DNA of 36,644 nt from Actinomycetota bacterium (GCA_016870475.1 VGBO01000021.1:1-36644), one strand, 5' to 3'; counted from the first letter of the stretch, positions 1 to 36,644 are shown. Notes: generated by a model from the sequence alone, not told the origin. Numbers and translations: made by a program.

Positions 1-1
1 C

Positions 2-55
2 CTCGAGCGCTTCGCGACCGAGGTCGCCCCGGCCCTGCGGGCCCGACGCCCCTGA
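2..55 (+). CDS. 3' end of a probable luciferase-like oxidoreductase (partial)
   Basis: Only the last 17 codons and the TGA stop are present. The tail reads LERFATEVAPALR and then a short basic end. An F-x-x-EV-x-P-x-LR ending is common at the C-terminus of luciferase-like (FMN- or F420-dependent) oxidoreductases, where the last helix packs on the TIM barrel. The assignment rests on this short motif alone. The gene converges on the next one with no spacer: its stop ends at 55 and the neighbour's stop begins at 56. Confidence 0.45.
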   Translation, partial: LERFATEVAPALRARRP

Positions 56-68
56 TCAGGGCGCGTCG
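44..68. terminator. Palindromic hairpin at the 55/56 convergent junction
   Basis: A 12-bp perfect palindrome, CCCTGATCAGGG (50-61), is flanked by CGACGC (44-49) and GCGTCG (63-68), with one unpaired base at 62. Together they form a strong hairpin whose centre TGATCA carries the stop codons of both convergent genes. There is no T-tract. A role as a bidirectional 3' end is inferred from position and structure. Confidence 0.45.
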
Positions 69-1450
69 GTCTCGGCGATCCCGGCGAGCCGGAGAGCCGA
101 ACGCTTCGCCCCCTCGAGGTCGTAGTGCTTGCGGGTCACGATCCGCTGGGCGTACAACCCACCACCGGCCTGGATGTTGGTCACCTGCGACCACCCGCCG
201 TACGCGTCGGCGGAGAAGTCCCGGATTGCGTGGAACAGCCGCGTGCGGTACTCACCGTCGACGCCGCGGCGCGTCCCCATGTACTTGCGGAGCAGGCCAC
301 CGGTCTCGTCGTTCTCGAGGTCGCTCATCGACGGCGCGGTGACGACCGCACCGCCCGAGATGTCGTGCAGGTGGCGGAGCATCAGGTTGTAGTTCGCCGC
401 GCCCGTGTACTTGCCCGCGTTCGTGTAGAGCTCCGAGGGGAACACCGCACCGAACACACCGGCCTCGGCGTGGGACAGCGCCGCCTCGAGACACGCCCGG
501 ATCACCGTGGCGTGGATGATCATCTCGGAGATCTTCTCCCGGATGTGCCCCTCACCGGCGAGCCCGTTCGCCTCGGCGACGAGCTGCGCGAACCCCACGA
601 GCAGGTCGGCGCCGTCAGCCATCGCTGCGAGGCCACCGAGGCGCTCCCACAGGCCGAGGCAGTGGGCGAACGTACCGGCGAGCGTCGTCTCGCCGTCGAG
701 GAAGATGCGTCCGTTCGGCACGAACACGTCGTCGAAGAGCACGAAGCCCTCCGGGTAGTGGTCGGCCCCCGAGATCGGGAAGTCCCGCGGGTCGTGCCCG
801 CGTGGCGCGTACGTGGTGTTCACGATCTTCACGCCGGGAGCGTTCACCGGGACCACACAGGCGATCGAGTACTCCTCCTCGCCCGTCTTCATCGACTTGG
901 TCGGGATCGTGAGGAGCTCGTGGCCGAGCGACGCGCCGGTGATGTGCAACTTCGCGCCGCGCAGCACGACCCCGTCGGCCGTCCGGTCGACGACGTGCAG
1001 GTAGGCATCGGGGTCGTCCTGCTTCGCCGGTGGACGCGACCGGTCGCCCTTCGCGTCGGTGATGCACTGCGTGATCCGCAAATCGCGCGCCGTCGCGTCG
1101 TCGACGAAGGCCTGGATCCGCTCCACGTACGCCGGGGCGACATCCGCGATCCGACCCGCCGCGGTGGCGAGCGTCATGAGCGACGTGTAGGTGACGTGGG
1201 CCATCATCCCGGCGTGGTGCACGACCTCCACCTTCGAGCGCAGCTCCTCGACCGAGGTGGGAACGCCCATCACCGGGCTCACCCCGTCGACGGCCTGGCC
1301 GGCGAGCCAGTCGTAGCCGTCGGCGACCCGATCGACCGCGATCCCGAGGATCGGGTGGCCGGGGAGATCGTCGACCCGCTCACCCTCGAAGAAGGTCGCG
1401 CGCCCGTCGTCGAGCGACGCCTTGTACTGGTCCCCCGTCATCAGCCCCAT
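56..1450 (-). CDS. HpaB / 4-hydroxybutyryl-CoA dehydratase-family flavoprotein
   Basis: A protein of 464 residues matching the 4-hydroxyphenylacetate 3-hydroxylase/4-hydroxybutyryl-CoA dehydratase superfamily, which has an acyl-CoA-dehydrogenase-like fold. Family segments include the TDAKGDRS stretch, the RGAKLHITGA strand, the VLFDDVFVPNGRIF segment and a C-terminal GGGLYAQR. In the true dehydratase, as I recall it, three cysteines and a histidine hold a [4Fe-4S] cluster. Here the regions expected to supply them read HHAGMMAHV and FAHCLGLWERLGG, with no Cys pair, so the cluster is probably absent. A flavin monooxygenase or another reaction on an aromatic or acyl-CoA substrate is more likely than 4-hydroxybutyryl-CoA dehydration. 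ATG at 1450 is chosen because GGGGGAG lies just upstream; an in-frame ATG at 1489 has no such signal. A TAGCCT -10-like element lies at 1497-1502. Confidence 0.8.
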   Translation of the reverse strand: MGLMTGDQYKASLDDGRATFFEGERVDDLPGHPILGIAVDRVADGYDWLAGQAVDGVSPVMGVPTSVEELRSKVEVVHHAGMMAHVTYTSLMTLATAAGRIADVAPAYVERIQAFVDDATARDLRITQCITDAKGDRSRPPAKQDDPDAYLHVVDRTADGVVLRGAKLHITGASLGHELLTIPTKSMKTGEEEYSIACVVPVNAPGVKIVNTTYAPRGHDPRDFPISGADHYPEGFVLFDDVFVPNGRIFLDGETTLAGTFAHCLGLWERLGGLAAMADGADLLVGFAQLVAEANGLAGEGHIREKISEMIIHATVIRACLEAALSHAEAGVFGAVFPSELYTNAGKYTGAANYNLMLRHLHDISGGAVVTAPSMSDLENDETGGLLRKYMGTRRGVDGEYRTRLFHAIRDFSADAYGGWSQVTNIQAGGGLYAQRIVTRKHYDLEGAKRSALRLAGIAETDAP

Positions 1451-1536
1451 GTCGCTCCCCCGATCCCGCGTCGACGCTCCTGCGTCCACCGCCGGGAGGC
1501 TAGTGCCGCCGCTGTGGGCCGATCCCTCCGACGCGG

Positions 1537-1548
1537 CAGGATGACGGG
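1537..1548 (+). promoter_or_regulatory. -10-like CAGGAT and 6-nt spacer before the methyltransferase start
   Basis: CAGGAT at 1537-1542 ends 6 nt before the GTG start at 1549, the spacing expected for a transcript that begins at the start codon. GGCAGGA could instead act as a weak ribosome binding site, so the call is tentative. Confidence 0.35.
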
Positions 1549-2358
1549 GTGCAACCGACCGAGCGGTACACCCACGGCCACCACCCCACCGTCGTCGCCG
1601 CGCACGCGTCGCGGACCGCGGCGAACTCCGCCGCGTACCTGATCCCGCACCTCCGACCGGGGGTGGTGCTGCTCGACGTCGGCTGCGGCCCGGGGTCGAT
1701 CACCCTCGACCTCGCCGACCTCGTGGCCCCGGCGACGGTGGTCGGCGTCGACAACGTACCGGCCGTCCTCGCCGAGGCCACCGCCGCCGCCGAGCGTCGC
1801 GGCACGTCGAACGTGACCTTCGTGGAGGCCAGCGCGTACGCGCTCCCGCAGGCCGATGCGAGCGTCGACGTGGTCCACGCCCACCAGGTGCTGCAGCACC
1901 TCGCCGACCCGGCGGCCGCGCTCGCCGAGATGCGTCGAGTGCTCCGACCGGGAGGCATCGTCGCCGTGCGCGACGCCGACTACGGGACGATGGTGCACAC
2001 CCCCCACGACCTCCTCCTCGACCGCTGGCGGGACCTCTACCACGAGGTCGCCCGACGCAACGGCGGCGAGGCAGACGCCGGACGCCACCTCTACGGCTGG
2101 CTCCGCCACGCCGGGTTCGTCGACGTCGTCGCCACGTCGAGCACCTGGACCTACGCCGATCCCGAGGCGTGCCGGTCGTGGGGAGAACTCTGGGCCGTGC
2201 GGATCACCGCAGGCGCGTTCGCGGACCACGCTGTCGACGCCGGCCTCGCCACCCGCGACGACCTCGACGAGCTCGCCGCCGCGTGGCGGATGTGGGCCAC
2301 CCACCCTGACGCCTACTTCTGCTTCGTGCACGGCGAGGCCATCGGCCGACGCCCGTAG
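1549..2358 (+). CDS. Class I SAM-dependent methyltransferase
   Basis: A 269-residue protein of the UbiE/Methyltransf_11 type. Motif I, LLDVGCGPGS, lies near residues 41-50. An acidic VGVDN follows at the end of strand 2, then DVVHAHQVLQHLADP (motif II/post region) and the usual LRPGGIVAVRDAD strand. It should bind S-adenosylmethionine and methylate a small molecule in the cytoplasm; the acceptor cannot be inferred. GTG at 1549 is the first start in frame compatible with the N-terminus and sits 6 nt after a -10-like CAGGAT. It is divergent from the HpaB-family gene and followed on the same strand, 39 nt later, by the amidohydrolase. Confidence 0.88.
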   Translation: MQPTERYTHGHHPTVVAAHASRTAANSAAYLIPHLRPGVVLLDVGCGPGSITLDLADLVAPATVVGVDNVPAVLAEATAAAERRGTSNVTFVEASAYALPQADASVDVVHAHQVLQHLADPAAALAEMRRVLRPGGIVAVRDADYGTMVHTPHDLLLDRWRDLYHEVARRNGGEADAGRHLYGWLRHAGFVDVVATSSTWTYADPEACRSWGELWAVRITAGAFADHAVDAGLATRDDLDELAAAWRMWATHPDAYFCFVHGEAIGRRP

Positions 2359-2385
2359 TCGAGGCGCGGAGCACGGCACGCGTGC

Positions 2386-2397
2386 GAGGATGCGGCC
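2386..2397 (+). promoter_or_regulatory. -10-like GAGGAT or ribosome binding site before the amidohydrolase
   Basis: GAGGAT (2386-2391) ends 6 nt before ATG 2398. The same bases include GAGGA, so it can serve as a Shine-Dalgarno sequence or as a leaderless -10. The sequence does not decide between them. Confidence 0.3.
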
Positions 2398-3399
2398 ATG
2401 TCGTCCCTGTCGCACGCCGAATGGCTCCGGACCACGGTCGAGGAGATCCTCGAACCCTCCCTCGAGATCGTCGACCCGCACCACCACCTGTGGGACTTCC
2501 CGACGAACCCCTACCGCCTCGCCGAGCTCCACGCGGACACCGGATCGGGCCACAACGTCACCGAGACCGTGTTCGTGGAGTGCACGTGGGGCTACCGGAC
2601 CGACGGGCCGGAGCACCTGCGTCTCGTCGGTGAGACGGAGCACGTCGCAGCGGAGGCCCGTGCCTCGGTCGCCGCCGGTGGTGCGGAGATCGCCGCGATC
2701 GTGTCGCGGGCCGACCTGACGGCGGGTGCCGCGGTGGAGGAGCTCCTGCTCGCCCACGACGCCGCCGGCGACGGGAAGTTCCGGGGGATCCGGCACGCGA
2801 CCGCATGGGACGCCGACCCCGCCATCCACGAGACCCACACGCGCCCCGGCCCGGGCCTCATGGGGACCGCGGCGTTCCGGGAGGGGTTCGCGACGCTCAG
2901 CCGACTCGGGTTCAGCTTCGACGCGTGGCTCTACCACCCCCAGATCCACGAGCTCACCGACCTCGCCCGGGCGTTCCCCGAGGCGACGATCGTCTGCGAC
3001 CACCTCGGCGGACCGATCGGCGTCGGCCCCTACGCGGGCCGACGCGACGAGGTGCTCGCGGCGTGGCGCCCGCAGATGACCGAGCTCGCCTCCTGCCCCA
3101 ACGTCGTGCTGAAGGTCGGCGGGATCGGCATGACCTCCTACGGCATGGACTGGCACCGCCGTCCGACCGCCCCGACGTCGACGGAGCTCGCTGCCGCATG
3201 GGGTGACGAGATCCGGTACTGCATCGACCTGTTCGGCCCGGACCGCTGCATGTTCGAATCGAACTTCCCCGTCGACGGGCGATCCGTCAGCTACGCCGTG
3301 CTGTGGAACGCGTTCAAGCGGATCGCCGCCGACGCGAGCCCCTCGGAGAAGGCGGCGCTGTTCGCCGGCACCGCCCGGCGCACCTACCGCATCGCGTGA
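2398..3399 (+). CDS. Amidohydrolase family 2 (TIM-barrel metal hydrolase)
   Basis: A 333-residue Amidohydro_2 protein. The N-terminal metal site is DPHHHLWDFP, with the H-x-H pair at His28/His30. A central VCDHLGGPIG carries a histidine typical of the barrel, and the C-terminal CMFESNFPVDG carries the conserved late aspartate/asparagine region. This family includes decarboxylases such as ACMSD and gamma-resorcylate decarboxylase, and lactonases such as 2-pyrone-4,6-dicarboxylate hydrolase. The HHHLWD form is most frequent in the lactonase/fuconolactonase-like subgroup. Cytoplasmic; no signal peptide. Followed convergently by a crotonase gene 18 nt away. Substrate unknown; breakdown of a cyclic or aromatic intermediate is plausible given the setting. 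Confidence 0.88.
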   Translation: MSSLSHAEWLRTTVEEILEPSLEIVDPHHHLWDFPTNPYRLAELHADTGSGHNVTETVFVECTWGYRTDGPEHLRLVGETEHVAAEARASVAAGGAEIAAIVSRADLTAGAAVEELLLAHDAAGDGKFRGIRHATAWDADPAIHETHTRPGPGLMGTAAFREGFATLSRLGFSFDAWLYHPQIHELTDLARAFPEATIVCDHLGGPIGVGPYAGRRDEVLAAWRPQMTELASCPNVVLKVGGIGMTSYGMDWHRRPTAPTSTELAAAWGDEIRYCIDLFGPDRCMFESNFPVDGRSVSYAVLWNAFKRIAADASPSEKAALFAGTARRTYRIA

Positions 3400-3417
3400 T
3401 CGGCGCCGAGGTCGCGC

Positions 3418-4194
3418 TCAGCGCCCCGTGAAGCGGGCCTCGCGCTTCTCCACGAACGCGAGGAACGCCTCGCGGGTGTCCTCCGACCGCATGATCCGCA
3501 TGTGCCGCTCCGACTCGATGTCGAGATAGTCGGCGAAGGTCGTGCGTTCGGAGGCGAGGAAGTTCGCCTTCATCCCACGCAGCGCGAGCGGCGCGGAGGC
3601 GGAGAGGCGGTCCCGGACCGCGGCGATCTCGTCGCCGAAGGCCGCATCGTCGAAGACCGCCGACACGAGGCCGATCCGGTGCGCCTCGGCGGCGTCGAAC
3701 CGCTCGGGGAGGAAGTACAGCTCGCGGGCCTTCGCCGCGCCGAGGAGCCGGGACAACGTCCACGGCCCTCCCATGTCGCCGGCGGCGGCCACCTTGAGGA
3801 ACGCTGTCGTGAACACGGCGGAACGGGCGGCGAAGCGGAGGTCGCACGCCGCAGCCCAGCCGAGGCCGGCACCCGCGGCCGCACCGTTGATCGCCGCGAC
3901 CGTGACCGCGGGCATCTCGTGGAGGATCCGCGTGAGGTCGAACGCGGAGAGCGGCAACGGATCGTCGATCTCGCCGGCCGAGTAGTGCTTGAGGTCGGCG
4001 CCGACGCAGAAGTCACGCCCGGCGCCGGTGAGGACCACCACGAGCAGGTGCGGGTCGGCGGCGAGGTCGACGAGCGCATCGTGCAGCTGGACCATCATCC
4101 GGTTCGTGATGCCGTTCCGGTTCGCGGGTCGGTCGAGCCGGACCGTCGCCGCAGTCGTCCCATGGCGTTCCACCGTCACGTCGGTCGTCGTCAT
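3418..4194 (-). CDS. Enoyl-CoA hydratase/isomerase (crotonase) family
   Basis: A 258-residue crotonase. CoA and oxyanion-hole segments are CVGADLKHY near residue 63-71 and NGAAAGAGLGWAAACDLRFA near 103-122. The loop that carries the second catalytic acid in hydratases reads AAAGDMGGPW, with Asp140 where PaaG-type isomerases carry their Asp, which favours an isomerase-like activity over plain hydration. The C-terminus FVEKREARFTGR is typical of the family. ATG at 4194 follows GGAGGAGGG at good distance; the reading frame stays open far upstream, but only as an antisense shadow of the luciferase-like gene. Divergent from that gene and convergent with the amidohydrolase. Confidence 0.88.
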   Translation of the reverse strand: MTTTDVTVERHGTTAATVRLDRPANRNGITNRMMVQLHDALVDLAADPHLLVVVLTGAGRDFCVGADLKHYSAGEIDDPLPLSAFDLTRILHEMPAVTVAAINGAAAGAGLGWAAACDLRFAARSAVFTTAFLKVAAAGDMGGPWTLSRLLGAAKARELYFLPERFDAAEAHRIGLVSAVFDDAAFGDEIAAVRDRLSASAPLALRGMKANFLASERTTFADYLDIESERHMRIMRSEDTREAFLAFVEKREARFTGR

Positions 4195-4251
4195 CGTCGT
4201 CCCTCCTCCGGTCGGGACCAACGGCGGTACCCGCGTCCCGACTGCGCACTC

Positions 4252-4257
4252 TACGAT
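4252..4257 (+). promoter_or_regulatory. -10-like TACGAT upstream of the luciferase-like gene
   Basis: TACGAT lies 33 nt before ATG 4291, leaving room for a short leader that contains the GGGGGG ribosome binding site. This is one of the leadered promoters in the window, and it sits in the 96-nt divergent gap. Confidence 0.35.
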
Positions 4258-4290
4258 GCCGAACACACGGCGATCCGGGGGGTCACGCAC

Positions 4291-5529
4291 ATGAAGTTCG
4301 GCATCTTCTACGAGCACCAGCTGCCGCGTCCGTGGACGCAGGACAGCGAGTACGAGTTGTTCAACAACTCCCTCGACCAGATCGAGCTCGCCGACCGGCT
4401 CGGCTACCACTACGCGTGGGAGGTCGAGCACCACTTCCTCGAGGAGTACTCGCATTCCGCAGCGCCCGAGGTGTTCCTCGCCGCGGCGTCGCAGCGGACG
4501 AAGCAGATCCGGCTCGGGCACGGCATCGTGCAGCTCACGACCAACCACCCGGCCAGGGTCGCCGAGCGCGTCTCGACCCTCGACCTGCTGTCGCACGGCC
4601 GGGTGGAGCTCGGCATCGGCGAGGGGTCCTCGGTCACCGAGCTGCACCCCTTCGACCGACGGTTCCGGGACAAGCGCGCCGTCTGGGAGGACGCGGTCCG
4701 CTGCCTCATGCCGATGTTCTCCGAGCACAACTGGGAGTACCACGGCGAGTTCTTCGACTTCCCGGCACGCAACGTGCTCCCCAAGCCCCGTCAGAAGCCG
4801 CACCCGCCGCTGTGGGTGGCGTGCAGCCAGCTCGAGACCATCGAGTACGCCGGCCGCTGCGGCATGGGGGCCCTCGGGTTCAGCTTCGTGTCGGCGGAAG
4901 CCGCCCAGGCCTGGGTGCACGCCTACTACAACGCGTTCCTGAAGCGGCAGGACAAGCTCGCCGACTACGCGACGAACCCGAACATCGCCGTCGTCGCGCC
5001 GTTCATGTGCTGCGAGACCGAGGAGGAGGCGATCCGCCGATCGGAGGGGTCGACGTTCTTCCAGTTCGCACTCCGCTTCTACAACACCCACGGTCCGGTG
5101 GAGCCGAACTCGATCAGCCTGTGGGACGAGTACCAGGCGTGGCGCAGCACGCCGGAAGGTGAACGCGCCGGCCGCGCCCGGGCGATGATCGGGACTCCGG
5201 ACCAGCTCCGCGAGCGGCTCCGCAAGTTCGAGGCCTCGAACATCGACCAGGTGATCCTGCTCAACCAGGCGGGGAAGAACACCCACGAGGACATCTGCGC
5301 CTCTCTCGAGCTCTTCGCCCGCGAGGTCATGCCGGAGTTCGTCGAGCGCGAGCCCGAGCACCAGGCCTGGAAGGCGCAGGTGCTCGCCGGCGAGATCGAG
5401 CTCGCCGAGGTCGACACCGAGGCCTACCGGTTGATCACGAACCAGACCCCGTCGACGAAGGTCAAGGTGCTCGAGTCGGCCGGGGTCGCCGACACGGTCG
5501 CGACCATGGGTGGCTTCGCCGGTTCCTGA
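4291..5529 (+). CDS. Luciferase-like flavin-dependent monooxygenase
   Basis: A 412-residue bacterial-luciferase-family protein. It opens with MKFGIFYEHQLPRPW, the barrel strand typical of long-chain luciferase-like monooxygenases. It continues through HFLEEYSHSAAPEVFLAA, IRLGHGIVQLTTNHPARVAERV and GRVELGIGEGSS, the flavin-phosphate region. The protein is longer than the roughly 280-340 residues of F420-dependent members, matching the FMNH2-dependent alkanal/limonene-type group. ATG at 4291 is chosen because GGGGGG precedes it and the family N-terminus begins exactly here. Its substrate is probably a hydrophobic or terpenoid compound (inference). It ends 19 nt before the palindromic operator of the next operon, so it is probably transcribed separately from it. 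Confidence 0.9.
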   Translation: MKFGIFYEHQLPRPWTQDSEYELFNNSLDQIELADRLGYHYAWEVEHHFLEEYSHSAAPEVFLAAASQRTKQIRLGHGIVQLTTNHPARVAERVSTLDLLSHGRVELGIGEGSSVTELHPFDRRFRDKRAVWEDAVRCLMPMFSEHNWEYHGEFFDFPARNVLPKPRQKPHPPLWVACSQLETIEYAGRCGMGALGFSFVSAEAAQAWVHAYYNAFLKRQDKLADYATNPNIAVVAPFMCCETEEEAIRRSEGSTFFQFALRFYNTHGPVEPNSISLWDEYQAWRSTPEGERAGRARAMIGTPDQLRERLRKFEASNIDQVILLNQAGKNTHEDICASLELFAREVMPEFVEREPEHQAWKAQVLAGEIELAEVDTEAYRLITNQTPSTKVKVLESAGVADTVATMGGFAGS

Positions 5530-5541
5530 CCGCCGGGACCC

Positions 5542-5570
5542 TTGTCCTTATACCCCCGGGGGTATACACT
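5542..5570 (+). promoter_or_regulatory. CsoR/CstR-like operator inside a sigma-70 promoter
   Basis: An 18-bp perfect palindrome, TATACCCCCGGGGGTATA, occupies 5549-5566. AT-flanked C-runs and G-runs meeting at a dyad are the known operator form of CsoR/RcnR/CstR-family tetrameric repressors. It overlaps a promoter with TTGTCC (5542-5547), a 17-nt spacer and TACACT (5565-5570). The start ATG at 5577 follows 6 nt after the -10, so the transcript should be leaderless. The downstream genes (persulfide dioxygenase-like/rhodanese and TauE/SafE) match the known CstR regulon of Staphylococcus. The repressor gene itself is not in this window. Confidence 0.75.
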
Positions 5571-5576
5571 GTGGCC

Positions 5577-6986
5577 ATGTTCTTCCAGCAGTACTACCTC
5601 GCCTGCCTGTCGCACGCCTCCTACCTCGTCGGCGACCGGACCACCGGGCGCGCGGTCGTCGTGGACCCCCAGCGCGACATCGCGCAGTACCTCGCCGACG
5701 CCGAGGAGAATGGTCTGCGGATCGAGGCGGTCATCGAGACCCACTTCCACGCCGACTTCCTCTCCGGCCACCTCGAGCTCGCCGACGCGACCGGTTCGGA
5801 GATCCTCTACGGCGAAGCTGCCGCCGACATCGCCGAGTTTCCGATCCGCACCCTCGCCGACGGGGAGCGGCTCCCGCTCGGCGAGGTCGTGCTCGAGGCC
5901 CGGGCGACCCCCGGCCACACGCCCGAGTCGATCAGCATCGTCGTCTACGAGCGTGCGGAGGACACCGTGCCCTACGGGGTCCTCACCGGCGACACGCTCT
6001 TCATCGGCGACGTCGGTCGGCCGGACCTGCTCACCTCCGTCGGGGTGACGGGCGACGAGCTGGCCCGCCAGCTCTACCGGTCGTTGCAGGACAAGCTCCT
6101 CCCCCTGCCCGACGAGACCCGGGTCTTCCCCGCCCACGGCGCCGGATCGGCCTGCGGCAAGAACCTCTCGACCGAGACCGTCTCGACGATGGGCGAGCAG
6201 CGCCGCACGAACTACGCCCTCCAGCCCATGACGGAGGAGGCGTTCGTGGCCGCCGTGACGGAGGGCCAGCGCGCTGCCCCCCTCTACTTCGCCTTCTCCG
6301 CCGCCCGGAACAAGCAGGCCCGACCGCTGCTCGAGGAGGGCGACGCCCCGACGCCGCTCCCCCTCGAGGAGGTCCTCCGCCTCCAGGCCGGTGGGGCGCT
6401 CGTGCTCGACACCCGTCCCCCCGCCGATTTTGCGCTCGGCCACCTGCGCGGGTCGGTCAACGTGGGCCTCGAAGGGCGCTTCGCCGGGTACGCCGGCGAC
6501 GTGATCCGGCCCGACCAGTCCGTCATCCTCGTCGGCGAGGACGGCACCGAGACCGAGGCGAAGGTCCGCCTCGCCCGCATCGGCTTCGACCGGGTCCTCG
6601 GTGCGCTCGCCGAGCCGATCGAGTCCTTCGTCCGGAACCCCGACCTCGTGGAGCAGTCGGCACGCATCAGCGCACCCGAGCTCGCTGCTCGCCGTCGCGA
6701 GCTCCAGGGACTCCAGGTCGTCGACATCCGTAACGAGGGCGAGGCGCGGCTTGGCATGATCCCGGGCGCCGTGGTGGTCCCCCTCGCCCGCCTGCTCGCA
6801 CGGCTCGACGAACTCGACCGGACCGCACCCACGGTCGTGCACTGCGCCGGCGGGTACCGGTCCTCGATCGGCACCAGCGTCCTGCGGGCCAACGGTTTCA
6901 CCGACGTCTCCGACCTCCTCGGCGGTTACGCGGCCTGGGCCGCCGCGGAGCTCCCGACGACGACCTTCACCCCCGACGTCGGCTGA
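5577..6986 (+). CDS. Metallo-beta-lactamase/double-rhodanese fusion (persulfide dioxygenase-like)
   Basis: 469 residues in three domains. The metallo-beta-lactamase domain (about 1-225) has THFHADFLSGH with His56, His58, Asp60 and His65, plus TPGHTPESIS (His114), LTGDTLFIGDVGRPD (Asp139) and FPAHGAGSACG. These match the ETHE1/CstB persulfide dioxygenase branch. The first rhodanese domain (about 265-345) lacks the catalytic Cys: the active loop reads VGEDG. The second (about 355-465) has an intact HCAGGYRSS loop with Cys423. It likely oxidises glutathione- or low-molecular-weight persulfide to sulfite and handles sulfane sulfur in the cytoplasm. ATG 5577 is preferred over GTG 5571 because it lies 6 nt after the -10 and no ribosome binding site is present. 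The TauE/SafE gene follows after 3 nt. Confidence 0.92.
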   Translation: MFFQQYYLACLSHASYLVGDRTTGRAVVVDPQRDIAQYLADAEENGLRIEAVIETHFHADFLSGHLELADATGSEILYGEAAADIAEFPIRTLADGERLPLGEVVLEARATPGHTPESISIVVYERAEDTVPYGVLTGDTLFIGDVGRPDLLTSVGVTGDELARQLYRSLQDKLLPLPDETRVFPAHGAGSACGKNLSTETVSTMGEQRRTNYALQPMTEEAFVAAVTEGQRAAPLYFAFSAARNKQARPLLEEGDAPTPLPLEEVLRLQAGGALVLDTRPPADFALGHLRGSVNVGLEGRFAGYAGDVIRPDQSVILVGEDGTETEAKVRLARIGFDRVLGALAEPIESFVRNPDLVEQSARISAPELAARRRELQGLQVVDIRNEGEARLGMIPGAVVVPLARLLARLDELDRTAPTVVHCAGGYRSSIGTSVLRANGFTDVSDLLGGYAAWAAAELPTTTFTPDVG

Positions 6987-6989
6987 TCG

Positions 6990-7781
6990 GTGGAGGAGTT
7001 CCGCGGCCTGATCGCCTCGCCCCTCGGGTTCCTCATCGGGGTCTCCCTCGGCGCGCTCGGCGGCGGCGGGTCCATCCTCGCCGTCCCGGCACTCGTCTAC
7101 GCCGCCGGCCAGCAACCCCGCGCCGCCACCACGACCTCGCTCCTCGTCGTCGGACTCACGGCGCTCAGCAGCATGGCGACCCACCTCCGGGCCGGACCGG
7201 TCCGCGTGGGTACCGGCATCGTCTTCGCTGCGGTCGGCACCGCAGGCTCGACGCTCGGCACCATGCTGAACCGGTCCGTCGACCCGCAGGTGCTCCTGCT
7301 CGCCTTCGCCGGCGTGATGGTCGTCGCCGCGTGGCGCATGTGGGTGGGCAACAAGAAGCTGGCGGCGAGCGCCGTACCGGACGACGCCGGGACCAGGTGG
7401 ACCGCCGAGACGATCGTGAAGATCGTGGTCGCCGGTAGCTTCGTCGGCTTCCTCACCGGATTCTTCGGTGTCGGTGGCGGGTTCGTGATCGTGCCCGCGC
7501 TCGTGCTCGCCCTCCGCCTCCCCATGCCGGAGGCCGTCGGCACCTCGCTCCTCGTCATCGGGCTCAACTCCGCGTACGCGTTCGTCGGCCGTGTGGGCAC
7601 GGTCGGCGTCGAATGGCGGGTCGCGCTGCCGTTCCTCGTCGCCGGACTCGCGGGTTCGGTGGTCGGCAAGCGGATCGCCGACCGTCTCCCCGCCGCGACG
7701 CTCACCCGTGCGTTCGTCGGCCTCCTTGTCGTCGTGGCTGCGTACACCGCCGCACGGTCGGCGTTCACACTCCTCGGCTGA
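6990..7781 (+). CDS. TauE/SafE family sulfite/sulfur-anion exporter
   Basis: A 263-residue integral membrane protein with the internal two-fold repeat of the TauE/SafE (DUF81) family. The first half has LIGVSLGALGGGGSILAVPAL and the second FLTGFFGVGGGFVIVPALVLAL, each starting a bundle of about four membrane helices. The GTG at 6990 lies 3 nt after the previous stop, and the GGTGGAGG around it may act as ribosome binding site. Co-transcription with the persulfide dioxygenase-like fusion suggests export of the sulfite or thiosulfate made by that enzyme. This pairing is established for CstR-regulated cst operons; the exact anion is inferred. Confidence 0.9.
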   Translation: MEEFRGLIASPLGFLIGVSLGALGGGGSILAVPALVYAAGQQPRAATTTSLLVVGLTALSSMATHLRAGPVRVGTGIVFAAVGTAGSTLGTMLNRSVDPQVLLLAFAGVMVVAAWRMWVGNKKLAASAVPDDAGTRWTAETIVKIVVAGSFVGFLTGFFGVGGGFVIVPALVLALRLPMPEAVGTSLLVIGLNSAYAFVGRVGTVGVEWRVALPFLVAGLAGSVVGKRIADRLPAATLTRAFVGLLVVVAAYTAARSAFTLLG

Positions 7782-7808
7782 GCGACGGGCCGACGACCCG
7801 CCTCAGCC
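7776..7808. terminator. Bidirectional hairpin at the 7781/7803 convergent junction
   Basis: GGCTGAG (7776-7782) pairs perfectly with CTCAGCC (7802-7808), and an inner CGGG/CCCG extends the stem. The outer stem contains the TGA of the exporter gene and, on the other strand, the TGA of the acyl-CoA dehydrogenase. No T-tract follows on either strand. Confidence 0.45.
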
Positions 7809-9143
7809 CGCGGCGACCGCCTCGTGGTCGAGGTACTCGGCGAACTTGTCGAGCGCAGCACGCCGACGCGTGGGGACGTGCTCGGTCGGCACGTCGGTCG
7901 GCCGGTACCGCTTCAGCAACTGGCGGGCCACCGTCACGCGGTGCACCTCGTCGGGACCGTCGTAGATGCGTGCCGCCCGCGCTGACCGGTACATCTGCTC
8001 GAGCGGGAGGTCGGTCGTGTACCCGAGCGAACCGTGGATCTGGATCGCCCGGTCGATCACCTCGTACAGCACCTTCGCGCCCCAGAACTTGATGACCGCA
8101 ATCTCGGTGCGGGCATCGGAGTAGTGCCGGCCGGACTCGTGCAGGCGATCCATCGTCCACGCCGCCTGCAGGGTGAGCAGTCGCGCCGCCTGCATGTCGG
8201 CGTAGGAATCGGCGATCCACTGCTGGATCATCTGCTTGTCGGCGAGGACGGACCCGTGGCTGTACCGCGACAGGGCGCGCTCGCAGAGCATGTCGAACGC
8301 CCGCTGCGACTGGCCGAGCCAGCGCATCGCGTGGTGGATCCGCCCGGGGCCGAGCCGCTTCTGAGCGAGGGCGAACCCCTGGCCGACCCCGTCCGGGAAC
8401 CCGCCTACCACGCTGTCGAGCGGCACCCGCACGTTGTCGTAGACGATCTCGGCGTGCCCGCCCGGCTCACCGGTCCGGTGGTCGGGATGGCTCATCGTCG
8501 GGACGTCCCGCAGGATGTTCACCCCGGCGGTGCCCCGCGGCACGAGGATCATCGAGAACGCCTTGTACGGGCCGACCTCGTCCGGGTCGGCGGTGCGGCA
8601 CATCACGATGAGCAGCTCGGCGATCGAGGCGTTCGAGCTGAACCACTTGTGCCCGTTGATCACCCACTCGTCCCCGTCGCGCACGGCGGTCGTGGAGAGC
8701 AGCGTCGGGTCGGCACCCGCACCCGGCTCCGTCATCGAGAAACAGCTCCGGAACCGCCCGTCGAGCAGCGGCTGCATCCACCGCTCCTTCTGCTCCGGGG
8801 TGCCGCCGACCGCGAGGAGTTCGGCGTTGCCGGAGTCGGGGGCGTTGTTCCCGAAGATCGCCGGGGCGTACGCGCACGCACCGAGGATCTCGTGCATGAG
8901 GCCGAGCTTCACCTGGCCGAACCCCAGGCCGCCCATGTCGGGCGGGAGGTGCGCGGCCCACAACCCCTGGCGCTTCACCTCGTCCTTGAGCGGTGCCGTG
9001 ACCGCGGCGAACCGCTCCTGCCCGCCGGGTGCCCGCCAGTGGTCCTCGAGCGTCTCGAGCGGGATGATCTGCTCCCGCACGAACGTCCGCATCCAGGCGA
9101 GCTTCGCCTCGAAATCCGGCTCGGTCTGGAAGTCCCACGCCAT
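7803..9143 (-). CDS. Acyl-CoA dehydrogenase (FadE type)
   Basis: A 446-residue FAD enzyme of the acyl-CoA dehydrogenase family, oxidising an acyl-CoA to its 2,3-enoyl form. It begins MAWDFQTEPDFEAKL, the usual FadE opening. It contains CFSMTEPGAGADP (FAD/substrate segment), NGHKWFSSNASIAEL, an R-x-HHAMRWLGQSQRAFDM segment and the C-terminal IYDGPDEVHR. The position that is Glu in the YEGT motif of medium-chain enzymes is Asp here, as in the ACAD10/11-like group, so a larger or branched substrate is likely. ATG 9143 has GGGGGG upstream, and TAGCGT (9178-9183) is a probable -10 giving a leader of about 28 nt. Paralogue of the enzyme at 12049-13347. Confidence 0.92.
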   Translation of the reverse strand: MAWDFQTEPDFEAKLAWMRTFVREQIIPLETLEDHWRAPGGQERFAAVTAPLKDEVKRQGLWAAHLPPDMGGLGFGQVKLGLMHEILGACAYAPAIFGNNAPDSGNAELLAVGGTPEQKERWMQPLLDGRFRSCFSMTEPGAGADPTLLSTTAVRDGDEWVINGHKWFSSNASIAELLIVMCRTADPDEVGPYKAFSMILVPRGTAGVNILRDVPTMSHPDHRTGEPGGHAEIVYDNVRVPLDSVVGGFPDGVGQGFALAQKRLGPGRIHHAMRWLGQSQRAFDMLCERALSRYSHGSVLADKQMIQQWIADSYADMQAARLLTLQAAWTMDRLHESGRHYSDARTEIAVIKFWGAKVLYEVIDRAIQIHGSLGYTTDLPLEQMYRSARAARIYDGPDEVHRVTVARQLLKRYRPTDVPTEHVPTRRRAALDKFAEYLDHEAVAAG

Positions 9144-9177
9144 GTCGCCCCCCGGCAGTCCTGAGTTCTCCGGTCGC

Positions 9178-9183
9178 ACGCTA
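9178..9183 (-). promoter_or_regulatory. -10-like TAGCGT of the acyl-CoA dehydrogenase gene
   Basis: TAGCGT on the minus strand lies 35-40 nt before ATG 9143, allowing a short leader with the GGGGGG ribosome binding site. The same hexamer recurs before other genes of this window (for example 17822-17827, 23741-23746 and 27997-28002). Confidence 0.4.
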
Positions 9184-9210
9184 CCCCTGCGTCGGCGCGA
9201 AGATCGGCCC

Positions 9211-9723
9211 GTGCCCGCCACCGGCGACCCCGCCGACACCCCGCTCCGGCTCCGCCCGGCAGCACGCGCGCTCATCGTCGATCCGGACGACCACATCCTG
9301 CTCGTGCGGTTCGACGCCGCCGGGCGGCACATCTGGGCGACACCGGGGGGCGGCGTCGAGGCCGGGGAGACCGTCGAGGCCGCCCTCCGACGGGAGCTCA
9401 TCGAGGAGATCGGGCTGCACGACCCCGACATCGGCCCCCACCTGTGGACGCGAACGATCGTCCGACCCATGCCCGAACTCGGCTGGGACGGGCAACGGGA
9501 CACCGTGCACCTGGTGCGCACGGAACGCTTCGAACCTGCCCCGGCACTCAGTTGGGAACAGCTCCGCGCCGAGTTCGTCGGGGCGATCGCCTGGTGGCGC
9601 ATCGACGACCTCGCCGGACGGCTCGACGAGGCGGTGCGCACCGCACCGATGTCCCTGGTCGAGGTCGTACGGGCCGTCCTCCGTGACGGGCCGCCCCCGG
9701 TGCCCTTCGAGTTCGACCGTTGA
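9211..9723 (+). CDS. Nudix hydrolase
   Basis: A 170-residue protein with a perfect Nudix box at residues 47-69: G-x5-E-x7-REL-x-EE-x-GL, read here as GGVEAGE...RRELIEEIGL. It should hydrolyse a nucleoside-diphosphate-linked substrate in a Mg-dependent way; the short, generic flanks do not show which. The start is uncertain. GTG 9211 is the best in-frame choice, 6 nt after a -10-like GAAGAT (9199-9204), with no clear ribosome binding site. The reading frame extends further upstream only as an antisense shadow of the acyl-CoA dehydrogenase. Divergent from that gene and followed 43 nt later by the PhyH-like gene. Confidence 0.87.
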   Translation: MPATGDPADTPLRLRPAARALIVDPDDHILLVRFDAAGRHIWATPGGGVEAGETVEAALRRELIEEIGLHDPDIGPHLWTRTIVRPMPELGWDGQRDTVHLVRTERFEPAPALSWEQLRAEFVGAIAWWRIDDLAGRLDEAVRTAPMSLVEVVRAVLRDGPPPVPFEFDR

Positions 9724-9754
9724 GAACCGGCCGTCGCCGCCGGTGCAGCGCAGC

Positions 9755-9766
9755 TACGGTGCCCCC
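9755..9766 (+). promoter_or_regulatory. Leaderless promoter element TACGGT before the PhyH-like gene
   Basis: TACGGT (9755-9760) ends exactly 6 nt before ATG 9767, and the spacer GCCCCC contains no ribosome binding site. This predicts transcription starting at or next to the ATG. Confidence 0.5.
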
Positions 9767-10657
9767 ATGAGCCCGACCACGCTCGACGCCATCGACCTCC
9801 TCGAGGAGTTGCCGCCGCTGCGGACCGACCTCGAGGCGGCGAGGGCCGACCTCGACCGGCACGGTGTGACCCGGATCGCCGATGCCCTCGACGCCGACAC
9901 GCTCGCCGCGCTCCGCCGTCGCACCAAGGAGCAGGCCGCCGCCGAGGAGGAGGCCGGCATCGCGTTCCACGACGCCGGCGGCGCCAACCAGCGGCTGTGG
10001 AACCTGCCGTCGAAGGGCCGGGTGTACCGCGACCTGCTCACCCACCCGATCGTGCGCGACCTCGCCCGACACGTCCTCGAGGGCGACTACTGCCTCTCGA
10101 GCCACACGGCGAACATCGCCGGCCCCGGTGGCGAGGCGATGGTGCTGCACTCCGACCAGGGGTACGCTCCTCGGCACCTGCCGATCGCCCTCGCCGTGAA
10201 CTTCATGTGGATGGTGTCGGACTTCACCGAGGAGAACGGGGCCACGCGGGTGATCCCCGGCACCCATCGGGTGGAGGCCGAACCGCCCCGCGACGGGGAC
10301 CTCCCGACGCTTGCGGCGACCGGACCCGCAGGCACCGTGCTCGTCTTCGACGGTCGGGTGTGGCACGGGACCGGGGCGAACACCACCCGCGACGAACGTC
10401 GGACGGGAGTCCTCACCTACTTCTGCCGCCCGTGGCTGCGCCCGCAGGAGAACTTCACGGTGTCGACCCACCCCGACGCGCTCGCCGACATGGACGACGA
10501 GTGTCGCACCCTCCTCGGGTTCCGGGTGTGGCGCACCCTCGGCGGCGTGCAGGGCCCCTGGGGGACCGGAACCCACGACATGCTGCAGTTCCGCACCTCG
10601 GGGATGATCGACCGCGAGGCGACCCGCATCGGGGAGCTCCGGCCGACGGGCGCCTGA
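9767..10657 (+). CDS. Phytanoyl-CoA dioxygenase (PhyH) family protein
   Basis: A 296-residue Fe(II)/2-oxoglutarate oxygenase. The facial triad is visible as HSD (His128 and Asp130, in MVLHSDQGY) and a distal His200 in VWHGTGAN. An arginine pair at 211-212 (DERRTGV) can bind the 2-oxoglutarate carboxylate. Supporting family features are the N-terminal helix LDRHGVTRIADALDADTL and the ATRVIPGTHR strand. It should hydroxylate a lipid-like or acyl-CoA substrate in the cytoplasm. It is followed on the same strand after 26 nt by a crotonase, consistent with a shared catabolic role, though that gene also has its own -10-like element. Confidence 0.9.
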   Translation: MSPTTLDAIDLLEELPPLRTDLEAARADLDRHGVTRIADALDADTLAALRRRTKEQAAAEEEAGIAFHDAGGANQRLWNLPSKGRVYRDLLTHPIVRDLARHVLEGDYCLSSHTANIAGPGGEAMVLHSDQGYAPRHLPIALAVNFMWMVSDFTEENGATRVIPGTHRVEAEPPRDGDLPTLAATGPAGTVLVFDGRVWHGTGANTTRDERRTGVLTYFCRPWLRPQENFTVSTHPDALADMDDECRTLLGFRVWRTLGGVQGPWGTGTHDMLQFRTSGMIDREATRIGELRPTGA

Positions 10658-10670
10658 CCGGCCGATCGGC

Positions 10671-10683
10671 CACAATCGCAGGC
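10671..10683 (+). promoter_or_regulatory. Leaderless promoter element CACAAT before the crotonase gene
   Basis: CACAAT (10671-10676) ends 7 nt before ATG 10684 in the 26-nt gap after the PhyH-like gene. No ribosome binding site is present in the spacer CGCAGGC beyond a weak AGG. Confidence 0.4.
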
Positions 10684-11529
10684 ATGGCCGAGACCTCCGA
10701 CTTCACCCGCATCCGCTACGACCACCCCGTGGACGGCGTCGCCCGCGTCACCCTCGCCCGCCCCGAGGCGGCGAACGCGCAGGACCGCCGCATGCTCTAC
10801 GAGCTGAACGACGCGTTCGACCGGGCGAGCCGCGACGACGACGTGCGCGTGATCGTGCTCGCCGCGGACGGCCGCCACTTCTCCTCGGGCCACGACCTGC
10901 GCGACACCGAACCGCTCACCGCGTTCAACACGGTCGGCCCCTACGGCACCTTCGACGCCCCCGGCCAGGAGGGGTACATGGCCGCCGAGCAGGAGTACTA
11001 CCTCGGCTTCTGCTGGCGCTGGCGGAACCTGCCCAAGCCGACGATCGTGGCGGTCCAGGGCAAGGTCATCGCCGGCGGGCTGATGCTCGTGTGGCCCTTC
11101 GACATCGTGATCGCCGCGGACGACGCCAGCTTCGCCGACCCGGTCGTCGCGTTCGGCGTGAACGGCCACGAGTACTTCACCCACCCCTTCGAGGTCGGCT
11201 CCCGCAAGGCGAAGCAGATGCTGTTCACCGGTGAGGCGATGTCGGCCGCCGAGGCGCACCGACTCGGCATGGTGAACGAGGTCGTGGCGCGCGACGACCT
11301 CGAGTCCTTCACCCTCGACATGGCCGGCCGGATCGCCCAGCAGCCCCTCATGGGACTCAAGCTCGCCAAGATGAGCGTCAACCAGGCCCAGGAGAACATG
11401 GGCATGTGGAACTCGATCCAGGCGGCGTTCGGGCTGCACCACCTCGGCCACTCGCACAACTCGCAGCGGTTCGGCATGATCGTCGACCCGTCCGGGGCCG
11501 AACGGATCCGGGCGCAGGCGAAGCGCTGA
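10684..11529 (+). CDS. Enoyl-CoA hydratase/isomerase family (divergent crotonase)
   Basis: A 281-residue crotonase. The first CoA-binding loop is HFSSGHDLRD, and the second oxyanion loop is QGKVIAGGLMLVWPFDIVIA. Two features set it apart from the other four crotonases here. There is a long insert (roughly residues 78-115) rich in aromatic residues (YGTF, EYYLGFCWRWRN) between the first loop and the NLPKP segment. The usual acid-bearing loop is replaced by FGVNGHEYFTHPF. These changes suggest a specialised substrate or reaction. Downstream lies a hairpin shared with the convergent CinA-C gene. Confidence 0.86.
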   Translation: MAETSDFTRIRYDHPVDGVARVTLARPEAANAQDRRMLYELNDAFDRASRDDDVRVIVLAADGRHFSSGHDLRDTEPLTAFNTVGPYGTFDAPGQEGYMAAEQEYYLGFCWRWRNLPKPTIVAVQGKVIAGGLMLVWPFDIVIAADDASFADPVVAFGVNGHEYFTHPFEVGSRKAKQMLFTGEAMSAAEAHRLGMVNEVVARDDLESFTLDMAGRIAQQPLMGLKLAKMSVNQAQENMGMWNSIQAAFGLHHLGHSHNSQRFGMIVDPSGAERIRAQAKR

Positions 11530-11537
11530 CCGGGCCG

Positions 11538-11552
11538 GCGCGCTAGGCGCGC
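11538..11552. terminator. GC hairpin at the 11529/11543 convergent junction
   Basis: GCGCGC (11538-11543), loop TAG, GCGCGC (11547-11552) form a perfect 6-bp stem. The stop codon of the minus-strand CinA-C gene (11543-11545) falls at the base of the loop. There is no T-tract. Confidence 0.35.
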
Positions 11553-12052
11553 AACGCCTCGAGGAGGTTGCCGAGGGACGCCTCGGCGAAGGCCACCATG
11601 TTCGCCGTGCGGTCCGCCGACCCGGTAGCGAGTCGGCGGGTCCGCGGCGACCCGTCCGGCCCGACGGCACCCACCCAACCGTGACCGGGCGGATCCCCGT
11701 AGGGGTTGCCGTCCGGTCCGGTCGCGCCCGTCTCCCCGATCCCCCAGTCGGTCCCGAGGCGGAGACGGATCGCCGTCGCCTGGTACCGGGCGAACTCCTC
11801 GGTCGCGCCGCGCATCCCCTTCGGGGCCTCGGTCACCCCGCCGAGCAGCGCCCGCGACGCCGAGACGGTGTACACGACCGCACTCCCGACGAAGAACGCC
11901 GAACATCCGGGCACCGCGACGAGCGCTGCGGCCACGAGACCACCGGCCGCCGACTCGCACACGGCGATGGTCTCCCCGCGCTCACGCAGGAGGGCGCCCG
12001 CCTCGACGCCGAGAGCGAGCAGCCCGGCGGGGATCGTCGACCCGGCGGTCAT
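11543..12052 (-). CDS. CinA C-terminal domain amidohydrolase (PncC-like)
   Basis: A 169-residue stand-alone CinA-C domain, the nicotinamide-mononucleotide deamidase (PncC) family of the NAD salvage cycle. It shows the characteristic N-terminal block VCESAAGGLVAAALVAVPGCS, equivalent to the usual ESCTGG motif with the Ser retained and CT changed to AA. It also has FFVGSAVVYT and GIGETGATGPDGNPYG, the glycine-rich active-site region. The start ATG overlaps the TGA of the upstream acyl-CoA dehydrogenase by 4 nt (ATGA), so it is probably translationally coupled. The metabolic link between the two is not obvious. Confidence 0.88.
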   Translation of the reverse strand: MTAGSTIPAGLLALGVEAGALLRERGETIAVCESAAGGLVAAALVAVPGCSAFFVGSAVVYTVSASRALLGGVTEAPKGMRGATEEFARYQATAIRLRLGTDWGIGETGATGPDGNPYGDPPGHGWVGAVGPDGSPRTRRLATGSADRTANMVAFAEASLGNLLEALRA

Positions 12053-13347
12053 CCGGCGGTGACCTCGGCCTCGAGGACCGCGGCGAACCGGGCGAGCGCC
12101 TCCTCCCGCAACGTCGGGAGGTGGCCGGTCGGGAACATGCCGGGCGCCGGGGCGTACTCCGACAGCACGAGCCGGGCCAGCGTCGCCTTGTGCACCTCGG
12201 TCGGACCATCGGCGAGACCCATGTGGAACGACTCGATCACCATGCCGGCGAAGGGCATCTCGTTCGACACGCCGAGCGACCCGTGGATCTGCAGCGCCCG
12301 GGCGGCCACGTCGTGGAAGACCCGCGGCATGGCAGCCTTCACCGCCGAGATGTCCTTGCGGACCCGCTTGTAGTCCTTGTAGCGGTCGATCTTCCACGCG
12401 GTCTGAAGCACGAGCAACCGGAACGACTCGATGTCGATCCAGGACTGGGCGATCATGTCCTGCACCATCTGCTTGCGGCCGAGCATGTCGCCCTGCGTCG
12501 ACCGGCTGACCGCCCGCTCGCACATGAGGTCGAACGCGTGGCGCAGCTGGGCGACGGTGCGCATGGCGTGATGGATCCGGCCACCGCCGAGGCGGGTCTG
12601 CGCCACGACGAACGCCTGCCCGCGCTCACCGAGCATGTGGTCACGCGGGACGCGCACGCCGTGGTAGCGGATGTAGGCGTGCGTGCCCGAGTCGGCCGGC
12701 TGGTACCCGAGCGGGACGTTCCGCACGATCTCGATGCCGGGCATGTCCGCGGGCACGAGGAACATGGAGAACCGCTGGTACGGCGGGTTGTCCGGATCGG
12801 TGATCGCCATCACGATGTAGAACGACGCGAACCGGGCGTGCGAGCTGAACCACTTCTCGCCCTCGATCACCCACTCGTCGCCGTCGAGCGTCGCCGTCGT
12901 CGTGAACACCTTCGGGTCAGCACCCCCCTGGGGCTCCGTCATCGAGAAGCACGACACGACCTCGTTGCGCAGCAGCGGGGCGAGGAACCGCTCCTTCTGC
13001 TCCGGCGTGCCGTAGTGGGCGAGGATCTCGCTGTTGCCGGAGTCCGGTGCCTGGCACCCGAACACGATCGGTCCGCAGTGGGCGGCGCCGAGCAGCTCGT
13101 TGAGCAGACCGAGCTTGACCTGCCCGTAGCCGGGGCCGCCGAGCTCCGGTCCGAGGTGGCACCCCCACAGCCCGCGCTCCCGCACACGCTCCTGGAGCGG
13201 CGGGATCAGCCGGGCCCGCACCGGGTCGGCGAGGTCGAAGGGTTGGGCCACGACGTGATCGAGCGGCGCGACCTCCTCGGCGACGAAGTCGCGCACCCAG
13301 TCGAGCTCTGCCTGGAAGGCCGGATCGGTCTCGAAGTCCCATGCCAT
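12049..13347 (-). CDS. Acyl-CoA dehydrogenase (FadE type)
   Basis: A 432-residue paralogue of the enzyme at 7803-9143. It opens MAWDFETDPAFQAEL, has CFSMTEPQGGADPKVF in place of the GAGADP block, then EGEKWFSSHARFASF, GRIHHAMRTVAQLRHAFDL and the C-terminal LADGPTEVHKATLARL. The Asp in DGPTEVH again replaces the Glu of YEGT-type enzymes, as in ACAD10/11-like members. The start ATG 13347 lies 6 nt after a -10-like CATGAT (13354-13359) with no ribosome binding site. Its stop overlaps the start of the CinA-C gene. Likely role: first oxidation of an acyl-CoA thioester; substrate unknown. Confidence 0.92.
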   Translation of the reverse strand: MAWDFETDPAFQAELDWVRDFVAEEVAPLDHVVAQPFDLADPVRARLIPPLQERVRERGLWGCHLGPELGGPGYGQVKLGLLNELLGAAHCGPIVFGCQAPDSGNSEILAHYGTPEQKERFLAPLLRNEVVSCFSMTEPQGGADPKVFTTTATLDGDEWVIEGEKWFSSHARFASFYIVMAITDPDNPPYQRFSMFLVPADMPGIEIVRNVPLGYQPADSGTHAYIRYHGVRVPRDHMLGERGQAFVVAQTRLGGGRIHHAMRTVAQLRHAFDLMCERAVSRSTQGDMLGRKQMVQDMIAQSWIDIESFRLLVLQTAWKIDRYKDYKRVRKDISAVKAAMPRVFHDVAARALQIHGSLGVSNEMPFAGMVIESFHMGLADGPTEVHKATLARLVLSEYAPAPGMFPTGHLPTLREEALARFAAVLEAEVTAG

Positions 13348-13397
13348 GGCCGCATCATGGCACCGCGGGGGCGTGCACCGCGTCGGGCCGCGGCCGG

Positions 13398-13403
13398 TAG
13401 TGT
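13398..13403 (+). promoter_or_regulatory. -10-like TAGTGT upstream of the EamA gene
   Basis: TAGTGT lies 44 nt before ATG 13447, so a leader carrying the GGGGGA ribosome binding site is expected. Confidence 0.3.
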
Positions 13404-13446
13404 CACCGGGGTCGTCGGCCCGACCCGGCGGCGACGGGGGACGGCA

Positions 13447-14376
13447 ATGGGAGCGACGACACCGGCGACGGCCACCGCGGCGCGCAACGTCGCGACGAAC
13501 GCCCTGCTGCCCACGCTCGCCATGATCGGCGTCATCGTCGCGTGGGGGTTGGGCCCACCGATCTCGAAGCTGATCACCGCGCCGCCGCTCGTCACGGTGA
13601 GCTACCGGCTCACCATCTCCGTTCCGATCCTCTACCTGATGGTGCGGTTCAGCGGCGGCCGCGTCGACCGGGCGCTGCTCCGCCGGTGCCTCATCCCCGG
13701 CGTCTTCTTCGGCGCCAACCTCGCCATCGTGTTCGCCGCCTTCCAGGAGGCGACGATCGTGGTGATCTCCGTGCTCAACGCCATGCAGCCGGCGGTCGTG
13801 CTGCTCGCCGCCCGACCGCTGTTCGGCGAGCGCCCCGGCGCCTGGCACCTGTCGTGGACGGCCGTCGGGTTCGGCGGGACGGTCGCGGTCATCCTCGGTG
13901 CCGGCAGCGAGGTCCGCACCACGACCGCCGGTCTGGTGCTGTCGACGCTCGCGATGCTCACGTTCACCGCGTACTTCCTCGCGACGAAACGCGTGCGCGC
14001 CGGGTTGGCCGACGTCGGGGCGATCGAGTGGATGCTCGGGGTGAGCATCTTCGCCGTGGCGACCGTCGTCCCGATCACGCTCGCGACGTCGGACCGCGCC
14101 GACCTCCTGGCGGTCGCCGGATCGGACTGGCTGTGGATGGCGTGGGCCGTGCTCGGGACGGGCATCGCCGGGCACGTCCTCATGAGCTGGGTGCACCGGT
14201 ACATCCCGGTCTCCCGGTCCTCGCTCTACCTGCTCGCCATGAACGTCGTGGCGATCACGGCGGCATGGCCGATCCACGACGAGCCGGTCACGGTCGTCCA
14301 GGCGCTCGGCGGGCTCGTGGTGCTGGGCGCGGTCGCCGCGGTCGGGCGGCGTCCGCTCTCCCCGCCAGCAACGTGA
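13447..14376 (+). CDS. EamA/DMT-superfamily transporter
   Basis: A 309-residue inner-membrane protein with about ten predicted helices in two EamA repeats. The first repeat begins TLAMIGVIVAWGLGPPISK and includes the LNAMQPAVVLLAARPLFGER signature. The second includes VLGTGIAGHVLMSWVHRYIPVS and ends with VQALGGLVVLGAVAAVGRR. It probably exports a metabolite or amino acid. ATG 13447 follows GGGGGA. The last 89 bases overlap, tail to tail, the coding end of the RNA methyltransferase gene on the other strand. Confidence 0.9.
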   Translation: MGATTPATATAARNVATNALLPTLAMIGVIVAWGLGPPISKLITAPPLVTVSYRLTISVPILYLMVRFSGGRVDRALLRRCLIPGVFFGANLAIVFAAFQEATIVVISVLNAMQPAVVLLAARPLFGERPGAWHLSWTAVGFGGTVAVILGAGSEVRTTTAGLVLSTLAMLTFTAYFLATKRVRAGLADVGAIEWMLGVSIFAVATVVPITLATSDRADLLAVAGSDWLWMAWAVLGTGIAGHVLMSWVHRYIPVSRSSLYLLAMNVVAITAAWPIHDEPVTVVQALGGLVVLGAVAAVGRRPLSPPAT

Positions 14377-15442
14377 CGTCGATCCCGCCGTTCGACGTCC
14401 GCAGCACCGGCTGGAGTGGGAGTCCGGCATGGCCGGCGAGCCGCTCATCCGCAACGAGCATGCCGACCGTCCACCCGGCGAAGCGCTGAAGGAACACCTG
14501 GCCGGCACGCGCGTAGAGGTTGCGCAACTCGCCACCGCCGATGCGGACGCCGTACGGCGGGTTCGTGAGCACCGACCCGACGGTCCCGCCCTCCGGTGGG
14601 ACGAGGTCGGAGATGGAGGAGAGGCGGATCTGAACGTCGTCGCCGATCTCCGCCCGTTCGGCGTTCGCCCGCACCGCCTCGACTGCGCCGGCGTCCCGGT
14701 CGGCCGCGACGATCGCCACCGAGCCACCCGGGCGTTCGCGGTCGATCGCCTCACCCGTGACGCTCGCCCACGTCCCGGGACGGAAGGTCGGCCAGTCCGC
14801 GAACGCGAACCCACGCCCGGCGCCCGGAGCACGACGGCGAGCGAGCAGCGCTGCCTCGATGGGGATCGTCCCCGACCCGCAGAACGGGTCGACGAGCGGG
14901 GTCGAACCGTCCCACCCGGTCCCGAGCAGCAGCGCTGCCGCCAGGGTCTCGCGCAGCGGGGCCTTGGCGACCTCGACCCGCCAGCCCCGCTTGTGGAGCG
15001 GTTCGCCGGAGCTGTCGACGCTCAGGGTGAACCCGTCGCGGTCGACGCGCACCACGACGAGCGCGGCCTCACGCCCGTCGCCCTCCACCGCCGGCGGCCG
15101 ATCGGTCGCCCGGTGCAACCGCTCGGCGATCGCATCGGTGTGGTGGAGCGCCGACCGGTGTGAGGTCACCCGGAACGAGACCGGCCACCCGGGGAGCACC
15201 CAGTCGTCCCACGGGAGTGCGCTCGCGGCACGTTCGAGCTCGGCGAAGGTCGTGGCGGTGAACTCCGCGAAGCGGACGACGAGGCGGGTCGCCGTGCGGA
15301 GGTGCAGGTTGGCGGCGTAGAGCTGCCGCAACGTCATCCGAGCCGACACCCCGCCCCGTCCCGGTCGGGGTCGCGGGACACCGAGCGCGACGAGCTCGGC
15401 AGCCACGAGCGGTTCGAGCCCGGGGACGCACACGACGTACAC
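14288..15442 (-). CDS. THUMP-domain RNA guanine-N2 methyltransferase (RlmL/Trm14-like)
   Basis: 384 residues. The N-terminal ferredoxin-like/THUMP portion (about 1-155) opens VYVVCVPGLEPLVAAEL, typical of RlmL N-terminal and archaeal Trm14 proteins. It is followed by the UPF0020 methyltransferase domain with VDPFCGSGTIPIEAALLA (SAM-binding motif I) and LTNPPYGVRIG, the catalytic NPPY motif of N2-guanine methyltransferases. The target is rRNA or tRNA; which one is not decidable here. The last 20 or so residues (PRRPRPAPRARRAP) form a low-complexity tail encoded inside the convergent EamA gene. GTG 15442 is preferred by homology; GTG 15481 is a possible alternative and neither has a good ribosome binding site. 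Confidence 0.85.
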   Translation of the reverse strand: MYVVCVPGLEPLVAAELVALGVPRPRPGRGGVSARMTLRQLYAANLHLRTATRLVVRFAEFTATTFAELERAASALPWDDWVLPGWPVSFRVTSHRSALHHTDAIAERLHRATDRPPAVEGDGREAALVVVRVDRDGFTLSVDSSGEPLHKRGWRVEVAKAPLRETLAAALLLGTGWDGSTPLVDPFCGSGTIPIEAALLARRRAPGAGRGFAFADWPTFRPGTWASVTGEAIDRERPGGSVAIVAADRDAGAVEAVRANAERAEIGDDVQIRLSSISDLVPPEGGTVGSVLTNPPYGVRIGGGELRNLYARAGQVFLQRFAGWTVGMLVADERLAGHAGLPLQPVLRTSNGGIDVTLLAGRADAARPRRPRPAPRARRAPGRP

Positions 15443-15493
15443 CTCGAGCGGTGCGCTGGTCTGACCTCGGGTGGCGGGCACGACGGCGCAGGC

Positions 15494-15506
15494 TACCGTC
15501 GCCCCG
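15494..15506 (+). promoter_or_regulatory. Leaderless promoter element TACCGT
   Basis: TACCGT (15494-15499) ends 7 nt before ATG 15507 of the flavodoxin-like gene. The spacer CGCCCCG has no ribosome binding site. Confidence 0.5.
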
Positions 15507-15974
15507 ATGCGACGGATGCTCGTGGTCACCCAGCACCTGCACGGATCGACCGGCCTGGTCGGCGCTGCGGTCGTGCGGGGCGCCACCGATCCGGCGATCG
15601 GCGACGAGGTCGACGTGGCGTATCTGCCCGCCGTCGAGGTCGGCCCGGCCGAGGTGCAGGCGGCCGATGCGGTGGTCCTCGTGACGACCGAACGCTTCGG
15701 GTCCGTGGCCGGGCTCACGAAGGACTTCCTCGAGCGGATCTGGGAGCCGTGCCTCGCCACCACCCGGGGGACGCCGTTCGCCCTCGTGGTGCGCGCGGGG
15801 AACGACGGCGCGGGCACGGTGACCGCCGTGGAGCGGGTCGCCACCGGTCTGGCCTGGCGCACCGTGCACCCACCGCTGCTCGTCGTCGGCGACGCCCCGA
15901 CCCCCGCGCACCTCAGCGCGGCGAGCGAACTCGGCGCGACGGTCGCCGCAGGGCTCGCCACGCACCTGTTCTGA
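15507..15974 (+). CDS. Flavodoxin-like/NADPH-dependent FMN reductase-like protein
   Basis: A 155-residue protein with a flavodoxin-like fold. The phosphate-binding loop region is VTQHLHGSTGLVGAAVVRGA near the N-terminus, followed by VDVAYLPAVEV, an ADAVVLVTTERFGSVAGLTKDFLERIW segment (the usual flavin-proximal loop) and an FALVVRAGNDGAGT strand. It probably binds FMN and acts in electron transfer or quinone/flavin reduction. The match is weaker than for the protein at 20048-20485. ATG 15507 is used because TACCGT ends 7 nt before it; a second in-frame ATG is at 15516. Divergent from the RNA methyltransferase. Confidence 0.7.
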   Translation: MRRMLVVTQHLHGSTGLVGAAVVRGATDPAIGDEVDVAYLPAVEVGPAEVQAADAVVLVTTERFGSVAGLTKDFLERIWEPCLATTRGTPFALVVRAGNDGAGTVTAVERVATGLAWRTVHPPLLVVGDAPTPAHLSAASELGATVAAGLATHLF

Positions 15975-15993
15975 TCGCTCCGTCGAGAGATGC

Positions 15994-16005
15994 CAGAATC
16001 GACGC
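15994..16005 (+). promoter_or_regulatory. Leaderless promoter element CAGAAT before the RidA-like gene
   Basis: CAGAAT (15994-15999) ends 6 nt before ATG 16006, in a 31-nt gap that has no ribosome binding site. Confidence 0.4.
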
Positions 16006-16392
16006 ATGGCCTTCCAGGTGATCAACCCCTCCGTCCTGCCCACCCCCACCGGCTACAACCACGCCATCCGGGCGTCGGGGACCCCGCTGTTCATCTCCGG
16101 GCAGGTGTCCATCGGCGCCGACGGGCGCACCGTCGGCAAGGGTGACCCGGCCGCGCAGGCCGCCCAGGTGTTCGCGAACCTCAAGTCGGTCGTCGAGGCC
16201 GCGGGCGGGTCGATGAACGACGTCGTCAAGCTCACCACCTACGCCGTCGACCTCGCCTACCGCCCCGCGATCGCCGAGGCCCGGGCGAAGGTGTTCGCCG
16301 GCGGCTACTACCCCGCGTCGACCTTCGTCGTGGTGTCGGGCCTCGCCTCGCCCGACTTCCTGCTCGAGATCGAAGCGGTAGCGATGCTCTGA
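16006..16392 (+). CDS. RidA/YjgF/UK114 family protein lacking the catalytic arginine
   Basis: 128 residues, the normal RidA length, with the chorismate-mutase-like trimer fold. Typical segments are FISGQVSIGADG, AAQAAQVFANLKSVVEAAGGSM, VVKLTTYAVDL and the C-terminal LLEIEAVAML. RidA enamine/imine deaminases use Arg105 in a P-AR-(S/T) context. Here the same place reads YYPASTFVVV, with Ser105, so 2-aminoacrylate deamination is not expected. It belongs to the Rid subfamilies without deaminase activity, whose roles are mostly unknown, some of which sit in catabolic operons. Its last 85 bases overlap the end of the convergent MFS gene. Confidence 0.88.
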   Translation: MAFQVINPSVLPTPTGYNHAIRASGTPLFISGQVSIGADGRTVGKGDPAAQAAQVFANLKSVVEAAGGSMNDVVKLTTYAVDLAYRPAIAEARAKVFAGGYYPASTFVVVSGLASPDFLLEIEAVAML

Positions 16393-17813
16393 CCGCCGGC
16401 GGGAACCCCCGCCGGACCGGACCGGTCGCTCGACCGGACGAACCACGCGAGGACGACCCCGACGACGGCGACGAACGCACCGAGGAGGAAGGCCTCGTCG
16501 TAGGAGCCGAGCAGGCCGGACACCGGCTCCCGTGCGACCTGCACGGTCTGGCCGACCTGCATCCCGAGCACGGTGCCGATCATCATCATCATCTGCGACG
16601 TCGCGGCCGTGACCCCGAGGTCGCTGTCCGCGACGGCGCGGGTCGTCGTCGCCATCATCGATGGGACCATCGTGCCGAGACCCATGCCGGCGATCGCGAG
16701 CGCCGCGAAGACGAGCGGTTCGGCACCGGCCCCGTGCACGTTCGCCAACATCACGCAGCTCACGGCGACGAGCGCGGAGCCCCCGACCGCCATGCTCCGC
16801 TCCCCGATCCGTACGGCGAGCCACCCGGCGAGCGGCCCGGCGAGCCCGTAGAAGAGCGGCCGGCTCACGGTCACCGCGCTCGTGCGGGTCGAGGAGTAGT
16901 CGAAGACCTCACCGAGCATCAGCGGCACGAGCACGAATCCGCCCTGGTACGCGAAGTTCACGAAGAACTGGGCGAGCATCGGGACGGCGAAGTTCCGTCG
17001 CCGGAAGTAGGCGAACGGGATCAGCGGGTGGTCCGTCCGGCGCTCGACGACGGCGAACACGATCGCGGCGAGCGGACTGAGCACGAACAGGCCGACCACC
17101 GCGGGCGCCGACCAACCCCACTCCGGACCCCGGTTCACGGCGACGAGAAGGCTGCCGACGGCGACGGCGAGCGCGGCACTCCCGACCACGTCGAAGCGCA
17201 CCGAGGTGGCGCGAGCCGTCTCGGGGAGGACGAACGCCGCGGCAACGAGCCCGAGGAGCGCGAGCGGCACCTGTGGGATGAAGAGCCAACGCCATCCGAT
17301 CGCGTCGACGATCGGCCCCCCGACGACCATGCCGAGCACGGGCCCCCCGGCGAGGACGAGCCCCCAGTAGCCGAGCGCCTGCACCCGCCGCTCCCGAGGG
17401 AACAGGGCCGTGATGATCGCCATGCCCGCCGGTCCGGTCGACGCGCCGAACACCATCGCGAGCGTGCGGAACGCGATGAGCTGGCCGATGCTCTGCGCCG
17501 ATGCGGAGAAGACCGCGAACACGACGACCCCGGCGAGGCTCGTCAGGTAGACCTTGCGGCGGCCGTAGAGGTCACCGAGCTTCCCCGCCGTCGGGCCGAG
17601 CACGGCGAAGGCGAGCAGCGGGGCCACCACGACCCAGGTGACCGTCGTCTTCGGCGCGGCGAACTCGGTGGCCAGCCGTGGGATCACGACCGCGAGCACG
17701 CTCACGTTCCAGTTGGTGGTGAACAGGCCGAACAGCGCCGCGCCCAGCACGATCTGGGGATAGCGCGGGCGGGCGGCGAGCCGGCCCCGAGCTGCGGTCC
17801 ACCGTGGTGCCAT
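16308..17813 (-). CDS. MFS transporter (DHA2/EmrB-QacA-like)
   Basis: A 501-residue membrane protein with roughly 12-14 helices. It shows the DHA motif GKLGDLYGRRKVYL after helix 2, then FRTLAMVFGASTGPAGMAIITALFPRERR and GYWGLVLAGGPVLGMVVGGPIVDAIGWRWLFIPQVP, the antiporter-type motif C region. It probably exports drugs or metabolites using the proton gradient. ATG 17813 is chosen by the family N-terminus; it lies 8 nt after TAGCGT (17822-17827) with no ribosome binding site. The C-terminal 25 or so hydrophilic residues are encoded inside the RidA-like gene. Divergent from the SnoaL-like gene 76 nt away. Confidence 0.9.
   Translation of the reverse strand: MAPRWTAARGRLAARPRYPQIVLGAALFGLFTTNWNVSVLAVVIPRLATEFAAPKTTVTWVVVAPLLAFAVLGPTAGKLGDLYGRRKVYLTSLAGVVVFAVFSASAQSIGQLIAFRTLAMVFGASTGPAGMAIITALFPRERRVQALGYWGLVLAGGPVLGMVVGGPIVDAIGWRWLFIPQVPLALLGLVAAAFVLPETARATSVRFDVVGSAALAVAVGSLLVAVNRGPEWGWSAPAVVGLFVLSPLAAIVFAVVERRTDHPLIPFAYFRRRNFAVPMLAQFFVNFAYQGGFVLVPLMLGEVFDYSSTRTSAVTVSRPLFYGLAGPLAGWLAVRIGERSMAVGGSALVAVSCVMLANVHGAGAEPLVFAALAIAGMGLGTMVPSMMATTTRAVADSDLGVTAATSQMMMMIGTVLGMQVGQTVQVAREPVSGLLGSYDEAFLLGAFVAVVGVVLAWFVRSSDRSGPAGVPAGGQSIATASISSRKSGEARPDTTTKVDAG
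16396..16415. terminator. Perfect GC hairpin directly after the RidA-like stop
   Basis: CCGGCGGG (16396-16403), loop AACC, CCCGCCGG (16408-16415): a perfect 8-bp stem beginning 4 nt after the TGA. A second hairpin, CCGGTCG-CT-CGACCGG, follows at 16422-16437. Both lie within the coding end of the convergent MFS gene and have no T-tract. A role in 3'-end formation is inferred. Confidence 0.4.
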
Positions 17814-17821
17814 CGCAGGCG

Positions 17822-17827
17822 ACGCTA
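17822..17827 (-). promoter_or_regulatory. -10-like TAGCGT before the MFS gene
   Basis: TAGCGT on the minus strand lies 8 nt before ATG 17813. It shares the 76-nt divergent gap with the TACCGT element at 17877-17882. Confidence 0.4.
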
Positions 17828-17876
17828 CCGGAGCGGCACCCTGTCGAGTCCTGGTCGTGCCACCCGTCACAACGGC

Positions 17877-17889
17877 TACCGTCGGCGCC
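17877..17889 (+). promoter_or_regulatory. Leaderless promoter element TACCGT before the SnoaL-like gene
   Basis: TACCGT (17877-17882) ends 7 nt before GTG 17890. The spacer CGGCGCC has no ribosome binding site, which also decides the start over the in-frame GTG at 17857. Confidence 0.5.
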
Positions 17890-18345
17890 GTGACCACCGC
17901 CGAACACGACCCGCTCGCCCGACTCCTCGCCGAGCGGGCCTGCGAACGACTCGTCGTCGACTACACGCACCTCGTCGACTTCGGGGAGGCCGCCCGGATC
18001 GCCGACCTCTTCACCGACGACGGCGTGTGGGAGGGACCCGGGCTCGTCATGAGCGGCCGAGCGGAGATCCTCGCCGGGTTCGGTCGGCGCCAGGAGGTCA
18101 CGCGGCGCGTCTCCCGCCACGTGTGCACCAACGTCGCCATCGACGTGATCTCGGGGGACGAGGCCGTCGGCCGCGCCTATCTCGTGAACTTCCGGCACGA
18201 CCGGCGCGCCGGCGACGATCCTGCCGCACCCGCACCGGCAGGCCTGCCGAAGTACGTCGGCGAGTACCACGACCGGTTCGTGCGCACGGCCGACGGCTGG
18301 CGGTTCGCCATCCGTCGCTTCGACGTGCAGTTCCTGCGCGGCTGA
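17890..18345 (+). CDS. SnoaL/NTF2-like domain protein
   Basis: A 151-residue NTF2-like cone-fold protein of the SnoaL_4 type. Characteristic pieces are the N-terminal helix CERLVVDYTHLVDFGEAARIADLFTDDGVWEG, a GRAEILAGFGRR turn, RHVCTNVAIDVISGDEAVGRAYLVNF strands and a final YHDRFVRTADGWRFAIRRFDVQFL. Members include small hydrolases, dehydratases, isomerases (ketosteroid isomerase-like) and non-catalytic binding proteins, so no reaction can be assigned. It converges on a luciferase-like gene through a perfect hairpin. Confidence 0.85.
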   Translation: MTTAEHDPLARLLAERACERLVVDYTHLVDFGEAARIADLFTDDGVWEGPGLVMSGRAEILAGFGRRQEVTRRVSRHVCTNVAIDVISGDEAVGRAYLVNFRHDRRAGDDPAAPAPAGLPKYVGEYHDRFVRTADGWRFAIRRFDVQFLRG

Positions 18346-18349
18346 CGGG

Positions 18350-18368
18350 TCGCCGGCTCAGCCGGCGA
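18350..18368. terminator. Hairpin with a stop codon as its loop
   Basis: TCGCCGGC (18350-18357) and GCCGGCGA (18361-18368) form a perfect 8-bp stem. The 3-nt loop TCA (18358-18360) is exactly the stop codon of the minus-strand gene. It lies 5 nt after the stop of the SnoaL-like gene. Confidence 0.45.
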
Positions 18369-19206
18369 TCGCCTCGAGCGCCCGGCGCCGGGTGGCCGGA
18401 TCGAGGCCGTGCGGATACAGGGCCACCACGTCGACACCGGACTCGGCGTAGGCGGCGAGCCGGTCCTTCGCTGCCCCGATGTCGTCGACGGCGAGGCAGG
18501 TGCCGGCGACGACCGCGTCGGGGTCGGCCGGGTCGGCTGCATCGACGCCGCCGAGTCCCTGCGCGACGAAGTGCTGGTGGTAGTTCACCATCGTGTCGTA
18601 GGCGATCGCATCGGCCCGCAGGACGTCCGCCGTCGACAGCCGGAGGTAGAGCACCGTCCGTGGTGTGCTCCCCGCAGGAGCGGCGGCACGCACGCGCTGG
18701 ACGGTGTCGCCGAGCGCCGCGGGCGTCAACCAGTTGAGGACCACGCCGTCGGTCTCCGACGCGCCGAGGTGCACCATGCGCTTGCCGAGCGCACCGACGA
18801 GCATCGGCAGGTCACCACCGAAGGACAGCGCGTCCACCGTCGCCCGGACCGATGCCAGGTAGTCCCGCACGAACCGCAACGGCGACGACGGGAACTCCGC
18901 CCCCGCCTGCCGGGCCGCCTCGCGATGGGAGACCCCGAGCCCGAGATCGAACCGGCCGCCCGACTGCTCGGCGAGCGTCGTCGCGGCGAGCGCGATGCGG
19001 TCCGGCCGGTGGAAGATCGCTGCGACGACACCCACACCGAGTCGGATCCGTTGCGTGACGGCGAACGCGGCGCCGATGCTGACGAAGGGGTCGCGGCCGC
19101 TCGCCTCCGGCAGCCAGAGCTCACGGAAGCCGGTGTCCTCGGCGAACCGGGCGAGGTCCACGACCTCGGTGACGGGCAGGTCGCGGACGCAGATGCCGAG
19201 CTCCAT
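18358..19206 (-). CDS. Luciferase-like F420/FMN-dependent oxidoreductase
   Basis: A 282-residue luciferase-family TIM barrel of the shorter, F420-type size. Typical segments are FAEDTGFRELWLPEASGRDPFVSIGAAFAVTQRIRLG, LAATTLAEQSGGRFDLGLGVSH (the cofactor-binding GLG-x-S) and FVRDYLASVRATVDAL. It likely carries out hydride transfer on a ketone or alcohol, or a monooxygenation, with deazaflavin F420 or FMN; the cofactor cannot be settled from sequence alone. The start ATG 19206 matches the family opening MELGICVRD and lies 8 nt after TAGGGT (19215-19220). Divergent from the PPOX-family gene, 40 nt away. Confidence 0.87.
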   Translation of the reverse strand: MELGICVRDLPVTEVVDLARFAEDTGFRELWLPEASGRDPFVSIGAAFAVTQRIRLGVGVVAAIFHRPDRIALAATTLAEQSGGRFDLGLGVSHREAARQAGAEFPSSPLRFVRDYLASVRATVDALSFGGDLPMLVGALGKRMVHLGASETDGVVLNWLTPAALGDTVQRVRAAAPAGSTPRTVLYLRLSTADVLRADAIAYDTMVNYHQHFVAQGLGGVDAADPADPDAVVAGTCLAVDDIGAAKDRLAAYAESGVDVVALYPHGLDPATRRRALEAIAG

Positions 19207-19214
19207 GGCCGGGG

Positions 19215-19220
19215 ACCCTA
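19215..19220 (-). promoter_or_regulatory. -10-like TAGGGT before the luciferase-like gene
   Basis: TAGGGT on the minus strand ends 8 nt before ATG 19206, in the 40-nt divergent gap. No ribosome binding site is seen. Confidence 0.4.
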
Positions 19221-19246
19221 CGCGATCCCGTGGGAGACTCGTCGTC

Positions 19247-19738
19247 GTGCCGTCACCGACACCGTTGCCCTGGTCGGCCTTCCTCGCCGACGATCCCGAC
19301 CTCGCCCGCGCCGTCACCGACCGCTTCGCCGCGCATCGTCACCACGTGCTCGCCACGATCCGCGCCGACGGCGCGCCGCGCCTGTGGGGGACGGAGGTCC
19401 GCATCGTCGACGGATCCCTCTTCCTCGGGGCGATGCTCGGGACACGCCGGGCCGACGACCTGCGCCGCGACGGACGCTGTGCCCTCCACGCGCAACCCGA
19501 GGACGACGGTATGGAACTCGGTGACGCCAAGCTCACGGGTCGGGCGCGCGAGGTCCTCGCCGCTGCCGTGCGGGCGCGGTTCCTCGCCGAGGACGGCGCG
19601 GGTCCGGCGACACCGTTCGAGCTGTTCGCCGTCGACCTCGAGACGGTCACCCTCTCCCAGGTGCACCCGGACGGCGACCGGCTCGTGCTGCGCACCTGGC
19701 GCGCCGGCGGCGGGACGACGACCGTGGAGCGGCACTGA
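19247..19738 (+). CDS. Pyridoxamine 5'-phosphate oxidase-family flavin/F420-binding protein
   Basis: A 163-residue split-barrel protein. The opening WSAFLADDPDLARAVTDRFAAHRHHVLATIRADGAPRLWGTEVRIVDG region contains the recognised 'ATIRADGAPR' strand of PPOX-like proteins. It is followed by a MLGTRRADDLRRDGRCALH helix and strand. The family binds FMN or F420 as a dimer and reduces small substrates or quinones. GTG 19247 is the assumed start, with GGGAG 11 nt upstream; GAGACT (19234-19239) also ends 7 nt before it, so leadered or leaderless initiation is open. Divergent from the luciferase-like gene, an arrangement common for F420 enzymes. Confidence 0.8.
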   Translation: MPSPTPLPWSAFLADDPDLARAVTDRFAAHRHHVLATIRADGAPRLWGTEVRIVDGSLFLGAMLGTRRADDLRRDGRCALHAQPEDDGMELGDAKLTGRAREVLAAAVRARFLAEDGAGPATPFELFAVDLETVTLSQVHPDGDRLVLRTWRAGGGTTTVERH

Positions 19739-19773
19739 CCACACCGCCCGACGGCGGACTAGCGTGCCGAGGA

Positions 19774-19785
19774 CAGGAGGACCCG
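19774..19785 (+). promoter_or_regulatory. Strong ribosome binding site of the FmdB gene
   Basis: AGGAGG lies a few bases before ATG 19786, one of the few canonical Shine-Dalgarno sequences in the window. A -10-like TAGCGT sits about 20 nt further upstream. Confidence 0.6.
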
Positions 19786-20019
19786 ATGCCGACCTACGAG
19801 TTCCGCTGCAGCACCTGTGAGACGACGTTCGAGGAACAGCGTCCGATGAGTCGATCCGGTGAGCCGGCCACGTGCCCCTCGGGCCACGACGGCGCCCGTC
19901 GCGTGCTGTCGATGTTCATGTCCGCGGCGAAGTCGAACGGCGGCGGCGGACTCGTGCCCTCGACCCTGCCGACCGGCGGTGGCTTCGGCGGCTGCGGCAG
20001 CGGCTGCGGCTGTCACTGA
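19786..20019 (+). CDS. FmdB-family zinc-ribbon protein
   Basis: A 77-residue protein opening MPTYEFRCSTCETTFEEQRPM, the near-invariant FmdB/CxxC_CxxC_SSSS start. The zinc ribbon has Cys8 and Cys11. The second half is degenerate, with Cys30 and a CPSGH sequence in place of a second CxxC, so His34 may be the fourth ligand. The C-terminus is glycine/cysteine-rich (GCGSGCGCH) and could bind another metal. FmdB was named as a regulator of formamidase genes in Methylophilus; the general role is unknown. It ends 28 nt from a convergent flavodoxin gene. Confidence 0.88.
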   Translation: MPTYEFRCSTCETTFEEQRPMSRSGEPATCPSGHDGARRVLSMFMSAAKSNGGGGLVPSTLPTGGGFGGCGSGCGCH

Positions 20020-20047
20020 CACCGACGGGAACCCGCCGGGCCCGACC

Positions 20048-20485
20048 TCAGGCTGCGGAAGCGACGCCGAGGGCGTCGAACACGTCGACGACGAACGGCG
20101 CGATGTGCTTGGCGTCGATCGCTGACCGCTTGATCGCACGCCATCCGACGACCTCGGCACCGAGTCCTTCGACGATGCGCGCCAGAGCGGGCAGCGTGCC
20201 ACCCGCCTTCACGGCGTAGGTGCAGAACAGCGCGACCTGCTTGCCGTCGAGCCAGGGCAGCTTCTTGAACCGACCGGCCCGACCGGGGCGCTGGCCGAAC
20301 AGGAACGCCCCGTCGGTCCAGGTCCCGAAGAAGATGAGATCGGCCTCGGCGAGCACGCCGTAGTCCAGATCGGTGATGGGCAGGACCGTCGCCTCGGCGC
20401 CGAGGAACGCCGCCGACCCGGCGACGAGCTCGGCTGCCCGCTTCGTGTTCCCACCCATGCTCTCGTAGACGACTGCGACCTTCAC
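20048..20485 (-). CDS. Flavodoxin-domain protein
   Basis: 145 residues. The FMN phosphate-binding loop YESMGGNTKRAAE lies at residues 7-19. An IFFGTWTDGAFLFGQRPGRAGRF segment matches the aromatic flavin-stacking loop, and a VALFCTYAVKAGGTLPAL strand matches the third flavin loop. It is a small electron carrier or flavodoxin-type regulator. GTG 20485 is the start by homology; AAGAGT ends 6 nt before it. It lies 48 nt downstream of the sigma factor gene in the same direction and might be read through from it. Confidence 0.85.
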   Translation of the reverse strand: MKVAVVYESMGGNTKRAAELVAGSAAFLGAEATVLPITDLDYGVLAEADLIFFGTWTDGAFLFGQRPGRAGRFKKLPWLDGKQVALFCTYAVKAGGTLPALARIVEGLGAEVVGWRAIKRSAIDAKHIAPFVVDVFDALGVASAA

Positions 20486-20533
20486 GACACCACTCTTAGC
20501 AGGTGCGAGACCGGTCGAAGGCCACGCAGTGGC

Positions 20534-21472
20534 TCAGGCCGCATCCAGCAGGGCCCGGGCGAACTCCGCGAACTCGGGACGCCGCAGCTTCGCGAGCGCC
20601 TGTCGTTCGATCTGGCGCACCCGGTCGGCGGACAGTCCGAGCTGGGCGCCGATGTCGGCCTGGGTCACCGGGGGCCCTTCGAACCCGTACCGCTGCCGCA
20701 GCACGAGCTGCTCACGGTCGTCGAGCACGGCGAGGAGTCGATCGAGCTCGGCTGGGACCATCGCCTCGATCGCCGCGTCGCCCGGTGCATCGGCCGTCGG
20801 GTCGGCGACGAGATCGCCCCGGACGGCGTCGCCGTCGCCGATCGGCTCGTCGAGCGAGAACGGCTCACCGAGGTGGCGGCGGAGCGCGATGACCTGGTCG
20901 ACGGGGACGAACGCCTCGGCGGCGAGCTCCTCGACGGTCGGCTCGCGGCCGTTCCGGGCCTCGAGGTCCATGCGGACCCGCTGGAGCCGGAGCGCCGCAT
21001 CACGCACGGGGGCGGGGAGCCGCACGAGCCGGCTGCCGGCGACGACGCCGCGCTGGATCGCCTGACGGATCCACCAGGTCGCGTACGTGGAGAACTTGAA
21101 GCCCTTGCGCCAGTCGAACTTGTCGACGGCGTGCATCAGGCCGAGGTTGCCCTCCTGGATCAGGTCCAGCAGCGGCATCCCCGAGGACTGGTAGGCCTTC
21201 GCGATCGAGACCACGAGCCGGAGGTTCGCTGTGACGAACCGCTCGTGCGCCTCGTCGCCGGCGCGCACGGCCCGCTGCAGCGCCCGGCGCTGTTCGGCGG
21301 TGTGCTTCGCCCCGGGCGCGGCGAGCGCCTCGGCGGCCTCTCGGCCGGCCTCGATGCGACGGGCGAGCTCGATCTCGTCGTCCTTGGTGAGGAGGGGGTA
21401 CGCGCCGATCTCGTTCAAGTAGGCGCGCACTAGGTCGTCGGTGTGATGGTCGGAGGAACGGTTCTGGCGCAC
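20534..21472 (-). CDS. RNA polymerase sigma-70 factor (group 2, RpoD-like)
   Basis: 312 residues with regions 1.2, 2, 3 and 4 and no long region 1.1. Region 1.2 is LVRAYLNEIGAYPLLTKDDEIELARRIE. Region 2 has ANLRLVVSIAKAYQSSGMPLLDLIQEGNLGL and FKFSTYATWWIRQAI. Region 4 has LDDREQLVLRQRYG and QADIGAQLGLSADRVRQIERQALAKLRR. The length and lack of 1.1 point to a group 2 alternative sigma factor, not the primary one. Region 2.4/3.0 is unusual: IRQAIQRGVVAGSRLVRLPAPV replaces the near-universal [22 protein letters not shown]. The residue equal to E. coli Thr440, which reads the -12 base pair, is therefore Gln. GTG 21472 is the assumed start without a clear ribosome binding site. Confidence 0.92.
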   Translation of the reverse strand: MRQNRSSDHHTDDLVRAYLNEIGAYPLLTKDDEIELARRIEAGREAAEALAAPGAKHTAEQRRALQRAVRAGDEAHERFVTANLRLVVSIAKAYQSSGMPLLDLIQEGNLGLMHAVDKFDWRKGFKFSTYATWWIRQAIQRGVVAGSRLVRLPAPVRDAALRLQRVRMDLEARNGREPTVEELAAEAFVPVDQVIALRRHLGEPFSLDEPIGDGDAVRGDLVADPTADAPGDAAIEAMVPAELDRLLAVLDDREQLVLRQRYGFEGPPVTQADIGAQLGLSADRVRQIERQALAKLRRPEFAEFARALLDAA

Positions 21473-21668
21473 GGTGGGGGTACTCGGATCTTCCTGTCGC
21501 GGCCCGACGCGGGTCGCAACTCGTCAGGTGGCGTCAACGCCGGGGAGGTCGACCGGATTCCCGGACGGGGGTGGGGGTCCGGCGTTCGAGTTACGCCATG
21601 GTAACCCAGCGGTGCGCCATCGTCATCCCGCCGTGCCGAGCGTCACCCCGGTGGCGCGAAACCGCAGG

Positions 21669-22397
21669 TCAGGCGATGATTCCGCCGTCGACGACGTACT
21701 CGTGCCCCGTGCAGTAGGAGCTCTCGTCCGACGCGAGGAACAGCACGAGCCGAGCAACCTCCTCCGCCGCCGCCGGTCTGCCGAGCGGGATCCGAGGGGT
21801 GAGGACCTCGCGCCAGTCGTCCCCGACCTCGGTGATCATCTCCGTGTCGATGATCCCCGGATGCACGGAGTTGACCCGCACCCCGCTCGGTGCGAGCTCG
21901 ACCGCGGCAGACTTCGACATGCCGCGGACCGCCCACTTGGACGCGCCGTAGGCGAATGCCGTCGGGGACGCGTGCATCCCCGCGATCGAGGAGATGTTCA
22001 CGATCGACCCGCCCCCGGAAGCAACCATCGCGGGCGCCGCGGCGCGCATGCCGAGGAACACGCCGAGCGCGTTGACGTCCATGATCCGGTGCCACAGATC
22101 GACCGTCGTGTCGAGCATCGGGACCACCCGGAAGATGCCCGCGTTGTTGACGAGCACGTCGAGGCGGCCGGCCTCGGCGACCACCCAGTCGACCGTCTCC
22201 CTCCAGCCCGCCTCGTCCGCCACGTCGTGGTGGCGGTAGCTCCCCCCGACCGCCGCCGCCGTCGCCGCCCCGTCCTGGTCGAGGACGTCGGTCAGGAACA
22301 CCCGGGCGCCCTCCGCGGCAAACAGCGCCGCCTCCGTCGCACCCTGCCCACGCGCGGCACCGGTGATCAGCGCAACCTTGCCATTCAGTCGTCCCAT
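21669..22397 (-). CDS. Short-chain dehydrogenase/reductase
   Basis: A classical 242-residue SDR. The cofactor motif TGAARGQG lies at 12-19, NNAG at 84-87, and the catalytic Ser137, Tyr150 and Lys154 in the YGASK motif. An Asp at the end of strand 2 (FLTDVLD) favours NAD over NADP. The closest family type is the 3-alpha-hydroxysteroid or general 3-oxoacyl reductase group, so it probably oxidises a secondary alcohol. Three Met codons lie close together (22409, 22406, 22397). 22397 is chosen because homologues open MGRLNGKVALITG and AATGAT (22405-22410) ends 7 nt upstream. Divergent from a hotdog thioesterase. Confidence 0.9.
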   Translation of the reverse strand: MGRLNGKVALITGAARGQGATEAALFAAEGARVFLTDVLDQDGAATAAAVGGSYRHHDVADEAGWRETVDWVVAEAGRLDVLVNNAGIFRVVPMLDTTVDLWHRIMDVNALGVFLGMRAAAPAMVASGGGSIVNISSIAGMHASPTAFAYGASKWAVRGMSKSAAVELAPSGVRVNSVHPGIIDTEMITEVGDDWREVLTPRIPLGRPAAAEEVARLVLFLASDESSYCTGHEYVVDGGIIA

Positions 22398-22465
22398 GCC
22401 TGGCATCATTCCACCCGCGAGGACGGATCATGCCGCCGATCGGCGCCAACCCCGAGGAGCGAACG

Positions 22466-22873
22466 ATGCCCATCGACCCCGACCTCACCGCCGAGGTCCA
22501 CCAACTCATGCCCTACGCGGCGCTCATCGGCCTCGAGGTGGAACGCTTCGACGCCGCCGAGGTGCGTTGCCGGGTCGCCTGGGCGCCGGAGCGGTGCACG
22601 TCGGGCGAGATCCTCCACGGCGGTCTGCGGATGGGCATCGCCGACTCGGTCGGCGCCATGGTGGCCGTCCGGAACCTGCCCGCCGACGCCACCGGTACGA
22701 CCACCGTCGGGTCGTCGACCTCGTTCCTCCATGGCGTCCCCTCCGGGGCGGTGCACGCCGTGGCGCGGCCGGTGCACGCCGGCCGGACGACGATCGTCGC
22801 CGAGACGGAACTGCGCGACGACGCCGGACGGCTCGTCGCGAAGGTCACCCAGACGCAGCTCGTCCTGCGCTGA
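22466..22873 (+). CDS. PaaI-like hotdog-fold thioesterase
   Basis: 135 residues with a single hotdog domain. The central helix LHGGLRMGIADSVGAMVA carries the conserved HGG, followed by TVGSSTSFLHGVPSGAVHAVARPVHAGRTTIVAETEL strands. It hydrolyses acyl- or aryl-CoA thioesters, as PaaI and 4HBT proteins do. ATG 22466 follows GAGGAGCGAACG, a clear ribosome binding site; the frame opens at 22430, but that ATG has no such signal. It converges on a crotonase, with GCTGA and TCAGC around the two stops able to pair. Confidence 0.88.
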   Translation: MPIDPDLTAEVHQLMPYAALIGLEVERFDAAEVRCRVAWAPERCTSGEILHGGLRMGIADSVGAMVAVRNLPADATGTTTVGSSTSFLHGVPSGAVHAVARPVHAGRTTIVAETELRDDAGRLVAKVTQTQLVLR

Positions 22874-22888
22874 GCGGACCGGGAGGGA

Positions 22889-23716
22889 TCAGCGGCCCTC
22901 GAAGGTGGGGGTTCGCTTCTCGACGAACGCCTTCGACGCCTCGAGGTGGTCCCGCGTCTGCCCGCAGTAGTTGTGGTGGGTGACCTCGACGTCCATGAAG
23001 TCGAACAGATCGGTGCCGGTGGCGGCCCGGTTCACGTTCTCCTTCATGTAGCGGTACGCGATCGACGGGCCGGTCGCGAGCTGCGTCGCCATCGACCGCC
23101 AACCGGCCTCGAGCTCCTCGGCGGGGAACACGGCGTTCAGCAGCCCGAGCGCCGACGCCTCGGCCGTCGTGAGCTTGTCGGAGAAGTAGTAGAGCTCCTT
23201 CGCCTTCGCCGGACCGACGATCTGGGTGAGGAACCACGCACCGCCGTAGTCGCCGGAGAACCCGACCTTGGCGAACGCCGTGGTGAGCACCGCCCCCTCG
23301 ACGGCGACCCGCAGATCGCAGGCGAGAGCGATCGAGAGACCCGCCCCCGCAGCCGGGCCGGGCAGCACGGCGATCGTCGGCTTCGGCATGCGGTAGAGCG
23401 CACCGGAGGTGGCGCGCTGGTCGAGCCGCTGCTGGTGGACGCGCTCGTCGAAGCTCGGCCCGGCCCCGTCGGCGCGGGCCGATCCCTCGGCGAACCCCTT
23501 CACGTCGCCGCCTGCGCAGAACGCGCCACCGGCACCGGTGACGACGACGCACCGGACGGCCGGGTCGGTCTCGACCCTGGCGAGGCCCGCCCCGAAGGCG
23601 GCGAGCATCGGGCCCGACAGCGCGTTGCGCCGATCCGGTCGATTGAACGTGAACAACGCGATCCCGTCCGCGATGTCGAGATGCAGGTCATCGGTACCGG
23701 TGTCGATCTTCGTCAT
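22889..23716 (-). CDS. Enoyl-CoA hydratase/isomerase (PaaG-like crotonase)
   Basis: 275 residues. The first oxyanion loop is FCAGGDVKGF (67-76) and the second PGPAAGAGLSIALACDLRVA. The acid loop reads KVGFSGDYGGAW with Asp156, matching PaaG-type 1,2-epoxyphenylacetyl-CoA isomerases and Asp-using delta-isomerases instead of the Glu of hydratases. It closely resembles the crotonase at 30891-31733, including WFLTQ(I/L)VG(P/A)AKA(K/R)ELY, so the two are probably paralogues. ATG 23716 overlaps the stop of the upstream MFS gene by 4 nt (ATGA) and also has GAGGGGGAG upstream. A TAGCGT at 23741-23746, inside the MFS end, may give it its own promoter. Confidence 0.9.
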   Translation of the reverse strand: MTKIDTGTDDLHLDIADGIALFTFNRPDRRNALSGPMLAAFGAGLARVETDPAVRCVVVTGAGGAFCAGGDVKGFAEGSARADGAGPSFDERVHQQRLDQRATSGALYRMPKPTIAVLPGPAAGAGLSIALACDLRVAVEGAVLTTAFAKVGFSGDYGGAWFLTQIVGPAKAKELYYFSDKLTTAEASALGLLNAVFPAEELEAGWRSMATQLATGPSIAYRYMKENVNRAATGTDLFDFMDVEVTHHNYCGQTRDHLEASKAFVEKRTPTFEGR

Positions 23717-24972
23717 GTCTCCCCCTCGGCGATGGCGGGCACGCTAGCCCCATGTCGTCGCAGCCGTCCCGGCTCGACACGGGCGGCGGCGACGACGGCC
23801 ACGACGCCGAGCGCGACGAGCAGCCACAGCGCCGCCTCGTACCCACCGGCGCGATCGTGCAGCACCCCCGTCACGATCGGGCCGGCGGCGACCGCCGTCG
23901 TCGTCCACGCGGCGAGCACCCCGCTGACGGTCCCGTAGTGGCGGACGCCGAACAGCTCGCCGACGAGCGTGGCTCGCAACAGGGTGCCGAGGCCGCGGGC
24001 CATGCCGTAGAGCACGACGAAGGTCCACACGAGGACCGGCGAGGTCCCCACCGCGAGGAGCGCGGAGCCGGCAGCGAGCGCGACGAACACGGCGACCGTC
24101 ACCACCGGGCGCGGCGCCCAGCGGAGCAGCGGGGTGAACAACACCCGACCGGGCACCTGCATCGCCCCGAGGACACCCGTCGCCGTGGCGGCGAGCGCCG
24201 CCGAGTAGCCGACGTCCACGAGCAGCGGGACCTGGTGGACGACGAGGGAGGACGATACGAACGCCGAGCACGCGAACGCCACGGTCAGGCTCCGGAAGGC
24301 GCGGGACCGGACGATCGCCCGCGGCCCGTCGGGCGGCGCGCCCGGCACCGTCGCAGCGAGGTCGCCATCGCCCGGATGCACCGCGTCGGTCGACGTCGGT
24401 GCCCGCCGGAGGACGACGGCGTGCAACGGCACCGTGGTCACGCCGAGCAGAACGGCGAGCGCCACGACCGCATCGCGCCACCCGAGCACCTCGATCAACC
24501 ACGTCTCGAGGGGCAGGAAGATGGTGGAGGCGAACCCTGCGACGAGGGTGACCGTGGTGAGCGCCGACCGTCGACCCGTGGAGAACCAGGCGGTGACGGT
24601 CGCGAACGCGGGCTCGTAGAGGACGGTCGCCATGACCGCGCCGAGCGCCGCCCACAGCAGGTACAGCTCGATGAGGCCGCCGACACGCGACCACAGCAGC
24701 GTGCCGGCGGTCGCGGCGACGGAACCCGCCGTCATCACGACGCGGGGACCGTGCCGGTCGAGCAGACGTCCGACGAGGACACCGGCGGCGGCCTGTGCGA
24801 GCAGGGCGACCGAGAACGCACCGGCGACCTGGGCCCTCGTCCACCCGAACTCGTCCTGCATCGGCCGGAGGAACACGGTGAACCCGTAGAAGAGCACGCC
24901 GAAGGAGATCGTCTCGGTCAACGAAAGGACCGCGACGACGGCGTGACCCCGGTGGAGGCTCGACGCGCGCAC
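23713..24972 (-). CDS. MFS transporter (monocarboxylate/oxalate-formate antiporter-like)
   Basis: A 419-residue, 12-helix membrane protein. It opens TETISFGVLFYGFTVFLRPMQDEFGWTRAQVAGAFS, the recognisable start of MCT-like bacterial MFS proteins, and has GRLLDRHGPRVVM (motif A region) and YGMARGLGTLLRATLVGELFGVRHYGTVSG. It probably takes up an organic acid. It lies directly upstream of a crotonase with a 4-nt overlap, which suggests the imported acid is degraded through that crotonase after CoA activation (inference). GTG 24972 is the assumed start, with GGAGG upstream; GAGGCT also ends 6 nt before it. Divergent from the CoA-transferase gene. Confidence 0.88.
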   Translation of the reverse strand: MRASSLHRGHAVVAVLSLTETISFGVLFYGFTVFLRPMQDEFGWTRAQVAGAFSVALLAQAAAGVLVGRLLDRHGPRVVMTAGSVAATAGTLLWSRVGGLIELYLLWAALGAVMATVLYEPAFATVTAWFSTGRRSALTTVTLVAGFASTIFLPLETWLIEVLGWRDAVVALAVLLGVTTVPLHAVVLRRAPTSTDAVHPGDGDLAATVPGAPPDGPRAIVRSRAFRSLTVAFACSAFVSSSLVVHQVPLLVDVGYSAALAATATGVLGAMQVPGRVLFTPLLRWAPRPVVTVAVFVALAAGSALLAVGTSPVLVWTFVVLYGMARGLGTLLRATLVGELFGVRHYGTVSGVLAAWTTTAVAAGPIVTGVLHDRAGGYEAALWLLVALGVVAVVAAARVEPGRLRRHGASVPAIAEGET

Positions 24973-24998
24973 GGGCCGAGCCTCCCACGTCGGGCGCG

Positions 24999-25010
24999 TA
25001 CCCTGAGCGC
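24999..25010 (+). promoter_or_regulatory. Leaderless promoter element TACCCT before the CoA-transferase gene
   Basis: TACCCT (24999-25004) ends 6 nt before ATG 25011, with no ribosome binding site in the 38-nt divergent gap. Confidence 0.5.
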
Positions 25011-26216
25011 ATGGCAGACCTGCTCTCCGGAATCCGTGTCGTCGACTTCACCCAGTACCTCGCCGGTCCGACGGTGACCCGGCTCATGGCCGAGCTCGGT
25101 GCGGACGTCGTCAAGGTCGAGCTCGCTCCCGGCGGCGACCCGGCCCGGCTGATGCCGATCCAGGTCGAGGGGCGCAGCGGGTTCTACGTGCAGCAGAACC
25201 GGGGGAAGCGCAGCCTCTGCGTCGACTGGGACGACCCACGCGGGATCGAGGTCGTCCGACGACTGCTCGCCCGGGCGGACGTCGTCGTGGAGAACTTCGG
25301 CCCGGGGGTCATGGAGAAGCGGGGCATCACCTACGACGCCGTCCGCGCCGACAACCCGGCGGTGATCATGGCGTCGATCTCCGCGTTCGGCCGCACCGGC
25401 AGCTACGCGAACCGCGTCGGCTACGACATGATCGCCCAGGCGTTCTCGGGGATGATGCACATGGCCGGGGAGCGGAACGGTCCGCCGACCTGGGTCGGGA
25501 TGGGCGTCGGCGACGTGAACGCCGGGGTCCACGCCCTCGCCGCCGTGGCGATCGCGTTGTTCCACCGCCTGCGGACCGGCGAAGGCCAGTCGATCGACAT
25601 CTCGATGGTCGACGCGCTGTTCCACATGCACGAGCTGAACGTGCACGCCGTCGGACTCACCGGCGGACGCATGCAACCCACGCGCACGGGGCGGCACTCC
25701 GGGGTCGATGCCCCCATCGGCGTGTTCAAGGGTCCGCAGGGGTGGATCGTGATGCTCGCCCTCGCCCGGCAGTGGCCGCGGGTCCCCGAGGCGATCGGAC
25801 GACCCGACCTGCTCACCGATCCGAGGTTCGGGAGCTCGCGCGAGCGGGCCCGTCACCGTGAGGAGCTCGCCGCGATCATCGAGGGCTGGCTCGCCGGGTT
25901 CGCCACGGACGAGGAGGCGCTCGCCGTGCTCGAGGCGCACCGGATCCCGTGCGCGCCCGTGCTCTCACCGGCACAGACCGTCGAGCACCCCTACTTCCGC
26001 GAGCGCGGGGCGATCCGCACCGTGCCGGACCCGGTGCTCGGGGAGATCACGATCCCGGGGTTCCCGTTCCGGTTCTCCGCCTCCCCCGACCGACCCGAGC
26101 TGGTCGCGCCGCTGCTCGGCGAGCACAACACGGCGATCCTCGAGGACTTGGGGTACGACCGGGCCGTCGTCGGTGGACTCGAGGCCGACGGGGTGCTGCG
26201 CACCGCCGACCGCTGA
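25011..26216 (+). CDS. CaiB/BaiF family CoA-transferase (type III)
   Basis: A 401-residue type III CoA-transferase. Family landmarks are the opening GIRVVDFTQYLAGPTVTRLMAELGADVVKVE, QQNRGKRSLCVD, VVVENFGPGVMEKRGI, GYDMIAQAFSGMM and the catalytic Asp168 in GMGVGDVNAG, equivalent to Asp169 of formyl-CoA transferase. It moves CoA from a donor thioester to a free carboxylate in the cytoplasm. Next to the MCT-like transporter and a PaaG-like crotonase (divergent), it is a candidate for activating the imported acid. Its stop is followed at once by a perfect hairpin shared with the convergent SDR gene. Confidence 0.93.
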   Translation: MADLLSGIRVVDFTQYLAGPTVTRLMAELGADVVKVELAPGGDPARLMPIQVEGRSGFYVQQNRGKRSLCVDWDDPRGIEVVRRLLARADVVVENFGPGVMEKRGITYDAVRADNPAVIMASISAFGRTGSYANRVGYDMIAQAFSGMMHMAGERNGPPTWVGMGVGDVNAGVHALAAVAIALFHRLRTGEGQSIDISMVDALFHMHELNVHAVGLTGGRMQPTRTGRHSGVDAPIGVFKGPQGWIVMLALARQWPRVPEAIGRPDLLTDPRFGSSRERARHREELAAIIEGWLAGFATDEEALAVLEAHRIPCAPVLSPAQTVEHPYFRERGAIRTVPDPVLGEITIPGFPFRFSASPDRPELVAPLLGEHNTAILEDLGYDRAVVGGLEADGVLRTADR

Positions 26217-26237
26217 GCGGGCCGGACTCAGGCCCGC
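26217..26237. terminator. Bidirectional GC hairpin at the 26216/26228 convergent junction
   Basis: GCGGGCC (26217-26223) and GGCCCGC (26231-26237) form a perfect 7-bp stem starting one base after the CoA-transferase stop. The 7-nt loop GGACTCA contains the stop codon of the SDR gene (26228-26230). No T-tract on either side. Confidence 0.5.
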
Positions 26238-27025
26238 CGGTGCGCCGGGCGAGGGTCGGCGAGCCTGCCGAGCGGTGACTGCGCCCGCAGCCCGCCGTCG
26301 ACAACGATCGCCTCCCCCGTCACGAACGACGACTCGTCGGACGCGAGCCACACCGCAGCTGCGGCGATCTCCTCGGGCCGACCGAGCCGGCCGAGCGCGT
26401 GCGCGGCAACGTTGCGGGCGAGCGCATCGCCCTGGGTCATCATGCGGGCGACCGGCGGGGTCTCGATGGTGCCCGGGCAGATCGCGTTCGCCCGGATCCC
26501 CGACGGTGCGTGATCGGTGGAGAGCGCCCGGGTCAGGTTGATCACCGCGGCCTTCGACGCGGCGTAGACCACCGCGCCGCCGTCGCCGTGCAGACCGGAG
26601 ATCGACGCGGTGTTGATGATTGACCCGCCGCCCGCTGCCTCCATGTGGGGCACGGCGTACTTCGCGCCGAGGAACACGGACCTCACGTTCACGGCCATCA
26701 CCGCGTCCCAGTCCTCGACGGACAACTCGACCGCGGTGCCGGGCCGCAGCGTGCCCGCGTTGTTGAACAGCACGTCGAGCCGTCCGAACGCCTCGACCGT
26801 CGCCTGCACCATCGCCGCGACCGAGGCGGCGTCCGCCACGTCGACCTCGACGGCGAGCGCGAGCCCGCCCGCGTCGCGGATGGACTGCGCGACCTCCTCG
26901 GCCTTCGCCCGACGGATGTCGGCGACGGTGACCGCCGCCCCCTCCGCCGCGAACCGGCGGGCACTCGCCGCACCGATCCCCGATGCCGCACCTGTGACGA
27001 TGCCGACCTTGTCCCCGAGCAGCAC
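26228..27025 (-). CDS. Short-chain dehydrogenase/reductase
   Basis: A classical 265-residue SDR. TGAASGIG lies at 11-18, an Asp after strand 2 (VADIRR), NNAG at 88-91, and the catalytic Ser141/143, Tyr154 and Lys158 (YAASK). It ends with a usual VTGEAIVVDGG segment plus an extra tail of about 17 residues (LGRLADPRPAHRRA) that reaches the hairpin. NAD-dependent oxidation of a hydroxyacyl or steroid-like alcohol is likely. GTG 27025 follows GGGAGGGAGG. It lies 21 nt downstream of the esterase gene and is probably co-transcribed with it. Confidence 0.9.
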   Translation of the reverse strand: MLLGDKVGIVTGAASGIGAASARRFAAEGAAVTVADIRRAKAEEVAQSIRDAGGLALAVEVDVADAASVAAMVQATVEAFGRLDVLFNNAGTLRPGTAVELSVEDWDAVMAVNVRSVFLGAKYAVPHMEAAGGGSIINTASISGLHGDGGAVVYAASKAAVINLTRALSTDHAPSGIRANAICPGTIETPPVARMMTQGDALARNVAAHALGRLGRPEEIAAAAVWLASDESSFVTGEAIVVDGGLRAQSPLGRLADPRPAHRRA

Positions 27026-27046
27026 GATGCCGCCTCCCTCCCCGCC

Positions 27047-27970
27047 TCAGGCGGTGCCGAACACCTCACGCAACCGCCGTGCCGTGCGAGCGACCGCGGT
27101 CGCACCGTCGGGGATGGCGGCACCCATACCGAAGAACCCGTGGATCTGCGCGGCGTAGTGGTCGTGAACCACGTCGACGCCGTTGCGGCGCAGTCGCTCG
27201 GCGTAGGCGCTCCCGTGGTCTCGGAGCGGGTCGAACCCGGCGGTGATCACCGTCGCGGGCGGCACGGTGGCGAGCACCTCGTCGGCCGCGTGGATCGGCG
27301 ACACGGTCGGATCGGTCCACGACGCACCGGTCGCACCGAGGTAGTGCTCTCGGAACCACGTCATCGACGCCGTGTGGAGGAGGAAGCCGTGCGCGTTCTC
27401 GACCGAACTCGGGTAGGGCGACCAGTCCATGTCGACGACGGGGTAGACGAGCACCTGATGGGCGAGATCCGTCGGCATCGCCTGCGCCACGATCGCGGCG
27501 AGATGGCCACCGGCCGAGTCGCCACCGACGGCGACCCGGCCCAGGTCGATGCCGAGCGACGCGGCGTTGGCGATCGTCCAACGGGTCGCGGCGAGCGCGT
27601 CGTCGGAGGCTGCGGGGTACCGGTGCTCGGGGGCGAGGCGGTAGTCCACGCTCACGACGACGCAACCGGCGAGGTGCGCGAGCTCACGGGTCAACGGCTC
27701 GGACTGCGTCGCCGACCCGATCACCCAGCCGCCGCCGTGGATCCACACGAGCGCCGGGAACGGGCCCGTCCCCTCGGGCACGAACACCTTCACCGGCACC
27801 CCGTCGGCGTCGAGATCGCGGACCTCGGCCACGTCGGTCAACGGGAGGTTCGGGTTGCGCAGCGCCGCGTACGCCGCCCGCGCGTTCTCCGGCGTCGTGT
27901 CCTCGAACGCCGGGATCCCGAAGCGGACCAGCGCATCGAGCACCGCCTTCGCTGCACCGTCGAGTTCCAT
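27047..27970 (-). CDS. Alpha/beta hydrolase, hormone-sensitive-lipase-type esterase
   Basis: 307 residues. The oxyanion motif HGGGW lies at 78-82 and the nucleophile elbow GDSAGG at 150-155 with Ser152. Asp247 in GFDPLRD and His277 in QIHGFF complete the triad; YRLAPEHRYPA is the usual HSL linker motif. It hydrolyses short- to medium-chain esters or lactones. ATG 27970 follows GGGGAGGG. TAGCGT (27997-28002), a probable -10, coincides with the stop codon of the upstream thioesterase gene, so a promoter may be embedded in the end of the preceding cassette. Confidence 0.92.
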   Translation of the reverse strand: MELDGAAKAVLDALVRFGIPAFEDTTPENARAAYAALRNPNLPLTDVAEVRDLDADGVPVKVFVPEGTGPFPALVWIHGGGWVIGSATQSEPLTRELAHLAGCVVVSVDYRLAPEHRYPAASDDALAATRWTIANAASLGIDLGRVAVGGDSAGGHLAAIVAQAMPTDLAHQVLVYPVVDMDWSPYPSSVENAHGFLLHTASMTWFREHYLGATGASWTDPTVSPIHAADEVLATVPPATVITAGFDPLRDHGSAYAERLRRNGVDVVHDHYAAQIHGFFGMGAAIPDGATAVARTARRLREVFGTA

Positions 27971-27996
27971 CGTCCCTCCCCGTCGAATGTCCGGGG

Positions 27997-28002
27997 ACGC
28001 TA
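27997..28002 (-). promoter_or_regulatory. -10-like TAGCGT overlapping the upstream stop codon
   Basis: TAGCGT on the minus strand contains the TAG stop of the thioesterase gene (28000-28002). It lies 27 nt before ATG 27970, leaving a short leader with GGGGAGGG. Confidence 0.4.
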
Positions 28003-28410
28003 CCGCGGCGACGCGCCCGGCGGTGCGGGGATCACCGCGAACGACCCGGTCGCCGCGGCGACGAGGGCACCACTCGATTCGGTGACCTTCGCCTCGAGGT
28101 GGACCACCCGGCGGCCGGCGCTCATCACCGACGCCTCGGCGTGCAGCACGGTGCCGGGGAACGCCGCCCGCAGGAACCGCATCTGGGTCTCGATCGTGGC
28201 GCACCGATGGTCGTCGTCGAGGATGCTCACCGTCGCCGCACCCATCGCGGTGTCGACCATCGCGAAGACCGCCGCACCGTGCGCCACGGCGTTCGGGTTG
28301 AGATGCGGATCGCCGACCGTCATCGTCGCGGTGGCCCGCCCCTCACCACGGTCGAGCTCAAACCCGAGGAAGCTGCGGAGCGGGAAGTTCGGCGGCGGGG
28401 GCGTGGTCAT
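28000..28410 (-). CDS. PaaI-like hotdog thioesterase (fourth gene of the overlap cassette)
   Basis: 136 residues, one hotdog domain. NPNAVAHGAAVFAMVDTAMGAAT carries the HG of the central helix, and TIETQMRFLRAAFPGTVLHAEASV gives the core strands. It likely hydrolyses an acyl-CoA or acts as a specificity domain within the cassette. Its ATG overlaps the TGA of the preceding thioesterase gene by 4 nt (ATGA) and also has AGGAGGT 7 nt upstream, so it can be initiated both by coupling and independently. Confidence 0.88.
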   Translation of the reverse strand: MTTPPPPNFPLRSFLGFELDRGEGRATATMTVGDPHLNPNAVAHGAAVFAMVDTAMGAATVSILDDDHRCATIETQMRFLRAAFPGTVLHAEASVMSAGRRVVHLEAKVTESSGALVAAATGSFAVIPAPPGASPR

Positions 28411-29270
28411 CGGACCTCCTGGTCGGTGGGGTCGACGGCGAGCCGGTACGGACTCGCCGTCTGGGACTGCAGGACGTGACCGAACACGCCGTGGTCGTCG
28501 GCCAGCGTGCCACCGCACCATCCGACCGCCGCGCCGTTGATGCGGGCGGCAGCGTCGACGCACACCCAGTCGCCCTCGGGCAGACGGTGCAGCTGCAGGG
28601 TGACGTCGGGGTTGATCATCGCCACGCCGCCCGGCCCCCAGTCCCAGCCGACGGCGGCGACGAGGTCCGAGAGGGTCGCGACCGTCTGCAACGGGGTGAG
28701 CGGCGTTCCGGCGACCACGGGGCGTCGAACCCGAGCCCACAGCACGGCGGGTCCAGGGGTCTCGGTGTCGCCGTGCACGGACCGCAACTCGACGGCGTCG
28801 CAGTTGAACCCGGGTCGCGGGTAGTCGAACCCGCCGGCCGCGGGGTCGACCGCCTCGAGTGGCATCGGCGGCGGTGTCGCAGATCGACCGGCGAACGTCG
28901 TGGTCGCATCACCTCGCTGCGGGGCGACCCAGGTCGACGTCGCCCGCACGAGCGTCGTGTCCCCGTCGGACACCGTGGCGTCGACGACGGCGAGGCGGCG
29001 ACCGCCGCGGGCGACCCGGGAGCGGACCGTCACCGGTTCGAGCCCGACCGGCCGCCACAGCTCGACCGTCAGCCGGGCGAGCTGCAGGCCGGCCGGCGCG
29101 ACCTGTTCGACCGCCCAGCCGACGAGACCGCAGACGGCTCCCCCGTGCAGCATCCCGGCGTCCCAGGGACCCCGTGCGAGCGGCGTGGCCGCCACGCCGA
29201 TACCGCCGTCCGCCGTGTCGGCCGCAGCGGCCCGGAGGAACAGCGCCTCGGGGAGCTCGTCGTCGGTCAC
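28407..29270 (-). CDS. TesB-like double-hotdog acyl-CoA thioesterase
   Basis: A 287-residue thioesterase-family protein with two hotdog halves. The first includes GMLHGGAVCGLVGWAVEQ and LARLTVELWRPVGLEPVTVRSRV. The second includes TVATLSDLVAAVGWDWGPGGVAMINPDVTLQLHRLP and ends with FGHVLQSQTASPY. This matches the TesB/4HBT_3-type proteins common in mycobacteria. It hydrolyses medium or bulky acyl-CoAs. The GTG start overlaps the stop of the DUF35 gene by 4 nt (GTGA). Confidence 0.87.
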   Translation of the reverse strand: MTDDELPEALFLRAAAADTADGGIGVAATPLARGPWDAGMLHGGAVCGLVGWAVEQVAPAGLQLARLTVELWRPVGLEPVTVRSRVARGGRRLAVVDATVSDGDTTLVRATSTWVAPQRGDATTTFAGRSATPPPMPLEAVDPAAGGFDYPRPGFNCDAVELRSVHGDTETPGPAVLWARVRRPVVAGTPLTPLQTVATLSDLVAAVGWDWGPGGVAMINPDVTLQLHRLPEGDWVCVDAAARINGAAVGWCGGTLADDHGVFGHVLQSQTASPYRLAVDPTDQEVR

Positions 29271-29674
29271 GCCGGGGTGAACCGGGGAAGCGCCGGACCC
29301 TCTCCCGTGTCGTCGAAGACGACCCGGACCGCTTGGCCGATGTGCACCGTGGCCGGGTCGGCGCCGACGATGTTCGTCATCACCCGAGGACCCTCGGCGA
29401 GCTCCACGTAGGCCATGACGTAGGGACCGGCGTCGCGGTACGCCCCCTGGCCCTTCCGCGTCACCGTGTAACTGTAGACGGTCCCCGCGCCCGACGCCTC
29501 GTTCCAGTGCACCGCCGTCGATCCGCACTCGGGACAGAACATCCGCGGGTACCAGATCACGAAACCGCACGCGTCGCAGCACGGCAGCAGGAGGCGACCC
29601 TCGGCGGTCGCCTCCCAGAACGGCGCCGTCTCGAGCGTGGGCCGGGGCACCGGCGTGGGCAGTCCGGAGCTCAT
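29267..29674 (-). CDS. DUF35 Zn-ribbon/OB-fold acyl-CoA-associated protein
   Basis: 135 residues. The N-terminal rubredoxin-like zinc ribbon has Cys33-x2-Cys36 and Cys47-x2-Cys50 (CDACG and FCPECG). The OB fold follows: GTVYSYTVTRKG, GPYVMAYVELAEGPRVMTNIVG and HIGQAVRVVFDD. DUF35 proteins pair with thiolases, hydroxymethylglutaryl-CoA synthase or Ltp2-type aldolases and help hold the acyl-CoA. Its partner is almost certainly the thiolase-like protein immediately upstream, whose stop it overlaps by 4 nt (ATGA). Confidence 0.92.
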   Translation of the reverse strand: MSSGLPTPVPRPTLETAPFWEATAEGRLLLPCCDACGFVIWYPRMFCPECGSTAVHWNEASGAGTVYSYTVTRKGQGAYRDAGPYVMAYVELAEGPRVMTNIVGADPATVHIGQAVRVVFDDTGEGPALPRFTPA

Positions 29675-30840
29675 TCGTCCCTACCGAGGATCAGCGTCGC
29701 CGAACCCATCCGGGTCGACAGCGCGCCGCCGGTCCCGTGGGCGAGCGCCAGGCGACAGTCGGGCACCTGGACGGCCGGATGCGCCTCACCGCGGAGCTGC
29801 CGCACCGCTTCGATGACCTTCGTCATGCCGCCCCGGTTGGCCGGGTGGTTGTTGCACAGGCCACCGCCGTCGGTGTTGAACGGCAGACGCCCGTGGGGTG
29901 CGAGGAGCCCGCCGTCGGCGACGAACGCACCGCCGCGACCCCGTTCGCAGAAGCCGAGGTCCTCGAGCGTGATCAGCACCGTGATCGTGAAACTGTCGTA
30001 GATCGACGCGTAGTCGATGTCCGCGGGCGTGCACCCGGCCTCGGCGAACGCCCGCGGCCCCGACCACACGGCACCCGTGTAGGTGAGATCGATGCGCCCG
30101 TTCCCGGTGTTCTTCGTCGCCTCACCGTGGCCGAGGATCCGTGCGACAGGGCGGGTGAGGGTCCGTGCGACCTCCGGGGACACGACGACGACCGCGCCGC
30201 CGCCGTCGGTGATCACGCAGCAGTCGAGACGGTGCAGCGGGTCGCTGACCATCGGCGACGCGAGCACCTCCTCGACGGTGACGACGTCGCGGAGGAACGC
30301 GTGCGGGTTGTGGCTCGCGTGCTGCGACGCCGCGACCTTGATCTCGGCGAGCTGCGCCGACGTCGTACCGAACTCGTACATGTGCCGCTGCGCGGCGAGC
30401 GCGTAGTTCCCCGGCACGGTCGGACCCCAGAGCGACTCGAAGGCGAACTCCGGCGCCGACCCGAACGCCCCACTCCCACCGGGCTGCGCACCGCCGGTGC
30501 GCGGCTTGCCGGCGAGCGTGACGAGCGCGACCGAGCACTTGCCCGCGGCGATCGCCGCGGCGGCGTGACCGATGTGGATCAGGTACGACGAGCCACCGGT
30601 CTCGGTCGAGTCGAGGTACCGGAGGTCGCGCAGGCCGAGGTACTCCGCCATCGACAGCGCACCGAACCCGGGGGCGTCACCGGCGCAGAAATACCCGTCG
30701 ACGTCTCCGAGGGTCAGCCCGGCATCCGCGAGCGCCCCGAGCGCCACCTCGGCGTGGATCTGGGCGACCGTCCGGTCGGGGATCTCCCGCAGCGGGTGCT
30801 CGTAGACCCCCGCGATGCATGCTCGGCCCCTGATGCTCAC
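29671..30840 (-). CDS. Thiolase-like protein without the nucleophilic cysteine
   Basis: A 389-residue thiolase-fold protein. The place where thiolases carry the acyl-accepting Cys reads DSTETGGSSYL (residues 77-87) with no Cys; the nearest are Cys52 and Cys102. The C-terminal catalytic blocks are also altered: GLCNNHPANRGGMTK in place of GHPxGATG, and ALAHGTGGAL where the second Cys is expected. Loss of the Cys together with an adjacent DUF35 partner is the established pattern of Ltp2/ChsH2-type retro-aldolases of steroid side-chain breakdown. A C-C lyase acting on an acyl-CoA is therefore more likely than a thiolase. GTG 30840 is chosen because TAGGGT ends 7 nt before it; GTG 30849 overlaps that element. 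Confidence 0.85.
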   Translation of the reverse strand: MSIRGRACIAGVYEHPLREIPDRTVAQIHAEVALGALADAGLTLGDVDGYFCAGDAPGFGALSMAEYLGLRDLRYLDSTETGGSSYLIHIGHAAAAIAAGKCSVALVTLAGKPRTGGAQPGGSGAFGSAPEFAFESLWGPTVPGNYALAAQRHMYEFGTTSAQLAEIKVAASQHASHNPHAFLRDVVTVEEVLASPMVSDPLHRLDCCVITDGGGAVVVVSPEVARTLTRPVARILGHGEATKNTGNGRIDLTYTGAVWSGPRAFAEAGCTPADIDYASIYDSFTITVLITLEDLGFCERGRGGAFVADGGLLAPHGRLPFNTDGGGLCNNHPANRGGMTKVIEAVRQLRGEAHPAVQVPDCRLALAHGTGGALSTRMGSATLILGRDE

Positions 30841-30847
30841 GGGCGGC

Positions 30848-30853
30848 ACCCTA
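30848..30853 (-). promoter_or_regulatory. Leaderless promoter element TAGGGT of the thiolase-like cassette
   Basis: TAGGGT on the minus strand ends 7 nt before GTG 30840, in the 50-nt gap after the crotonase gene. No ribosome binding site. It would head the four-gene cassette. Confidence 0.5.
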
Positions 30854-30890
30854 CGGTCCGCCGTTCCGCACCGCCAGCAACGCGGCGGGC

Positions 30891-31733
30891 TCAGCGTCCG
30901 ACGAAGTTGGGCGGGCGCTTCTCGACGAACGCCTTCGCCGCCTCACGGTGGTCGTCGGTCGCGCCGGTGCGGACCATTGCCGTCGCCTCGCCGTCGAGAC
31001 AGGTGCGGAGGTCGGCGCGCAGCGCCCGGTCCAGGTTCTCCTTCATGTACCGGTACGCGACGGTCGGGCCCTGCGCGAACTGCTGCGCCCAGGTCGCGGT
31101 CTCGGCGGGGAGGTCCTCGTCGTCGACGACGCGGTTGAGGATGCCGAGCCGTTCGGCGGTCGCCGTGTCGATCCGGTCGGACGTGAGGTAGAGCTCGCGT
31201 GCCTTCGCCGCACCGACGAGTTGCGTGAGGAACCAACTGCCGCCGAAGTCGCCCGAGAACCCGACCTTCGCGAACGCCGTGGTGAGCACCGCCGACCGTG
31301 CGGCGATGCGGAGGTCGCAGGCGAGAGCGATCGACAGACCGGCACCGGCCGCCGCCCCGGGCAACGACGCGATGGTCACCTTCGGGAACTCGTACAACGC
31401 CGCCGAGATCGAGTGCTGGCGGCGGCGGAGGTCGTCGATGCGCGCCTCCTCGCTCATCGGCGGACGGCCCGACGCGGCGAGCGCCTCGGCGCGCGCCGAC
31501 TGCGCCTTCACGTCGCCACCGGCGCAGAACGCTCCGCCGGCCCCGGTCACGACCAGCGCCCCGACGCTGTCGTCCTCGCGGAGTTCGGCGAGGACACGGC
31601 CGAGCCCGTCGAAGATCGCAGGGTGCAACGCGTTGCGCGCCTCGGGACGGTTGAGCGTGAGCGTCGCGACCCGATCGGTGACCGAGGCGAGCAGGTAGTC
31701 CGTTCCGGTTTCGAGCGTCCGCGTGGCTCCCAT
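30891..31733 (-). CDS. Enoyl-CoA hydratase/isomerase (PaaG-like crotonase)
   Basis: 280 residues, a close relative of the crotonase at 22889-23716. It shares FCAGGDVK, PGAAAGAGLSIALACDLRIAARSAVLTTAFAKVGFSGDFGGSW with Asp162 in the PaaG Asp position, and YRYMKENLDRAL. It probably isomerises or hydrates an enoyl- or epoxy-CoA. The start ATG 31733 lies 7 nt after TAGTCT (31741-31746) with no ribosome binding site. It sits between the peroxiredoxin gene (27 nt upstream) and the thiolase-like cassette, all on the minus strand. Confidence 0.9.
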   Translation of the reverse strand: MGATRTLETGTDYLLASVTDRVATLTLNRPEARNALHPAIFDGLGRVLAELREDDSVGALVVTGAGGAFCAGGDVKAQSARAEALAASGRPPMSEEARIDDLRRRQHSISAALYEFPKVTIASLPGAAAGAGLSIALACDLRIAARSAVLTTAFAKVGFSGDFGGSWFLTQLVGAAKARELYLTSDRIDTATAERLGILNRVVDDEDLPAETATWAQQFAQGPTVAYRYMKENLDRALRADLRTCLDGEATAMVRTGATDDHREAAKAFVEKRPPNFVGR

Positions 31734-31740
31734 GCGGCGG

Positions 31741-31746
31741 AGACTA
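31741..31746 (-). promoter_or_regulatory. Leaderless promoter element TAGTCT
   Basis: TAGTCT on the minus strand ends 7 nt before ATG 31733, inside the 27-nt gap after the peroxiredoxin gene. The spacer CCGCCGC has no ribosome binding site. Confidence 0.5.
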
Positions 31747-31760
31747 CCGGAGCACCCCGA

Positions 31761-32396
31761 TCAGCGTCCGGGCTGCGGCAGGACGCGGAGGTACGGCTTG
31801 ACGGTCGTCCAACCGCCGGGGAACTTGGCCTTCGCCTCCTCGTCGGTGACCGCCGCACCGATGATGACGTCGTCGCCGTCCTTCCAGTTCGCCGGTGTGG
31901 CGACGGAGAACTTCGACGTGAGCTGCAGCGAGTCGATCACCCGGAGGATCTCGTCGAAGTTCCGCCCCGTCGAGGCCGGATACGTGATCGAGAGCTTGAT
32001 CTTCTTGTCGGGGCCGACGACGAACACCGAGCGAACGGTCATCGTGTCGGATGCGTTGGGGTGGATCATCCCGTAGAGGTCGGCGACCTTGCGATCGGGG
32101 TCGCCGATCATCGGGAAGTTGACCGCCTGCCCCTGGGTCTCGGCGATGTCCTCCTCCCAACGGACGTGCGAGTCGACGGGGTCCACCGACAGTCCGATGA
32201 CCTTGACGTTGCGGCGGTCGAAGTCGCCCTTCAACTTCGCGACGGTGCCGAGCTCGGTCGTGCACACGGGCGTGAAGTCCTTCGGGTGGCTGAAGAGCAC
32301 CCCCCAGGAGTCGCCGAGCCATGCGTGGAAGGCGATGCTCCCCTGCGTCGTTTCGGCCGTGAAGTCGGGGGCGAGGTCACCGAGCTGGAGCGTCAT
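31761..32396 (-). CDS. 1-Cys peroxiredoxin (Prx6 type)
   Basis: 211 residues matching the Prx6/AhpC-TSA 1-Cys group. The opening MTLQLGDLAPDFTAETTQG and the active-site HPKDFTPVCTTELG give the peroxidatic Cys45. No other cysteine is present in the protein, so it must be reduced by an outside thiol. The C-terminal Prx6-type domain (NWKDGDDVIIGAAVTDEEAKAKFPGGW) is intact. It reduces peroxides in the cytoplasm. ATG 32396 is preferred over the in-frame ATG 32432 because homologues start MTLQLGD and a full promoter (TTGACG-18-GACAAT) ends 6 nt before it. Confidence 0.93.
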   Translation of the reverse strand: MTLQLGDLAPDFTAETTQGSIAFHAWLGDSWGVLFSHPKDFTPVCTTELGTVAKLKGDFDRRNVKVIGLSVDPVDSHVRWEEDIAETQGQAVNFPMIGDPDRKVADLYGMIHPNASDTMTVRSVFVVGPDKKIKLSITYPASTGRNFDEILRVIDSLQLTSKFSVATPANWKDGDDVIIGAAVTDEEAKAKFPGGWTTVKPYLRVLPQPGR

Positions 32397-32402
32397 TCCT
32401 AG

Positions 32403-32432
32403 ATTGTCGCTAATGTCGATCGAGTTCGTCAA
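32403..32432 (-). promoter_or_regulatory. Sigma-70 promoter of the peroxiredoxin gene
   Basis: TTGACG (32427-32432), an 18-nt spacer and GACAAT (32403-32408) on the minus strand. The -10 ends 6 nt before ATG 32396, predicting a leaderless transcript. It occupies the 36-nt gap after the trans-sulfuration gene. Confidence 0.6.
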
Positions 32433-33635
32433 CTATTGGTCGACGGTCGACGCAGCGACCGCCGCCAGCACGTCGGCGACGACATCATCGGTGTCCTCGA
32501 GACCGGCGGAGACCCGGATCGTTCCCCCGGTGATCCCCGCGGCGACGAGCTCCTCGTCGGAGAGGCCGGCATGGGTGGTCGACGCAGGGTGGGTCACGAG
32601 CGTCTCCGGCCCACCGAGCGACGGCGCCGGACGGCAGAGCCGGACCGCCTCGACGAACCGCTCACCCGCCTCGATCCCACCGGGAAGATCGAAGGTCAGC
32701 AGACCACCGCCGTGGCGGAGTTGCCGGGCAGCGAGCGCCGCCTGCGGATGCGATGCGAGGCCCGGATAGCGCACACCGCCGACATCGGCGCGCCCCTCGA
32801 GCGTCGACGCCAACGCCAAGGCGGTCGCCGACTGCTGTCGCAACCGGACTCCGAGCGTGCGAAGACCACGCAACGCCGCCGTTGCGTCGTGCGGCGAGGG
32901 GACCGCCCCCTGCAGCACGGCGAACCCCCACACCCAGTCGACGAGGTCCCGCACACCGGCGACCACACCGAGGGAGGCGTCGTTGTGCCCGGCGATCGCC
33001 TTGGTCGCCGAATGGATCACGAGATCGACACCGTGATCGAGCGGTCGCTGCCCGAGCGGCGTGGCGAAGGTGGAGTCCACGACGGTGATCGGCCCGGTGA
33101 TCGCCCCGAGCTCGTCGAGATCGACCAGATCGAGCCGCGGGTTCGCCGGCGTCTCGGCGAGCACCACCATCGTCTCGCCGGGCCGGACCGCCTCGGCGAA
33201 CGCACCGGGCCGCGTCCCGTCGACCAGGGTCACCTCGATCCCCACCCTCGGACAGAGCTGGTTCAAGAGCTGCAGCGTGCCGCCGTAGCACTGCCGCTGG
33301 GCGACCACGTGGCTGCCCTTCCCGCACAGGCTCATGACCGTCGCGAAGATCGCCCCCATCCCCGAGGCGAACGCAAGGGAAGCCTCGGCACCCTCGAGCT
33401 CGGCGAGCGCGTCCTCGAACGCCCGCACCGACGGGTTCCCGTGGCGGGTGTAGAAGCGCGTCGCCCGCGGACGGGTCGCCAGTCGGCGTGCCTCACGGAT
33501 CGTCGGCACCTCGAACGCGGTCGTCGCCCACACGATCGGAGCCAGCGCACCGTCGTTGTCGGCACGGCCGGCCGTGATCGCGCGCGTCTCCGGTGCGAGG
33601 CCGGTCTCGGGCTCGGGGTCGGGGGAACGGACCAT
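32433..33635 (-). CDS. Cys/Met metabolism PLP-dependent trans-sulfuration enzyme
   Basis: A 400-residue PLP fold-type I enzyme of the cystathionine gamma-synthase/gamma-lyase family. The Schiff-base lysine is Lys212 in IHSATKAIAGHND. Tyr118 in QCYGGTLQLL stacks on the cofactor, and Asp187 in VVDSTFATP pairs with the pyridine nitrogen. FYTRHGNPSVRAFEDALAELEGAEA is the conserved N-terminal active-site segment. Members include cystathionine synthases, methionine lyases and homoserine sulfhydrylases, which sequence alone does not separate. A SAM-clan riboswitch upstream favours a biosynthetic role in methionine supply. ATG 33635 follows the riboswitch by about 70 nt. Confidence 0.9.
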   Translation of the reverse strand: MVRSPDPEPETGLAPETRAITAGRADNDGALAPIVWATTAFEVPTIREARRLATRPRATRFYTRHGNPSVRAFEDALAELEGAEASLAFASGMGAIFATVMSLCGKGSHVVAQRQCYGGTLQLLNQLCPRVGIEVTLVDGTRPGAFAEAVRPGETMVVLAETPANPRLDLVDLDELGAITGPITVVDSTFATPLGQRPLDHGVDLVIHSATKAIAGHNDASLGVVAGVRDLVDWVWGFAVLQGAVPSPHDATAALRGLRTLGVRLRQQSATALALASTLEGRADVGGVRYPGLASHPQAALAARQLRHGGGLLTFDLPGGIEAGERFVEAVRLCRPAPSLGGPETLVTHPASTTHAGLSDEELVAAGITGGTIRVSAGLEDTDDVVADVLAAVAASTVDQ

Positions 33636-33706
33636 CGGGGGACGTCGCTTTCCGGTTCGGACGACACAGGGGCTCGGCGAGGACACTTGGTTGCCCGGTG
33701 GACCGG

Positions 33707-33807
33707 ACCGCATCCCGGCCTCCCAGAGGAGACCGACCAGGCACCTTGGGTGTCCGACCCAGGTTGCCGGGTACCGACCGACGTCGGCACCGCTCTTGAT
33801 GACCGGC
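33707..33807 (-). promoter_or_regulatory. SAM-I/SAM-IV clan riboswitch
   Basis: Read on the minus strand, the element has the conserved SAM-riboswitch blocks in order: ATCAAGAG (33800-33793), CGGCAACC (33769-33762) and GGTGCC (33745-33740). A first hairpin pairs GGTGCCGA with TCGGTACC (33791-33784 and 33777-33770). A second pairs TGGGT with ACCCA between the CAACC and GGTGC blocks. A third pairs GGTCTCC with GGAGGCC (33734-33728 and 33723-33717). The closing helix (GCCG..CATC with GATGCGGT) is imperfect. It should sense S-adenosylmethionine and lower expression of the trans-sulfuration gene. Which SAM subclass it is needs a covariance-model search. Confidence 0.85.
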
Positions 33808-33809
33808 GT

Positions 33810-33838
33810 ATTCAACGCCGTCCCAGCGGCGCCGTCAA
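33810..33838 (-). promoter_or_regulatory. Promoter of the riboswitch transcript
   Basis: TTGACG (33833-33838), a 17-nt spacer and TTGAAT (33810-33815) on the minus strand. The predicted start, around 33803, falls at the 5' edge of the riboswitch, which supports both calls. Confidence 0.5.
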
Positions 33839-33853
33839 CCGGGAGCAGCATGC

Positions 33854-33865
33854 GACGATGACCGC
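33854..33865 (+). promoter_or_regulatory. -10-like GACGAT before the small hydrolase gene
   Basis: GACGAT (33854-33859) ends 6 nt before ATG 33866, with no ribosome binding site. It is divergent from the riboswitch promoter. Confidence 0.35.
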
Positions 33866-34384
33866 ATGCCACGCACCGCCAGCGCCCTGTTCCTCCACGG
33901 GCACGCCGACACCCCCGAGAGACTCGGCGACGTCGCGTCCGCGCTCACGGCGCGCACCGGCATCCGCCCCGCCGTTCCCGCCGGACCGCTGGAGGTCGGG
34001 GACCACGCCGGACGTGCATGGTGGGGCGCCGACGAGGACGGGCCCGACGTCCGGACCCTCGACCGACTCCGCGCCGACCACGGCGACATCGACGTGGTCC
34101 TCGGGCACTCGCAGGGCGCGGCGGTCGCCCTCACCCTCGGCATCGGCCGACGGCTCGTCGTGATCGCCGGATTCCTGTGCGGTGCGCCGCCGCGCTTCGA
34201 CCACACGCCCGACGTCCTCGTCCTCCATGGCGAAGCGGACGACGTCGTCGACCCCGTCCACGCGCGCATGATCGAACGTCGTGCTCGTGCCGCCGGCTGC
34301 GCGACCACGATGCACCTCCACGAGGGCGGCCACGCCCTCGACGCACGGACCGTTGCGACGGCGCTCGACTGGCTCGAGGGCTGA
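33866..34384 (+). CDS. Small alpha/beta serine hydrolase (FSH1/carboxylesterase-like)
   Basis: 172 residues, a compact alpha/beta hydrolase. FLHGHADTPERLG lies at the N-terminus (oxyanion strand), the nucleophile elbow GHSQG at 80-84 with Ser82, LVLHGEADDVVDP with Asp125 and GGHAL with His156. The triad is complete. Size and motifs resemble the FSH1/LYPLA-type short hydrolases; the natural ester substrate is unknown. It converges on the crotonase at 34400 with 15 nt between the genes and no clear hairpin. Confidence 0.87.
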   Translation: MPRTASALFLHGHADTPERLGDVASALTARTGIRPAVPAGPLEVGDHAGRAWWGADEDGPDVRTLDRLRADHGDIDVVLGHSQGAAVALTLGIGRRLVVIAGFLCGAPPRFDHTPDVLVLHGEADDVVDPVHARMIERRARAAGCATTMHLHEGGHALDARTVATALDWLEG

Positions 34385-34399
34385 ACCCGCGCGAACCGC

Positions 34400-35218
34400 T
34401 CAGGCGCCGAGCCGTCCGAACCGCGCAGGGCGACGGTCGAGCAGGGCACGTGCGCCCTCGGCGGCATCGGGGCCGGCGACGGCCGCCCACGCCGTGTCGT
34501 CGGCGTCGCGGAGCGCGTCGGCGAGACCGAGCCCGAGATGGTCGTAGACCATCCGCTTCGTCGCCGCCATCGCCTCCGGCGACGCGACCTCTGCGAGCCT
34601 CCGCACGTAGTCGCAGGCCGCGGCCACCACGTCACCGTCGACGAGGTGCTCGACCAGACCGCACCGCTCCGCAGCGACCGCGTCGATGCGCCGAGACGTC
34701 CACAGCAGGTCGAGTGCCCGACCGGGACCGAGCAGGCGCGGGAGCAGCCAACTCGTCCCGTGCTCGGCCACGAGACCTCGCTGCAGGAAGATCGTCGTGA
34801 ACGATGCGTCCGGCCCCGCGAAGCGGACGTCGCAGGCCGCTGCGAGCACGAGACCGCCGCCGGCGGCGACGCCGTTGACCGCGGCGACGACCGGCTTCGG
34901 GACGGCGAGCAGGTACGAGAACAGGCCGGGCAGGTCCCCGCGTCGCGCACCGGTGTCCATGGAGGAGCGCGCCTGCTCCGCTCGGGAGGTCGTCTCCTCG
35001 AGCACTGCCGCGTCGAGACCCGAGCAGAACCCGCGTCCCGCGCCGGTGACGACGATCCCCACGACCGCCGGATCGGCCGCAGCCGAATCGACCGCCCGAC
35101 GGAACGCCCGCAGCATGGGTGGCGTCAACGCGTTCAGACGCTCCGGGCGCTCGAGCCGGATGAGCGCGACCGGGTCGTCGACGGAGAGGGAGATCCCCTC
35201 CGAGGAGATGTCGCTCAC
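34400..35218 (-). CDS. Enoyl-CoA hydratase/isomerase family (crotonase)
   Basis: 272 residues. Oxyanion loops are GFCSGLDAAVL and NGVAAGGGLVLAAACDVRFA. The acid-loop region reads LVAEHGTSWLLPRLLG with Glu152, so unlike three other crotonases here it keeps a Glu there. The C-terminal ARALLDRRPARFGRL is typical. The GTG start overlaps the TGA of the upstream VOC-family gene by 4 nt (GTGA), so the two are translationally coupled. The open frame continues upstream across the VOC gene, but that part is a shadow. It probably acts as hydratase or isomerase on an acyl-CoA related to the VOC protein's substrate. Confidence 0.9.
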   Translation of the reverse strand: MSDISSEGISLSVDDPVALIRLERPERLNALTPPMLRAFRRAVDSAAADPAVVGIVVTGAGRGFCSGLDAAVLEETTSRAEQARSSMDTGARRGDLPGLFSYLLAVPKPVVAAVNGVAAGGGLVLAAACDVRFAGPDASFTTIFLQRGLVAEHGTSWLLPRLLGPGRALDLLWTSRRIDAVAAERCGLVEHLVDGDVVAAACDYVRRLAEVASPEAMAATKRMVYDHLGLGLADALRDADDTAWAAVAGPDAAEGARALLDRRPARFGRLGA

Positions 35219-35991
35219 GCCGACACCAGAGCGATCCGCATGCCACCGATGTGGACGAGACCGTCGGCGCCGAGCAGGCCGCGCGCCTCGGCACGGGACC
35301 GGACCGCCGCCACGTCGACGACCGCGACGTCGATCCCGCCGAGCCCCTCGGGACGGCCGTCGGTGCACGGCACGAACCGCACCGCCGCATTGTCGAAGGC
35401 GACCGTCGGGCGACCCGACGCGTCGGTCGACAGCGGCGACCCGGTGATCGCCGCCCACCGCGCCGCGAGCTCGGCGGGATGATCCGCCTGGACCTCCGCC
35501 GCGGTGATCGCCCGGACGAACTCGAGTCGCTGACCGCGCTTCCAGTCGGGACCGGCCGGTTCCCACGGGCCGTCGACGTCGTGCGCTCCTGGCCCGGTCT
35601 GCTCGTCGATCTCGAGGAAGGACCCCCCGGTGTCCTTCGGGTGCAACTGCATGCAGTGGTACTCGTGCGTGGAGAACTGGTAGGCGATCCGCACTCCGAC
35701 CTCCGCGACCCGGGACCGTCGAGGGGCGTGGTCGTCGCACTGGGTGATCACCATGTAGCCGCCGTCGCCGCCACGCCGCTCGAGGTAGCGACCACCGGCG
35801 GTGCCCTCCTGCACCGGGGCGACGATCTCGACGAACTGGTTCCCGAACGGGAGGAGCGCGTTCTCGAGCCCGAAGGTGGCCACCCCGGGATCGGAGAAGC
35901 ACACCTCGACACCGAAGGTTGCCCGCAGGTCGTCGACGACCGGAGCGAGCGACTGTGCGACGAGAGCGATCTGACGGAGACGGATCCACAT
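35215..35991 (-). CDS. Glyoxalase/VOC-superfamily protein
   Basis: A 258-residue protein with two VOC half-units. The first has RQIALVAQSLAPVVDDLRATFGVEVCFSDPGVATFGLENALLPFGNQFVEIVAP, a beta-alpha-beta-beta-beta unit with the late Glu of FVEIV as possible metal ligand. A middle part has MQLHPKDTGGSFLEID with His and Glu in ligand-like positions. A weaker second unit ends with GIDVAVVDVAAVRSRAEARG. Activity could be isomerase, dioxygenase or hydrolase; metal dependence is likely. ATG 35991 is chosen because TACCGT ends 7 nt before it; the GTG at 36000 overlaps that element. Coupled to the crotonase downstream by a 4-nt overlap. Confidence 0.85.
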   Translation of the reverse strand: MWIRLRQIALVAQSLAPVVDDLRATFGVEVCFSDPGVATFGLENALLPFGNQFVEIVAPVQEGTAGGRYLERRGGDGGYMVITQCDDHAPRRSRVAEVGVRIAYQFSTHEYHCMQLHPKDTGGSFLEIDEQTGPGAHDVDGPWEPAGPDWKRGQRLEFVRAITAAEVQADHPAELAARWAAITGSPLSTDASGRPTVAFDNAAVRFVPCTDGRPEGLGGIDVAVVDVAAVRSRAEARGLLGADGLVHIGGMRIALVSA

Positions 35992-35998
35992 GCGCCGC

Positions 35999-36004
35999 AC
36001 GGTA
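35999..36004 (-). promoter_or_regulatory. Leaderless promoter element TACCGT of the VOC-crotonase pair
   Basis: TACCGT on the minus strand ends 7 nt before ATG 35991. The spacer GCGGCGC has no ribosome binding site. Confidence 0.5.
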
Positions 36005-36211
36005 CCGCGTCGTCCGACCGGGCGCTCCCGAGTCGCAGAAACGCCCGAATACGGAGGAAATCATGTGATCCATCGACGGACGTCGACGGGTGGCGACGAC
36101 GCGGCGTTCGGCAGATCGTCCGATTGCCGCCGCCTATCCACCATGTCGGCGCGCGAACGGACGAAACTTTCGCCGCTTGGTCGATCACCAACACGAAAGC
36201 AGGAACAAGCG
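36001..36211 (+). promoter_or_regulatory. Upstream region of HU with a start-stop element
   Basis: 211 nt without a recognised gene. It has GGAGGAAA (36053-36060) placed 5 nt before an ATG directly followed by TGA (36063-36068). A GTG at 36065 opens a frame that runs without a stop for 49 codons into the HU start at 36212. Codon choice there (AGA, CTA, ACA, TCA) is unlike the genes around it, so it is more likely an untranslated leader. AGGA at about 36201 is the probable HU ribosome binding site. Confidence 0.35.
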
Positions 36212-36644
36212 ATGAACAACACCCAGCTGATCGAGGCGGTCGCCGGCCACACCGGCGTCGACAAGAAGACCGTTGCGACGGTCGTCGCCGGCCTCGGTGA
36301 CGTGATCCTCGCGTCGGTCACGAAGGGCGACACGATCGTCCTCCGCGGCGTTGCGAAGTTCACCAAGACGCAGCGGAAGGCTCGCATGGGCCGGAACCCC
36401 GCCACCGGCGCGCCGATCAAGATCGGCGCGAAGAAGGCGGCCACCGTCCGACCGCTCAAGCTCTACAAGGACACCGTCCTCGGCGTCGCTCCGGCGCCGA
36501 AGCTCGAGAAGAAGGTCGCCGCGGCCCCGGCGAAGCCCGCGGCGAAGAAGCCCGCAGCCAAGAAGCCGGCAGCAAAGCCCGCGGCGAAGAAGCCCGCAGC
36601 CAAGAAGCCGGCAGCAAAGCCCGCGGCGAAGAAGCCCGCAGCCA
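36212..36644 (+). CDS. hup: HU-family histone-like DNA-binding protein with Lys/Ala tail (3' truncated by window)
   Basis: 144 codons are present and the gene runs off the window. Residues 1-90 are a complete HU domain: MNNTQLIEAVAGHTGVDKKTV, LASVTKGDTIVLRGVAKF and the DNA-clasping signature RKARMGRNPATGAPIKI. From about residue 95 the protein becomes a lysine/alanine/proline tail built of PAAKK units, as in mycobacterial HupB and other actinobacterial HU proteins, where the tail adds non-specific DNA and RNA binding. It compacts the nucleoid. ATG 36212 follows AGGA and matches the family start. Confidence 0.95.
   Translation, partial: MNNTQLIEAVAGHTGVDKKTVATVVAGLGDVILASVTKGDTIVLRGVAKFTKTQRKARMGRNPATGAPIKIGAKKAATVRPLKLYKDTVLGVAPAPKLEKKVAAAPAKPAAKKPAAKKPAAKPAAKKPAAKKPAAKPAAKKPAA
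36536..36644 (+). repeat. Tandem 42-bp repeat coding the HU tail
   Basis: A 42-bp unit coding PAAKKPAAKKPAAK is present as 36536-36577, 36578-36619 and 25 bases of a third copy to the window end. The copies are identical at the DNA level, including their synonymous codon choice (GCG, GCC, GCA for Ala in fixed order). This shows recent duplication, not selection on protein alone. The copy number is unknown because the window ends here. Confidence 0.9.

Follow-up and report, generated by a model that had tools for sequence, protein, structure and literature searches.

The locus considered here raises the question of what reaction is catalysed by a thiolase-like protein that has lost the thiolase cysteines, and which of the three genes packed behind it belong to its function. 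It is located in the window, i.e., the whole analysed stretch of 36,644 nucleotides from an Actinomycetota bacterium (GCA_016870475.1 VGBO01000021.1:1-36644). The four genes are intact, lie on the minus strand and show a good coding signal; their products match, in order, the Pfam models Thiolase_C_1, zf-ChsH2 with OB_ChsH2_C, 4HBT_3/4HBT_3C and 4HBT (Table 1). For the thiolase-like gene, the GTG start at 30840 is preferred over a start at 30849, since position 2 of the family model corresponds to residue 5 of the longer reading, and the starts of orthologues agree. The resulting numbering of 389 residues is used throughout.

Table 1. Features of the thiolase-like/DUF35 locus and its surroundings in the window
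Feature	Position	Strand	Remarks
Thiolase-like (SCP2-type fold) subunit, NF006010/PRK08142	29671..30840	-	389 aa; Gly83, Y281-D-S283-F, N331-H332-P
DUF35 partner, zinc ribbon C-x2-C-x10-C-x2-C and OB fold	29267..29674	-	135 aa
TesB-type double-hotdog acyl-CoA thioesterase, lineage-specific neighbour	28407..29270	-	287 aa
PaaI-type single hotdog thioesterase, lineage-specific neighbour	28000..28410	-	136 aa; His44-Gly, Asp53
Crotonase-superfamily enoyl-CoA hydratase/isomerase, upstream of the pair	30891..31733	-	order kept in sister genus
Hormone-sensitive-lipase-type alpha/beta hydrolase, downstream	27047..27970	-	missing from sister-genus locus
SDR oxidoreductase, downstream	26228..27025	-	missing from sister-genus locus
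CaiB-type family III CoA-transferase, divergent	25011..26216	+	missing from sister-genus locus
MFS transporter and second crotonase, 4-nt overlap	22889..24972	-	adjoin the pair in sister genus

The junctions described in the initial annotation (ATGA at 29671-29674, GTGA at 29267-29270 and ATGA at 28407-28410) were all confirmed. Three consecutive overlaps show tight packing, which suggests an operon whose genes are probably coupled in translation. The fixed stoichiometry deduced from them is unsupported, as such overlaps are common in this genome: exact 4-base overlaps were found in 11 of 63 same-strand neighbours in the sampled stretches and in 6 of 22 in the window.

The thiolase-like protein falls into the family NF006010 (PRK08142, thiolase domain-containing protein) with 666.5 bits against a curated cut-off of 462. 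In the alignment, the position of the nucleophilic Cys is taken by Gly83 (GG for AC), YDSF (Tyr281, Ser283) stands where SCP2-type thiolases have HDCF, with Ser283 at the second Cys position, and the thiolase GHP motif reads NHP with His332 retained. The loss of both cysteines was thus recognised correctly at the outset. Glycine stands at the Cys position in all aligned relatives; an orthologue with Cys there, named beforehand as contrary evidence, did not occur. YDSF and NHP are kept together in 80 of 80 loci from named genomes, and Ser283 is invariant in 92/92 sequences, the ten reference sequences having C, H, A or N at this place.

Known types of active site are not reproduced by this set of residues. 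SCP2-type thiolases carry the Cys of AC(A/S)xG and the Cys/His of HDCF, and the window protein has Cys at neither place. TcLtp2 has YDHF with Tyr344 and CtSal has YDCY with Gln352, the tyrosine of YDxF being essential in Sal and TcLtp2 (PMC12329534). Of the Ltp2 catalytic residues, the tyrosine of this motif is present as Tyr281, the histidine is replaced by Ser283 (92/92 sequences), and the column of the second tyrosine, Tyr344, which is also that of Sal Gln352, holds His332 within NHPANRGG. Likewise, the essential Cys and Gln352 of the Sal type are substituted by Ser283 and His332. By alignment, the YDSF/NHP clade is neither Ltp2 nor Sal and has a third active-site arrangement.

The second gene encodes a ChsH2-type DUF35 protein with a C4 zinc site (zf-ChsH2, 52.5 bits; OB_ChsH2_C, 84.1 bits; both over the cut-offs). 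A DUF35 gene directly follows the thiolase-like gene in 73 of the 80 named-genome loci. Among the remaining seven, two loci break off no more than about 220 bases from the thiolase-like gene, and in some of the others a DUF35 gene may have escaped gene calling. The pair was present in all nine class-sample genomes, own genome included, in which an orthologue exceeds the cut-off of the family model. The clade is spread among Actinomycetota, Pseudomonadota and haloarchaeal plasmids. An orthologue with 75% identity to the query lies on a contig titled as a Bifidobacterium breve MAG (L050), whose bin or label is probably wrong. In Pseudonocardia and two Actinomadura species (L080, L096, L106), two thiolase-like-DUF35 pairs lie almost back to back, flanking crotonase and/or CoA-transferase genes.

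The predicted model of the thiolase-like protein (pLDDT 88.5, pTM 0.91) is closest to 4u4e, Sal-Shy (CtSal) and Ltp2-ChsH2 (TcLtp2), which occupy Foldseek ranks 1-4 and give VIA Z of 50.5-50.9. The values for thiolases and other relatives range over 34-48, with TbSLP, BbsB and SCP2-type thiolases at 41-48 and classical thiolases at about 35. The tree separates the Cys-thiolases (100/98) from an aldolase side with Ltp2, Sal and the YDSF clade, and all four groups, Ltp2-like proteins among them, form separate supported clades; it comprises 27 sequences and several long branches, and its deep order is uncertain. Membership in Ltp2 was rejected, as both motif and tree differ. Of the proposed Ltp2-type retro-aldolase with DUF35, the loss of Cys, the partner, the aldolase-like fold and the tree stand, and the Ltp2 active site does not. 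The protein fits the broader kind, a thiolase-superfamily aldolase with DUF35, in its Cys loss, YDxF tyrosine, partner and aldolase-side position.

The aldolase reading is thus supported by phylogeny, predicted fold, Cys loss and the DUF35 partner. Judging from alignments and models, the thiolase-like and DUF35 proteins probably constitute a retro-aldolase complex acting on a beta-hydroxyacyl-CoA, with the hotdogs recruited in one lineage. We infer the reaction, its direction and its substrate as follows. A beta-hydroxyacyl-CoA, probably branched or otherwise resistant to beta-oxidation, would be split, yielding a short acyl-CoA together with an aldehyde or ketone. Tyr281 would remove the proton from the beta-hydroxyl, breakage of the C-C bond would leave an acyl-CoA enolate, and the enolate would be protonated by His332, the retained thiolase GHP histidine, with the assistance of Ser283. 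No acyl-enzyme would be formed, since Cys is replaced by Gly. By analogy with the solved complexes, DUF35 would shape the substrate pocket. In the window, the MFS protein might take up a carboxylate, to which the CaiB-type transferase would attach CoA; hydration by crotonase and then cleavage would follow. The carbonyl product would be the substrate of SDR, and CoA would be released by the hotdogs, probably so as to recover it from products or stalled intermediates.

Several observations weigh against the retro-aldolase. SDRs of the 3-hydroxyacyl-CoA dehydrogenase type and MaoC near many relatives also fit a beta-keto substrate, the retained GHP histidine is a thiolase feature, and the tree is small and has long branches. 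Furthermore, replacement of Cys304 by Ser abolishes the activity of CtSal (PMC12329534), so Ser283 cannot act as Cys304 does in Sal, and its role must differ.

The reaction could also run in the C-C-forming direction, with the window protein as an aldol or Claisen-type condensing enzyme that forms no acyl-enzyme, as in PhlABC or the HMG-CoA synthase complex. The fold and DUF35 are common to the window pair, PhlABC, the archaeal thiolase/HMG-CoA synthase complex and BbsAB, and aldol reactions are reversible. However, the surroundings are catabolic (crotonases and CoA-transferase here, acyl-CoA ligase and acyl-CoA dehydrogenase in relatives), no PhlA- or HMG-CoA-synthase-like gene adjoins the pair, and the window protein groups with aldolases in the tree, which leaves the condensing direction improbable. 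Equally unlikely is an unconventional thiolase, in which Tyr281 and His332 would activate CoA directly and a beta-ketoacyl-CoA would be cleaved without Cys acyl-enzyme. Such an enzyme would agree with the kept GHP histidine and with the Bradyrhizobium locus, where the genes after the pair, MaoC and an SDR of the 3-hydroxyacyl-CoA dehydrogenase type, stand in the order that would lead up to a thiolase. Against this reading, both Cys positions are lost, HDxF has become YDxF with the aldolase tyrosine, the clade sits with aldolases, and the own genome has true Cys-thiolases with AC, HDCF and GHP (L006, L007).

The preferred retro-aldolase can be viewed against the other thiolase-like genes of this 2.45 Mb genome. 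The window query found eight of them (L001-L008), seven complete. They cover five active-site types, from Cys-thiolase through Ltp2-like (L004, YENF and AECY), Sal-like (L003, YDCY and GQP) and SLP-like (L005, YDCF) to YDSF with NHP, the last type being represented by the window gene and L002. In the neighbourhoods read for the paralogues (L002/L024, L003/L134, L004/L135 and L005/L136), each is adjoined by a DUF35 gene of its own. Behind the second YDSF pair (L024:8061-11137, G000:C2; L045:3064-6165) lie a PHP-type gene and two small ORFs. Pfam identifies the first ORF as a FAS1-type dehydratase; the second has no Pfam match and looks MaoC-like by eye. This arrangement is kept in the sister genus and is a candidate hydratase-aldolase unit.

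Genes of acyl-CoA catabolism were recognisable within 6 kb in at least 50 of the 80 named-genome loci, representative clusters having been checked by Pfam. Among the neighbours were SDR (21 loci), CoA-transferase (21), acyl-CoA ligase (15), crotonase (12), acyl-CoA dehydrogenase (10) and MaoC (9). The gene sets are too varied for a substrate to be assigned from them, and this approach was abandoned; the YDSF/NHP proteins may be a multi-use family.

The third gene encodes a TesB-type thioesterase, as indicated by its double-hotdog fold and by 4HBT_3/4HBT_3C matches over the cut-off. The best Foldseek match of its model (mean pLDDT 78) is E. coli TesB (1c8u, E 5.8e-15), mycobacterial TesB structures also match, and Asp202, Asn220 and Gln268 sit at the TesB triad positions in an alignment made by hand; a sequence search of solved structures gave no match. 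The fourth protein passed the general hotdog model TIGR00369 alone, scoring 52.2 bits against 118.9 for the PaaI equivalog TIGR02286.

The conservation of the four-gene order assumed earlier does not hold. The two hotdogs are kept with the pair in none of the 80 named loci and in no genome of the family with readable neighbours, and an unconserved order had been named beforehand as evidence against the proposal. In four sister-genus genomes of the same family (L039, L129-L131), the locus reads crotonase, MFS, DUF35, thiolase-like, crotonase, peroxiredoxin and Cys/Met enzyme. Between DUF35 and MFS, the interval is empty or contains one 75-residue ORF, and hotdogs are absent; at the same place the window carries TesB, PaaI, alpha/beta hydrolase, SDR and CoA-transferase. 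The sister-genus TesB orthologues (45-51% identity) are found elsewhere, adjoining an SDR and near FolE-like genes (L019-L022), and the best PaaI relative (58-59%) is at another place in one sister genome. A fifth family genome (G005) has the pair without hotdogs on a short contig (L132).

A foreign origin of the extra genes was rejected, the GC and GC3 of the hotdogs and their neighbours matching those of the surrounding genes. A mobile TesB-PaaI-hydrolase-SDR unit was rejected as well, since within the family the nearest relatives of TesB and PaaI occupy unrelated places. A further SDR of the window (21669-22409) shares 53-54% identity with the SDR that adjoins the sister-genus TesB orthologue; it and the TesB gene are both near the aldolase locus, yet 6 kb apart.

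A four-protein complex of a lyase and two dedicated hotdogs trapping or hydrolysing its products, as suggested in the initial annotation, would suit the three overlaps in a row and the PaaI-type gene found within 6 kb in 4 of the 80 named loci and near the pair on a Rhodococcus oxybenzonivorans plasmid, but it is very improbable and was rejected as a conserved unit on the sister-genus synteny and the 80 named loci, none of which has a TesB-type protein, and such overlaps are in any case frequent in this genome. The best reading is that the hotdogs are separate acyl-CoA thioesterases recruited into the operon in one lineage and are not conserved subunits. Since the pair occurs in all nine orthologue-bearing class-sample genomes and the hotdogs are absent from the sister-genus locus, the thiolase-like protein with DUF35 is the ancestral unit, to which the hotdogs were added locally and recently.

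Thiolase or acetyl-CoA acetyltransferase is the common annotation of YDSF/NHP proteins, although catalysis through the thiolase acyl-enzyme is closed to them. Should they be aldolases, hydration in many catabolic clusters would be followed by a retro-aldol cut and not by oxidation and thiolysis, and these clusters would have to be reinterpreted. Tyr281, Ser283 and His332, all invariant, are direct mutational targets. The chances are about even that the clade represents a third catalytic design (Tyr-Ser-His vs. Tyr-His-Tyr and Tyr-Cys-Gln), serving outside steroid metabolism as a C-C lyase of general use for beta-hydroxyacyl-CoAs in Actinomycetota, Pseudomonadota and on haloarchaeal plasmids. 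The part worth keeping is a widely distributed YDSF/NHP subclass of putative thiolase-fold aldolases.

The nearest solved structure by sequence is 4u4e, a putative thiolase of Sphaerobacter thermophilus from structural genomics. It has the same YDSF and HP site at about 46-49% identity and stands outside the PRK08142-type clade. No paper on 4u4e was found in the open literature searched, nor was any description or assay of the YDSF clade or PRK08142 family. Sal-Shy, the bile-acid aldolase of Comamonas testosteroni (PDB 9myr), shares with the window pair the fold (Z 50.9, 35% identity), Gly at the Cys position, the YDxx tyrosine and a DUF35 partner. Unlike the window protein with YDSF and His332, Sal has YDCY and Gln352, and its DUF35 is fused to MaoC and has a C3H1 zinc site, whereas that of the window is a stand-alone C4 zinc ribbon. 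Ltp2-ChsH2, the steroid aldolase of Thermomonospora curvata (PDB 6ok1), is similar in fold (Z 50.5, 35% identity), Cys loss, YDxF tyrosine and C4 DUF35 partner. It differs in having YDHF and Tyr344 in place of YDSF and NHP and belongs to a separate clade, and a steroid cluster is absent around the window pair.

In ibuprofen breakdown, a non-steroid pathway, the distantly related Cys-less pair ipfDE serves a retro-aldol step, as supported genetically (PMC9195938), and sets a precedent. IpfD-IpfE of Sphingopyxis granuli RW412 is likewise a Cys-less thiolase-like protein with a DUF35-type partner, IpfD being 36% identical to the window protein. However, IpfD has YDAF and an Ltp2-like Tyr, and IpfE (L137:6170-6568, on plasmid pRW412a) is without the zinc-ligand cysteines of other DUF35 partners. 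A second cluster of pRW412a (L137:13673-18858) contains alpha/beta hydrolase, CaiB, crotonase, DUF35 and an Ltp2-like protein, and its content resembles the window locus. Atf1-ChsH4 of the Mycolicibacterium neoaurum HBC operon, known genetically, is also an aldolase whose DUF35 protein stands alone and is encoded in the same operon (PMC10398937). Atf1 is Sal1-like, with 56% to Sal1 (PMC10398937), and the Sal-like locus of the own genome (C1, L134) is its better counterpart.
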